IMG/VR virus record: IMGVR_UViG_3300020596_000066
Span: 1-36,852 of that record
DNA from: a virus
DNA length: 36,852 nt
Direction: 5' to 3' (one strand)
This document shows positions 1 through 36,852 of this stretch, piece by piece. Under the pieces are notes generated by a model, which was given only the letters and a program-made list of their open reading frames with translations, did not search any database and was not told the origin of the DNA. The position numbers and the translations under genes were made by a program. The stretch's first letter is position 1; each line of letters opens with the position of its first letter.

Positions 1-21
1 ACTTGGACGGGCGTCTGGGCC

Positions 22-50
22 ATCTTACAGGTGATAACCTATTTGGTCAA
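22..50 (-). promoter_or_regulatory. Sigma-70-like promoter firing left out of the window
   Basis: On the minus strand TTGACC (45-50) and TAAGAT (22-27) are separated by 17 bp. The spacer carries AGGTTATCACCTGT, nearly identical to the spacer of the promoter at 5376-5404. It overlaps the last codons of the 39-449 gene. The gene it would drive lies outside the window. Confidence 0.6.
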
Positions 51-449
51 CTGTTTTTCGGCCAAGCGGAGAATCGCTCGTTTCTTCATTTCCCACGACT
101 GTCGCTTGAAATGGAAACCGATACGAATTTCGAGTTCCTCAATCGAGGCCCCATATCGGGCTTCTAGGGACTTCGCGAAAATGCCATCATCCGAACAGGG
201 ATTCAGATGATACGGGGGGAGACTGAAAAGTTTCCGCAGATCGTCTTCAAGAGCGCCATCGAGGGTGCTTTTGAGGAAGTATTCCCCAGCGGTGATCGCC
301 GCACGCACCCCCGGGACGGTCAATCCGAACACGGTGGCGAGGTCCTTCTCGGACCATTCCGGATGGTTCTTTTGAGCTTCAAACGCGACGATGCAACGGT
401 TCTTCCCGTATTTCTCGTCGGCGCGTTTCGCGGCGGTTTCGGGTTTCAT
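39..449 (-). CDS. Hypothetical protein, possible helix-turn-helix
   Basis: This 136-residue protein is not recognised. It is charged and helix-rich. A segment near residues 30-52 (WSEKDLATVFGLTVPGVRAAI) has the spacing of a helix-turn-helix, so DNA binding is possible but unproven. The ATG at 449 is used; no strong Shine-Dalgarno sequence is visible. It has its own promoter at 514-542 and ends in a TAG that overlaps the next leftward promoter. Function is unknown. Confidence 0.7.
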   Translation of the reverse strand: MKPETAAKRADEKYGKNRCIVAFEAQKNHPEWSEKDLATVFGLTVPGVRAAITAGEYFLKSTLDGALEDDLRKLFSLPPYHLNPCSDDGIFAKSLEARYGASIEELEIRIGFHFKRQSWEMKKRAILRLAEKQLTK

Positions 450-513
450 CAGATACTCGATTGGAGAGATTTTCGGACTGCTTCACCCCAACTGGGGTCG
501 GGTCCGTAATTGA

Positions 514-542
514 AATATACCGGGATCAACCCCGTGGGTCAA
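514..542 (-). promoter_or_regulatory. Sigma-70-like promoter for the 39-449 gene
   Basis: Minus strand TTGACC (537-542), 17 bp, TATATT (514-519). The -35 box contains the TGA stop codon of the upstream 539-697 gene. The predicted start lies about 58 nt before the ATG at 449. Confidence 0.65.
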
Positions 543-697
543 GCCCGAAACCAACAATAAATCCAATACCAGAATGATTTTTGAGAACGCAAAACCACAA
601 TCTCCGCGCGGAGTTTCTGGTTTTCCTCTTCCAGTTTGCGAATCCGGTTCAAGGAGGAAGTCAATTTCGTGAATACACTGCGGGGATTCTGAATCAT
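539..697 (-). CDS. Small coiled-coil protein with hydrophobic C-terminus
   Basis: The ATG at 697 is chosen because AAAGGAGAAAGTCA precedes it, giving 52 residues. Residues about 18-38 (LNRIRKLEEENQKLRAEIVVL) have heptad leucine/isoleucine spacing typical of a short coiled coil. The last residues (FWYWIYCWF) are aromatic and hydrophobic and could touch a membrane. It resembles small phage lysis or scaffold-type proteins only in general form. No family is recognised. Confidence 0.6.
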   Translation of the reverse strand: MIQNPRSVFTKLTSSLNRIRKLEEENQKLRAEIVVLRSQKSFWYWIYCWFRA

Positions 698-744
698 TGA
701 CTTTCTCCTTTCATGTTCCATCTATGTACACGAGGAGAACTACA

Positions 745-960
745 ATGGCAAAGATTTACGGACAATCCATCACGGTGAACGTGCAGAAACTAGCCGCGAA
801 GAACGCGCCTCTGGTGGCGATCCTTCGCGAGGGCGATCAGGAATTGATCGAGGGGATTCTCAACGAGGCTCTGATGGAAACCGGAGCCATCGTTGAGATC
901 GAGGTCATCACCGATCCCTATGAGGTGTTTCCGGAATCACCGAAAAAGAAATCCAGCTAG
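745..960 (+). CDS. Hypothetical small protein
   Basis: A 71-residue protein starting at the ATG at 745, preceded by AGGAGAACTACA. It diverges from the 539-697 gene. The sequence is mildly acidic with a lysine-rich tail (SPKKKSS) and suggests a compact alpha/beta fold. It sits 10 nt before the next rightward gene, so the two probably form one transcript. Function is unknown. Confidence 0.7.
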   Translation: MAKIYGQSITVNVQKLAAKNAPLVAILREGDQELIEGILNEALMETGAIVEIEVITDPYEVFPESPKKKSS

Positions 961-970
961 GAGAACGAAA

Positions 971-1195
971 ATGACCACCACAATCAAAGTGACCTCGCAC
1001 AACTATCCGGCCCGTGTCGAAACAATTGATACCTACGGGGACAATCCATCGATCATATTGGACGCTCGCATCCTCACGCCCGAGGATGGAGAACAGACAT
1101 TCTACTGCACGACAAGCCGGGAGCTTCGCATCACCGATCTAGAATACGATGATCCGCTTGTCTTGGAGGACAAGAAGCGCCGGGATCAAACCTAG
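971..1195 (+). CDS. Hypothetical small protein
   Basis: A 74-residue protein from the ATG at 971, preceded by TAGGAGAACGAAA. That Shine-Dalgarno overlaps the stop codon of the preceding gene, which suggests translational coupling. The sequence is rich in beta-forming residues. It converges on the 1202-2995 gene with only 6 bp between the two stops. No family is recognised. Confidence 0.7.
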   Translation: MTTTIKVTSHNYPARVETIDTYGDNPSIILDARILTPEDGEQTFYCTTSRELRITDLEYDDPLVLEDKKRRDQT

Positions 1196-1201
1196 TATCC
1201 C

Positions 1202-2995
1202 TTACTTCACCGGGCGCTTCAAACGGCTCGTCACATAGTCATGAACGTCACGCTTGTGCCAATTGGCCTCGCCCTTGGGCACGACCAGTCGGACGGGCTT
1301 GTCCCCTTGATTCCGAAGCGTACGCATTTCCGCGTTCGCATCTTCTAGGTTGTCCGCATCGAAATGATGAGCGTATCGGCCATCATCGTTCTTGAAGAAA
1401 ACACTGTGGTAATTCTTGTTCTTCCCCTCGGTCTCTTCCTGCTTCGCCTCTGCCAACTCGGACAGATCAACGCGAACCTTGATCGCAGAGCCCAAGATGG
1501 ACTCCAAACCACCATCGCCGAGTGAGACAACCGCCTGCGTGCCATAGATGGAACTGATACGTCCCTCGTAGAGGACCCCGTTCTTCTCCCACGAGAGACG
1601 ATCACCCACCGAGTGAGATTCCTCTATGGAATTTTCCCTCTCGTGTTCCTCGTAGCGGCGACCGAATTCCTTGAGATTATCGTCGATGTCCTTGAGCATG
1701 ACGTTGACGTTGCCACGGGTTCCGCCGTAGAGATACTGTCCGCCGATCTGATCCGCACGGTCCAACTCGGACACGTCCAGACCATGACGCCCGGTGTACC
1801 AACGATACGTATAGGTGTTGTCCGCGAACGCAGAGACGATCAACGTGAGCAACCCACCGATGTCCGGAGACATCACAATCGGAATCGCATAATTCACATC
1901 CGACCAGCGCCACGAGCCACCGACTCCAGCGTGCCCACCGAATCGCTTGATCACCCGAGCGGACAGGGAGGTGGCAAGCTTCTCCATGGGGGAACTCATT
2001 CCCACCGGAGCCACGGCTTCGACGAATTTCTTCATCTCGCCCACGAACTGCTGCATCTTCTTGTTCGGCGTGGTCGGAGAACGCATCGCGGCTTTCTCAC
2101 GCTTCGCATGACGTGCCTCGTGCACGTCCATTTCGCGATCCACCCCGGCTCCGCGTTCACTGATCGTGACCGAACGCTCGTCGTCGGAAATCTTGTAGTC
2201 CATGTTCAGGTGATGTGCTACGGCATCCATACGGGAGAGCAAACGTCGATCCATAGGCTTCGCGGTCTTCGACGCCAACGTGTACGATCCATCGGGATTC
2301 TTCGTGGTCGAAACCCCGAGCGCGCCCCATGCCATCTTCCCCATGGCATCATCCAAGCCCACGGGAACCATGGGATGAACCGACCGCGCAGAGGGATCAA
2401 CCTTATTCATGTCCATACCCGGGAGATGATCGATTGCCTTGTCCCTGACCGCATCAACGGCGGTGTTGATCTTACCAGAGACGAATTCCTTCGCCCGGTT
2501 TAGGTGATCACCAATAGCTTCTTTCATGTCGTCCCCCTTGCGTACCTTATCCGTTATAGATTGAGCCTTTTTCATATCACCCCGGTGAATCGCCTTGGCC
2601 CACTTCTTCCCCGCCCGCTCGATGGAAGTCTTCTTTTCCGTGATCGGACGACCCCCGGTGAAAATCGATCCCCTCGTGGTGGTCTTCCGCCCAAGTGGTT
2701 GTCCAGAACTGGCTATTGCTCCGGCCCCGACCGCTCCCGCGCTGGCATTCTCCGTGATCGGCTGAATCACATACGTTTGAGTATGGTAAGTCTTACCTTG
2801 CACGATCTTGTCCAAAATCTCACTCAACTCCGTGGGTTGAATATCGGGATGTTCCTGCACGAACTGTTCCCAAGTGAAACGCTGCCCGTGTTCGGCTTCC
2901 ATACTCGCTTGGCTTCCATACTCTCCCGCGCCGGGAAGTTCCTTCACGAACACATCGGGATCGTTGTTCAACGAATCGGGAATATCGGGGTTCAT
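1202..2995 (-). CDS. Large hypothetical protein, possibly virion-associated
   Basis: A 597-residue protein of unknown family. The N-terminal third is charged, alanine/glycine-rich and probably flexible (residues about 80-105 include SAGAVGAGAIASSG). The middle is rich in DVHEARHAKRE-type helices. Residues about 455-495 (VGDRLSWEKNGVLYEGRISSIYG) look like an SH3-like or Tudor-like barrel. Size and composition fit a virion or internal head protein, but no motif proves that. Its start overlaps the stop of the 2992-3633 gene by 4 nt, so the two are translated from one message. Confidence 0.75.
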   Translation of the reverse strand: MNPDIPDSLNNDPDVFVKELPGAGEYGSQASMEAEHGQRFTWEQFVQEHPDIQPTELSEILDKIVQGKTYHTQTYVIQPITENASAGAVGAGAIASSGQPLGRKTTTRGSIFTGGRPITEKKTSIERAGKKWAKAIHRGDMKKAQSITDKVRKGDDMKEAIGDHLNRAKEFVSGKINTAVDAVRDKAIDHLPGMDMNKVDPSARSVHPMVPVGLDDAMGKMAWGALGVSTTKNPDGSYTLASKTAKPMDRRLLSRMDAVAHHLNMDYKISDDERSVTISERGAGVDREMDVHEARHAKREKAAMRSPTTPNKKMQQFVGEMKKFVEAVAPVGMSSPMEKLATSLSARVIKRFGGHAGVGGSWRWSDVNYAIPIVMSPDIGGLLTLIVSAFADNTYTYRWYTGRHGLDVSELDRADQIGGQYLYGGTRGNVNVMLKDIDDNLKEFGRRYEEHERENSIEESHSVGDRLSWEKNGVLYEGRISSIYGTQAVVSLGDGGLESILGSAIKVRVDLSELAEAKQEETEGKNKNYHSVFFKNDDGRYAHHFDADNLEDANAEMRTLRNQGDKPVRLVVPKGEANWHKRDVHDYVTSRLKRPVK

Positions 2996-3633
2996 CGGGC
3001 AAGTCCCTCTACTACGAATTGTTCATCCGATCCGGGAGAGATATTTCGAAACGTATCCCGCCGGGGCGGCATGACCGAGAAGAATTGATCGATCTCGGTT
3101 TCCAGATCGTATCGAGAACCAGTCACGCCTTCACGACCAGCACGGTCTACCAAATAATCACGGAGATCATCGACCGACTCAAACACGTACTTCCCGGATT
3201 GGGTGACATTGCCGTAGATCACCTCTAGTGTGGGCGTGACCGATTCCAATTTCGTATGCACGGAACGAACCCACACCAGTCGCTCGTTATCCAGACCACG
3301 ACTGGGTCCACCGGACTGTTCCAGATCGTACTTTCGCAAAATCGGCATCACCCGGGGCAACCACGCATCACTCGGGAGGAGGATTGCGAACCCGATTTTG
3401 GTGAACCAACGCCGTAGAATCATCTTCCCTTCGCGCTCGTTGAAATCCCTGATCAATTTAAGGCCGAGTTCCTCCGAGGTCTTCGGGGGAGCCTTGGGCG
3501 GATCATCCGGCAACAGGCCCATGAATTTCTCATTCAAGGCGGGAAACCCAATTTTTCGTCCAGTCAGGGCCTCAAGCTCTCGAATCACAGTTTGTGAGAG
3601 ATCATAAGGATTAGGCAAACGGGTTCGTGACAT
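2992..3633 (-). CDS. Hypothetical protein
   Basis: A 213-residue protein, not recognised. It begins MSRTRLPNPYDLS at the ATG at 3633 and is mostly alpha-helical with a proline-rich linker around residues 42-52. No Shine-Dalgarno is present. Instead the ATG directly follows a run of Ts that ends a terminator-like hairpin. A TAAATA motif sits in the hairpin loop 22 nt upstream and may be the promoter. Its stop overlaps the start of the 597-residue gene. Confidence 0.7.
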   Translation of the reverse strand: MSRTRLPNPYDLSQTVIRELEALTGRKIGFPALNEKFMGLLPDDPPKAPPKTSEELGLKLIRDFNEREGKMILRRWFTKIGFAILLPSDAWLPRVMPILRKYDLEQSGGPSRGLDNERLVWVRSVHTKLESVTPTLEVIYGNVTQSGKYVFESVDDLRDYLVDRAGREGVTGSRYDLETEIDQFFSVMPPRRDTFRNISPGSDEQFVVEGLAR

Positions 3634-3635
3634 AA

Positions 3636-3680
3636 AAAATGCTCCAACTTGGGGTATTTAGCCCCCGAGAGCATTTTCTA
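3636..3680 (-). terminator. Terminator hairpin with a TAAATA motif in its loop
   Basis: On the minus strand AAAATGCTC pairs with GAGCATTTT around an inner GGGG/CCCC pairing, followed by a T-run that touches the ATG at 3633. It would end the 3684-4307 transcript. The loop holds TAAATA (3655-3660), the motif seen upstream of many other genes here. Confidence 0.6.
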
Positions 3681-3683
3681 ATG

Positions 3684-4307
3684 TTAAATTTTATTGGTTT
3701 TACGCATCCGGAAGATTTCGCCCTTCAGGGTGTCACGACCGGGTATCGTTATCGTTGATCTGGAGAGAGCCATCACCATTACTGATGGCCTCATCGGTGG
3801 GTACCGCCCCCGGAAATGCCGAGGGGATGAACTCGTCCTGTGTCTCCACGAAACTCGTCCTGTGTCTCCACGAAACTCGTCCTGTGTCTCTTCCACGAAA
3901 ACCTTCACGGTTTGATCGTGAAGCTTGAACAACTGATGGGGATTGATCCACCAGTTACCACGACCATCATTGGGACACAGGCCGATATCCGGATCATCAT
4001 TGTAGTTGCGACCCACGTCGAAAGTGCCTACGCCGAGATCGATGATATCGCCCTTCTCCGGTTTCATCGGTGAAATCCCATGGAATATGTCACCGATGTG
4101 ACCACTCTCTCGTGCGGCCACGACTTCGACCGTGATGCGAACGCGCTTTCCCATGAGAGCCTTGGCGGCCTCACTTTCGAACGTGGGTAGCACTTTGTCC
4201 TTGGCGCTGTACGTCTCGCTTCCGCAATAGAAACGCCCATAGCGGTCCGAACGGCGCTCACTAGAATCCCACATAAAAATACCCGTAGCGATCAAAGTCT
4301 TGGTCAT
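3684..4307 (-). CDS. Hypothetical protein with repeat-shifted C-terminus
   Basis: A 207-residue product as read now. Residues 1-140 look like a compact beta-rich domain (MTKTLIATGIFMWDSSERRS onward). At about residue 141 the gene runs through three tandem 22-bp repeats (3830-3898). As 22 is not a multiple of 3, each added copy changes frame. With a single copy the frame would continue as ETQDEFIPSAFPGAVPTDEA and stop at TGA 3733-3735, with natural-looking codons. With three copies it reads an arginine-rich tail to 3684. The present tail is therefore probably a by-product of repeat expansion. Confidence 0.7.
   Translation of the reverse strand: MTKTLIATGIFMWDSSERRSDRYGRFYCGSETYSAKDKVLPTFESEAAKALMGKRVRITVEVVAARESGHIGDIFHGISPMKPEKGDIIDLGVGTFDVGRNYNDDPDIGLCPNDGRGNWWINPHQLFKLHDQTVKVFVEETQDEFRGDTGRVSWRHRTSSSPRHFRGRYPPMRPSVMVMALSRSTITIPGRDTLKGEIFRMRKTNKI
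3830..3898. repeat. Three tandem copies of a 22-bp unit
   Basis: Units begin at 3830, 3852 and 3874 (AACTCGTCCTGTGTCTCC...). The third unit carries three extra bases (TTC). The array lies inside a coding region and shifts its frame. Confidence 0.9.
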
Positions 4308-4468
4308 GGTGGGTCTCCTTCGTTTTTATTCGATATTGGCGAGCACATCCGTGGCCGTGTTATAAGCTCGAAAGCCCCGATTGGGGTCAGGTTGTCGAGA
4401 ACCCCCATGAGACCTTTGAGAGCCGATGCCAACTCTTCGATCAGGGCGTCCTTCGCATCATCGTTCAT
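4304..4468 (-). CDS. Small hypothetical protein
   Basis: 54 residues from the ATG at 4468, preceded by TTGGAGATTCAAT. The N-terminal half (DDAKDALIEELASALKGLMGVL) is a clear amphipathic helix. It overlaps the upstream 4458-4862 gene by 11 nt and its stop overlaps the next start (ATGA), so it sits in a tightly coupled leftward operon. Function is unknown. Confidence 0.6.
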   Translation of the reverse strand: MNDDAKDALIEELASALKGLMGVLDNLTPIGAFELITRPRMCSPISNKNEGDPP

Positions 4469-4862
4469 ATTGAATCTCCAATGGTTCGGTACGAGCCTGA
4501 GGAGGACTGCTCGTGGTGTTCGTGAAATCGCTGTCCGATGCGAATTCCGAAACTTTGCCGAGGACGAGGAAATCGTTCCACAATTCGAGGCCGCTGCACC
4601 GGGGAGCGAAGTTTCGGATGAGCATCGCGACCACGAAGAAAACGCTGCCGACGCCGACCAGAATGGGCGTGGTGAACGCCCCAACAAGTACGACTGCGAC
4701 CCCCACGAGGGTCACCCCCAAGGAGAACTGGATCACCGAGGGGTTCGCGACCATCCACGGATCGTTCACGATGAAGAATTCCTCACCTCGGCGATTTTGC
4801 ACCACCGAAAGCCCCCCCACGGGGGCCAAACGCTTGAAAAGTTCTATCCGCTCGGCGTTCAT
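4458..4862 (-). CDS. Membrane protein with two transmembrane helices
   Basis: 134 residues from the ATG at 4862, which overlaps the stop of the upstream gene (ATGA). Residues about 43-63 and 66-82 are strongly hydrophobic and form two transmembrane segments with a short turn. A soluble N-terminal part of about 40 residues includes an RRGEEFFIVNDP beta segment, and the C-terminal tail is polar. It could be a superinfection-exclusion or lysis-related membrane protein, but nothing specific supports that. Confidence 0.65.
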   Translation of the reverse strand: MNAERIELFKRLAPVGGLSVVQNRRGEEFFIVNDPWMVANPSVIQFSLGVTLVGVAVVLVGAFTTPILVGVGSVFFVVAMLIRNFAPRCSGLELWNDFLVLGKVSEFASDSDFTNTTSSPPQARTEPLEIQYER

Positions 4863-5368
4863 GTGATTCCCTTCTCGACGAAATCCACGCTCTTCGTCGG
4901 GGCGTGGCAATCCTTATAATTCGGGCAGCCGTAGAATTCACCCGACTTGAATGTGCTTTTCTTTTTGATCATCATCCCGGCGCAATTCGAGCACGACTGG
5001 CGCATCCCTCGGGCGTAGAGGTCGCGGATACGATCCCGTGTATTAGGCATCGCGTTCAGCGTGCGAAAGGCCGTCTTCTTCGCGCCCTTGATCGGCACGC
5101 CATCGGGGAATCGATCCGTCTTGAATGCGGTGTTGAGAAGCTGAATCCGGATCGCATCGGTACCGACTTCGCGGGTCCGATCCTCACCTAGAGCAATGCT
5201 GGAATAAACCCGGACCATCGCGGGGAACTTCCGACCCGACTTCCCCACCACGGGGATGTCATAAACGGATTCGTAAACCCCCGGAATGACCTTCTTCTCA
5301 GCCGGAATACCCGTGGCCTTGAAAAAGGCTTCAATTTCTTGAGTGGTGAAAGCGACGTATGTTCCCAT
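4859..5368 (-). CDS. Protein with topoisomerase-type zinc ribbon
   Basis: 169 residues from the ATG at 5368. An upstream in-frame ATG at 5380 is rejected because it lies in the -10 box of the promoter at 5376-5404. The C-terminus has CSNC, then GEFYGCPNYKDC, the four-cysteine pattern of the zf-C4_Topoisom family seen at the end of bacterial topoisomerase I and in some nucleases. The N-terminal 115 residues are not recognised but include basic patches consistent with nucleic-acid binding. The transcript would start at or within a base or so of the ATG. Confidence 0.65.
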   Translation of the reverse strand: MGTYVAFTTQEIEAFFKATGIPAEKKVIPGVYESVYDIPVVGKSGRKFPAMVRVYSSIALGEDRTREVGTDAIRIQLLNTAFKTDRFPDGVPIKGAKKTAFRTLNAMPNTRDRIRDLYARGMRQSCSNCAGMMIKKKSTFKSGEFYGCPNYKDCHAPTKSVDFVEKGIT

Positions 5369-5375
5369 GACCCAG

Positions 5376-5404
5376 AACATACAGGTGGTAACCTATTATG
5401 TCAA
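5376..5404 (-). promoter_or_regulatory. Sigma-70-like promoter, leaderless, -35 shares a stop codon
   Basis: Minus strand TTGACA (5399-5404), 17 bp, TATGTT (5376-5381). The TGA of TTGACA is the stop codon of the 5401-5727 gene. The A of ATG 5368 is 8 nt past the -10 box, predicting a leaderless message. The spacer matches that of the promoter at 22-50. Confidence 0.7.
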
Positions 5405-5727
5405 ACCTTTTCTTCCCGATACACGTAAAGGGGAATTTCCGGCGTCAATTTGACTTGTCCAAGGAGCTTCCCATTGGGAAACTTAGATTTCAACAACCCA
5501 ATATCCGTATGAATCTGAAATCGAACCAGAACCCGGTTCTCCCGGAGACCCGCCTTGGACGGGATTCCCGAACAAACGAGAATTCGTCGCATTTTACGCG
5601 TGATATCCTCGATCTCGACCTCTTCCACCTGAAAGCTTTTCAGGCTCGAACTCAGGTGTTTGATCACCGTCACCGGAGCAGGGAATGAGGCAAGACCTTG
5701 AATGTCAAGACGGAAAACGGGTACCAT
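5401..5727 (-). CDS. Hypothetical protein
   Basis: 108 residues from the ATG at 5727 (MVPVFRLDIQG). The in-frame GTG at 5733 lies against the -10 box, so the ATG is preferred. The sequence alternates strands and one basic helix (DITRKMRRILV) and is not recognised. It follows the GatB/YqeY-like gene but has its own promoter. Confidence 0.65.
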   Translation of the reverse strand: MVPVFRLDIQGLASFPAPVTVIKHLSSSLKSFQVEEVEIEDITRKMRRILVCSGIPSKAGLRENRVLVRFQIHTDIGLLKSKFPNGKLLGQVKLTPEIPLYVYREEKV

Positions 5728-5733
5728 ACCCAC

Positions 5734-5761
5734 TATATATGGTAACCGTTTCCGAAATCAA
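5734..5761 (-). promoter_or_regulatory. Sigma-70-like promoter, leaderless, -35 shares a stop codon
   Basis: Minus strand TTGATT (5756-5761), 16 bp, TATATA (5734-5739); TATAGT with an 18-bp spacer is an alternative. The TGA in the -35 box is the stop of the 5758-6195 gene. The ATG at 5727 is 7 nt beyond the -10 box. Confidence 0.65.
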
Positions 5762-6195
5762 CTATTTTTTCTAAGGACTTCGGTAATCACGGTTTGGGCG
5801 AGTTTTCCGTCGTACTGGCCCAAGTGGTTCGTCCTCAGATGCTTCATTACTGGCCCAATTTGGACCGTAGGATCGGTTTCCAGAAGTTTGACCACCACGG
5901 CACGGATATCATCCGCGCTCATCTGCTGGGGCAAATAAGCCCCAAGAATGGTGATCTCCCGAAGAACCTTCTCCAAGGCTTCACCGGGCGGGTAAAGGAG
6001 TTTGTTATCCTCGGCGGTTTTGAGGAACTTGCGGATGGTTTGGAGGACTTCTTCGTCCGTGGTCTCCCGATTTCCCTTGTTCTTTCCCACCGCTGCGGAT
6101 TCCGCAAGCAACGAGGTGAGCACTTCCCGGCGGTTCACATCATGTGCCTTTCGCGCGGCCAACTGATCCGCCCGAAGCTTCTCCATCATGGTCAT
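5758..6195 (-). CDS. GatB/YqeY-like protein
   Basis: 145 residues, the usual size for the YqeY family (about 150). The N-terminal helical domain (residues 1-95) has the family pattern of a basic first helix, a DVNRREVLTSLLAE segment and TTDEEVLQTIRKFLKTAEDN. The C-terminal part ends in a small helical domain like the tail of GatB. Bacterial YqeY resembles the tRNA-binding tail of the GatCAB amidotransferase, but its exact role is unsettled. Here it could act on tRNA, in keeping with the phage's other RNA genes. The ATG at 6195 overlaps the stop of the upstream gene. Confidence 0.75.
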   Translation of the reverse strand: MTMMEKLRADQLAARKAHDVNRREVLTSLLAESAAVGKNKGNRETTDEEVLQTIRKFLKTAEDNKLLYPPGEALEKVLREITILGAYLPQQMSADDIRAVVVKLLETDPTVQIGPVMKHLRTNHLGQYDGKLAQTVITEVLRKNS

Positions 6196-6593
6196 TGGTC
6201 GTCCTTTGTTTTCTCGGCTCTAAGGGCGTTTCGTTCAGCAATGGCGTAATCGTGGGAGGCCATCAAGAAACCAATGGGATCGTTACCCCCACCGTTTCCC
6301 TTTTCGGAAAGGAACGCGGCTACACGAGCCTCGCACGGGGTGTACGGGTGCACGAGGATATCCCGATCTAGCGTTAGAGTGTAGCTGCTCCCCGGCTGTC
6401 CCGGGGCGTTACTTCGGGTGCATTCAAGTAAATGATCGGTGTGATGCGGACAGCGTTTGTTCCCACATTTACCGCAGCCGTAACTCCAACCCAGAATGTT
6501 GGGACGGAACAGCATGTGTTCCTCGTCCCCCAATGCACGCATTAGATCAATGCGTTCATCAACGCATTTCTCACAGCCACACATATCGCTCAT
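6192..6593 (-). CDS. Cysteine-rich hypothetical protein
   Basis: 133 residues from the ATG at 6593. The N-terminus holds two cysteine clusters (CGCEKC near residue 5 and CGKCGNKRCPHH near 44), enough for one or two zinc sites. The rest is helical and charged and is not recognised. A five-codon reading frame (MELIS, stop) starts at 6607, exactly where the promoter would start transcription, and its TGA overlaps this ATG. This gene may therefore depend on coupled re-initiation. Confidence 0.65.
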   Translation of the reverse strand: MSDMCGCEKCVDERIDLMRALGDEEHMLFRPNILGWSYGCGKCGNKRCPHHTDHLLECTRSNAPGQPGSSYTLTLDRDILVHPYTPCEARVAAFLSEKGNGGGNDPIGFLMASHDYAIAERNALRAEKTKDDQ

Positions 6594-6613
6594 GATATCA
6601 ATTCCATTCGGAA

Positions 6614-6642
6614 CAGATATCACTCAGGATGATTCGGGTCAA
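6614..6642 (-). promoter_or_regulatory. Sigma-70-like promoter, -35 shares the endolysin stop codon
   Basis: Minus strand TTGACC (6637-6642), 17 bp, TATCTG (6614-6619). The TGA stop of the endolysin gene (6639-6641) is part of the -35 box. Transcription would begin at the ATG of the MELIS minicistron (6607). Confidence 0.6.
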
Positions 6643-7181
6643 CCCGGAATTCGGAAATCATTGGCTCGATTTGTCCATCCATGAATAAAACGAGATTGGC
6701 TCGGGTTGTTCGCGACGATGGCGTTGTAGAAATTCTGACGCTCATCCTGATACGCGTTCACCATGGTGGTTTCACCAACCTGATCCAAACAGGTTTGAAC
6801 CGCCTTCAACGTGAACGGACCGAGGCCGCCGTCTACCGAGACCACACCACCCGCTCCGATCTTGTTGCAAAGCGTCTGCAACGACTTCACCGCACGACCG
6901 GGACCCGCATTGACGCCGAAGTCGAATACCGGACCCTGTAGACACTCGGGGAGCAAGTGAAACAAAGGCTGCTTGAAATACATGGTTTGATAAATTTCAA
7001 TCGCCTCTTCCCGGGTCAACGTCCGAACCTCGTCCTTACTGACCTGTCGCTTTCTCCACACACACAGTGTGGCTATAGTAATGCCGAATTTGGTAGCTGA
7101 ACCAAGATCGATTGGATCATCAGTATAAAGGTCGTGGCCTTCCCATTTCAGAGTTTTTGCAAGAATTTCATCAAACACCAT
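6639..7181 (-). CDS. Endolysin, GH108-type N-acetylmuramidase with peptidoglycan-binding region
   Basis: 180 residues, the standard size for the GH108/ZliS lysozyme family. The N-terminus has LKWEGHDLYTDDPIDLGSATKFGIT, which matches the family signature (EGG, DP, GG-T-GIT). Glu14 is the expected catalytic acid. The second glycine of EGG is His here and the later GG is GS, mild departures that may not matter. Residues about 110-150 resemble the PG_binding_3 region (VSVDGGLGPFTLKAV). It should cut peptidoglycan at the end of infection. No signal peptide is seen, so export would need a holin; a candidate lies at 11665-12114. The start follows CGAGGACTTCTAAA. Confidence 0.85.
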   Translation of the reverse strand: MVFDEILAKTLKWEGHDLYTDDPIDLGSATKFGITIATLCVWRKRQVSKDEVRTLTREEAIEIYQTMYFKQPLFHLLPECLQGPVFDFGVNAGPGRAVKSLQTLCNKIGAGGVVSVDGGLGPFTLKAVQTCLDQVGETTMVNAYQDERQNFYNAIVANNPSQSRFIHGWTNRANDFRIPG

Positions 7182-7194
7182 TTTAGAAGTCCTC

Positions 7195-7204
7195 GGTAAA
7201 TAGG
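7195..7204 (+). promoter_or_regulatory. TAAATA motif between divergent genes
   Basis: GGTAAATAGG lies 2 nt before the GTG at 7206. A second copy of the same ten bases lies on the opposite strand at 7251-7260, upstream of the endolysin. The pair may be divergent promoters of the TAAATA class discussed in the findings. Confidence 0.35.
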
Positions 7205-7205
7205 T

Positions 7206-8180
7206 GTGACTAAATTCGGAATCACATCTTTTTATGGAATATCTTCATGCCTATTTACCCCGACATCGATCCCACTCGGATTGGAATTTCGCATCCACAA
7301 GACGCTGAAGATGACGCCCGCGATGGCGGCAGGCGTCACGCCCAAGCTTTGGGAAATGTCTGATATGGTTGCCGTGTTGGAAGCATGGGAGGCGGCGGTC
7401 AATATAAGCATGAAGATATGGGGCGCAGTTACGACAAGACAGCATCGTGACCGTTCAGGAGATAGTCGAGGGCGGAAAACGCCTCGAAATTCCAATGAGT
7501 TGGAAGCGTACTCGTTGAAGCAGGGAAAGGCTCATGTTGCTATCGATCCAGAAGGAAATATTCATCAAATATCGTCGTTGAAAACGTTTTGTTTTCACAG
7601 AGGACTGGATTATCACGCAATGCGGCGTACTCGTTCGGGAAAATATCTACATCACAGGGGATGGAGATGTTACTACGAACTCCCCGAGTGTATTGACTCA
7701 CCCGACGAATTCAAAATCAAAATTAAGCAAGCACTCAAAAATAAAGTAAAAAAGGCCAAATCCATTCAAGTCGGGAATGCCGCCTGTGCGGTGGTTGATC
7801 CCTTTGGCGTTCACTACGAGGTGACCGGGATGAAGGACTTTTGTTCTCTTCATGATCTCGATAAGGCTGAAATGATTTCGGTGAAATCTGGTCGGCTCCC
7901 ACACCATCGTCGTTGGCGCGCATACCCGGTAGGGGCGGAAATTCCGGATCACGAGGAATTTTGGAAACGCCACGATGGAAAAATTCGGGAGATGTATAAA
8001 AATCGTGCAAATACCAAACCCAAGATCAATGACTGGATTGTTACTTCACCAAATGGTGAAATATCACGTATATCCAATTTATCTAGGTTTTGTAAGGAAA
8101 GAAATCTAATACCCGCGAATATGCGGCAAGCCTGTTTGATGAATAGACTGCATAAGGGATGGAAGATAGAAAAACCATAA
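7206..8180 (+). CDS. Protein with three NUMOD/homing-endonuclease-type DNA-binding repeats
   Basis: The reading frame spans 324 residues. Residues about 107-320 hold three similar modules of about 55-75 residues. Each begins with a strand (AHVAIDPEGNIHQISSL, CAVVDPFGVHYEVTGM, WIVTSPNGEISRISNL), continues with FC plus a helix, and ends in H-x-GW or HHRRW. This is the layout of NUMOD/IENR repeats that tether homing endonucleases to DNA. No GIY-YIG, HNH or LAGLIDADG catalytic motif is visible. The first 100 residues look non-native: frame +2 there encodes MPIYPDIDPTRIG and other short natural-looking peptides. The true start may therefore lie near 7500. Confidence 0.65.
   Translation: MTKFGITSFYGISSCLFTPTSIPLGLEFRIHKTLKMTPAMAAGVTPKLWEMSDMVAVLEAWEAAVNISMKIWGAVTTRQHRDRSGDSRGRKTPRNSNELEAYSLKQGKAHVAIDPEGNIHQISSLKTFCFHRGLDYHAMRRTRSGKYLHHRGWRCYYELPECIDSPDEFKIKIKQALKNKVKKAKSIQVGNAACAVVDPFGVHYEVTGMKDFCSLHDLDKAEMISVKSGRLPHHRRWRAYPVGAEIPDHEEFWKRHDGKIREMYKNRANTKPKINDWIVTSPNGEISRISNLSRFCKERNLIPANMRQACLMNRLHKGWKIEKP
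7497..7524 (+). repeat. 28-bp exact repeat, copy 1
   Basis: Identical to 10200-10227 and in the same reading frame (ELEAYSLKQ). Copy 1 sits at the junction between non-native N-terminal sequence and the first NUMOD-like repeat. Confidence 0.9.
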
Positions 8181-8183
8181 ATA
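8178..8183 (+). promoter_or_regulatory. TAAATA motif fused to a TAA stop
   Basis: The TAA stop of the 7206-8180 gene forms the first half of TAAATA. It lies 15 nt before the ATG at 8199 and resembles the core of the T4 late promoter (TATAAATA). Confidence 0.4.
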
Positions 8184-8198
8184 CGTCGAGGAATCCCA

Positions 8199-11141
8199 AT
8201 GAAACTCGACCAACTCCCCCTGACCGAGATACGCGTGCTTGATACCGCCCCGAAGGGGTTTCAGGAATTTTTGGCGAAATATCGCAAACTCGTCCGGGAC
8301 AAGAGTATCGAGCAGTATTCGTTATATGTTCATTTTTCCAATTTTCGCGATTCCCCCATGGATAAGAATTCCGTGGGATCGCCCGACCATAGCGATCCCA
8401 TCGGGCTTTACACGTATCCCATCGAGTACGTGCTGAAAAACCCCGCCGATTTGTGGTACGGCCATAATGCCCGTTATCTTCATGTCGTTCGGAGTAATGC
8501 GAAAAACCCCCTCTACATGAAGGATATCGAGAACGATAACAATGTGTCTCGAATTCTCTACCGGATGGATATCCATATGGATGATCGCACCCTGAGTAAG
8601 ATTCGACGCGAGCATCGGTGGACCGGGAAGTGGCGCTTTGCCAAGACGTTCATGAGTGCGTTTCAGTTGGATTATTCCAAACCCGATCCGGAACGGAAAA
8701 AGGAATGGACGACTCGTTCCGGGGAGGAGCAGACCGCACTCCTCCGGAAAGCCGGATACGATTCCATTCAGGATACTGGAACCGGGGCGGTGAATGATCG
8801 CGAACCCGAACAGATGGTGTTCTTGTCCCGGGGCGCGTTCAAGATAATCGAGATGTTCACCCTTCGGGAACCCCGTGGGATCAAGCAGGGTGATACTAAA
8901 AATCCCGATCGGGTTCATCAAGCGATGCGTCCATTCGGACCCATGACCACGGCAAAGCATGATTCGAACGAGCCGTTGATGCGTAAAATATCCGCACACA
9001 TCGCGCAGGCCATACAAGACACGCTGGTGGGGAAACCCGAACCTACGGGGTTCGGCGGGAAGATGTTCTGGACCAAGCAGGGGAAGAGTATCCAACTAGA
9101 ACTAGAGGACTCGACTATCCGTCGTCGCATGGACACTCTCAAGATTGGTCAGAAGCCGCACAAGTGGTTCAAAGGCGCGGATGGATACGTGGCGAAATTT
9201 GAGATTCGAACCCCACAGGGAAAGATCACAAACCGCATCGGTCGGGATGAGAAATTCAAAGACGTGTTCGCACAGGTCACGTCCTCGTGGCACGAGATAA
9301 AAGATAATCCCCCAACCCAGCCCCGACAGACACGGGAATCCCATCTGGCAGCGATGAAAGCGCAAAAAGACCTCCAGAACTGGAACCACTGGCGAAAGGA
9401 ACAACGCCTACCTGCGGTGACCGCCGAGGAGATGATCCAAATGAAACGGGATGGTCTCACCCACAGGGGGGATTACACCTTGGACCGAGTGGACGCCTTG
9501 CGGGCGGAGCGGGGATTACCCCCGCTGCGGGTGGAACAGTACCAAGCCTATGTGAAAAGTCGTGGGAAGATCGATCCCCGCTCGGGGGGTCCCATCGGAC
9601 CGAGTGAGCACTCAATGGGGCGATTGGATCGAGCCTTGGCGAAGCGCACAAAGCGAGGCAAGAACGATGACGACAATAACGATCCCGTTTTTCGTCGTGA
9701 GATTCATCAAATAGCCCCGCACGCGTACGGCCCTCGATCAATGGCGTTCCTCAATGGGTATCGGTTGAAGCATAACCTGTCTCCGATCTCAAAAGAAACC
9801 TACGCGAAATACCTGCGGCATCCCGATGGGCAGTGGGATTGGAAGGCGTACTTCCCGGACATGCACGTCAAGGAATCCCTGTTGGTGAAGAAATTCTCCT
9901 CCGCACTCCCGGAGGATTGGACCGATGGGATGTGGGTGAATCCGTTGAGTGATCGGTACACGCTGACTGCGGGAATGTCTCACGTTACCATGGTGGCGAC
10001 GAATCCCACTAAATTCGATCTGCCCCCGGACGGTCACGGGACACCATTTTCCAAGTATTGCACGAGGATCGCTCATGCGATTCGTCACAGTCCGTCCGAG
10101 TACCGTGCGATCAAGGATGAGATGAACGAGGACGACGAGCTTCGGAAGTTCATGACCAAAAAGGGTTGGACCCGGGTGTGGGGAGACGAGGGATCGCTGG
10201 AGTTGGAAGCGTACTCGTTGAAGCAGGCACAAGCCACGCTGCTTTGGTTGAGCACCCACGGGGTCGAGGTTTGGGGCATCGCCGGTCTAGACACGTGGGG
10301 AGACGACAAGCATTTGAAAGACCTCGACGGAGGACAGGTTGAGGCTTTGATGCGTCGGGGCCGATTGGGTACCCGGTTGGGAGAGTCGTTCGAGAACGTA
10401 CGAGTGGCTCGAAGCGCAGACCAACGAGTTCCGTTGCCCTTCGATACCCTCTTGGGGAAGGCGTTCCGCATCGTCGCGCCCGAGGGAAACACTGGGTTCT
10501 CCATCATCACCCCGTTCAATCGGCGTGAGTGGGCCACCTCCGAGGACCGGTCTCAATTCAATGCAATCGTGAAACAAAAATTCAACGAGCCGGGGTTCCT
10601 CGCGGATCACAAGTGGAACCAAATCTACGACGCCGCTCTTCGGTTGGGATTGATCGATCAGCACGGGCAGGCCGTGATGGAAAACGAACACCAAGAGGCT
10701 CTAGAAAAAACAGGGTTTTATGGCAAGCAGGGTTCGGGTGCGCTGATTTTCTCGAAATCCACCGGACGGTTTCTTGTGGCTCATCGTTCCTCCGAGGTTG
10801 AACAACCCGGCACATGGGGGATTTGGGGTGGAGCCATCGACGAAGGTGAGGACCCGATGGAATCCGCCAAGAGAGAAATCATGGAAGAATGTGGGTGCAC
10901 GAATGTGAGCAAAATGATTCCCGCGTTCGTGTTCAACGACGCCCGTTCGGGATTCCGCTACTCGAATTTCATCGCCATCGTGCCTCACGAGTTCACACCA
11001 CGGTTGAACTGGGAATCCACCGGAGCCCGCTGGGTCGAATATGGGGATTGGCCCCAGCCGTTGCATTTCGGACTCGCGGCTCTTCTGAAAGACCCCGCCA
11101 CGGACAAGCTTATTAGAGGATTAGTCGATGCGTCTACATGA
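8199..11141 (+). CDS. Polyvalent protein: possible ADP-ribosyltransferase-like N-terminus, Nudix C-terminus
   Basis: 980 residues, preceded by CGAGGAATCCCA. Residues about 40-225 resemble ART-type domains of phage polyvalent proteins: a YVHFSNF strand, GLYTYPIEYVL, YLHVVRSNAKNPLY, and GYDSIQDTGTGAVNDREPEQMVFL near the end. The catalytic residues cannot be assigned by eye. The middle (230-850) is a chain of charged linkers and small domains. Residues about 850-970 are a clear Nudix domain with box GGAIDEGEDPMESAKREIMEE at about 877. Such proteins are often injected with phage DNA. The gene for a separate Nudix protein overlaps its end by 14 nt. An ADP-ribose-linked role is inference. Confidence 0.7.
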   Translation: MKLDQLPLTEIRVLDTAPKGFQEFLAKYRKLVRDKSIEQYSLYVHFSNFRDSPMDKNSVGSPDHSDPIGLYTYPIEYVLKNPADLWYGHNARYLHVVRSNAKNPLYMKDIENDNNVSRILYRMDIHMDDRTLSKIRREHRWTGKWRFAKTFMSAFQLDYSKPDPERKKEWTTRSGEEQTALLRKAGYDSIQDTGTGAVNDREPEQMVFLSRGAFKIIEMFTLREPRGIKQGDTKNPDRVHQAMRPFGPMTTAKHDSNEPLMRKISAHIAQAIQDTLVGKPEPTGFGGKMFWTKQGKSIQLELEDSTIRRRMDTLKIGQKPHKWFKGADGYVAKFEIRTPQGKITNRIGRDEKFKDVFAQVTSSWHEIKDNPPTQPRQTRESHLAAMKAQKDLQNWNHWRKEQRLPAVTAEEMIQMKRDGLTHRGDYTLDRVDALRAERGLPPLRVEQYQAYVKSRGKIDPRSGGPIGPSEHSMGRLDRALAKRTKRGKNDDDNNDPVFRREIHQIAPHAYGPRSMAFLNGYRLKHNLSPISKETYAKYLRHPDGQWDWKAYFPDMHVKESLLVKKFSSALPEDWTDGMWVNPLSDRYTLTAGMSHVTMVATNPTKFDLPPDGHGTPFSKYCTRIAHAIRHSPSEYRAIKDEMNEDDELRKFMTKKGWTRVWGDEGSLELEAYSLKQAQATLLWLSTHGVEVWGIAGLDTWGDDKHLKDLDGGQVEALMRRGRLGTRLGESFENVRVARSADQRVPLPFDTLLGKAFRIVAPEGNTGFSIITPFNRREWATSEDRSQFNAIVKQKFNEPGFLADHKWNQIYDAALRLGLIDQHGQAVMENEHQEALEKTGFYGKQGSGALIFSKSTGRFLVAHRSSEVEQPGTWGIWGGAIDEGEDPMESAKREIMEECGCTNVSKMIPAFVFNDARSGFRYSNFIAIVPHEFTPRLNWESTGARWVEYGDWPQPLHFGLAALLKDPATDKLIRGLVDAST
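10200..10227 (+). repeat. 28-bp exact repeat, copy 2
   Basis: Identical to 7497-7524. Here it reads naturally inside the polyvalent protein, so this copy is probably the original. Confidence 0.9.
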
Positions 11142-11643
11142 CCTGTTCACCATGCTCACGGAGGCGCGTCAGAAGAAAGCCTGCGGGGCATTGTTCTACG
11201 CCGAGGACACCGAGAAGTATTTGTTCGTGCGTCGATCCAAGGAAGAGGACTCTCGCGTCGGTGACTGGGAAACCCCCGGCGGAAAGATCGACGAGGGAGA
11301 GACTTGGGAGCAAGGATTGCGTCGAGAACTTCGCGAAGAATTGAAATACTTGAAGCCGATCAAGGGTCCTCTGATCAAACGCGAGTGGGTTAGACACGTC
11401 CTAAAAGAAGTCGAATACCGAGGGTACTTGATCCGGGTGGACAAGGAATTCAAGCCCCGCTTGAACAAGGAACACGATCTGCACCGGTGGGTGAAGTGGA
11501 AGAAATGGCCCCAACCCCTACGGGAGGAGTTGAAAAAGGACCTTCGTATCGACCGATGGACCAACAAGATCAAGGATTTGACCGAATCCGAGGTCCAAGA
11601 AATCATCCGGGGGCTACCCATAAATGAGGGTCTGATTGGGTAA
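11128..11643 (+). CDS. Nudix hydrolase
   Basis: 171 residues. The Nudix box GGKIDEGETWEQGLRRELREE starts at residue 51 with all key residues (G, E, RE, EE) intact. Family members cleave a nucleoside diphosphate linked to another group, such as oxidised dNTPs, NAD, ADP-ribose or capped RNA; the substrate cannot be told from sequence. Residues 110-165 add a basic helical tail. It overlaps the end of the polyvalent gene, which itself ends in a Nudix domain, so the two were probably related by duplication or act in one pathway. Its TAA stop is part of a TAAATA motif. Confidence 0.85.
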   Translation: MRLHDLFTMLTEARQKKACGALFYAEDTEKYLFVRRSKEEDSRVGDWETPGGKIDEGETWEQGLRRELREELKYLKPIKGPLIKREWVRHVLKEVEYRGYLIRVDKEFKPRLNKEHDLHRWVKWKKWPQPLREELKKDLRIDRWTNKIKDLTESEVQEIIRGLPINEGLIG

Positions 11644-11646
11644 ATA
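11641..11646 (+). promoter_or_regulatory. TAAATA motif fused to a TAA stop
   Basis: The TAA stop of the Nudix gene starts TAAATA, flanked by GGG and CCCC as a small inverted repeat. It lies 18 nt before the ATG at 11665. Confidence 0.4.
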
Positions 11647-11664
11647 CCCCATGGGGATAAGGAA

Positions 11665-12114
11665 ATGCTACCGCTGTTGTCTCGGTTCGGTCAATTCATC
11701 AACATCTTTCAAACCACTACGACTGCCGGTGAAAGTGTCCCTGTTGTGCAACTGACCACGTTTGACATCGTCATGAATGCCCTGTTGCGGTTGATTCGTC
11801 CAGTCATTCTGTTCGGGTTTGGGTACTTATTTTGGCTGGCATGGAAATACCCAGTGGATTTCAAGACCTTCGGACTGGCCTTGAAGGAACTCCCTGAGTT
11901 CGTGGCACTGGGGTTTCTCCTCGTTTTGTCTTCGGTGGCGGTTCCCAAGATGATTCAAGGGAGTCGTGCCCCCTCGGTCAGGACCGAGGTGACGGTGGAA
12001 ACCGGATCGGCCAAACCCCCGGCGGGGGACTTGGACACTTCAAGTGCAGCGAATCCCACCTTGGAGGCTCTCAAGGGTGGATCGGCCAAACCCCCCGTGG
12101 AGGATGATAAGTGA
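11665..12114 (+). CDS. Candidate holin, GTA_holin_3TM-like
   Basis: 149 residues, preceded by ATAAGGAA. Residues about 43-62 and 72-95 are transmembrane helices, with the motif GFGYLFWLAWKYPVDF and LPEFVALGFLLVL between and around them. This resembles holins of the gene-transfer-agent type found in alphaproteobacteria. The C-terminal tail is polar and carries two copies of GSAKPP (near residues 113 and 140), encoded by a duplicated GGATCGGCCAAACCCCC. A holin would form membrane holes for the endolysin at 6639-7181. The family call is from memory of the pattern. Confidence 0.6.
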   Translation: MLPLLSRFGQFINIFQTTTTAGESVPVVQLTTFDIVMNALLRLIRPVILFGFGYLFWLAWKYPVDFKTFGLALKELPEFVALGFLLVLSSVAVPKMIQGSRAPSVRTEVTVETGSAKPPAGDLDTSSAANPTLEALKGGSAKPPVEDDK

Positions 12115-12740
12115 AAATAGTCGGTACGCGGTCGCTCCAAGAGGGACAATGGAATCACACTGAATGTTCGCACGCGGTTGATCTGAATGACATCGATCAC
12201 GTATCTGCGGCATTTAACCCCGGACTCGTGGTGAATCTTCGTGACTATCACACCCTCAACGAGTACACCTACCGTGACATCGCTCAATTGATCGATGGAT
12301 CGTTTCTCTCTCAGAAAATCCGCGCCGACGAACTCAAGCGTGTCGAGTACGTGGATATTGATACGGATGGCATTTTGAACTTCCTCGTCCCCTCCTCAAA
12401 GTTCGACACCAACGGGATCAAGTACCAGAATCAAGTCCAGTTCGTCGAATGGGATCAGATCGGTCAGGACGAGGGCTTCAACGACTCCGTCGAGAAGGCT
12501 CGAATGCTGCTCTGGCAGGGAAATATCAAACTCCACTGCACCTGTCCGAGCTTTATCTTCTTCGGGTACCAATACCTATTGAGTGTGTTGGATTCCGCGA
12601 TCTACCCCGAGGAGCGCCCCCCGGTGACCCGCAATCCAAGGCAACGGGGCGCGGTCTGTAAACATCTCAACCGTGTGATGCGTGTTCTCCCGTTCTATTC
12701 GGGCCGTATTTCCTCGGCCATAAAGTCGCAGTTTGGATGA
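12111..12740 (+). CDS. SWIM-like zinc-binding phage protein
   Basis: 209 residues from a GTG at 12111 that overlaps the stop of the candidate holin gene (GTGA-type). The C-terminal half has HCTCPSFIFFGYQYLL, then after about 35 residues GAVCKHLNRVMRVLPFY. The CxC...CxH spacing is that of a SWIM zinc finger, which binds DNA or protein partners. The aromatic stretch between the metal ligands and the NPRQRGAVCKH motif recall conserved proteins of large tailed phages. Its role is unknown. A terminator follows at 12767-12800. Confidence 0.7.
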   Translation: MKIVGTRSLQEGQWNHTECSHAVDLNDIDHVSAAFNPGLVVNLRDYHTLNEYTYRDIAQLIDGSFLSQKIRADELKRVEYVDIDTDGILNFLVPSSKFDTNGIKYQNQVQFVEWDQIGQDEGFNDSVEKARMLLWQGNIKLHCTCPSFIFFGYQYLLSVLDSAIYPEERPPVTRNPRQRGAVCKHLNRVMRVLPFYSGRISSAIKSQFG

Positions 12741-12766
12741 CTTTCCGGGCGTATCGGCCCATAAAG

Positions 12767-12800
12767 AAAACGAAAAAACATCGTTTTTACTTTTTTTGAT
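12767..12800 (+). terminator. Rho-independent terminator
   Basis: AAAACGA (12767-12773) pairs with TCGTTTT (12781-12787), followed by T-runs to about 12798. It closes the rightward block from 8199. The rest of the 300-bp gap to 13048 holds an inverted repeat (AACAGGT/ACCTGTT, about 12855-12890), a promoter and a leader motif. Confidence 0.65.
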
Positions 12801-12910
12801 CAACCATTGGGGCTCAAAAAATACGAAATTCGAATATAAACGAATGATTTCAACAGGTTGATGAAACTAACCACCTGTTCAGTATTGACCACTAGTAGAC
12901 ATTCGTGGAT

Positions 12911-12939
12911 TTGACAAGCTATTATTCAAAGAATATATG
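12911..12939 (+). promoter_or_regulatory. Strong sigma-70-like promoter for the MoxR-VWA pair
   Basis: TTGACA (12911-12916), 17 bp, TATATG (12934-12939), in AT-rich DNA. Transcription would start near 12946, giving a leader of about 100 nt that includes the GATC-rich motif at 12983-13009. Confidence 0.7.
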
Positions 12940-12982
12940 GACTCACCAGCGTAACCTTATTAGTTTACGAACGTTTACAAGA

Positions 12983-13009
12983 GGATCGATACTCGATCTT
13001 CAGGATCGA
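12983..13009 (+). promoter_or_regulatory. Leader motif shared with the 17492 gene
   Basis: GGATCGATACTCGATCTTCA, overlapping ACTCGATCTTCAGGATCGA. Both strings recur exactly on the minus strand at 17514-17545, also just upstream of a start codon. The inner half is an inverted repeat (TCGATC, 5 nt, GATCGA type), so it could be an operator or an RNA hairpin. Confidence 0.6.
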
Positions 13010-13047
13010 ACGAAGTAAATTCGTTTCGAACATAACCCAGAGGAACC

Positions 13048-14508
13048 ATGGCCCGGTCGAGTACAGCAGCGAATTCCGCCCTCCCCGCCCAGCAGAAATT
13101 CGATATTGATATCGCCGAAAATAACGACAAGAATCAGCGGAAGGTGTCGAAAACACTGACCCCGGCGCAATTGGAGAAATATCTGCGGTTCGCCTTGGCG
13201 GACGTGACCCCCAAGGGGCGGTGGAAGCGAATGCTCGCCGTGATGATCTGGGGCTCCCCCGGGGTGGGCAAAACTGACGTGATTCGTCAACTCGCCGAAA
13301 AGCGGGGTGCCCGTCTGGTTGCGCTCCATCTGCCCCAATATGACCCTACCGATGTAAAGGGTATTGTGGTTCGTCTCTCCGACGATACCATTAAGTGGAT
13401 GCCATCGAGCTACCTGCCGGGATATGTGAAACACTCGCGGGTGTTCTTCTCGGACCCCTATGATGTCGCATTCCGATTCCCCTATTCGGAGAACCTCGAT
13501 TTCCGTGTCACCCAATCGGGAAAGAACATCACGGACGAATTCACTATCGACGTGTTCGATCCCACCAATAGTGCCAGAATTTCTCCCAAGACGGGAGCGA
13601 AAATCGATTTTGGCACCTCATGCACGGTGGAACTTTTCGAACGGGCTATTCTGTTCTTGGACGAGATCAGCGCCGCTGACATCGAGGTTCAAAAGGCGGC
13701 GTTGCAACTCGTGCTGGATCGTCGCGTGGGTGAGTATGATTTGCCGCCGACCTGTCCCGTGGTTGCGGCGGGTAACATGGAACAGGATGGGGCTTTTACG
13801 AATCCCATGTCGGGGCCGCTGAGTAATCGGTTCAACCACGTGAAGCTCGTCCACTCGCTCACGGAATGGATCAGCTACGAGATCAACTCCGGGCGCGCGA
13901 ATCCCGAGACCATCGCATTCTTGACCAATTATGGGTCCGCGTATCTTCATCGGTATGAATCGAGTGAATTGACCGATGGCAACAACGGGTTCGCTACCCC
14001 GCGTTCGTGGTCGTTCTTGGCGGAACAGTTGAACGCGGTGGAGGATTTCGGAAACGAATTCTCCGTCGATGATCAAGAGACTCTCATCATCGGCCAGATT
14101 GGGGCCACCGTGGGCACCGCCTTTATTGGATTTCGTTCCGTCCGGAACAAGCTTCCCGACTTGGAGGCTATTTTCCGAAACGAGGATGTCGCGATCCATC
14201 GAGATTTCGATCTCCCCTCCCAGTACATGATTGCGATCATGCTGGCCCTGAAAATGGGCAAGGACATCTATCCGGTGGAATGGGCCAATGGTGGTCGTGG
14301 TCGGGGTACGGAACGGTGGGATACCGCACGGGAGGGGTTCTTCAAATTCATCACGAAGAATCTCCCCAACGATATTCAGTACCTCGCCGTGAGTATGATG
14401 CAATCCAAGATGGGAGTGCAGGGATCGGCATTGATCTGCGAGGGGTTCAAGAAATACGCCACCGCGATCATGTCGCTCCAGAAGAATGTTCACTCGTCAC
14501 ACCGATGA
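13048..14508 (+). CDS. MoxR-type AAA+ ATPase
   Basis: 486 residues, preceded by CAGAGGAACC. Walker A is GSPGVGKTD at about residues 69-77, Walker B is AILFLDEIS at about 200-208 and sensor 1 is VVAAGN at about 237-242. The spacing and the QKAALQLVLDRRVGEY helix are typical of the AAA_5/MoxR clade. MoxR ATPases remodel or activate partner proteins that carry VWA domains. The next gene encodes exactly such a partner and overlaps by ATGA, so the pair almost certainly works together. The C-terminal 150 residues are helical, like the lid and tail of the family. Confidence 0.85.
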   Translation: MARSSTAANSALPAQQKFDIDIAENNDKNQRKVSKTLTPAQLEKYLRFALADVTPKGRWKRMLAVMIWGSPGVGKTDVIRQLAEKRGARLVALHLPQYDPTDVKGIVVRLSDDTIKWMPSSYLPGYVKHSRVFFSDPYDVAFRFPYSENLDFRVTQSGKNITDEFTIDVFDPTNSARISPKTGAKIDFGTSCTVELFERAILFLDEISAADIEVQKAALQLVLDRRVGEYDLPPTCPVVAAGNMEQDGAFTNPMSGPLSNRFNHVKLVHSLTEWISYEINSGRANPETIAFLTNYGSAYLHRYESSELTDGNNGFATPRSWSFLAEQLNAVEDFGNEFSVDDQETLIIGQIGATVGTAFIGFRSVRNKLPDLEAIFRNEDVAIHRDFDLPSQYMIAIMLALKMGKDIYPVEWANGGRGRGTERWDTAREGFFKFITKNLPNDIQYLAVSMMQSKMGVQGSALICEGFKKYATAIMSLQKNVHSSHR

Positions 14509-15983
14509 CCAATAACACCACTCTGACGATCCCTCTTCATAGAGAGATTCCTCCGGAATTTCCCTTGGGGAAGAGACATGTCACGGATACGTACACGAAC
14601 AAGCCCGTGTACGATCTTCTGATCGAGGTCCGCGCGTTGATGCTCCAGTACTATACGTTTTGGGGTACGTGGGTGGTGAATCTCAAATTCGTGGAAGACC
14701 CCACCGGAATTATCGGGACATTCTGCACGGACGGTGAACACGTATTCTACGATGTCGGGTTCATCCAAGCCATTCTGACCCCGGGGAACCAAGCGGGGTT
14801 GGCGAAGACGGGAAACCCTCATCAGGAAATTCTCTTCATCATCGCGCATGAGATTATGCACTGTTTGGGTCGCCATGTCGCCCTGAATGGATGGTACCGG
14901 GGTCAGGGCGTAGATGCGGATGGTGATCCGATTGACCAGAAGAAATTCAACTACGCGGCGGATTTCTACATCAACAACGGGTTGATCGATGCCGGGATTG
15001 GAATGTTCCCCACCTCCGTAGGGGGTCTGCGTAATCCCAAGTACCGGGGACTCACGGTGGAGCAAATCTACATGCTCCTCAAGGACGATCCCGAGTGCGC
15101 GAATGGGGGAATGCCCGGTTCGGTGGGTCCAGACGGGAAGCCCGATCCCAAACCCGATCATGGAGAGGGGGGATTCGACACTCACGTTCAGATCAAGAAG
15201 GGCGCGGCGGGTTCAGATCCCACGATTACCCGAGGCGAGAATGGGGAAATCACTATTACCTTGCCGGGTGATCAATTCAAAGAACTCGAAGATCGCATGG
15301 TTAGGATCACCCATCAAGCACATACCGCGCATAAAGAACACGAACAGGCGTCGAAATCCGCCGGTTCACTGCCCGAGGGGGTGGAACGCATCATCAACGA
15401 TTTGATGAAGCCCCAAATCAATTGGAGAAGTGCGCTCCGGCGCTTCGTGAAGTCGGTGAAGGTCCGTGGGTATTCGATGATGAATCCCAACCGGTCATTC
15501 TTTCAAGTGGGTATCTCGGTGCCGGGGTTTCGAAAGACCCGGGAGAAGATCGACATGGCGTTCATCTTGGACGCGAGCGGTTCTATGGGCATCGAACAAC
15601 TCACACAGGCGAGTTCCGAGTTGAAAGGTATCCTAGACGCGATGGGAGATTTCACAGTGCTGGCGTGGTCCTTTGATGGTGGGGTTGCGGAGGAATCCGT
15701 AACCCTCATCACCAAACGGGGCGGAAATACCCTCATGGCGCTTGAGCCGTTCTTGAAGAACATCAAAGGCGGTGGGGGTACGAGCTTCGCCTCTAACTGG
15801 GATTGGATGAAGAAGAAAAATATCAAACCCCGGATCGTCGTGTTCTTCACGGATGGCTACACCTACGATGGTTGGGGCGATCCCACTTACTGTCCCGTGA
15901 TGTGGCTCGTCACCGGAGATATTCCCGAGGAGAAACGTCCCGGCTACGGACTCTACGTTCCGTATAAACGAGATATGCAATAA
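14505..15983 (+). CDS. Metallopeptidase-like plus VWA domain protein, MoxR partner
   Basis: 492 residues from the ATG at 14505, which overlaps the MoxR stop. Residues about 30-190 form a zinc-metallopeptidase-like domain with HEIMHCLGRH (HExxH at about 115-119). Residues about 235-320 are a charged linker. Residues about 345-490 are a VWA domain with an intact MIDAS start, DASGS at about 356-360, and TDG later. This is the DUF2201 (COG3864) architecture that regularly pairs with MoxR ATPases. The peptidase substrate is unknown. The last codons reach into a 46-bp inverted repeat. Confidence 0.85.
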   Translation: MTNNTTLTIPLHREIPPEFPLGKRHVTDTYTNKPVYDLLIEVRALMLQYYTFWGTWVVNLKFVEDPTGIIGTFCTDGEHVFYDVGFIQAILTPGNQAGLAKTGNPHQEILFIIAHEIMHCLGRHVALNGWYRGQGVDADGDPIDQKKFNYAADFYINNGLIDAGIGMFPTSVGGLRNPKYRGLTVEQIYMLLKDDPECANGGMPGSVGPDGKPDPKPDHGEGGFDTHVQIKKGAAGSDPTITRGENGEITITLPGDQFKELEDRMVRITHQAHTAHKEHEQASKSAGSLPEGVERIINDLMKPQINWRSALRRFVKSVKVRGYSMMNPNRSFFQVGISVPGFRKTREKIDMAFILDASGSMGIEQLTQASSELKGILDAMGDFTVLAWSFDGGVAEESVTLITKRGGNTLMALEPFLKNIKGGGGTSFASNWDWMKKKNIKPRIVVFFTDGYTYDGWGDPTYCPVMWLVTGDIPEEKRPGYGLYVPYKRDMQ

Positions 15984-16021
15984 TGCACATTAAATCCTCT
16001 TGCCACGGAATGATCACACGA
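15976..16021 (+). repeat. Inverted repeat, left arm
   Basis: Matches the reverse complement of 16435-16480 with one mismatch (at 15984). A 37-bp core is perfect. It starts inside the last codons of the VWA gene. Confidence 0.9.
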
Positions 16022-16050
16022 CCCCGAAAGTCAGTGGCGTGGGGCGCAGA

Positions 16051-16075
16051 AAGAAAAAGCCCCTGACCTAGGGCT
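16051..16075 (-). terminator. Terminator for the 16139-16396 gene
   Basis: On the minus strand AGCCC (16071-16075) pairs with GGGCT (16059-16063), followed by TTTTTCTTTC. Apart from this and the repeat arm, 15984-16138 holds nothing recognisable. Confidence 0.5.
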
Positions 16076-16138
16076 TGGAGGCTAGATTGCGTTTGAGATA
16101 TGACGGTTTATGCCTACCAAAGATAGGTTATACGGCCT

Positions 16139-16396
16139 CTAGGCGTTTGCGAATTCTCCAGATGGGCCTGCATCGTTCAAAATCTGGAAACAGTTTCCGA
16201 CGAAATCGATGAATTCTGCGAGGGTGTATTCCTGATCAGAGTTGTCTACGACGTATCCTCCGTCGTTGACCCATTCTTGCAAACTATCTAACGAGATCAT
16301 CCAGTAGAACACCCCGTTCAGTCCGAGGCCTCCTATTCGATCCGAGCGATTCGCCCGTTTGAATGAAAATATCTTCCAAAGATACGATGCGCCCAT
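16139..16396 (-). CDS. Small hypothetical protein
   Basis: 85 residues from the ATG at 16396 (MGASYLWKIFSF), preceded by GGGGAAACCAA. The C-terminal part (YWMISLDSLQEWVNDGGYVVDNSDQEYTLAEF and on) reads as a compact acidic domain. It is not recognised. Its first codons and upstream DNA are repeated at 16509-16582, where the same start is followed by a stop after 22 codons. The whole gene lies between the arms of a 46-bp inverted repeat. Confidence 0.55.
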   Translation of the reverse strand: MGASYLWKIFSFKRANRSDRIGGLGLNGVFYWMISLDSLQEWVNDGGYVVDNSDQEYTLAEFIDFVGNCFQILNDAGPSGEFANA

Positions 16397-16432
16397 TTGG
16401 TTTCCCCGGCGTTGTGGTCTATATGGCACACT
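16374..16432 (-). repeat. Direct repeat A, start region of the 16396 gene
   Basis: Shares CCAAAGATA, GATGCGCCCATTTG, TTTCCCC and GTGGTCTATATGGCAC with 16509-16582. B has about 16 extra bases in the middle. Confidence 0.85.
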
Positions 16433-16434
16433 AT

Positions 16435-16480
16435 TCGTGTGATCATTCCGTGGCAAGAGGATTTAATGTGCTTTATTGCA
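16435..16480 (-). repeat. Inverted repeat, right arm
   Basis: Reverse complement of 15976-16021. It abuts direct repeat A. Confidence 0.9.
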
Positions 16481-16503
16481 GATATGGTACTTGTCGAGGT
16501 TGT

Positions 16504-16704
16504 TTATTTTCCAAAGATATGATGCGCCCATTTGTTTCCCCGTTTGCGTCCGTGTTTCCGGCTCGGTGGTCTATATGGCACTAGCATCTTTGCCCTACCC
16601 TTTGAGACATCGCTTAGTTTGACAACCAGAATGAGGGGCCTCGTTGCATCCACGAGGGGTAATCCCTCGAACGTCCTTTTCTTAGGTTGCCCATTGACTT
16701 TCAC
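16504..16704 (-). CDS. Probably truncated hypothetical protein
   Basis: 66 residues from a GTG at 16704. Residues 1-39 (KVNGQPKKRTFEGLPLVDA and on) read like a natural beta-rich phage protein. Residues 41-66 come from direct repeat B (16509-16582) and end at a stop inside it. The original C-terminus was probably replaced when the repeats were copied in. No Shine-Dalgarno is seen. It may be non-functional. Confidence 0.4.
   Translation of the reverse strand: MKVNGQPKKRTFEGLPLVDATRPLILVVKLSDVSKGRAKMLVPYRPPSRKHGRKRGNKWAHHIFGK
16509..16582 (-). repeat. Direct repeat B
   Basis: Second copy of the element at 16374-16432, here fused to the end of the 16504-16704 reading frame. Confidence 0.85.
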
Positions 16705-16746
16705 CTAATAGGTTCCATCTAGATAAGGAATCGGGGGTCGTTCCTG

Positions 16747-16891
16747 TCCCTCGTAAGACGCCAAGCGATGGGTTTTTCGAAATGAAATCCACGGCAACGT
16801 CAAAAAGCGCCCGCTGGATGACTGAGTCAGGTCTTCACCCGATCTGATTTAGCCGCGCTAGGTCACATAAATCGGGGTCTTATGACTTTGA
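16747..16891. repeat. 145-bp structured repeat, copy 1 (candidate noncoding RNA)
   Basis: 143 of 145 bases match 32606-32750. Foldable parts include GACG...CGTC, GGGTTTT/GAAATCC and a 9-bp stem (YCTGATTTA with TAAATCGGG) whose variable base keeps pairing (U-G or C-G). The coding strand is unknown. ATTGACTTTCACCT precedes both copies. The rest of 16705-17024 has no convincing gene. Confidence 0.7.
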
Positions 16892-17024
16892 TGAATTGAC
16901 ACTTTGGAACCCAACAGATGATCGTGTCCCCTTGGGGGTCGTCAATATTGACGGGTTAGGCCGTGGCATGGTCGCCGGGAACCGGAATCGAAGTCACCGG
17001 AACCGGATCGGGTTTCCGTCTCGA

Positions 17025-17492
17025 TCACGACGGCTCCTGAACCGGGGCCGCCTCAGTGGTCACGCTTGACCGCTTGGTGTACTTCCGCTTGGGACGGTTC
17101 GCTTCGGCGAGAATCTCCGCCTGTGTACGGCGCGTATACTTGCGCTTCTTGCGGGGCTTCTCCGCCGTGATCACCCGAGCGGTTTCCTCGGCCTTACGAC
17201 CCCGGGAGTTCTTCATGGTGATGATCACCATCGGGGATTCGCCCTTCTCGTGCAGGACCTTGACGGAAACCTGCTTCTCACGGACCAACGCACGAAGCGC
17301 CGCTGCGTGAGCCTTGGCCTTGGTCTTGCCGACCATTCCCATACCGCCCGAAATCATCATGGGATCGTTCCGCAGCAACGAGGCAATCTTCCCCGGTGTG
17401 CGACCGAACGCGTTGGTGTAGCTCGTATCGAGCATCACACGATTCCTCGGCTTGCCAAGAAACGACATGATAGCCGTCTGGTTCATACTCAT
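17025..17492 (-). CDS. Basic DNA-binding-like protein with two AT-hook-like motifs
   Basis: 155 residues from the ATG at 17492. The C-terminal part has two similar basic motifs, KKRKYTRRTQAEI and RPKRKYTKRSS, near residues 113 and 132. These resemble the KRKYTRR elements of bacterial AT-hook-like proteins and suggest minor-groove DNA binding. The N-terminal 100 residues form a small mixed domain. The reading frame stops at TGA 17025-17027 but continues in frame for 22 natural-looking codons (KPDPVPVTSIPVPG) to TAA at 16956, so the C-terminus may have been shortened. The leader carries the motif shared with the MoxR gene. Confidence 0.65.
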   Translation of the reverse strand: MSMNQTAIMSFLGKPRNRVMLDTSYTNAFGRTPGKIASLLRNDPMMISGGMGMVGKTKAKAHAAALRALVREKQVSVKVLHEKGESPMVIITMKNSRGRKAEETARVITAEKPRKKRKYTRRTQAEILAEANRPKRKYTKRSSVTTEAAPVQEPS

Positions 17493-17494
17493 CT

Positions 17495-17881
17495 TTAGTG
17501 CCCCTCTATTGTTTGAAGATCGAGTATCGATCCTGAAGATCGAGTTTCCATCCCGGAGTCAAACAGAGATCGACCGGGAACCCGCGTATGGAAGGTTTCG
17601 TCGCCGAGGTGATAATTGGTCGTGATCTCTTGTACCATTGTCACTGGCATCACCGTGAAATCCAAATTCTTATCCAACGCGGGGGCAAGCGTGAATATCA
17701 AATGATCCATGGCGGATTCTTGAGTCCGAAACATATCCGCACGGTTGATTTCAGAAGTGACGTGCCGGGTGGTTCGTCCTTCGGCAACCGTGGAGGATCG
17801 GTAATTCACCTGCCCGTTTCCGGTTTCACGAATCACATACATATCAGTCTTTAGCGACTGAACCACACAGGCTTCGGACAT
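17495..17881 (-). CDS. Hypothetical protein
   Basis: 128 residues from the ATG at 17881, preceded by TGAGGTAGTC. It is a beta-rich protein with no recognised motif. It ends 2 nt before the 17492 gene, whose leader motif (17514-17545) lies inside this coding region. It lies 7 nt downstream of the Nudix gene, so they share a transcript. Confidence 0.65.
   Translation of the reverse strand: MSEACVVQSLKTDMYVIRETGNGQVNYRSSTVAEGRTTRHVTSEINRADMFRTQESAMDHLIFTLAPALDKNLDFTVMPVTMVQEITTNYHLGDETFHTRVPGRSLFDSGMETRSSGSILDLQTIEGH
17514..17545 (-). promoter_or_regulatory. Leader motif shared with the MoxR gene
   Basis: On the minus strand ACTCGATCTTCAGGATCGA followed by an overlapping GGATCGATACTCGATCTTCA. 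The same strings occur at 12983-13009 on the plus strand. This copy ends 21 nt before the ATG at 17492. Confidence 0.6.
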
Positions 17882-17888
17882 GACTACC

Positions 17889-18374
17889 TCAGAGTGAACT
17901 GTTTTGAAGTTGCTTATCGTAGGATTTCTTACGAATGAGATAGCTCTGTGGGGAGACAAGGAAAGAGCTAAGTGGGGGACATACCGGACTCAGAGAATCG
18001 CAATGATCCGGATACACCCAAATCCACCCCTCGCATTTGGTGGGTTCGGTATTCTCAAGAACCGAAACATTCTCTACATCGCCCATCCAGTACAGGGTGA
18101 CGAAATGCATATCCTGTTCGGGATGAATCTCATCACAGTAGCCGACCTGTTCCAGATTGGTAACCGTGAGATTCGTCTCCTCCCGAGGCTCTCTCACGGC
18201 AGCATCACGAACGGTTTCGTTCCAATCCACCTTTCCCCCGGGAAGCGAATAGAAACCCCGACCATATCGGGAAAGCCTCTTGCCGAGGAGAATTCTCCCC
18301 CGAGGATCGAACACGAATACCCCAACTCCGACCATGGGATATCGGGGGTTCACCGAATGGTTCAATAACTTCAT
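17889..18374 (-). CDS. Nudix hydrolase
   Basis: 161 residues from the ATG at 18374, preceded by GAGGAGATTCAG. The Nudix box GGKVDWNETVRDAAVREPREE lies at residues 46-66. It matches the consensus except N for G before the first glutamate and P in REP-REE, so catalysis is likely but not certain. The MVGVGVFVFDPRGRILLGKR strand pattern before the box is typical of MutT-like enzymes and GDP-mannose hydrolase relatives. It lies 11 nt after the CYTH-like gene, so both act on phosphorylated compounds from one operon. Confidence 0.8.
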   Translation of the reverse strand: MKLLNHSVNPRYPMVGVGVFVFDPRGRILLGKRLSRYGRGFYSLPGGKVDWNETVRDAAVREPREETNLTVTNLEQVGYCDEIHPEQDMHFVTLYWMGDVENVSVLENTEPTKCEGWIWVYPDHCDSLSPVCPPLSSFLVSPQSYLIRKKSYDKQLQNSSL

Positions 18375-18384
18375 CTGAATCTCC

Positions 18385-19002
18385 TCAGTCGATCCACGGG
18401 TTCTCTCTGAGTGCGGCACGATTCTCCGCAGATGTTAAATTCGCATTCGAATAAGCGGAATGATATTTCACCCGTTTTGCTTGGAGTTCCGGAAAGAGCA
18501 CAAACGGAGCGGGAGCCTCATGGTCGAGGGTTTCCCCCTCTAAAACGACGAAGTCGATTCCGGTTCGATCACCATTCACGATGAGATCAAGATTCCAGAT
18601 GGTTTCCGGAATATGTTGAAAACTCATACGGAGTTTTCTAAGACCCGTACACTCCAACGCGGATTCAACCATGTGGTAGGTCTCGTCCGGGATAATCCCT
18701 TCGACCTCGATACTCTTCCCACTGGGCCAACCCTGATGGATCAACGAGAGCTTCGTGGTGGCCCGATAATAGATTCGTCCACAGAATAAACTATCCCACA
18801 ATTCCACAGTTTGATCCACGGTGGCTATCGTGTTGATACGCTTCAACCGACGCAGCCGGAGATTCTCCCCACGGGGATAGATTTGTTCGATCAGTTCATG
18901 TTTATAAAACAACGCGGGGAAGGACAGAGCAGACTCGGCGTACCGATCCCAAAAGGAAGTGGCTCGATCCACTTCGACGTAATATATGTGTTGCTCAATC
19001 AT
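18385..19002 (-). CDS. CYTH-like (triphosphate tunnel) protein
   Basis: 205 residues from the ATG at 19002. Features in order resemble the CYTH fold: IYYVEVDRA at the start, LRLRRLKRI near 50, ATTKLSL near 80, SIEVEGIIPDETYHMVESAL near 95-115, GLRKLRMSF near 120, NLDLIVNG near 138 and DFVVLEGE near 150. Alternating charged residues on strands would line the tunnel that binds triphosphates. The first strand lacks the strict ExExK signature, so activity (for example triphosphatase) is uncertain. The promoter predicts a leaderless transcript. Confidence 0.5.
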   Translation of the reverse strand: MIEQHIYYVEVDRATSFWDRYAESALSFPALFYKHELIEQIYPRGENLRLRRLKRINTIATVDQTVELWDSLFCGRIYYRATTKLSLIHQGWPSGKSIEVEGIIPDETYHMVESALECTGLRKLRMSFQHIPETIWNLDLIVNGDRTGIDFVVLEGETLDHEAPAPFVLFPELQAKRVKYHSAYSNANLTSAENRAALRENPWID

Positions 19003-19008
19003 GCCCCG

Positions 19009-19036
19009 AATATATCGGAACAGACCGAGAAATCAA
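19009..19036 (-). promoter_or_regulatory. Sigma-70-like promoter, leaderless
   Basis: Minus strand TTGATT (19031-19036), 16 bp, TATATT (19009-19014). The ATG at 19002 is 7 nt beyond the -10 box. Confidence 0.6.
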
Positions 19037-19038
19037 CC

Positions 19039-19137
19039 CTAGAGACCGAACGGATACCGACGCGCCCGCGCGGCCTTTTCACGTCCCTCGATCACGGATT
19101 CCACCACCGCACGGACGAATTTCCAAAATTTCTTCAT
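19039..19137 (-). CDS. Small basic protein
   Basis: 32 residues (MKKFWKFVRAVVESVIEGREKAARARRYPFGL). The ATG overlaps the stop of the DUF3563 gene (ATGA). One amphipathic helix followed by an Arg-rich tail resembles small proteins often encoded beside DUF3563 genes in Proteobacteria. Function is unknown. Confidence 0.6.
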   Translation of the reverse strand: MKKFWKFVRAVVESVIEGREKAARARRYPFGL

Positions 19138-19301
19138 CGCGTATAAAACAACGTCGTTGTCCCCCGAGTATTCAATTCACGCATCCGACGCTCCAAATCC
19201 GCAGTATCCTGTGCGCGATTCAAATACGCATAATCCGCATCCGTACTCATCCGGTACGATTCCCGCAACTTCCCCAACAATCTCTTCAATCTCTCAAACA
19301 T
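19134..19301 (-). CDS. DUF3563-family small protein
   Basis: 55 residues from the ATG at 19301, preceded by a strong AGGAGGAGATTGAG. The DADYAYLNRAQDTADLERRMRELNTRG segment matches the DUF3563 pattern (YL..A.DLADLERRMR.L), a short family seen in Alphaproteobacteria and Betaproteobacteria. Its presence suggests exchange with such a host. Function is unknown. Confidence 0.7.
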   Translation of the reverse strand: MFERLKRLLGKLRESYRMSTDADYAYLNRAQDTADLERRMRELNTRGTTTLFYTR

Positions 19302-19394
19302 CTCAATCTCCTCCTGATCTATGTAGGGACCAAGAGGAGCCAATTCTAGTGCAGTGCAGCAATGTTCTACACGAAGTAGATATGCAATATTGAC

Positions 19395-19715
19395 TTAGCT
19401 AGGAGATGTAATTGAGGAGACGAAGTTTTTCGTGCCGATCTGTTTATTGTGCAGATAGCGGTCGTATTCGGCACTGATTAGCTGTTCGACAAAGTCGGAC
19501 ATGCTGGAATTGTGATATTCCACCATTTCGTCCAGATTGTCTTTGATTCCGGAATCAATCTTACAAAATAGGTTCTTACGGGTGTCCCCGATGACCTCGT
19601 TGTAGACGGAATCGACTTTGCGATTGGGAAATCGCAGGGGCCAATCCGCTCCAAACTTCTGCTCGATAATTTTCAACTTTCTCAGAGTCGCGTAGCTCGC
19701 CTTGGGCTGTTCCAT
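19395..19715 (-). CDS. Ribbon-helix-helix-like protein
   Basis: 106 residues from the ATG at 19715, preceded by CGAGGATACA. Residues about 55-95 (FCKIDSGIKDNLDEMVEYHNSSMSDFVEQLISAEYDRYL) have the strand, helix, turn, helix order of an Arc/MetJ-type DNA-binding fold. The N-terminal 50 residues are basic. It may be a phage transcription regulator. A TAAATA motif lies 20 nt upstream on the minus strand (19736-19741). Confidence 0.65.
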   Translation of the reverse strand: MEQPKASYATLRKLKIIEQKFGADWPLRFPNRKVDSVYNEVIGDTRKNLFCKIDSGIKDNLDEMVEYHNSSMSDFVEQLISAEYDRYLHNKQIGTKNFVSSITSPS

Positions 19716-19772
19716 TGTATCCTCGCTTTCACGGGTATTTACCAATTTGTGCAATTTTTCTTGTTAATTTTG

Positions 19773-19898
19773 ATGAAGCGTGTATATTACATGAAGAAAT
19801 TCCCCATACAGGGAGTGGCGCTGTACGGATTCGAAATCAGTCGCGATGATGTGCATTTTTCACCCGGATCGATCCCGCAGGGGAAACCGCTTGTTTAA
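19773..19898 (+). CDS. Small hypothetical protein
   Basis: 41 residues from the ATG at 19773, with an alternative at 19791 (MKKFPIQGVALYGFEISRDD). The codon use and the composition (strand, turn, Gly/Pro-rich end) look natural, but there is no clear Shine-Dalgarno. It diverges from the ribbon-helix-helix gene. No family is recognised. Confidence 0.5.
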   Translation: MKRVYYMKKFPIQGVALYGFEISRDDVHFSPGSIPQGKPLV

Positions 19899-19959
19899 CT
19901 CGTCCATGTGCTTCTGTTCCATTATTATGTCTCTAGCCTCACATACACGAACCATTTTC

Positions 19960-20253
19960 ATGCCGTCGCTAAAAGACAAAGACGAACGCAACCTTGACGG
20001 TTACGAGGCTCAGATGCACGCCGTGGAAAAAGGACGACGTGTTACCCAAAACGTAATCAAAAATGACCGAAAAGCATACAATCAACACACCGGAACCGAG
20101 ATAGCTGGGCCTATGGAATCTGCATTCATGGATGGCGGAAGTAGCGGCAACAAAGGTTCCGCTTTCATAAGAGTAAGAAAAAAGGGAGCCCGAAGGCTCC
20201 CTTTCCCGATCCGTCCTGTTGCTATGTGGATCAGACACCGTCAACTTGGTTAG
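19960..20253 (+). CDS. Doubtful hypothetical protein
   Basis: 97 codons from the ATG at 19960. Residues 1-70 (MPSLKDKDERNLDGYEAQ and on, then a glycine-rich stretch) look natural. The last 27 codons run through the bidirectional terminator and the end of the tmRNA gene on the other strand, and are probably not native. No ribosome binding site is seen. Confidence 0.35.
   Translation: MPSLKDKDERNLDGYEAQMHAVEKGRRVTQNVIKNDRKAYNQHTGTEIAGPMESAFMDGGSSGNKGSAFIRVRKKGARRLPFPIRPVAMWIRHRQLG
20180..20207 (-). terminator. Bidirectional terminator ending the tmRNA gene
   Basis: GGGAGCC (20184-20190) pairs with GGCTCCC (20195-20201) around CGAA. On the minus strand a run of six Ts follows. Confidence 0.75.
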
Positions 20254-20528
20254 GCAGCGAGAGCGTAGCTCTCGGTTCCCTCGTACTCGTTTCCGAGCAC
20301 GTAAGCCTCATTGTCATTCATCGCCGAAGCGTTGACTGTTATTATAGCCAGTCGGCCAACCAGTTAGGTCTAGGAGAAATCTCCGGGTCTAGCTTTTTAC
20401 TGCGAATCGAGCCTGTTTCACCCCCACTAAGCATCCCGACTTTATAGTCCATTACACGGGGTGCTTAGTGGAGGTGTCGGGTACCGCCCCCGAGTCTTCG
20501 TCAGCTATTACTAAACTTTCAATCTAAC
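20202..20528 (-). ncRNA. ssrA: Circularly permuted tmRNA (alphaproteobacterial type)
   Basis: Reading leftward, the acceptor part comes first: a T-arm (TCGGG/CCCGA, loop GGCGGTA) and the acceptor strand CACCTCC (20470-20476). Next is an intervening hairpin closed by ACTAAGCA/TGCTTAGT (20462-20469 with 20426-20433), then the partner strand GGGGGTG (20419-20425). The acceptor stem pairs fully and has the G3-U70 pair that marks alanine charging. A tmRNA-like D region follows (GAAACAGGCTCGATTCG). The tag frame runs 20321 to 20250, begins MNDNEAY and ends ESYALAA then TAA. CCA is not encoded. AGCTA/TAGCT could form helix P2 between the two pieces. It should be cut into two RNAs that rescue stalled ribosomes and mark the products for ClpXP. 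Confidence 0.85.
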
Positions 20529-20534
20529 AGTACC

Positions 20535-20563
20535 TACTTAGGCGGTTCCGCCTATCATGTCAA
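20535..20563 (-). promoter_or_regulatory. Promoter of the tmRNA gene, -35 shares a stop codon
   Basis: Minus strand TTGACA (20558-20563), 17 bp, TAAGTA (20535-20540). The TGA of the -35 box is the stop of the 20560-20994 gene. The spacer is a perfect palindrome arm set (TAGGCGGAACCGCCTA) that could bind a regulator. Confidence 0.7.
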
Positions 20564-20994
20564 CAGTACTTTTTAATCAAATGCGCTACCCGAGCGAGAA
20601 TAGTGGGTTTGGTCATACCCACGGGATATTTTTCCTCCAGCAAGAGCCACGCTGCGTCTTGCAGACTGATCTCGAATGCATTTGCTGCGGCGAACACCAG
20701 TGTGTCGGAATCCCGGGTGGGAATCAGACGGTTCTTTCCGAATATGGATTTCAAGTAAAGCCCCGGGAACTGCCCGGTGTGGGCCAAGTAGGAGAGCAAA
20801 TCCCCTTGGATGAACATCTCATCGATTTCGTATCCCCCAGTGATTGCGCCAGTCATCTCCGGATTGAGGCGAAAATCTCCATATTCGAGGTTCCCATCCT
20901 GATCCAAAACGAGTTTCTGAACCATCGTTTGGACTCGGTATAGGGGATGGGGGCGGAACCACCGCGAGAGGAATGTGATGAGTGGGTTTTTCAT
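20560..20994 (-). CDS. Hypothetical protein
   Basis: 144 residues from the ATG at 20994, preceded by GTAGGACTAAA. The N-terminus is basic, followed by acidic strands and a C-terminal helical part (LQDAAWLLLEEKYPVGMTKPTILARVAHLIKKY) that could be a small helix-turn-helix. It is not recognised. It lies directly upstream of the tmRNA gene on the same strand but the tmRNA has its own promoter. Confidence 0.65.
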   Translation of the reverse strand: MKNPLITFLSRWFRPHPLYRVQTMVQKLVLDQDGNLEYGDFRLNPEMTGAITGGYEIDEMFIQGDLLSYLAHTGQFPGLYLKSIFGKNRLIPTRDSDTLVFAAANAFEISLQDAAWLLLEEKYPVGMTKPTILARVAHLIKKYC

Positions 20995-21021
20995 TTTAGT
21001 CCTACCATTGTTCGAATTCGT

Positions 21022-21297
21022 TTACAGGCTTCCTCGCCCCATCGCATGATACGGATTTCCATACCAATCAAGTATAGGTCCCATGGGATGTATCCCCGGG
21101 GATTTGAAAAGCAACGGTTGACTTTCCGCGCCCCACGGGTACATTCTCTTCACTGATTTGGTGTCAGTAGGGGTACGTGCACGGGGAGGTTTTCCCACAC
21201 GTACTAGGTTAGGATAGTTGCGATCAATGAACCCAATTTGAAACGTGATGGATGGATGATTCGTAACCGAAAACGTCTCTCCAAGTTGATGAAACAT
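21022..21297 (-). CDS. Doubtful hypothetical protein
   Basis: 91 codons from the ATG at 21297. It reads plausibly (MFHQLGETFSVTNHPS and on) but overlaps the rightward 21238-21692 frame at its start. A different minus frame between about 21150 and 20997 also reads naturally (YIPWDLYLIGMEIRIMRWG) up to the Shine-Dalgarno of the next gene. A frameshift between the two frames is possible. Confidence 0.35.
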   Translation of the reverse strand: MFHQLGETFSVTNHPSITFQIGFIDRNYPNLVRVGKPPRARTPTDTKSVKRMYPWGAESQPLLFKSPGIHPMGPILDWYGNPYHAMGRGSL

Positions 21298-21335
21298 CTG
21301 GACGGCTTCGTGGAAACACCCGAACGGGTATCGAT

Positions 21336-21692
21336 ATGCGTTTCTACGCGCACCGCCACGAGGGGAAAGTCACCGCAGATGCGATCTCGTGGTGCGTATT
21401 GGATAACCTTTTCCCCCGGTCGGAATTGAAACTGGAATGGTACTTGGCGGAACCCTGTGGGTGCCCCACTCCGGGGGAGATGGCCCGTTTCCAATTCAAA
21501 TTCTACACGGATTGGGACGAGGATGACATCGCAGCGGGACTATTTGGTATCGGCAAGGGCGCGGCGGAATACCTATTTGATCCTCTCCAGTACGAGTATT
21601 GGAATTCCATGCCCCCAAAGATGGTGGCAAACCGGATTCGTGAATTTCTATTGAGCAACGGGAGCTATCAACTCCATGTGGAGGGCGAGTGA
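21336..21692 (+). CDS. Hypothetical protein, probably with an upstream frameshifted part
   Basis: 118 residues from the ATG at 21336 (MRFYAHRHEGKVTADAISW and on). The preceding DNA from 21238 encodes a natural-looking peptide in another frame (RKRLSKLMKHLDGFVETPERVSI), which would join this frame if one base were added or removed near 21330. The full protein would then be about 150 residues. It is not recognised. Its TGA stop overlaps the ATG of the broken HNH gene (TGATG). Confidence 0.55.
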   Translation: MRFYAHRHEGKVTADAISWCVLDNLFPRSELKLEWYLAEPCGCPTPGEMARFQFKFYTDWDEDDIAAGLFGIGKGAAEYLFDPLQYEYWNSMPPKMVANRIREFLLSNGSYQLHVEGE

Positions 21693-22142
21693 TGAACGTT
21701 CCGGATGGTTTCCGCGCTATACGAGCGTTTCAGGATCGGATGCGTACCGAACCGGGTAAAGAACGGTTCTCCAGACCCATGCCCGCGCCGAAGAAAGAAC
21801 GGTCCATCCGGCATGATGTGATCACGAAACGTGCCGGGTTCCGGGATCAGAAAGAACGTCAAATCCTCAAGGGAATCGCGTGGAAAAAACAAAAAGGAAT
21901 GTGTCCGTATTGTACGTTTCGGATTCCCCTCAGTGAAGCCACGGCGGAACATCGAGTTCCCATTTCTCGTGGGTCGAGTCCGAAACCGAAACTTTGCAGC
22001 CCTAGTCGTGAGGCGGGCGCGCACTAAGACTTCCCACGGCATCACCCACGGAATCACCTATCCGAAGCCGCCACACATGAGCGTTGATGAGTTCCGCGAG
22101 ATTGAGGTGGTTGATCGCAAACCGTACGAGCCGCACGAGTAA
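21692..22142 (+). pseudogene. Broken HNH endonuclease
   Basis: The first frame (ATG 21692) encodes a basic region and the HNH start KGMCPYCTFRIPLSEATAEHRVPISRG, with CxxC and an H for the catalytic helix, then stops at 22027. A second frame carries RNRNFAAL and later ARTKTSHG..., a typical HNH ending, and runs to 22142 (PHMSVDEFREIEVVDR). Two indels near 21985 and 22010 would restore one reading frame. The second CxxC pair is not intact. Such enzymes are common homing genes in phages. Confidence 0.6.
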
Positions 22143-22259
22143 CCCCGGGAACTCCTTCTTCCATATCATACAGTTCCCGTTATCACGGTACTCGTACCGG
22201 TGTTCGTCGGTCTCTATGACCAGAGTGATCTGGCTCACCTTGATCGGCTTACGCATCAT
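22002..22259 (-). CDS. Small hypothetical protein downstream of RNA ligase
   Basis: 85 residues from the ATG at 22259, which overlaps the end of the RNA ligase gene. Residues 1-45 (MMRKPIKVSQITLVIETDEHRYEYRDNGN and on) look natural and beta-rich. The C-terminal third lies antisense to the end of the broken HNH gene, so the true end is uncertain. As the last gene of the RNA-repair operon it might help repair, but no motif supports that. Confidence 0.5.
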   Translation of the reverse strand: MMRKPIKVSQITLVIETDEHRYEYRDNGNCMIWKKEFPGLLVRLVRFAINHLNLAELINAHVWRLRIGDSVGDAVGSLSARPPHD

Positions 22260-23496
22260 CACCGCCTGTGAATAAAATCGGGATCCATTCTGCACCGAAC
22301 AAATATCGAACCTGTTCTAGCATCGGCCCCGATCCCGTATGTGTAAGAATCGTCTCGACAATGAAATCCCGAACCGGAACCTTCACGACAGTTTCCCCGG
22401 TCTTTCGGTCCAACGGGGGAAAACGGTACGCGTGTTCCTGAAACAGAAACGCACGCCGGGGATTGTTCTTGATTGATTCCGCGAATTCCTTCTTCGAGGG
22501 ATTCCCCACGAACAGGGACTCGAACTCCGTCTGGATCGACCTCGCATAGTTCGTGATGTGTGTGTTCACGGCGTCCGCGAACTCCAACAGGTGTTCGCGA
22601 TCCGAGGGGATCAAGTGCGGAACAAGATCGTCCACCCGGTTTTCCAAGACGATTTTAACCGCGTCTTTCTCGAAACGGAGTTCATCCTTGGTGCGATGAA
22701 TGAGCACGTACTCGTCGCACTTGAGTTTCGCCCGGTGCCCATCATCGAAGAGAACCACGAAGCCCTCAACTCCGGTCATCGCCTTAACCTCGGACAGGAA
22801 CACGGTCATGTCTCGACGCTGCGGGATATGACCCACGACGGGTATACCCTTGGGTTCGGCCCATTGGAGCATTCTCTCGTACGGGATGTATTCTCCGTTG
22901 ATCATGTAACGGATCGCGGTGAGGATAAGCTGATCCTCGGGATAATCCAGAACGATGCGGTTCTTTCTGGTGCACCATTCGAAAATACAGGTGCGTCCCG
23001 CATCCGCCATATCATTGACGAATCCCGTGTAGTTGATCTTCGGATTCATATACTCGACGTATGAACGGGCCTGCTCGGAGATATTCGTGACACCCGCCCG
23101 AGTACCGAACAAAACCCCACCCTGTGTGCGGATGGTTCTGACCATTGATCCGTCCAGTTTGGTCAGCGCATGATGGGGACGAGTCAGGTCGATATCCTCG
23201 ACGAGGGAATCCAAACGCTCTCCGGCGTTGAAGAACTTATTGAAGGGTCTGGAGAGAATTTCGCCCGTACTGGGGTGATACGCGATCCCTCGGCATTCAC
23301 GACGCAGCGCGGCAATTTCCTGCTCCTCGGGGGTGCCCTGCATGAGCGGAAAGGTGTCTTTGAAATTCACATTGTAGTCGATCACGGAATGCGCGAAATC
23401 GCCATCTTCGCGTTTCCAGTTTCCGAATTCATCACGACCTTCAATCGCCCGCAGAACGGGTTCAATCGTGGTCAGGTGGGGGAATTTGTAATGCAC
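22249..23496 (-). CDS. rnlA: RNA ligase, T4 Rnl1-like
   Basis: 415 residues from a GTG at 23496 (GGAG lies 10 nt upstream). Nucleotidyltransferase motifs appear in order: ECRGIAY near 68, motif I LTKLDGSMV with Lys113 as the adenylated residue, motif IIIa CIFEW near 172, motif IV EGFVVLF near 244 and motif V KLKCDEYV near 257. The length and layout match T4 RNA ligase 1 rather than Rnl2. The C-terminal 120 residues would be the tRNA-specific domain. It should seal 3'-OH and 5'-phosphate ends left after the upstream kinase-phosphatase heals cut RNA, as T4 does after anticodon-nuclease attack. Confidence 0.85.
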   Translation of the reverse strand: MHYKFPHLTTIEPVLRAIEGRDEFGNWKREDGDFAHSVIDYNVNFKDTFPLMQGTPEEQEIAALRRECRGIAYHPSTGEILSRPFNKFFNAGERLDSLVEDIDLTRPHHALTKLDGSMVRTIRTQGGVLFGTRAGVTNISEQARSYVEYMNPKINYTGFVNDMADAGRTCIFEWCTRKNRIVLDYPEDQLILTAIRYMINGEYIPYERMLQWAEPKGIPVVGHIPQRRDMTVFLSEVKAMTGVEGFVVLFDDGHRAKLKCDEYVLIHRTKDELRFEKDAVKIVLENRVDDLVPHLIPSDREHLLEFADAVNTHITNYARSIQTEFESLFVGNPSKKEFAESIKNNPRRAFLFQEHAYRFPPLDRKTGETVVKVPVRDFIVETILTHTGSGPMLEQVRYLFGAEWIPILFTGGDDA

Positions 23497-23720
23497 AACC
23501 ACTCCAATGCGGATTCGGGAGAATCAAATATACCCGTGAATGACGGGTGGGTGGTCAACGCGATTTGAATACAATTTTCACTGTACCAACGGACAATTCC
23601 ACGATTCTCGAACCGTCCACCACCCGCTCCACGTCGCCATCGGTTATGCCCAAGGGTTTCCCCCGGACTTTGCGGTCCCAAATGTGATTCGCAGGCCCGG
23701 AGGAATTCATCTTTAGTCAT
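23472..23720 (-). CDS. Small protein between the RNA-repair genes
   Basis: 82 residues from the ATG at 23720, which overlaps the end of the kinase-phosphatase gene; its own end overlaps the RNA ligase start by 25 nt. The core WRRGAGGGRFENRGIVRWYSENCIQI reads as a beta-rich basic patch that could bind nucleic acid. It is not recognised. The tight overlaps on both sides mean it is made in step with the two repair enzymes. Confidence 0.65.
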   Translation of the reverse strand: MTKDEFLRACESHLGPQSPGETLGHNRWRRGAGGGRFENRGIVRWYSENCIQIALTTHPSFTGIFDSPESALEWLCITNSPT

Positions 23721-25068
23721 CGTTTCCGTAACTCACCTCGAACGAGAACTGCTTCTTCTCCTCGATGATTTTCAGGTCCATGTAAGAGAGCTTCCCGCCC
23801 TTGGACGAGCCGGTATCGAGGAAAATCGCCTGACCGCCCTGTGGATTGGTCTTGATCACGGGAGCCTCCATAGAAAGGACCGCGTGACCAATCACGGAAG
23901 TGTACCGCGCGGGGAGAGTATCAACCCAATTATAGGACCGCTTGGGGTAGACGTTCCCGTCGAGTCCGACCACGGTCTCATTTCTGACGACCTCACCGAA
24001 CATCGCCAGCGCCCACACCGGAGAATTATCCGGAAACCGGAAACGGGGATGCTCGTACATCTCCGACACTGCCGCACCGTGGGCGAATCCATAGACGCGA
24101 TCCACATCGATCACGATGAAGTCCGGACTCATCTCCACGGTCTGCCGAAACCGGGTGATCCACGCGGCACGATCAGTGGGGTTCAGCGTGAGAAGTTGGT
24201 TCACCGTGACCGCGTTGCCATGCCCGATAGTACCGCCGTAGGGCTTCTTCTCCTCACCCGGGGGCGGAACCTTCGTGTACCAATCAACCCACTTGGCGAT
24301 CTTCACCTCGTGATTCGCACGGATATTCGAGGCCACGCCTTGAACGAGTTGCTCATGTACGAGATTCAACGTGCTCAGGGGGTCTACACCGTAATCCACG
24401 ATATCCCCCAAAAAGAGGTTATACGTTTTCGGATTGTTCATCACGCGGAGCATCCCGTCAAGATTCCCGTGCACGTCGCCGATCACACGAATCTTCTCAT
24501 ACCCACGACGAACCAGTTCGGGAACCACCATTTGGGAATCCCGCACCAGTGGCTCCACCACCTCGAAACGATCCACCCGGGCATCCACCACGGCGATCTT
24601 GATTCCAAGCTTGTTACCGGGATCACCCGCGAGAATCTTCTTCTCGTTCGCGACGAATGTCTGCTCGTGCTTCTCGATCAGTGAGAGACCATCCCCCACC
24701 ACGACGGTGGCTCGCCATCCCGCGCTGGCCTGTTTCTCCGGGATCGACCGATTAAACACCAGATAGATCACGGGCACATTCAGCGAAGAACCGATCTCGG
24801 CAGTTCGCAGACGATCCGCGTCTCGCAAATGGGTCGCGTCCGCGACACACCGATAGCCGTTCCGGAGCTTCCATTCGATCCGGCGCTCGAATTCCCGGAA
24901 AATCTCATCCCCCTTGTCCTGACGGGTGAAATCTCCAAACAAGTCTTGACGAATCCCATCCGAGGAGACAATCTCGTGCTCACCGAAATGCTCCCGCGCG
25001 AGCGTGCTCTTTCCCGCCCCACTGGGGCCGACCAGAATCACGAGGGAACCGAGGGGAATCTTTTTCAC
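23713..25068 (-). CDS. pnkp: Polynucleotide kinase-phosphatase, bacterial Pnkp-like
   Basis: 451 residues from a GTG at 25068 (AAAAGG upstream). The only earlier in-frame start is an ATT near the -10 box. Residues 1-165 are a P-loop kinase (GPSGAGKST at 14-22, then SSDGIRQDLFGD and DATHLR). Residues about 190-430 are a calcineurin-like phosphatase: GDVHG at 197-201, GDIVDYG at 221-227, NHE at 252-254 (the usual GNHE has Ala before Asn), GHGN, and GHAVL with FLDTGSSKGG. This equals the kinase plus phosphatase part of Clostridium thermocellum Pnkp, without its ligase domain; a separate ligase gene follows. It would add a 5'-phosphate and remove 2',3'-cyclic or 3'-phosphate from broken RNA. Confidence 0.85.
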   Translation of the reverse strand: MKKIPLGSLVILVGPSGAGKSTLAREHFGEHEIVSSDGIRQDLFGDFTRQDKGDEIFREFERRIEWKLRNGYRCVADATHLRDADRLRTAEIGSSLNVPVIYLVFNRSIPEKQASAGWRATVVVGDGLSLIEKHEQTFVANEKKILAGDPGNKLGIKIAVVDARVDRFEVVEPLVRDSQMVVPELVRRGYEKIRVIGDVHGNLDGMLRVMNNPKTYNLFLGDIVDYGVDPLSTLNLVHEQLVQGVASNIRANHEVKIAKWVDWYTKVPPPGEEKKPYGGTIGHGNAVTVNQLLTLNPTDRAAWITRFRQTVEMSPDFIVIDVDRVYGFAHGAAVSEMYEHPRFRFPDNSPVWALAMFGEVVRNETVVGLDGNVYPKRSYNWVDTLPARYTSVIGHAVLSMEAPVIKTNPQGGQAIFLDTGSSKGGKLSYMDLKIIEEKKQFSFEVSYGNDD

Positions 25069-25104
25069 TTGTCCAAGACCTTTTTCAAAATATCTATCCG
25101 GAAT

Positions 25105-25133
25105 GGTATATCCGGAAGCCAATACAATGTCAA
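25105..25133 (-). promoter_or_regulatory. Promoter of the RNA-repair operon
   Basis: Minus strand TTGACA (25128-25133), 17 bp, TATACC (25105-25110). It overlaps the start codon region of the divergent deaminase gene, so the two may interfere with each other's expression. Confidence 0.65.
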
Positions 25134-25648
25134 TCGGGGTTCCCTCCGAACGGTGGCAATCCTACTACATGGGAGTGGCATTTCTCACCGCTATGCAGTC
25201 CCGGGATCACTCCACCCAAGTCGGAGCAGTCATTGTGGGTCCAGACCGAGAAATCCGCTCCACGGGGTTTAATGGCCCTCCACGGGGCTTCCCCGATGAC
25301 CACCCAGACTTGCTCGGGGAAAAGAAAAATCAATACATGGTTCATGCGGAAACCAACGCCATTCTTAATGCCTGTCGGGCAGGCGTCTCGGTCAAGGGAT
25401 GTGATCTATATGTCACACTCCGTCCGTGTTCGAATTGTTCCCTGATGGTGTCGAATTCTGGAATTCGACGGGTGATTTATCATTTCGGTGCACAGGGATA
25501 TTATTTGAGTATGATCCAAGGCCAATGGGGATGGGACCTCACCGAGGAGATCATGGAATCCGGGAAGATCAAATCTTGGTCCTTCGGGGGAAGTCTTCCC
25601 GTGTCAATGCCGATTCGAATTCGGGGAAACACGTTTAGGCCGGATTAG
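25127..25648 (+). CDS. dCMP deaminase family protein
   Basis: 173 residues from the ATG at 25127 (CCGGAAGCC upstream). The zinc signature is complete: HAE at residues 73-75 and PCSNC at 100-104. The N-terminal SRDHSTQVGAVIVGPDREIRSTGFNG is typical of deoxycytidylate deaminases of phages and bacteria. The enzyme would convert dCMP to dUMP to feed dTTP synthesis for replication. A cytidine-type deaminase acting on other substrates cannot be excluded. Confidence 0.85.
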   Translation: MSIGVPSERWQSYYMGVAFLTAMQSRDHSTQVGAVIVGPDREIRSTGFNGPPRGFPDDHPDLLGEKKNQYMVHAETNAILNACRAGVSVKGCDLYVTLRPCSNCSLMVSNSGIRRVIYHFGAQGYYLSMIQGQWGWDLTEEIMESGKIKSWSFGGSLPVSMPIRIRGNTFRPD

Positions 25649-25664
25649 TCTAAGTAGAAAACAT

Positions 25665-25749
25665 GCCCCCGTGGCGGAATTGGCAGACGCGCCTGACTCA
25701 AAATCAGGTTCCTCACGGAGTGTCGGTTCGAGTCCGACCGGGGGTACCA
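25665..25749 (+). tRNA. tRNA-Leu (CAA)
   Basis: 85 nt with an acceptor stem GCCCCCG/CGGGGGT, anticodon loop CTCAAAA (anticodon CAA), a long variable arm as expected for leucine, T-loop TTCGAGT and an encoded CCA. The D-arm TGGCGGAATTGGCAGACG is typical of tRNA-Leu. Confidence 0.95.
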
Positions 25750-25763
25750 ACAGGTAATTTGTG

Positions 25764-25982
25764 ATGAATGAAATCGCGGTAATCCTTGCAGTTTGGATCA
25801 ATATGGGGATTATCCTTGTGAAATTGATGCCACCTGTGATTTTGTGGATTCTGACCTTCTTCTATTTGAATTTGGAAATCCACGTGGATGATGCCTCGGA
25901 AGGTGCCCTAGTGTTTTCGGGTTGGGGACGGAACACGTTGAAATGGATTATCACTGAACGATTCATGGTTCGACCATATTAG
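25764..25982 (+). CDS. Small membrane protein
   Basis: 72 residues from the ATG at 25764, 15 nt after the tRNA. Residues 3-36 are almost all hydrophobic (IAVILAVWINMGIILVKLMPPVILWILTFFYLNLEI in parts), giving one or two transmembrane helices. The C-terminus is soluble. Function is unknown. Confidence 0.55.
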   Translation: MNEIAVILAVWINMGIILVKLMPPVILWILTFFYLNLEIHVDDASEGALVFSGWGRNTLKWIITERFMVRPY

Positions 25983-26021
25983 GCCATTGATTCCTGATGG
26001 GTTTCCCAATACATCGGGGAA

Positions 26022-26690
26022 ATGAAATCTACAATTTCTACAAACGAGCGTCTGGTCGGCGTATCCGCCAAGGATGAGCAGGACGCGCTTACCGCGCCGC
26101 GATTGGTGCAGTACCGGGCGTTGTTGTTGAATGTGGATTTCCGTCCCGCTCGGTTGTATCCGTTGAGTACGGTTCCGTGGACCACGTTGATGAAATGGGA
26201 ATTGAAAACCCAGTATCGACGGCGGCACGAACCGGATGCTCCACCATGTTATGTGGTGATCGAGCACTATCCGGATGTATTTGTCAGGGGGTCCCAGTCG
26301 GAAGTCCCCGTTCCCGCCGTGGTCCGATATCCCTATTATGTGAAAAGATATGGTCGTGTTTCGCTGACCCGAACCAACATCCTGCTTCGTGACGGATTCA
26401 CCTGTCAGTATACGGGAGTGAAATTACCCGAGTCGAAACTCACACTGGATCATGTCATTCCACAGGCCCACGGGGGGAAGACCACGTGGGAAAATACCGT
26501 GGCCTGTGATCCCGAGATCAACTTCATGAAACGGGATCGCACGCCCCAACAGGCGGGGTTACGGTTGATTCGTCAGCCCCGACATCCCACGCTGGATGAG
26601 ATCACCCGTATGAGCACCGAACACCTCCGGATGGATCGTTCCAAATTGCACCCGATTTGGCTTCCCTATCTGGAAAATATCGCCGCGTAG
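26022..26690 (+). CDS. HNH endonuclease
   Basis: 222 residues. The HNH core lies at about residues 118-175: SLTRTNILLRDGFTCQYTG, then LTLDHVIPQAHGG, TTWENTVACDPEINFMKRDR. The D-H pair of the first strand, the N of WENTV and the basic end are intact; the zinc cysteines are reduced (C at TCQYTG and AC later). The N-terminal 100 residues are a separate domain often seen with this subtype. It is most likely a free-standing homing or restriction-like nuclease of the phage. Confidence 0.8.
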   Translation: MKSTISTNERLVGVSAKDEQDALTAPRLVQYRALLLNVDFRPARLYPLSTVPWTTLMKWELKTQYRRRHEPDAPPCYVVIEHYPDVFVRGSQSEVPVPAVVRYPYYVKRYGRVSLTRTNILLRDGFTCQYTGVKLPESKLTLDHVIPQAHGGKTTWENTVACDPEINFMKRDRTPQQAGLRLIRQPRHPTLDEITRMSTEHLRMDRSKLHPIWLPYLENIAA

Positions 26691-26709
26691 AACCGTAAAG
26701 GATATTGAA

Positions 26710-27038
26710 ATGAAAGACCTCCTCGCGACCGCACCGAATATCATTTTTGTTCAGACCATCGAAGATGATCATTTGCAGCACAACGGTTTTGTCGTTCTCT
26801 ATCCCGAGTACGTATTTTTGTTCGGTAAGATCAATACGATTTCCGCCTGAGGAAGAATAGGAAATATCCAGAGATCGAGTCCGTTCGATTTTTCGTTAAT
26901 GAGGATCGTCTCCGAGCGATGATTAGTCAACTTGAGAACCTCGCTGACGAGTTGGATCGTTTGCGGGTATTCGATCAGGTGGTTCCGGTCGAGGCGGCAT
27001 ATCCCAACGACGACGGAAAAACTGTCACTTCGGATTAA
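26710..27038 (+). pseudogene. Hypothetical gene split by a frameshift
   Basis: Frame one runs from the ATG at 26710 to TGA 26850 (MKDLLATAPNIIFVQTIEDD, then VVLYPEYVFLFG). A second frame continues to TAA 27038 with natural sequence (RLRKNRKYPEIESVRFF, then a coiled-coil ISQLENLADELDRLRVF). One indel near the TTTTTG at about 26820 would join them into a protein of about 109 residues. Programmed frameshifting or a sequencing error are both possible. Confidence 0.5.
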
Positions 27039-27044
27039 AATTTG

Positions 27045-27060
27045 CACCTAAATAGGTGCA
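27045..27060 (+). promoter_or_regulatory. Palindrome with TAAATA core upstream of the DUF4031 gene
   Basis: GCACCT-AAAT-AGGTGC is a perfect 6-bp inverted repeat around TAAATA (27049-27054), and its last base is the A of ATG 27060. It may be a promoter, an operator or a hairpin that hides the start codon. Confidence 0.45.
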
Positions 27061-27281
27061 TGAGATACTTCTGTGACGACCAACGCCATTTGATATGCGA
27101 TCCCTATTCGATTGCGAATCTTCACGCTATGGCTGAAAATCTGGACATTAAGCGGTGTTGGTTTCACCGGGGTAAATTCCCCCATTATGATATTCCCCAA
27201 CGTAGAATCGAGGAAATAAAGGCCAAGTGCGAGGTGGTCACTCCGGCTAAAATAGTAGAGATGATCAGGAGTCAGTTATGA
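27060..27281 (+). CDS. DUF4031-like protein
   Basis: 73 residues from the ATG at 27060. The pattern HLICDPYSIANLHAMAENLDIKRCWFHRGKFPHYDIPQRR follows DUF4031 (HL.AD...ELH.FA...G....F....PHYD), a small family of phages and bacteria with unknown function. It overlaps the next gene by 4 nt (ATGA). Confidence 0.7.
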   Translation: MRYFCDDQRHLICDPYSIANLHAMAENLDIKRCWFHRGKFPHYDIPQRRIEEIKAKCEVVTPAKIVEMIRSQL

Positions 27282-28147
27282 CGGAACAGTTACCGGTGAA
27301 TCAATCCGCCAAGATGTTTCAAGCTTTGCAGGTGGCGAACATGCTCAACCAAGGGGAGCCTTTATTGTTGAACCCCATGGTGAACCCGGGAAATTCCTAC
27401 GGGTCCACGCAGGCCGCTCTTCGGGGGCAAGCCGGAGGAATGCAATCGGGTTTGACATCGAGCCATCCCGCCTATTATTTGTTGGGAAAAATCGATACCA
27501 CACTGGGCGCGAGTAATACTCAGGTGAGTGGTTTGGTGAATCACGGGAATATGATGCTATTTGGGAGTCCCACGAGCGGATCGATTATCGCCGGGGGATT
27601 ACAGGCGAATCTGGGATTGGCAATGGCGGCAATTGCCTTGGATAATACGTTGGGGGCAAATGGGGGACCCCCGGCGGCAAGTTCCGGGGGTGGTGATCCC
27701 TGTCAGTTGATTCAAGAGATGTTTGGAACCCTCCTTGGAAAGGGACAGGAACTCATCGCGGATATGATGACCGCTCTTAATAACACTCCTATTGCGGAAT
27801 TCATCCGCAAGGTTGGTGATATGATCAACGAGGCTTCTGGTGTGGTGGCTCTGGCAATCGCAGAAATTTCGGCAGCCATTGAAGCTGGTCTAGCCGAGGT
27901 GCGTCGAGTCATGGACGAGATCGCCACGACTATTGCGGACGAACTCTCCCAGTTTGGCGAGTGGATTTCAAAACAGTTGAACTTCAACTTGGCGAGCTTT
28001 CTATCTGGGCTTTTTGATAATCCCTGTTTCCGTCTCGTGGTGAGTGCAGTGGGGGCCGCGCCTCTATTGAGTACGTTGCAACAGACCCCCGCGAGCGTCG
28101 CACCATATGCTCGGGCTCCCGGATTGTGGTCTCGTCGTGCAGGATGA
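27278..28147 (+). CDS. Probable structural protein, unknown family
   Basis: 289 residues. The N-terminal half is Gly/Ala/Asn-rich (NPGNSYGSTQAALRGQAGG, later ANGGPPAASSGGGD), and residues 135-245 are long amphipathic helices (VVALAIAEISAAIEAGLAEVRRVMDEIATTI). This low-complexity plus coiled-coil build is common in phage virion or tail proteins, but no known motif is seen. It is followed by a gene that starts inside its last codons. Confidence 0.7.
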   Translation: MTEQLPVNQSAKMFQALQVANMLNQGEPLLLNPMVNPGNSYGSTQAALRGQAGGMQSGLTSSHPAYYLLGKIDTTLGASNTQVSGLVNHGNMMLFGSPTSGSIIAGGLQANLGLAMAAIALDNTLGANGGPPAASSGGGDPCQLIQEMFGTLLGKGQELIADMMTALNNTPIAEFIRKVGDMINEASGVVALAIAEISAAIEAGLAEVRRVMDEIATTIADELSQFGEWISKQLNFNLASFLSGLFDNPCFRLVVSAVGAAPLLSTLQQTPASVAPYARAPGLWSRRAG

Positions 28148-28592
28148 ACTAGAGTGGCTCCTTGCACGCATGTACGAGGCGGTTGATATCCGGGAACGTA
28201 TCCGTGTGTGCGAAACAGAAGAATATCGGAATTCTCTTAACTATACTATCTCGGTATTCGCCAATCGTCCGTGGACAGACTATTTCACTAGTCTGGACGC
28301 GACAAAGAACTTGCTGAAAATTCTCTGCCCGGGATGGATCACAATCGGGGATTGGATCGTCGGAAACTATTTCAGTGCGTGGATTGGAAACGCGGAAACC
28401 GGACAGATTATGGAATCCAGTAAAGTTTCCGATCCGGTGACGGTTTCATTGTTGACCTTGGTGCTCGAAACCCATATCTACATTCTTAGTCAATGCGCGG
28501 AACGAGTTCAGACGGGTCATTTGGAAGAAGTGAAGATATTTCTTGATAATGAATTTCGGTCCACGTATATAGGCAGCATATACGAACACTAA
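28137..28592 (+). CDS. Hypothetical protein
   Basis: 151 residues from a GTG at 28137, overlapping the end of the preceding gene; the first ATG is at 28170. It is helical with aromatic patches (WLLARMYEAVDIRERI, CPGWITIGDWIVGNYFSAWIG). It is not recognised. The close link to the 289-residue protein suggests joint function, perhaps in the virion. Confidence 0.65.
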   Translation: MQDELEWLLARMYEAVDIRERIRVCETEEYRNSLNYTISVFANRPWTDYFTSLDATKNLLKILCPGWITIGDWIVGNYFSAWIGNAETGQIMESSKVSDPVTVSLLTLVLETHIYILSQCAERVQTGHLEEVKIFLDNEFRSTYIGSIYEH

Positions 28593-28606
28593 AAAGAGGA
28601 AATGAC

Positions 28607-28774
28607 ATGCTTACACTTGGTTTGGTCTTTTGGATTCTCATGATTATCTGGGCCATTTTCAGCTTTCCGGGTAATTCGTTTTCTGGTACGTATGGTCCGT
28701 GGGGCAGCTACCTGTTGGTCTTCGTGCTGTTCGGTCTACTCGGCTGGCGCGTGTTTGGCGCGGCCATCGGTTAA
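28607..28774 (+). CDS. Small membrane protein
   Basis: 55 residues from the ATG at 28607 with a strong AGAGGAAATGAC. Residues 2-20 and 34-53 are transmembrane segments (LTLGLVFWILMIIWAIFSF and SYLLVFVLFGLLGWRVFGA), joined by a Gly/Ser loop. It could be a holin-like or other small phage membrane protein. Confidence 0.7.
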   Translation: MLTLGLVFWILMIIWAIFSFPGNSFSGTYGPWGSYLLVFVLFGLLGWRVFGAAIG

Positions 28775-28779
28775 CTAGG

Positions 28780-29030
28780 GGGTACGAATCCTCGGGGGTT
28801 GGGCGTTAAACCCGTAAATCCCACGAATTCGAGAAACTGGGTGACACAGTTGAGGCTGTCACTGGTGGATGCGCCGCATATTTGCGCCCTGCTCTTCCCG
28901 GGGTGTTATCCCGGGGAGAAAAATCGAGCGGTCGAGGAATCCCGCTCCTAAATACTCCGGTGGGAACCGGAAACCGACGGCCCCTCGGGGTTAGGGGACG
29001 AATCCCCACCGCCGGGTTTTTCTTTGGGAA
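28780..29030 (+). ncRNA. Candidate structured RNA in a 262-bp gap
   Basis: Between two genes lie several strong pairings: GTGACA/TGTCAC (28841-28846, 28857-28862), CCCGGG/CCCGGG (28897-28902, 28910-28915), CCCC/GGGG (28981-28990) and GGGGA/TCCCC around CGAA (28994-29007). An outer CCGACGG/CCGCCGG stem (28974-28980, 29009-29015) is followed by TTTTTC. The last part resembles a branched terminator. TAAATA occurs at 28949-28954. No good reading frame is present. Confidence 0.45.
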
Positions 29031-29036
29031 GTTCAC

Positions 29037-29282
29037 ATGCAAGTATTCAATATCGTTCCGGTAACCACTCCCAGCGTATTAGGGAGTGTCAAACCCACCC
29101 CGAAGCCAAAAAACGCCATTGTGCGTTATCCACCGGGATTCCGTCCCATGCGGGGGGACGAAATAGATTACATCGATTCCGAGGGTGAATTGTTCCGTGG
29201 TGTGATCCTCGGATTGCGTCATCGAATCACCGATACGAACGGGGTGGTTTTCGAAATCCTCGTGGGAAGGAATTTGGGTTGA
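29037..29282 (+). CDS. Small SH3-like hypothetical protein
   Basis: 81 residues from the ATG at 29037. Residues 35-78 (RPMRGDEIDYIDSEGELFRGVILGLRHRI and on) have the short-strand pattern of a small beta barrel. It is not recognised. It overlaps the TTG start of the next gene. Confidence 0.6.
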   Translation: MQVFNIVPVTTPSVLGSVKPTPKPKNAIVRYPPGFRPMRGDEIDYIDSEGELFRGVILGLRHRITDTNGVVFEILVGRNLG

Positions 29283-30154
29283 TCGTCGAAGTTCTATTTG
29301 GACAGATCGACCCAGTTCCGTTGCGATGGGAAGTTCTAGAGTCCCCGATTGCCCGAAAATGGGCCGTCGCGTTGGAGAAATCGATACCTCATGGGATATT
29401 CGAGGCGGATCGGTTCTACAACTTCCCCGGTGATGGGTGGGACCTCGCCCGGATCGCCACCGAGATTAACCTCTGCTTGGATGTGATCACCGAACATTAT
29501 CCGATTGGAGTTCGTGCCCGAGAGGGAATGTCGCAGGAAGATTTCAACCTTCTCCACACGTTTTTCGAACGCCTTCGGGGATCGGTGGATTCCCCAAGTA
29601 TCGAATGGGAGATGTCCGATGAAAACGTTCGGCGGGCGTTGGAGAACTATAATAACCTGATTCATCGCTGGGAGGATTTCACTAGGAATCGGACCTCGTC
29701 TCCGCGTTTTGTTTGCACGTTTAACCAGCATCATCGTGAACCCCTAGCGGACGATGATTATCAGTACTTCAAAACCTCGTATGATTACGCGGATATCGTT
29801 TTGAATTATTGTCAGGTGGGAAAACCCATCTACGACGTGTACCGGGACGGGGATGATATGATCGGGGACGATGCGATTCTCCCCCTGAGTACTCTCAGCG
29901 CGGATTTCACCGTACGATTCGGAGAGGTTCTTCCGGCACAGATTGTTCAATTGCGGAAGAAGTTCGATCCGTGGTTGGAGAAAAACCGAGAACATCTGGC
30001 TCGATTGGGTTTACACCCGACCGATCCCAAACTCGCCCTCGGGCATATTCCGGTGGCGAGAATGCTTGACCCACCCCCGGTGGACCGGGTAAAGTCGCTG
30101 CTCCATGGAAAATGGCTCGTGAATCAAGTGAGAATTGTAGAATCTAAGAATTGA
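29279..30154 (+). CDS. Hypothetical protein
   Basis: 291 residues from a TTG at 29279 that overlaps the previous stop. It is an acidic alpha-helical protein with conserved-looking patches (FNLLHTFFERLRGS, FVCTFNQHHREPL, LALGHIPVARMLD) typical of proteins of large tailed phages. No fold can be named. Its TGA stop is part of the TTGACA of the next promoter. Confidence 0.7.
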   Translation: MIVEVLFGQIDPVPLRWEVLESPIARKWAVALEKSIPHGIFEADRFYNFPGDGWDLARIATEINLCLDVITEHYPIGVRAREGMSQEDFNLLHTFFERLRGSVDSPSIEWEMSDENVRRALENYNNLIHRWEDFTRNRTSSPRFVCTFNQHHREPLADDDYQYFKTSYDYADIVLNYCQVGKPIYDVYRDGDDMIGDDAILPLSTLSADFTVRFGEVLPAQIVQLRKKFDPWLEKNREHLARLGLHPTDPKLALGHIPVARMLDPPPVDRVKSLLHGKWLVNQVRIVESKN

Positions 30155-30179
30155 CATTCCCCGGATATCCTGTGATAAT
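30151..30179 (+). promoter_or_regulatory. Sigma-70-like promoter, leaderless, -35 shares a stop codon
   Basis: TTGACA (30151-30156), 17 bp, GATAAT (30174-30179) with an extended TG before the -10 box. The TGA is the stop of the 29279-30154 gene. ATG 30186 is 7 nt past the -10 box. Confidence 0.75.
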
Positions 30180-30185
30180 GCGTCA

Positions 30186-30436
30186 ATGAAGCCTTACCGC
30201 GCTCCCGACCAGTTCCTCGCCGTCAACGGTTCAGATTTCGATCTCACCGTTGACGGATCGTGTTTTGGCACCCTTGTCGAGGTTAGTAGATCTGGGAATT
30301 TCTCTCGGACGACGAACGTTTGATGGACGCCATCGGCTCGCTGTACGCCACCGAGGATAACTTTCTAGAGGTGATGGATACAATCAAGACCAAGTATATT
30401 GCTTTGGATCACGAACGTATGACATCTCAGGATTAA
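30186..30436 (+). CDS. Two small frames, possibly one frameshifted gene
   Basis: Frame one (30186-30323) encodes 45 residues starting MKPYRAPDQFLAVNGSDFD. Frame two (30323-30436) encodes 37 residues starting MDAIGSLYATED. It is open upstream to about 30295 as WEFLSDDERLMDAIG, which reads naturally. One indel near 30290-30300 would give a single protein of about 82 residues. If they are separate, TGATG couples them. Confidence 0.5.
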
Positions 30437-30442
30437 ATCGCC

Positions 30443-30643
30443 ATGTTTTACATGATCGAGGAACGAGTCGGTCGAGGATTTTACTTCACGCTACCCGGCA
30501 TTTTCGAAACCAAGGAGAGCGCCGAGGCACAGATCGCCCGAGAGCGCAGCAATGATAACATGCGAGCACAGGCATACCAGCGGTCCGGTGGTTGGAGCGG
30601 TGGTCCACAGAGATATCATGATCCCGAACCCGACCGGGACTAA
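30443..30643 (+). CDS. Small hypothetical protein
   Basis: 66 residues from the ATG at 30443. The N-terminal 40 residues look folded (VGRGFYFTLPGIFETKESAEAQIARERSND). The tail is rich in Gly, Pro, Arg and Asp. No ribosome binding site is evident. Its TAA stop is part of a TAAATA motif before the tRNA-Glu gene. Confidence 0.5.
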   Translation: MFYMIEERVGRGFYFTLPGIFETKESAEAQIARERSNDNMRAQAYQRSGGWSGGPQRYHDPEPDRD

Positions 30644-30646
30644 ATA
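30641..30646 (+). promoter_or_regulatory. TAAATA motif fused to a TAA stop, before tRNA-Glu
   Basis: The TAA stop of the 30443-30643 gene begins TAAATA. The motif ends 5 nt before the first base of tRNA-Glu, right for transcription starting at or next to the tRNA 5' end. Confidence 0.45.
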
Positions 30647-30651
30647 GTTTT

Positions 30652-30935
30652 GATCCCATCATCTAGCGGCCTAGGTTAACTCTCAGGGCCAGCCGGACCG
30701 CTACCGTTTTATCGCGCGTACTTTGCGCACAGAACACCTCGCTTTCGACGTCAGACTCGGGGGGTTGGGGTTTAGCTGGCATCACCAGCCGGGACGGATC
30801 GCAGCTCCAACTGCGGTCCGTTTTCGTTAGTGAGGCACCTGCGCGGCTAAGTAATAGCGGTCGCCCTTAGCCACGACTCTGCCGTAGAAGATTTTCAATC
30901 TTTTCACGCGGGCTCGAATCCCGCTGGGATCGCCA
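30652..30935 (+). tRNA. tRNA-Glu (TTC) interrupted by about 208 nt
   Basis: The 5' part (30652-30676) has acceptor strand GATCCCA and the Glu-type D-arm TCATCTAGCGGCCTAGG. The 3' part (30885-30935) has an anticodon arm GAAGA-TTTTCAA-TCTTT (anticodon TTC), variable TCAC, T-arm GCGGG-CTCGAAT-CCCGC, acceptor TGGGATC, G and an encoded CCA. The acceptor strands pair in all 7 positions. Removing 30677-30884 gives a normal 76-nt tRNA. The break is just after the D-stem, not in the anticodon loop. Confidence 0.8.
30677..30884 (+). other. Intervening sequence in tRNA-Glu, possible self-splicing intron
   Basis: The boundaries can be drawn so that the upstream exon ends in T and the insert ends in G, as in group I introns. 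Strong pairings are GCCAGC/GCTGGC (30688-30693, 30775-30780), an 11-bp hairpin ACGGATCGCAG/CTGCGGTCCGT (30794-30804, 30811-30821) and GGCTAAG/CTTAGCC (30845-30851, 30866-30872). The last hairpin's loop (TAGCGGTC, 30855-30862) perfectly matches GACCGCTA (30696-30703), making a pseudoknot. The standard group I P7 core could not be found by eye. Confidence 0.55.
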
Positions 30936-30943
30936 AATATGAA

Positions 30944-30972
30944 TTGACAATATCACAGTGGTCCGTGATCAT
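30944..30972 (+). promoter_or_regulatory. Sigma-70-like promoter, leaderless
   Basis: TTGACA (30944-30949), 17 bp, GATCAT (30967-30972). ATG 30978 is 6 nt past the -10 box. Confidence 0.55.
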
Positions 30973-30977
30973 GTCTG

Positions 30978-31292
30978 ATGGCAAAGAAAAAGAAAGACCC
31001 CACCGCGTATGAAATCGCCCTTGATGCGTTTCGTGTTCCCGTTCGGGGAATAGACGAGACGATTCAGGATTGGGATCGAATTGCCGAAACCGTGGTGCCC
31101 GAGTTGAATTGGCCCTGCCGGATCGCGAGCATCGCCGTGCTGTATGATCCAGCCCTCGCACAACACGTTGCTGAGACGGTGATGTCGCATTATTCTCCGA
31201 GATTCACCAAATATCATATTAGAACGGTTTGTTCCTGCTATGATGGCAAACCGTTTCAAACTCAATTCGTGTTTGAACAAAGCCGAATTTGA
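30978..31292 (+). CDS. Hypothetical protein
   Basis: 104 residues starting MAKKKKDPTAYEIALDAFRVP. The lysine-rich start and a mixed alpha/beta body give no family. Predicted leaderless. Its TGA stop lies in the -35 box of the DNA ligase promoter. Confidence 0.65.
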   Translation: MAKKKKDPTAYEIALDAFRVPVRGIDETIQDWDRIAETVVPELNWPCRIASIAVLYDPALAQHVAETVMSHYSPRFTKYHIRTVCSCYDGKPFQTQFVFEQSRI

Positions 31293-31317
31293 CATCATCT
31301 AGAAAACCTGAAATAAT
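31289..31317 (+). promoter_or_regulatory. Promoter of DNA ligase, -35 shares a stop codon
   Basis: TTGACA (31289-31294), 17 bp, AATAAT (31312-31317). The TGA is the stop of the 30978-31292 gene. A short leader with CGAGGTAATC precedes ATG 31342. Confidence 0.7.
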
Positions 31318-31341
31318 CGCGTTTTACTCAACGAGGTAATC

Positions 31342-32463
31342 ATGTTGCATCCCACGCTGTACAAGAAGTCCACCACCGCCGTCGTTTTGGTTTGGTCGCA
31401 GGAACGTGAAGGCGGAAAGTACAGGACGATTGCGGGCCAGCAGGACGGTCAGCATGTGACCTCGGCGTGGACGAATTGCGAGGGCAAGAACATTGGTCGG
31501 TCCAACGAGACCACTCCGGAACAGCAAGCGGAACTTGAAGTCGCCGCGAACTACACGAAGAAGCTCGCTCAGGGTGGATACCATGATTCCATCAACGACA
31601 TCGACAAGAAGAAGTTCTATGAGCCCATGCTCGCTTATCCGATGGAAAAATACCCGCTGACGGGTATCGCGTTCGAGAAGGGTCTCGTGCAGGGACAGGC
31701 CAAGCTGGACGGAATTCGTTGTATTCACGGGGAGGATGGTCCGTTCTCTCGCAAGGGTAAGCCGATTTTCACAGTTCCCCATATCAGTGAAATTCTTTCC
31801 GACTTTCTTCGTGATTCTCACATGTTCGATGGTGAACTTTACAATCACGAACTCAAGCGAGACTTCAACAAGATCACCTCACTGGTGAAGAAAACCAAAC
31901 CCACCACCGCCGATTTGGCCGAGTCCGCGAACCTCGTCCAGTACCACGTTTACGATCTTCCCAGTCACGCGGGGGGTTTCGAGGAACGTTCCGAGGCGCT
32001 TCGGAAGATCGTGGCAGAGATCAATCATCCCAGTTTGGTGTTTGTGGAAACCGTCCCCATGGTGAACCACGAGGCGATGATCGCCTATTTCGAACGCTGT
32101 ATGGCGGACGGGTACGAGGGCGGAATCGTTCGTATCAACGGGAAACCCTATGAGAACAAGCGTTCGAAGAACCTCTTGAAGTACAAGGCGTTCGTGGACG
32201 CGGAATTCAAGATTCTCGACATCGAGCAGGGTCAGGGAAACTGGGAGGGCGCGGCCAAGGGTGTGTGGTTCGCCATGCCGGATGGTTCGCGGTTCAAAGC
32301 CACGATGATGGGCACCCGGGAGTACTGCACGGAGGTGTATCAGAATAGGGACGCCTATGTGGGTCGAGAGGCCACGGTGAAGTACTCGAAGGACCTCACC
32401 CCGGCGGGAATTCCCCGGTGGGGCAGCGTCAAGACCATCCACGAGGGGAAGCGCCACCTGTGA
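31342..32463 (+). CDS. ATP-dependent DNA ligase with WGR-like N-terminus
   Basis: 373 residues. Residues 10-75 (VVLVWSQEREGGKYRTIAG, TSAWTNCEGKNIGRSN) resemble a WGR-type domain. Ligase motifs are in order: motif I QAKLDGIRC with Lys121 as the adenylated residue, motif III FDGELYNHE near 162, motif IIIa VQYHVYDLP near 199, motif IV YEGGIVR near 258 and motif V LLKYKAF near 278. A C-terminal OB domain (residues 285-373) ends KYSKDLTPAGIPRWGSVKTI. It would join nicks and Okazaki fragments during phage replication. Confidence 0.9.
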   Translation: MLHPTLYKKSTTAVVLVWSQEREGGKYRTIAGQQDGQHVTSAWTNCEGKNIGRSNETTPEQQAELEVAANYTKKLAQGGYHDSINDIDKKKFYEPMLAYPMEKYPLTGIAFEKGLVQGQAKLDGIRCIHGEDGPFSRKGKPIFTVPHISEILSDFLRDSHMFDGELYNHELKRDFNKITSLVKKTKPTTADLAESANLVQYHVYDLPSHAGGFEERSEALRKIVAEINHPSLVFVETVPMVNHEAMIAYFERCMADGYEGGIVRINGKPYENKRSKNLLKYKAFVDAEFKILDIEQGQGNWEGAAKGVWFAMPDGSRFKATMMGTREYCTEVYQNRDAYVGREATVKYSKDLTPAGIPRWGSVKTIHEGKRHL

Positions 32464-32564
32464 GCACGGAAATCGATCTTCCCGTTCGTGCGATTGAGGC
32501 TATTCAATTATGGTCGAAGCAAGAGAGGCGTTCCCCGGTTTGCCCGGTTGAGCCCAGCCTTTGA
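32460..32564 (+). CDS. Small hypothetical protein overlapping DNA ligase
   Basis: 34 residues from a GTG at 32460 that overlaps the ligase stop (GTGA). It begins MSTEIDLPVRAIEAIQLWSKQE. The start context and codons look natural, but the protein may be the remnant of a longer gene cut by the 145-bp repeat that follows. Confidence 0.4.
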   Translation: MSTEIDLPVRAIEAIQLWSKQERRSPVCPVEPSL

Positions 32565-32605
32565 GTTTGTACGACTTCGTAAATCTAAATATATTGACTT
32601 TCACC

Positions 32606-32750
32606 TCCCTCGTAAGACGCCAAGCGATGGGTTTTTCGAAATGAAATCCACGGCAACGTCAAAAGGCGCCCGCTGGATGACTGAGTCAGGTCTTCACCCG
32701 ACCTGATTTAGCCGCGCTAGGTCACATAAATCGGGGTCTTATGACTTTGA
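32606..32750. repeat. 145-bp structured repeat, copy 2 (candidate noncoding RNA)
   Basis: Differs from 16747-16891 at two positions only. It lies between the DNA ligase region and a leftward gene, and overlaps the last 12 nt of that gene. ATTGACTTTCACCT lies directly before it, without the roughly 40 nt that separate it in copy 1. Confidence 0.7.
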
Positions 32751-33023
32751 CCCACGATCTTCTCGTTTGCCGATTTCCTCACTCAGGAATAGAGCGACGG
32801 CTTCGAGTTCGACCCGAACGGATTCGAGAGAAATGATCCGGGTTCGGTGTTCGGCCATCGCCACCGAGGCGGCGGAATCGCTGATCGGATAATAGTCCCG
32901 ACCGTGCACGTCGATATCCCGAACCTTGTCAATTGCTTCTCGAACCGCAGACATAGCCTCGATGTACTGGTTCATAAGGGTCTTGGGATTCGACCCATTG
33001 AGGTGGATTTGAGGAAACTGCAT
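32739..33023 (-). CDS. Conserved phage hypothetical protein (HLNG type)
   Basis: 94 residues from the ATG at 33023, preceded by CGGGAGATATAG. The pattern MQFPQIHLNGSNPKTLMNQYIEAMSAVREAIDKV, then NGRDYYP-like HGRDYYPISDSAASVAMAEHRTRI, is one I recall as common in tailed phages of Proteobacteria. It is mostly helical; function is unknown. The last codons lie inside the 145-bp repeat. Its start region is duplicated at 33445-33480. Confidence 0.7.
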   Translation of the reverse strand: MQFPQIHLNGSNPKTLMNQYIEAMSAVREAIDKVRDIDVHGRDYYPISDSAASVAMAEHRTRIISLESVRVELEAVALFLSEEIGKREDRGSKS

Positions 33024-33038
33024 CTATATCTCCCGTTG
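33003..33038 (-). repeat. 36-bp duplicated start module, copy 1
   Basis: Covers the ribosome binding site and first seven codons (MQFPQIH) of the 33023 gene. It is identical to 33445-33480. Confidence 0.9.
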
Positions 33039-33108
33039 CCAAAGAATGACTTGCCACGAGGCCATCCAAGGCTCGTAGTTACCTTCGCGATGATCAGAGA
33101 TTTTTGAA

Positions 33109-33402
33109 CTACTGGTCATGGTTTGTGCTCGCCACTTCGTGGCTCGGTGGTCCCTCAGAAGAACCTTCCGCCATTCTGAGCACGACTCGAAGATGGGCGG
33201 CGCTGTTGGAATAATTCAGGTCGTCGGTCCCAGTGAGGTTCGCCATGCTGCGAGCCACGCCGATGGCTTCCCATTGGGTCGCGATCCCGCGCACCCATTC
33301 CAGCGCTGCCCGCTCCGGAGCAGGAAGGTCTTGCCCCACACTCCCGCGAGCGTCTTCGGCGCGACCACAAAACGGACACGGCTTCAGTTCTTCTCCGGCC
33401 AT
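33109..33402 (-). CDS. Small zinc-ribbon protein, Lar-like start
   Basis: 97 residues from the ATG at 33402. The N-terminus MAGEELKPCPFCGRAED is like the Lar restriction-alleviation family and other phage zinc-ribbon proteins (LKPCPFCG), but only one CxxC is present. The rest is a helical domain (LPAPERAALEWVRGIATQWEAI and on). The start codon directly follows the stop of a 20-codon upstream frame, so translation is probably coupled. An anti-restriction role is only a suggestion. Confidence 0.6.
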   Translation of the reverse strand: MAGEELKPCPFCGRAEDARGSVGQDLPAPERAALEWVRGIATQWEAIGVARSMANLTGTDDLNYSNSAAHLRVVLRMAEGSSEGPPSHEVASTNHDQ

Positions 33403-33465
33403 CTATCTCTCCTCGGGTGGGGTAGGCAGTATCAACACGAGCTTGTGGATTTGAGGAAACTGCAT
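33403..33465 (-). CDS. 20-residue leader peptide made from a duplicated start module
   Basis: It begins MQFPQIH, identical in DNA to the start of the 33023 gene, continues KLVLILPTPPEER and stops at TAG immediately before the next ATG. It has a good CGGGAGATATAG ribosome site. It probably serves to bring ribosomes to the 33402 gene. Confidence 0.55.
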   Translation of the reverse strand: MQFPQIHKLVLILPTPPEER

Positions 33466-33480
33466 CTATATCTCCCGTTG
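33445..33480 (-). repeat. 36-bp duplicated start module, copy 2
   Basis: Identical to 33003-33038. Confidence 0.9.
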
Positions 33481-33497
33481 TTGATCTCCTTGGCACT

Positions 33498-33526
33498 TCT
33501 ATAACAGTTCTACCCGTTGATGTCAA
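33498..33526 (-). promoter_or_regulatory. Sigma-70-like promoter
   Basis: Minus strand TTGACA (33521-33526), 17 bp, TATAGA (33498-33503), with TG two bases before the -10 box. It would drive the leader peptide, the zinc-ribbon gene and the 33023 gene. Confidence 0.7.
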
Positions 33527-33572
33527 TTTCAAAATATCCTTGCCGGAGGAGAGAATTGTGATAGATAATAAT

Positions 33573-33644
33573 GTTGCCGTGACTCGATTGGATAGGTGTT
33601 CCGCTGCAAACGGAAATAAAGTAGGTTCCTAATCGGCAACTCCA
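33573..33644 (+). tRNA. tRNA-Cys (GCA)-like gene with shortened T-arm
   Basis: The acceptor stem GTTGCCG/CGGCAAC pairs fully, the anticodon arm is TTCCG-CTGCAAA-CGGAA (anticodon GCA), the discriminator is T and CCA is encoded. D-loop GG is present. Only 18 nt lie between the anticodon and acceptor stems instead of about 21-22. The T-arm reads AGTAGGTTCCTAAT, as if GAATC were lost from TTCGAATCC. Confidence 0.65.
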
Positions 33645-33683
33645 AATTCGTTAATTCATACATGTCCGTGGCTAAGTACGGGC

Positions 33684-34139
33684 ATGAGAAGCCGCCGACC
33701 CCGACGCGCACGAAACCGCTCCCCCGCGACGAGTCGAGTATCACATCGAAAAGCACCAAAGCCAGAATCATGGAACGTATCACGGGGATGGTGTCGCTTC
33801 TGTGGAGGCATAATCATCGAGAACGGGGTACAGAATAAAAGGAAAAATTGGCACCCCCTTTGTGTGTTGCAGTGGAAATGCATGAATGATCCCACCACGA
33901 TGCGTCGTTTCATTCTGATCCGAGATAAACACACCTGTCAGGAATGCAACACCCGTCACGTCTTGGTATCGGAATTCGAAATCGATCATATCAAACCGTT
34001 GTATGAGAGCTACGGTGATGCCTCGTATTTCTCCCCGGATAACGCGCAACTCCTCTGTATTGGGTGTCATAAAAAGAAGACAAAGGTTGACCTCGCCCGG
34101 TGGCGAACCTACTTCAAAGAGAATGGAAAACAAAATTAA
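33684..34139 (+). CDS. HNH endonuclease
   Basis: 151 residues. A first zinc pair CRFCGG (residue 37) and a second CQECNTRHVLVSEFEIDHIKPL and LLCIGCHKKKTK form a zinc-supported HNH domain at about residues 70-135. The H of EIDHI, the N of PDNAQLL and the final H of CHKKKT are in place. The basic N-terminus (MRSRRPRRARNRS) could bind DNA. A homing nuclease is the likely role. It overlaps the next gene by 17 nt. Confidence 0.8.
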   Translation: MRSRRPRRARNRSPATSRVSHRKAPKPESWNVSRGWCRFCGGIIIENGVQNKRKNWHPLCVLQWKCMNDPTTMRRFILIRDKHTCQECNTRHVLVSEFEIDHIKPLYESYGDASYFSPDNAQLLCIGCHKKKTKVDLARWRTYFKENGKQN

Positions 34140-34350
34140 CACTCTTGAGATTCCCGGCTTCCTCACGGTACGGGAACTCAACAAGGAAACCCACTATCAT
34201 GTGGCAGCGGAGAATGGCGACTCGATTCTCGTGCGAATCCGAGGAGACGCCGCCCTCGATACCGAGATGTTCGCCCCCGGGGCGCGTGTGAAGATCACCG
34301 TCGAGATCGAACACGATTCCCACAAAGAGGTCCGTCGTCATGCAGATTGA
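34123..34350 (+). CDS. Small hypothetical protein
   Basis: 75 residues from the ATG at 34123, preceded by CAAAGAGA and overlapping the HNH gene. The beta-rich pattern (FLTVRELNKETHYHVAAENGDSILVRI and on) suggests a small barrel. It overlaps the next start by 11 nt. Function is unknown. Confidence 0.6.
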   Translation: MENKINTLEIPGFLTVRELNKETHYHVAAENGDSILVRIRGDAALDTEMFAPGARVKITVEIEHDSHKEVRRHAD

Positions 34351-34543
34351 CCTAGAACAGCACGGTGAATTGGTCCTGATCGAACAAGGAACGACCCGAA
34401 CCGTGCGTTTCATCGGGGACGATGAGAAAAACTCCATGACATTCGTTCTATCCTCGGGTTACACCGATCAGGATAAACCCATCACCCGACAATATTCCCG
34501 AGTGGGCCGCGTTCGTATCATACTCGAAACTGATCTTCCGTAA
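34340..34543 (+). CDS. Small hypothetical protein
   Basis: 67 residues from the ATG at 34340. It is beta-rich (LVLIEQGTTRTVRFIGDDEKNSMTFVLSSG), similar in style to the preceding small protein; the two may be a pair. Its TAA stop is part of TAAATA (34541-34546). Confidence 0.6.
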   Translation: MQIDLEQHGELVLIEQGTTRTVRFIGDDEKNSMTFVLSSGYTDQDKPITRQYSRVGRVRIILETDLP

Positions 34544-34546
34544 ATA
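34541..34546 (+). promoter_or_regulatory. TAAATA motif fused to a TAA stop
   Basis: The TAA stop of the 34340-34543 gene begins TAAATA, 45 nt before ATG 34592. Confidence 0.35.
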
Positions 34547-34591
34547 TGAAGAGACCGATATTTCGGGTGTATTAAAATTAGGAGAACCCCA

Positions 34592-35113
34592 ATGAGTGAC
34601 GACGCATATGATGAGACCGAAGGGAATAACAGTGTTGCACTGGTTCGGACGCTAAAGCAGGTTCAGATTGCCGAGACCATTGAGGGCCTCCGGGATGTGA
34701 AACAGACCCGGGCGAAGCTTGGGGAATTCACCGTGCGGGACATGCATGAGGCGATTTACGGAGAGGATTTCACCAAGATCGTTCTTGGGGAGCACGGCGG
34801 AGAGTACGTGAAGATGTCCGAACTGGACGTGAAATTCACCGGGTCCAGTGATGGTCAACTTCGAACTCAGGTCATGGACCGGACCCTATTGGAACATCGT
34901 CCGGTGGATCAGGAAGAAGTCGCCCGAGTTCTACGGGAGCGGGATGATCAGCTTGATGAGCAGAACAAGAACAATCCCGAATACACGAGAGCCGCACTCG
35001 AACGTAATTCGGTCGAGGACGATGATCCTCCCATGACGGACTTCGATTTCTCCTCATTGACCCCGGAAGAAACGGCTGCGTTGACGAGGTTGCTTGCAAA
35101 GGCCAAGAAGTGA
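34592..35113 (+). CDS. Hypothetical protein
   Basis: 173 residues, preceded by TTAGGAGAACCCCA. It is strongly acidic and helical. A folded middle (TVRDMHEAIYGEDFTKIVLGEHGGEYVKMSELDVKF) is followed by a charged linker and a C-terminal helix. It might be a scaffold or chaperone by composition, but no family is seen. Its stop overlaps the PP-loop gene start (GTGA). Confidence 0.65.
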   Translation: MSDDAYDETEGNNSVALVRTLKQVQIAETIEGLRDVKQTRAKLGEFTVRDMHEAIYGEDFTKIVLGEHGGEYVKMSELDVKFTGSSDGQLRTQVMDRTLLEHRPVDQEEVARVLRERDDQLDEQNKNNPEYTRAALERNSVEDDDPPMTDFDFSSLTPEETAALTRLLAKAKK

Positions 35114-36045
35114 ACTTCGTCGAATATACGAAGTGGGATCATTATCGGTGGTCCTATAAAGATGATGAGGTGGTCCGTCTGCCCGATCACCTCACTCCGG
35201 ACCAAGTCCATTATCGGTCGTGGTTCACCGGAGGGCTGGAACGGACCCCGGTCCGGTTTCGTAACGAGTGCATCACCACGGCGAATCATGTTCGCGAACT
35301 ATCCGAAGCCCATGGGGCTCCGATTCGGATCATGCTCAGTGGGGGGATGGATTCCGAAGTTACCGCGTGGAGTTTCAAACTCGCCGCTGTGCCCTTTGAA
35401 CTCACGTTTATGAAACTCGCGGATGATCTGAACCGGCACGAGTATGCGATGGCTATGAAGGTCGCTGCTGATCTGGGGCACCCCCTCCGTGTAATCCACG
35501 TGGATATTCACAAAATAGCGAAGTGGTCTGAGGAGCAGGAGTACTCGAAGTTCCAAGCCCCCATCTCGTATTCGCATCGTTGGTTGGCCTTACAGTTCCC
35601 GAACGATCTCGCCGTGTGGGGATGTGGAGACATGGTGATGAATCGGGATGCCCGTGGGAACAGCTACGTGGAACTCGGGGCGGGCCGACATCATTGTTAC
35701 GATATCTACACGGGAGATCATCTTCCCCATAAGGGAGTGGAGCAATTCCTCCACTACACCCCCGAACAGGCATTGTCCGCATACACGCATCTGTTGATTC
35801 AAACGTGGGTGGAATCCCCACGGTCAATGCCGTTTCCGTTTTATGGGATCAAAGCCGCATTTTACAAAACGGAATTCCCTGAGATCAAGACGGACCGTGA
35901 AAAGCGAACCGGGGCGGAACTTATTCGAGTTCTTGAGTCTAAATTCGTTGACGCGAGGAAGTACTTGGCCCCGTACGCGGTGCGACCCCAGATCAAATAT
36001 CGGGATATCATTGCCCAACTCGAACGTCCCCTGAGTGATATATGA
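35110..36045 (+). CDS. PP-loop ATP pyrophosphatase-like protein
   Basis: 311 residues from a GTG at 35110. The PP-loop IRIMLSGGMDSEVTAWSF lies at residues 72-89, with SGGMDS as the ATP-binding core. Later segments (VDIHKIAKWSEEQEYSKFQ, NDLAVWGCGDMVMNRD) fit an N-type pyrophosphatase fold like QueC, TilS or asparagine synthetase C-terminal domains. The enzyme would activate a carboxyl or base by adenylation. The substrate is unknown: nucleotide or RNA modification are candidates, and asparagine-synthase-like chemistry is another. Confidence 0.7.
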   Translation: MNFVEYTKWDHYRWSYKDDEVVRLPDHLTPDQVHYRSWFTGGLERTPVRFRNECITTANHVRELSEAHGAPIRIMLSGGMDSEVTAWSFKLAAVPFELTFMKLADDLNRHEYAMAMKVAADLGHPLRVIHVDIHKIAKWSEEQEYSKFQAPISYSHRWLALQFPNDLAVWGCGDMVMNRDARGNSYVELGAGRHHCYDIYTGDHLPHKGVEQFLHYTPEQALSAYTHLLIQTWVESPRSMPFPFYGIKAAFYKTEFPEIKTDREKRTGAELIRVLESKFVDARKYLAPYAVRPQIKYRDIIAQLERPLSDI

Positions 36046-36500
36046 ACCCCGTGATCGGCACGAAGGATTGCCCGTTCATCGACCTAGAGCCATATTTGGA
36101 TATGAACGCGCTGGAGGAGATTCGTCCCGAAATATACCGGGGCATCGCCCGTTCAAGAATTCTTCCATTCCTCGTATCATGACCCAAAGCATTCTCGATT
36201 TCATTCCGAGAATGCGATAAAAGAACGGGATCAGAACGATCCGTTCCGACAGAGATACGACGAACTTCATGATCCTCGATCCGCAGCCATATATGCGAGC
36301 CTCGTTGCGGGTCATTATTCGGGAACCGGGGTTATTCCGATCACGCAGTTGAAGCCAATCCGGCATTGGGAAAGCATATCCGATCCCGGATCAGTCGAAG
36401 CGGGTTCGGATCATGAAAACTTCGGACCCCTATGCGAGTGGATTCAAACACTTCCCATGCAAATCGGGCGTATCACGCTGCATGTCGACGAACGCCGGAC
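36042..36500 (+). pseudogene. Frameshifted and truncated gene, possibly oxygenase-like end
   Basis: The ATG at 36042 overlaps the PP-loop stop. Frame one (MNPVIGTKDCPFIDLEPYLDMNALEE and on) stops at 36180. From about 36150 another frame continues naturally (VQEFFHSSYHDPKHSRF, then FGPLCEWIQTLPMQIGRITLHVDE). One missing base near 36150 explains the break. The phrase IGRITLHVDE recalls the catalytic strand of phage 2-oxoglutarate oxygenases, but only weakly. At about 36500 this gene runs into antisense hexapeptide repeats. Confidence 0.5.
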
Positions 36501-36852
36501 CGATGTGCGCGTCTGTGCCGATAACCGCCCGCTCGCCGATGACCGCCCGTGCGCTGAGGACCGCTCGCGCGCCGATGACCGCCCGTGCGCCGATGACCGC
36601 TCGCGCGCCGATGACCGCTCGCGCGCCGATGTGCGCCCAGCTGATGATGACCGCTCGCGCGCCGATGTGCGCCCATGCGCCGATTTGCGCGTCTGTGCCG
36701 ATGTGCGCGTCTGTGCCGATGTGCGCGTCTGTGCCGATGTGCGCGTCTGTGCCGATAAACGTCTGCTCGCCGATGACCGCGTACTCGCCGATAGTCGCCC
36801 CCTCGCAGACGGTCGCGTAATCGCCGATGACCGCTCGCCCGCTGATGTGCGC
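36430..36852 (-). CDS. Hexapeptide-repeat (left-handed beta-helix) protein, C-terminal part
   Basis: 140 codons on the minus strand with the start outside the window. From the edge to about 36505 it is almost entirely hexapeptides of the form A-[VH]-I-G-x-x (AVIGAR, AVIGER, AHIGTD), the signature of left-handed beta-helix proteins such as acyltransferases. The repeats are nearly identical at DNA level. The final 22 residues (AFVDMQRDTPDLHG and on, to TAG at 36430) are antisense to the 36042 gene and are probably not native. Confidence 0.7.
   Translation of the reverse strand, partial: AHISGRAVIGDYATVCEGATIGEYAVIGEQTFIGTDAHIGTDAHIGTDAHIGTDAQIGAWAHIGARAVIISWAHIGARAVIGARAVIGARAVIGARAVLSARAVIGERAVIGTDAHIGPAFVDMQRDTPDLHGKCLNPLA

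Follow-up and report, generated by a model that had tools for sequence, protein, structure and literature searches.

Permuted tmRNAs in bacteria and phages

The two-piece tmRNA of Caulobacter has been shown experimentally to be functional, and under the accepted proposal it is processed by RNase P and tRNase Z (PMC3985003). Genes of this type are also carried by phages. In the study of phage Melnitz, 53 of the 133 unique phage tmRNAs were of the two-piece type (PMC9004378), a tmRNA database holds 79 phage sequences and gave rise to RF04321, the Rfam model of the permuted form (PMC11915505), and a tmRNA has been reported from the Sinorhizobium jumbo phage AP-J-162 (PMC11242549). For a tmRNA limited to the tRNA-like domain, such as that of mycobacteriophage DS6A, titration of SmpB has been proposed, with a precedent for inhibition (PMC4131195). 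We found the exact alpha-type T-arm/acceptor motif in at least 119 stretches of IMG/VR. The gene described here is a new and divergent addition to these already known phage-borne permuted tmRNAs.

A complete permuted tmRNA gene in a viral contig

The stretch that we analysed (hereafter the window) comprises positions 1-36,852 of IMG/VR virus record IMGVR_UViG_3300020596_000066, a linear metagenomic contig. Its minus strand carries, at about 20552–20178, a complete circularly permuted (two-piece) tmRNA gene; the features of the gene given below are all on this strand. A scan of the window with Rfam cmscan matched RF01849 (alpha_tmRNA) at 20511–20393, minus strand (71.6 bits, E 9.4e-18, curators' cut-off 50), in an alignment limited to model columns 74–179, and RF04321 (tmRNA_permuted) at 20516–20250, minus strand, over the full model (62.5 bits, E 6.3e-10, cut-off 47), and gave no gathering-level match to the one-piece tmRNA RF00023. 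The original prediction, made from the letters of the window, had called the locus a phage-encoded circularly permuted tmRNA of the alpha type and had proposed an Infernal run with RF01849 on the minus strand as a check. Both models score above their cut-offs, so that the identification is borne out and does not merely reflect likeness to the one-piece form; a check of other phage sequences, as also proposed, gave a permuted tmRNA in 50 of 50 phage contigs re-tested. ARAGORN missed the tmRNA gene, a tRNA-Leu at 25665 being its sole output, and the locus is thus an example of a permuted tmRNA that this tool can overlook and Rfam detects.

The Rfam alignments likewise confirm the reversed order that had been read from the sequence: the T-arm and 3' acceptor strand lie upstream of the 5' acceptor strand, D region and tag, with the closing hairpin in between, which gives the succession acceptor piece, intervening sequence (IVS) and coding piece. 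The acceptor piece begins with the 5' strand of P2b (GUUUAG) and an internal loop (20505..20516), which the minimum-energy fold pairs with CUAGAC, followed by the P2a strand CUGACGAA and GAC (20494..20504), which pairs with UUCGCAG, and by the T-arm UCGGGGGCGGUACCCGA (20477..20493), which was placed by the Rfam alignments and is part of the alpha-type T-arm/acceptor motif. In the coding piece, the 5' acceptor strand GGGGGUG (20419..20425), the expected end of the RNase P product, is followed by the D-like region AAACAGGCUCGA (20407..20418; Rfam alignment), for which the alpha consensus at other loci is AAAUAGGAUCGA, and by the 3' strands of P2a and P2b (UUCGCAG ... CUAGAC; 20383..20406), located by the pairing test and the fold. 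Judging from comparison with dinucleotide shuffles, the 388-nt gene stretch is strongly folded (z = -6.8), and its unconstrained minimum-energy fold contains the T-arm, the acceptor stem, P2a and P2b together.

The upstream and downstream P2 strands of the window form a duplex of -5.6 kcal/mol. When either partner was replaced by its counterpart from 87 other permuted genes, this value was equalled by only 1/87 and 3/87 of the substituted strands, and over all genes native pairs averaged -4.2 kcal/mol versus -2.1 for swapped ones. The letters themselves have changed, being CGAA/UUCG in the window and ACAG-type/CUGG-type in most other genes; because the native strands beat nearly all swapped partners, the helix has been kept despite these changes.

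At the 5' side, a hairpin, GGCGGAACCGCC (20541..20552), likely belongs to the end region of the precursor, since its position fits the 5' hairpin of alpha_tmRNA (columns 40-55), an element that also aligned in phage DSS3P8. The original prediction had given the gene its own promoter and its own terminator, and only the latter was upheld. A consensus scan returned no sigma-70 site, the TTGACA at 20563 shares bases with the end of an upstream ORF on the same strand (20994-20560), and the presumed spacer holds the hairpin at 20552-20541, which resembles one that the alpha_tmRNA model puts inside the RNA. The intrinsic terminator (20178..20207) is strong, with a 13-bp stem and a T run. It is preceded by the conserved GCAACAG motif and the 3' strand of the last hairpin (GAUCC/GGAUC; 20208..20222); this motif is part of the alpha_tmRNA consensus and was present in 32 of 122 permuted genes versus 5 control stretches.

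Acceptor stem and intervening hairpin

The 3' acceptor strand CACCUCC (CACCTCC in the DNA, 20470..20476) pairs with GGGGGUG at all seven positions (7/7), including G3-U70, exactly as had been predicted. The closing hairpin is equally real (z = -6.2; 0/200 shuffles equally stable). Its 44-nt IVS (20426..20469) forms a stem that prolongs the acceptor stem by 8 unbroken pairs, giving one unbroken hairpin of 15 pairs, as against a continuation of 0–2 pairs in the other phage genes read. The acceptor strand is followed by the discriminator A and CUA, not by A-CCA, and the gene therefore encodes no CCA; almost all other phage genes read do encode it, and of those that do not, a few have ACUU and one has ACCC. 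With the CCA position locked in a helix, processing could be slowed.

These traits might be taken as signs of decay. We rejected the CCA-less, extended hairpin as proof of it, because 7 of the 30 tmRNA genes read from bacteria, almost all of them Rhizobiales, also lack CCA, and because an ordinary Rhizobiales gene (L178, with ACCC and no encoded CCA) has the identical 8-pair extension and 15-pair acceptor/IVS hairpin.

Among the phage permuted tmRNAs, three (L133, L148 and L156) have ACTT replacing ACCA, and L148 and L156 encode a tag of nine residues, ADENLALAA.

Tag frame and resume position

The predicted tag ending in YALAA was found in a frame (20250..20336) that runs uninterrupted from the resume point to the stop and reads VNASAMNDNEAYVLGNEYEGTESYALAA before the stop codon, with a hydrophobic, Ala-rich end of the degron type. 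Two registers are candidates for the resume position: GUC after UAACA, which gives 28 residues and resembles the GUC after UAAAU of the L009/L035/L125 group, or the following AAC after CAGUC, which gives 27. The usual resume signal is UAAaU before a GCA codon, and in the 80 other genes with which the register was compared, most tags begin at this GCA and comprise 9–16 residues, with two groups at 29 and 31. The latter lengths, about twice the usual, were seen in the phage tmRNAs L080, L096 and L094 (ANDNALSNVTFVDFSAPVTAVNEDFALAA and ANDNVAQPKFMKKRNTFARKVGFTKGMALAA).

Divergence and the possibility of a decoy

The RF04321 score of the window gene is the lowest of all full-length genes compared: scores were 73–135 bits in 50 phage contigs, a sample picked by exact motifs and hence biased towards consensus-like genes, 107–119 bits in DSS3P8, MD18 and Phosso, and, among Rhizobiales, 113–162 bits for main copies and 92.6 bits for one second copy. 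A permuted tmRNA was found in 144/150 Rhizobiales genomes. Searches of IMG/VR with the upstream ORF or the RNA ligase returned no close relatives of the window phage.

Such a low score counts in favour of a decoy or a decayed copy that kept the tRNA-like domain, with an RNA that remains unmatured or does not tag and that could titrate host SmpB. The missing CCA and its locked position point the same way, as do the inhibition precedent from an RNA limited to the tRNA-like domain (PMC4131195) and a simple pseudoknot search in which PK1, upstream of the tag, scored no better than shuffles (many other phage genes likewise have a weak PK1). We nevertheless regard a decoy or decayed copy as unlikely, given that the 28-codon tag frame is intact with a proper end, that the P2 pairing has been kept, that the terminator and the 3' GCAACAG hairpin are present, and that the locked hairpin recurs in the Rhizobiales gene.

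One bacterial genome, that of Pseudaminobacter manganicus JH-7 (G015), has a second permuted tmRNA (L158, ~4660-4830; 130.3 bits) beside its main copy of 148.5 bits. This second copy has a GAUU-type D region, as in some phages. Next to it are genes for an enoyl-CoA hydratase and for an alpha/beta hydrolase, and none that clearly belong to a prophage.

Phage context, host and SmpB

The proteins of the window include a T4-type RNA ligase, a PNK-phosphatase, a DNA ligase, a dCMP deaminase, an endolysin, HNH endonucleases and Nudix proteins, and the contig is a phage fragment. Being metagenomic and linear, it could in principle have acquired a bacterial gene through host contamination or misassembly, yet the tmRNA gene has phage genes on both sides (RNA ligase, PNK-phosphatase, endolysin and DNA ligase) and its D-region motif GGGGGYGAAACAGGCTCGATT has 0 occurrences in 190 genomes of the class, which makes such an origin extremely improbable. 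Only marginally more credible is the view that an integrated phage, on excising imprecisely, took along a piece of the host tmRNA or an att-site remnant. Integration at tmRNA genes is common (PMC9004378), but the present gene is complete and ends in a terminator of its own, its score lies far below those of the Rhizobiales genes compared, and there is no integrase among the ~30 window proteins scanned.

The nearest relatives of the RNA ligase are in Sinorhizobium phage Phosso, phiM-type phages, roseophages and Caulobacter phage Cr30, plus one Synechococcus phage, and those of the DNA ligase in DSS3P8, V10, Cr30 and CcrColossus. From these relatives, which are mainly phages of alphaproteobacteria, the host is probably an alphaproteobacterium. 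The same host had been predicted from the tmRNA type; the ligases support it independently, whereas the alpha-type tmRNA alone is no proof of such a host, because Melnitz, an OM43 phage, has an alpha-type permuted tmRNA and infects a gammaproteobacterium (PMC9004378).

We found no SmpB in the window and none in 21 phage records, several of which are fragments; host SmpB would thus be needed, and phages with such genes would reuse the ribosome-rescue pathway of the host in dependence on its SmpB. On the same strand, ~1.7 kb upstream of the tmRNA, lies an RNA-repair pair, PNK-phosphatase then T4-type RNA ligase (22249-25122, minus strand). The combination suggests that the phage may be armed against losing translation RNAs.

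Proposed maturation and function

Taken together, we consider it very probable that the phage genome carries a complete alpha-type permuted tmRNA gene that functions normally, as a two-piece tmRNA that uses host SmpB. The gene order, the tRNA-like domain, the P2 pairing, the tag frame and the terminator were observed directly in the window gene; the steps that follow are modelled on them. The transcript would fold with the acceptor stem continuing as the intervening hairpin, the cut before GGGGGUG would be made by host RNase P, and RNase Z or another nuclease would release the other strand downstream of the discriminator A, with CCA then supplied by the host CCA-adding enzyme. The two pieces would be held together by the acceptor and P2 helices and could be charged by AlaRS via G3-U70. 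Together with host SmpB, the tmRNA would rescue stalled ribosomes and append a tag of ~28 residues ending in ALAA, which would direct the fragments to ClpXP-like proteases. The phage may benefit by keeping up ribosome turnover while host mRNA is cut and host tmRNA is perhaps short.

Alternatively, the 28-residue tag, the unusual resume codon and the locked, CCA-less hairpin might reflect adaptation to the phage, with maturation or tagging unlike that of the host; such an RNA might withstand nucleases of the host or of defence systems, or hold SmpB and not tag. We judge this quite doubtful, and favour a tmRNA of normal function.

Comparison with known systems

Two of the phages compared contain permuted tmRNAs that are unannotated. 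In Roseobacter phage DSS3P8 (L002), a GOLLD RNA (RF02032, 150.7 bits; 1842-2275) is directly upstream of the tmRNA (2446-2832), between tRNA genes. That of Sinorhizobium phage Phosso (L003 2423-3112) has an intervening sequence of 414 nt versus the typical 30-130 nt.

The DS6A-type tmRNA shares with the window gene that it is a phage-encoded tmRNA-like RNA, but it consists of little beyond the tRNA-like domain and lacks a tag frame, whereas the window gene has a full one. With the alphaproteobacterial two-piece tmRNA (RF01849; Caulobacter ssrA), the window gene has in common the permuted order, the T-arm CGGGGGCGGUACCCG, the G3-U70 acceptor stem, the P2 helices, a tag that has NDN close to the start and ends in hydrophobic, Ala-rich residues, and the 3' GCAACAG hairpin. 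It differs in that it encodes no CCA and aligns to RF01849 at columns 74-179 only, in that its tag is longer, with an extra AUG codon before NDN, and in the resume position, which is GUC or AAC in the window and GCA in the bacterial RNA. The phage permuted tmRNAs of Melnitz, the pelagimyophages, DSS3P8, MD18 and Phosso likewise are permuted alpha-type genes located in phages, with a short tag ending in LAA or similar and no SmpB in the phage records tested; among them, the window gene stands out by its lower RF04321 score (62.5 bits, as against 107-119 in DSS3P8, MD18 and Phosso), its CCA-less acceptor end and an IVS extension of 8 pairs where the others have 0-2.
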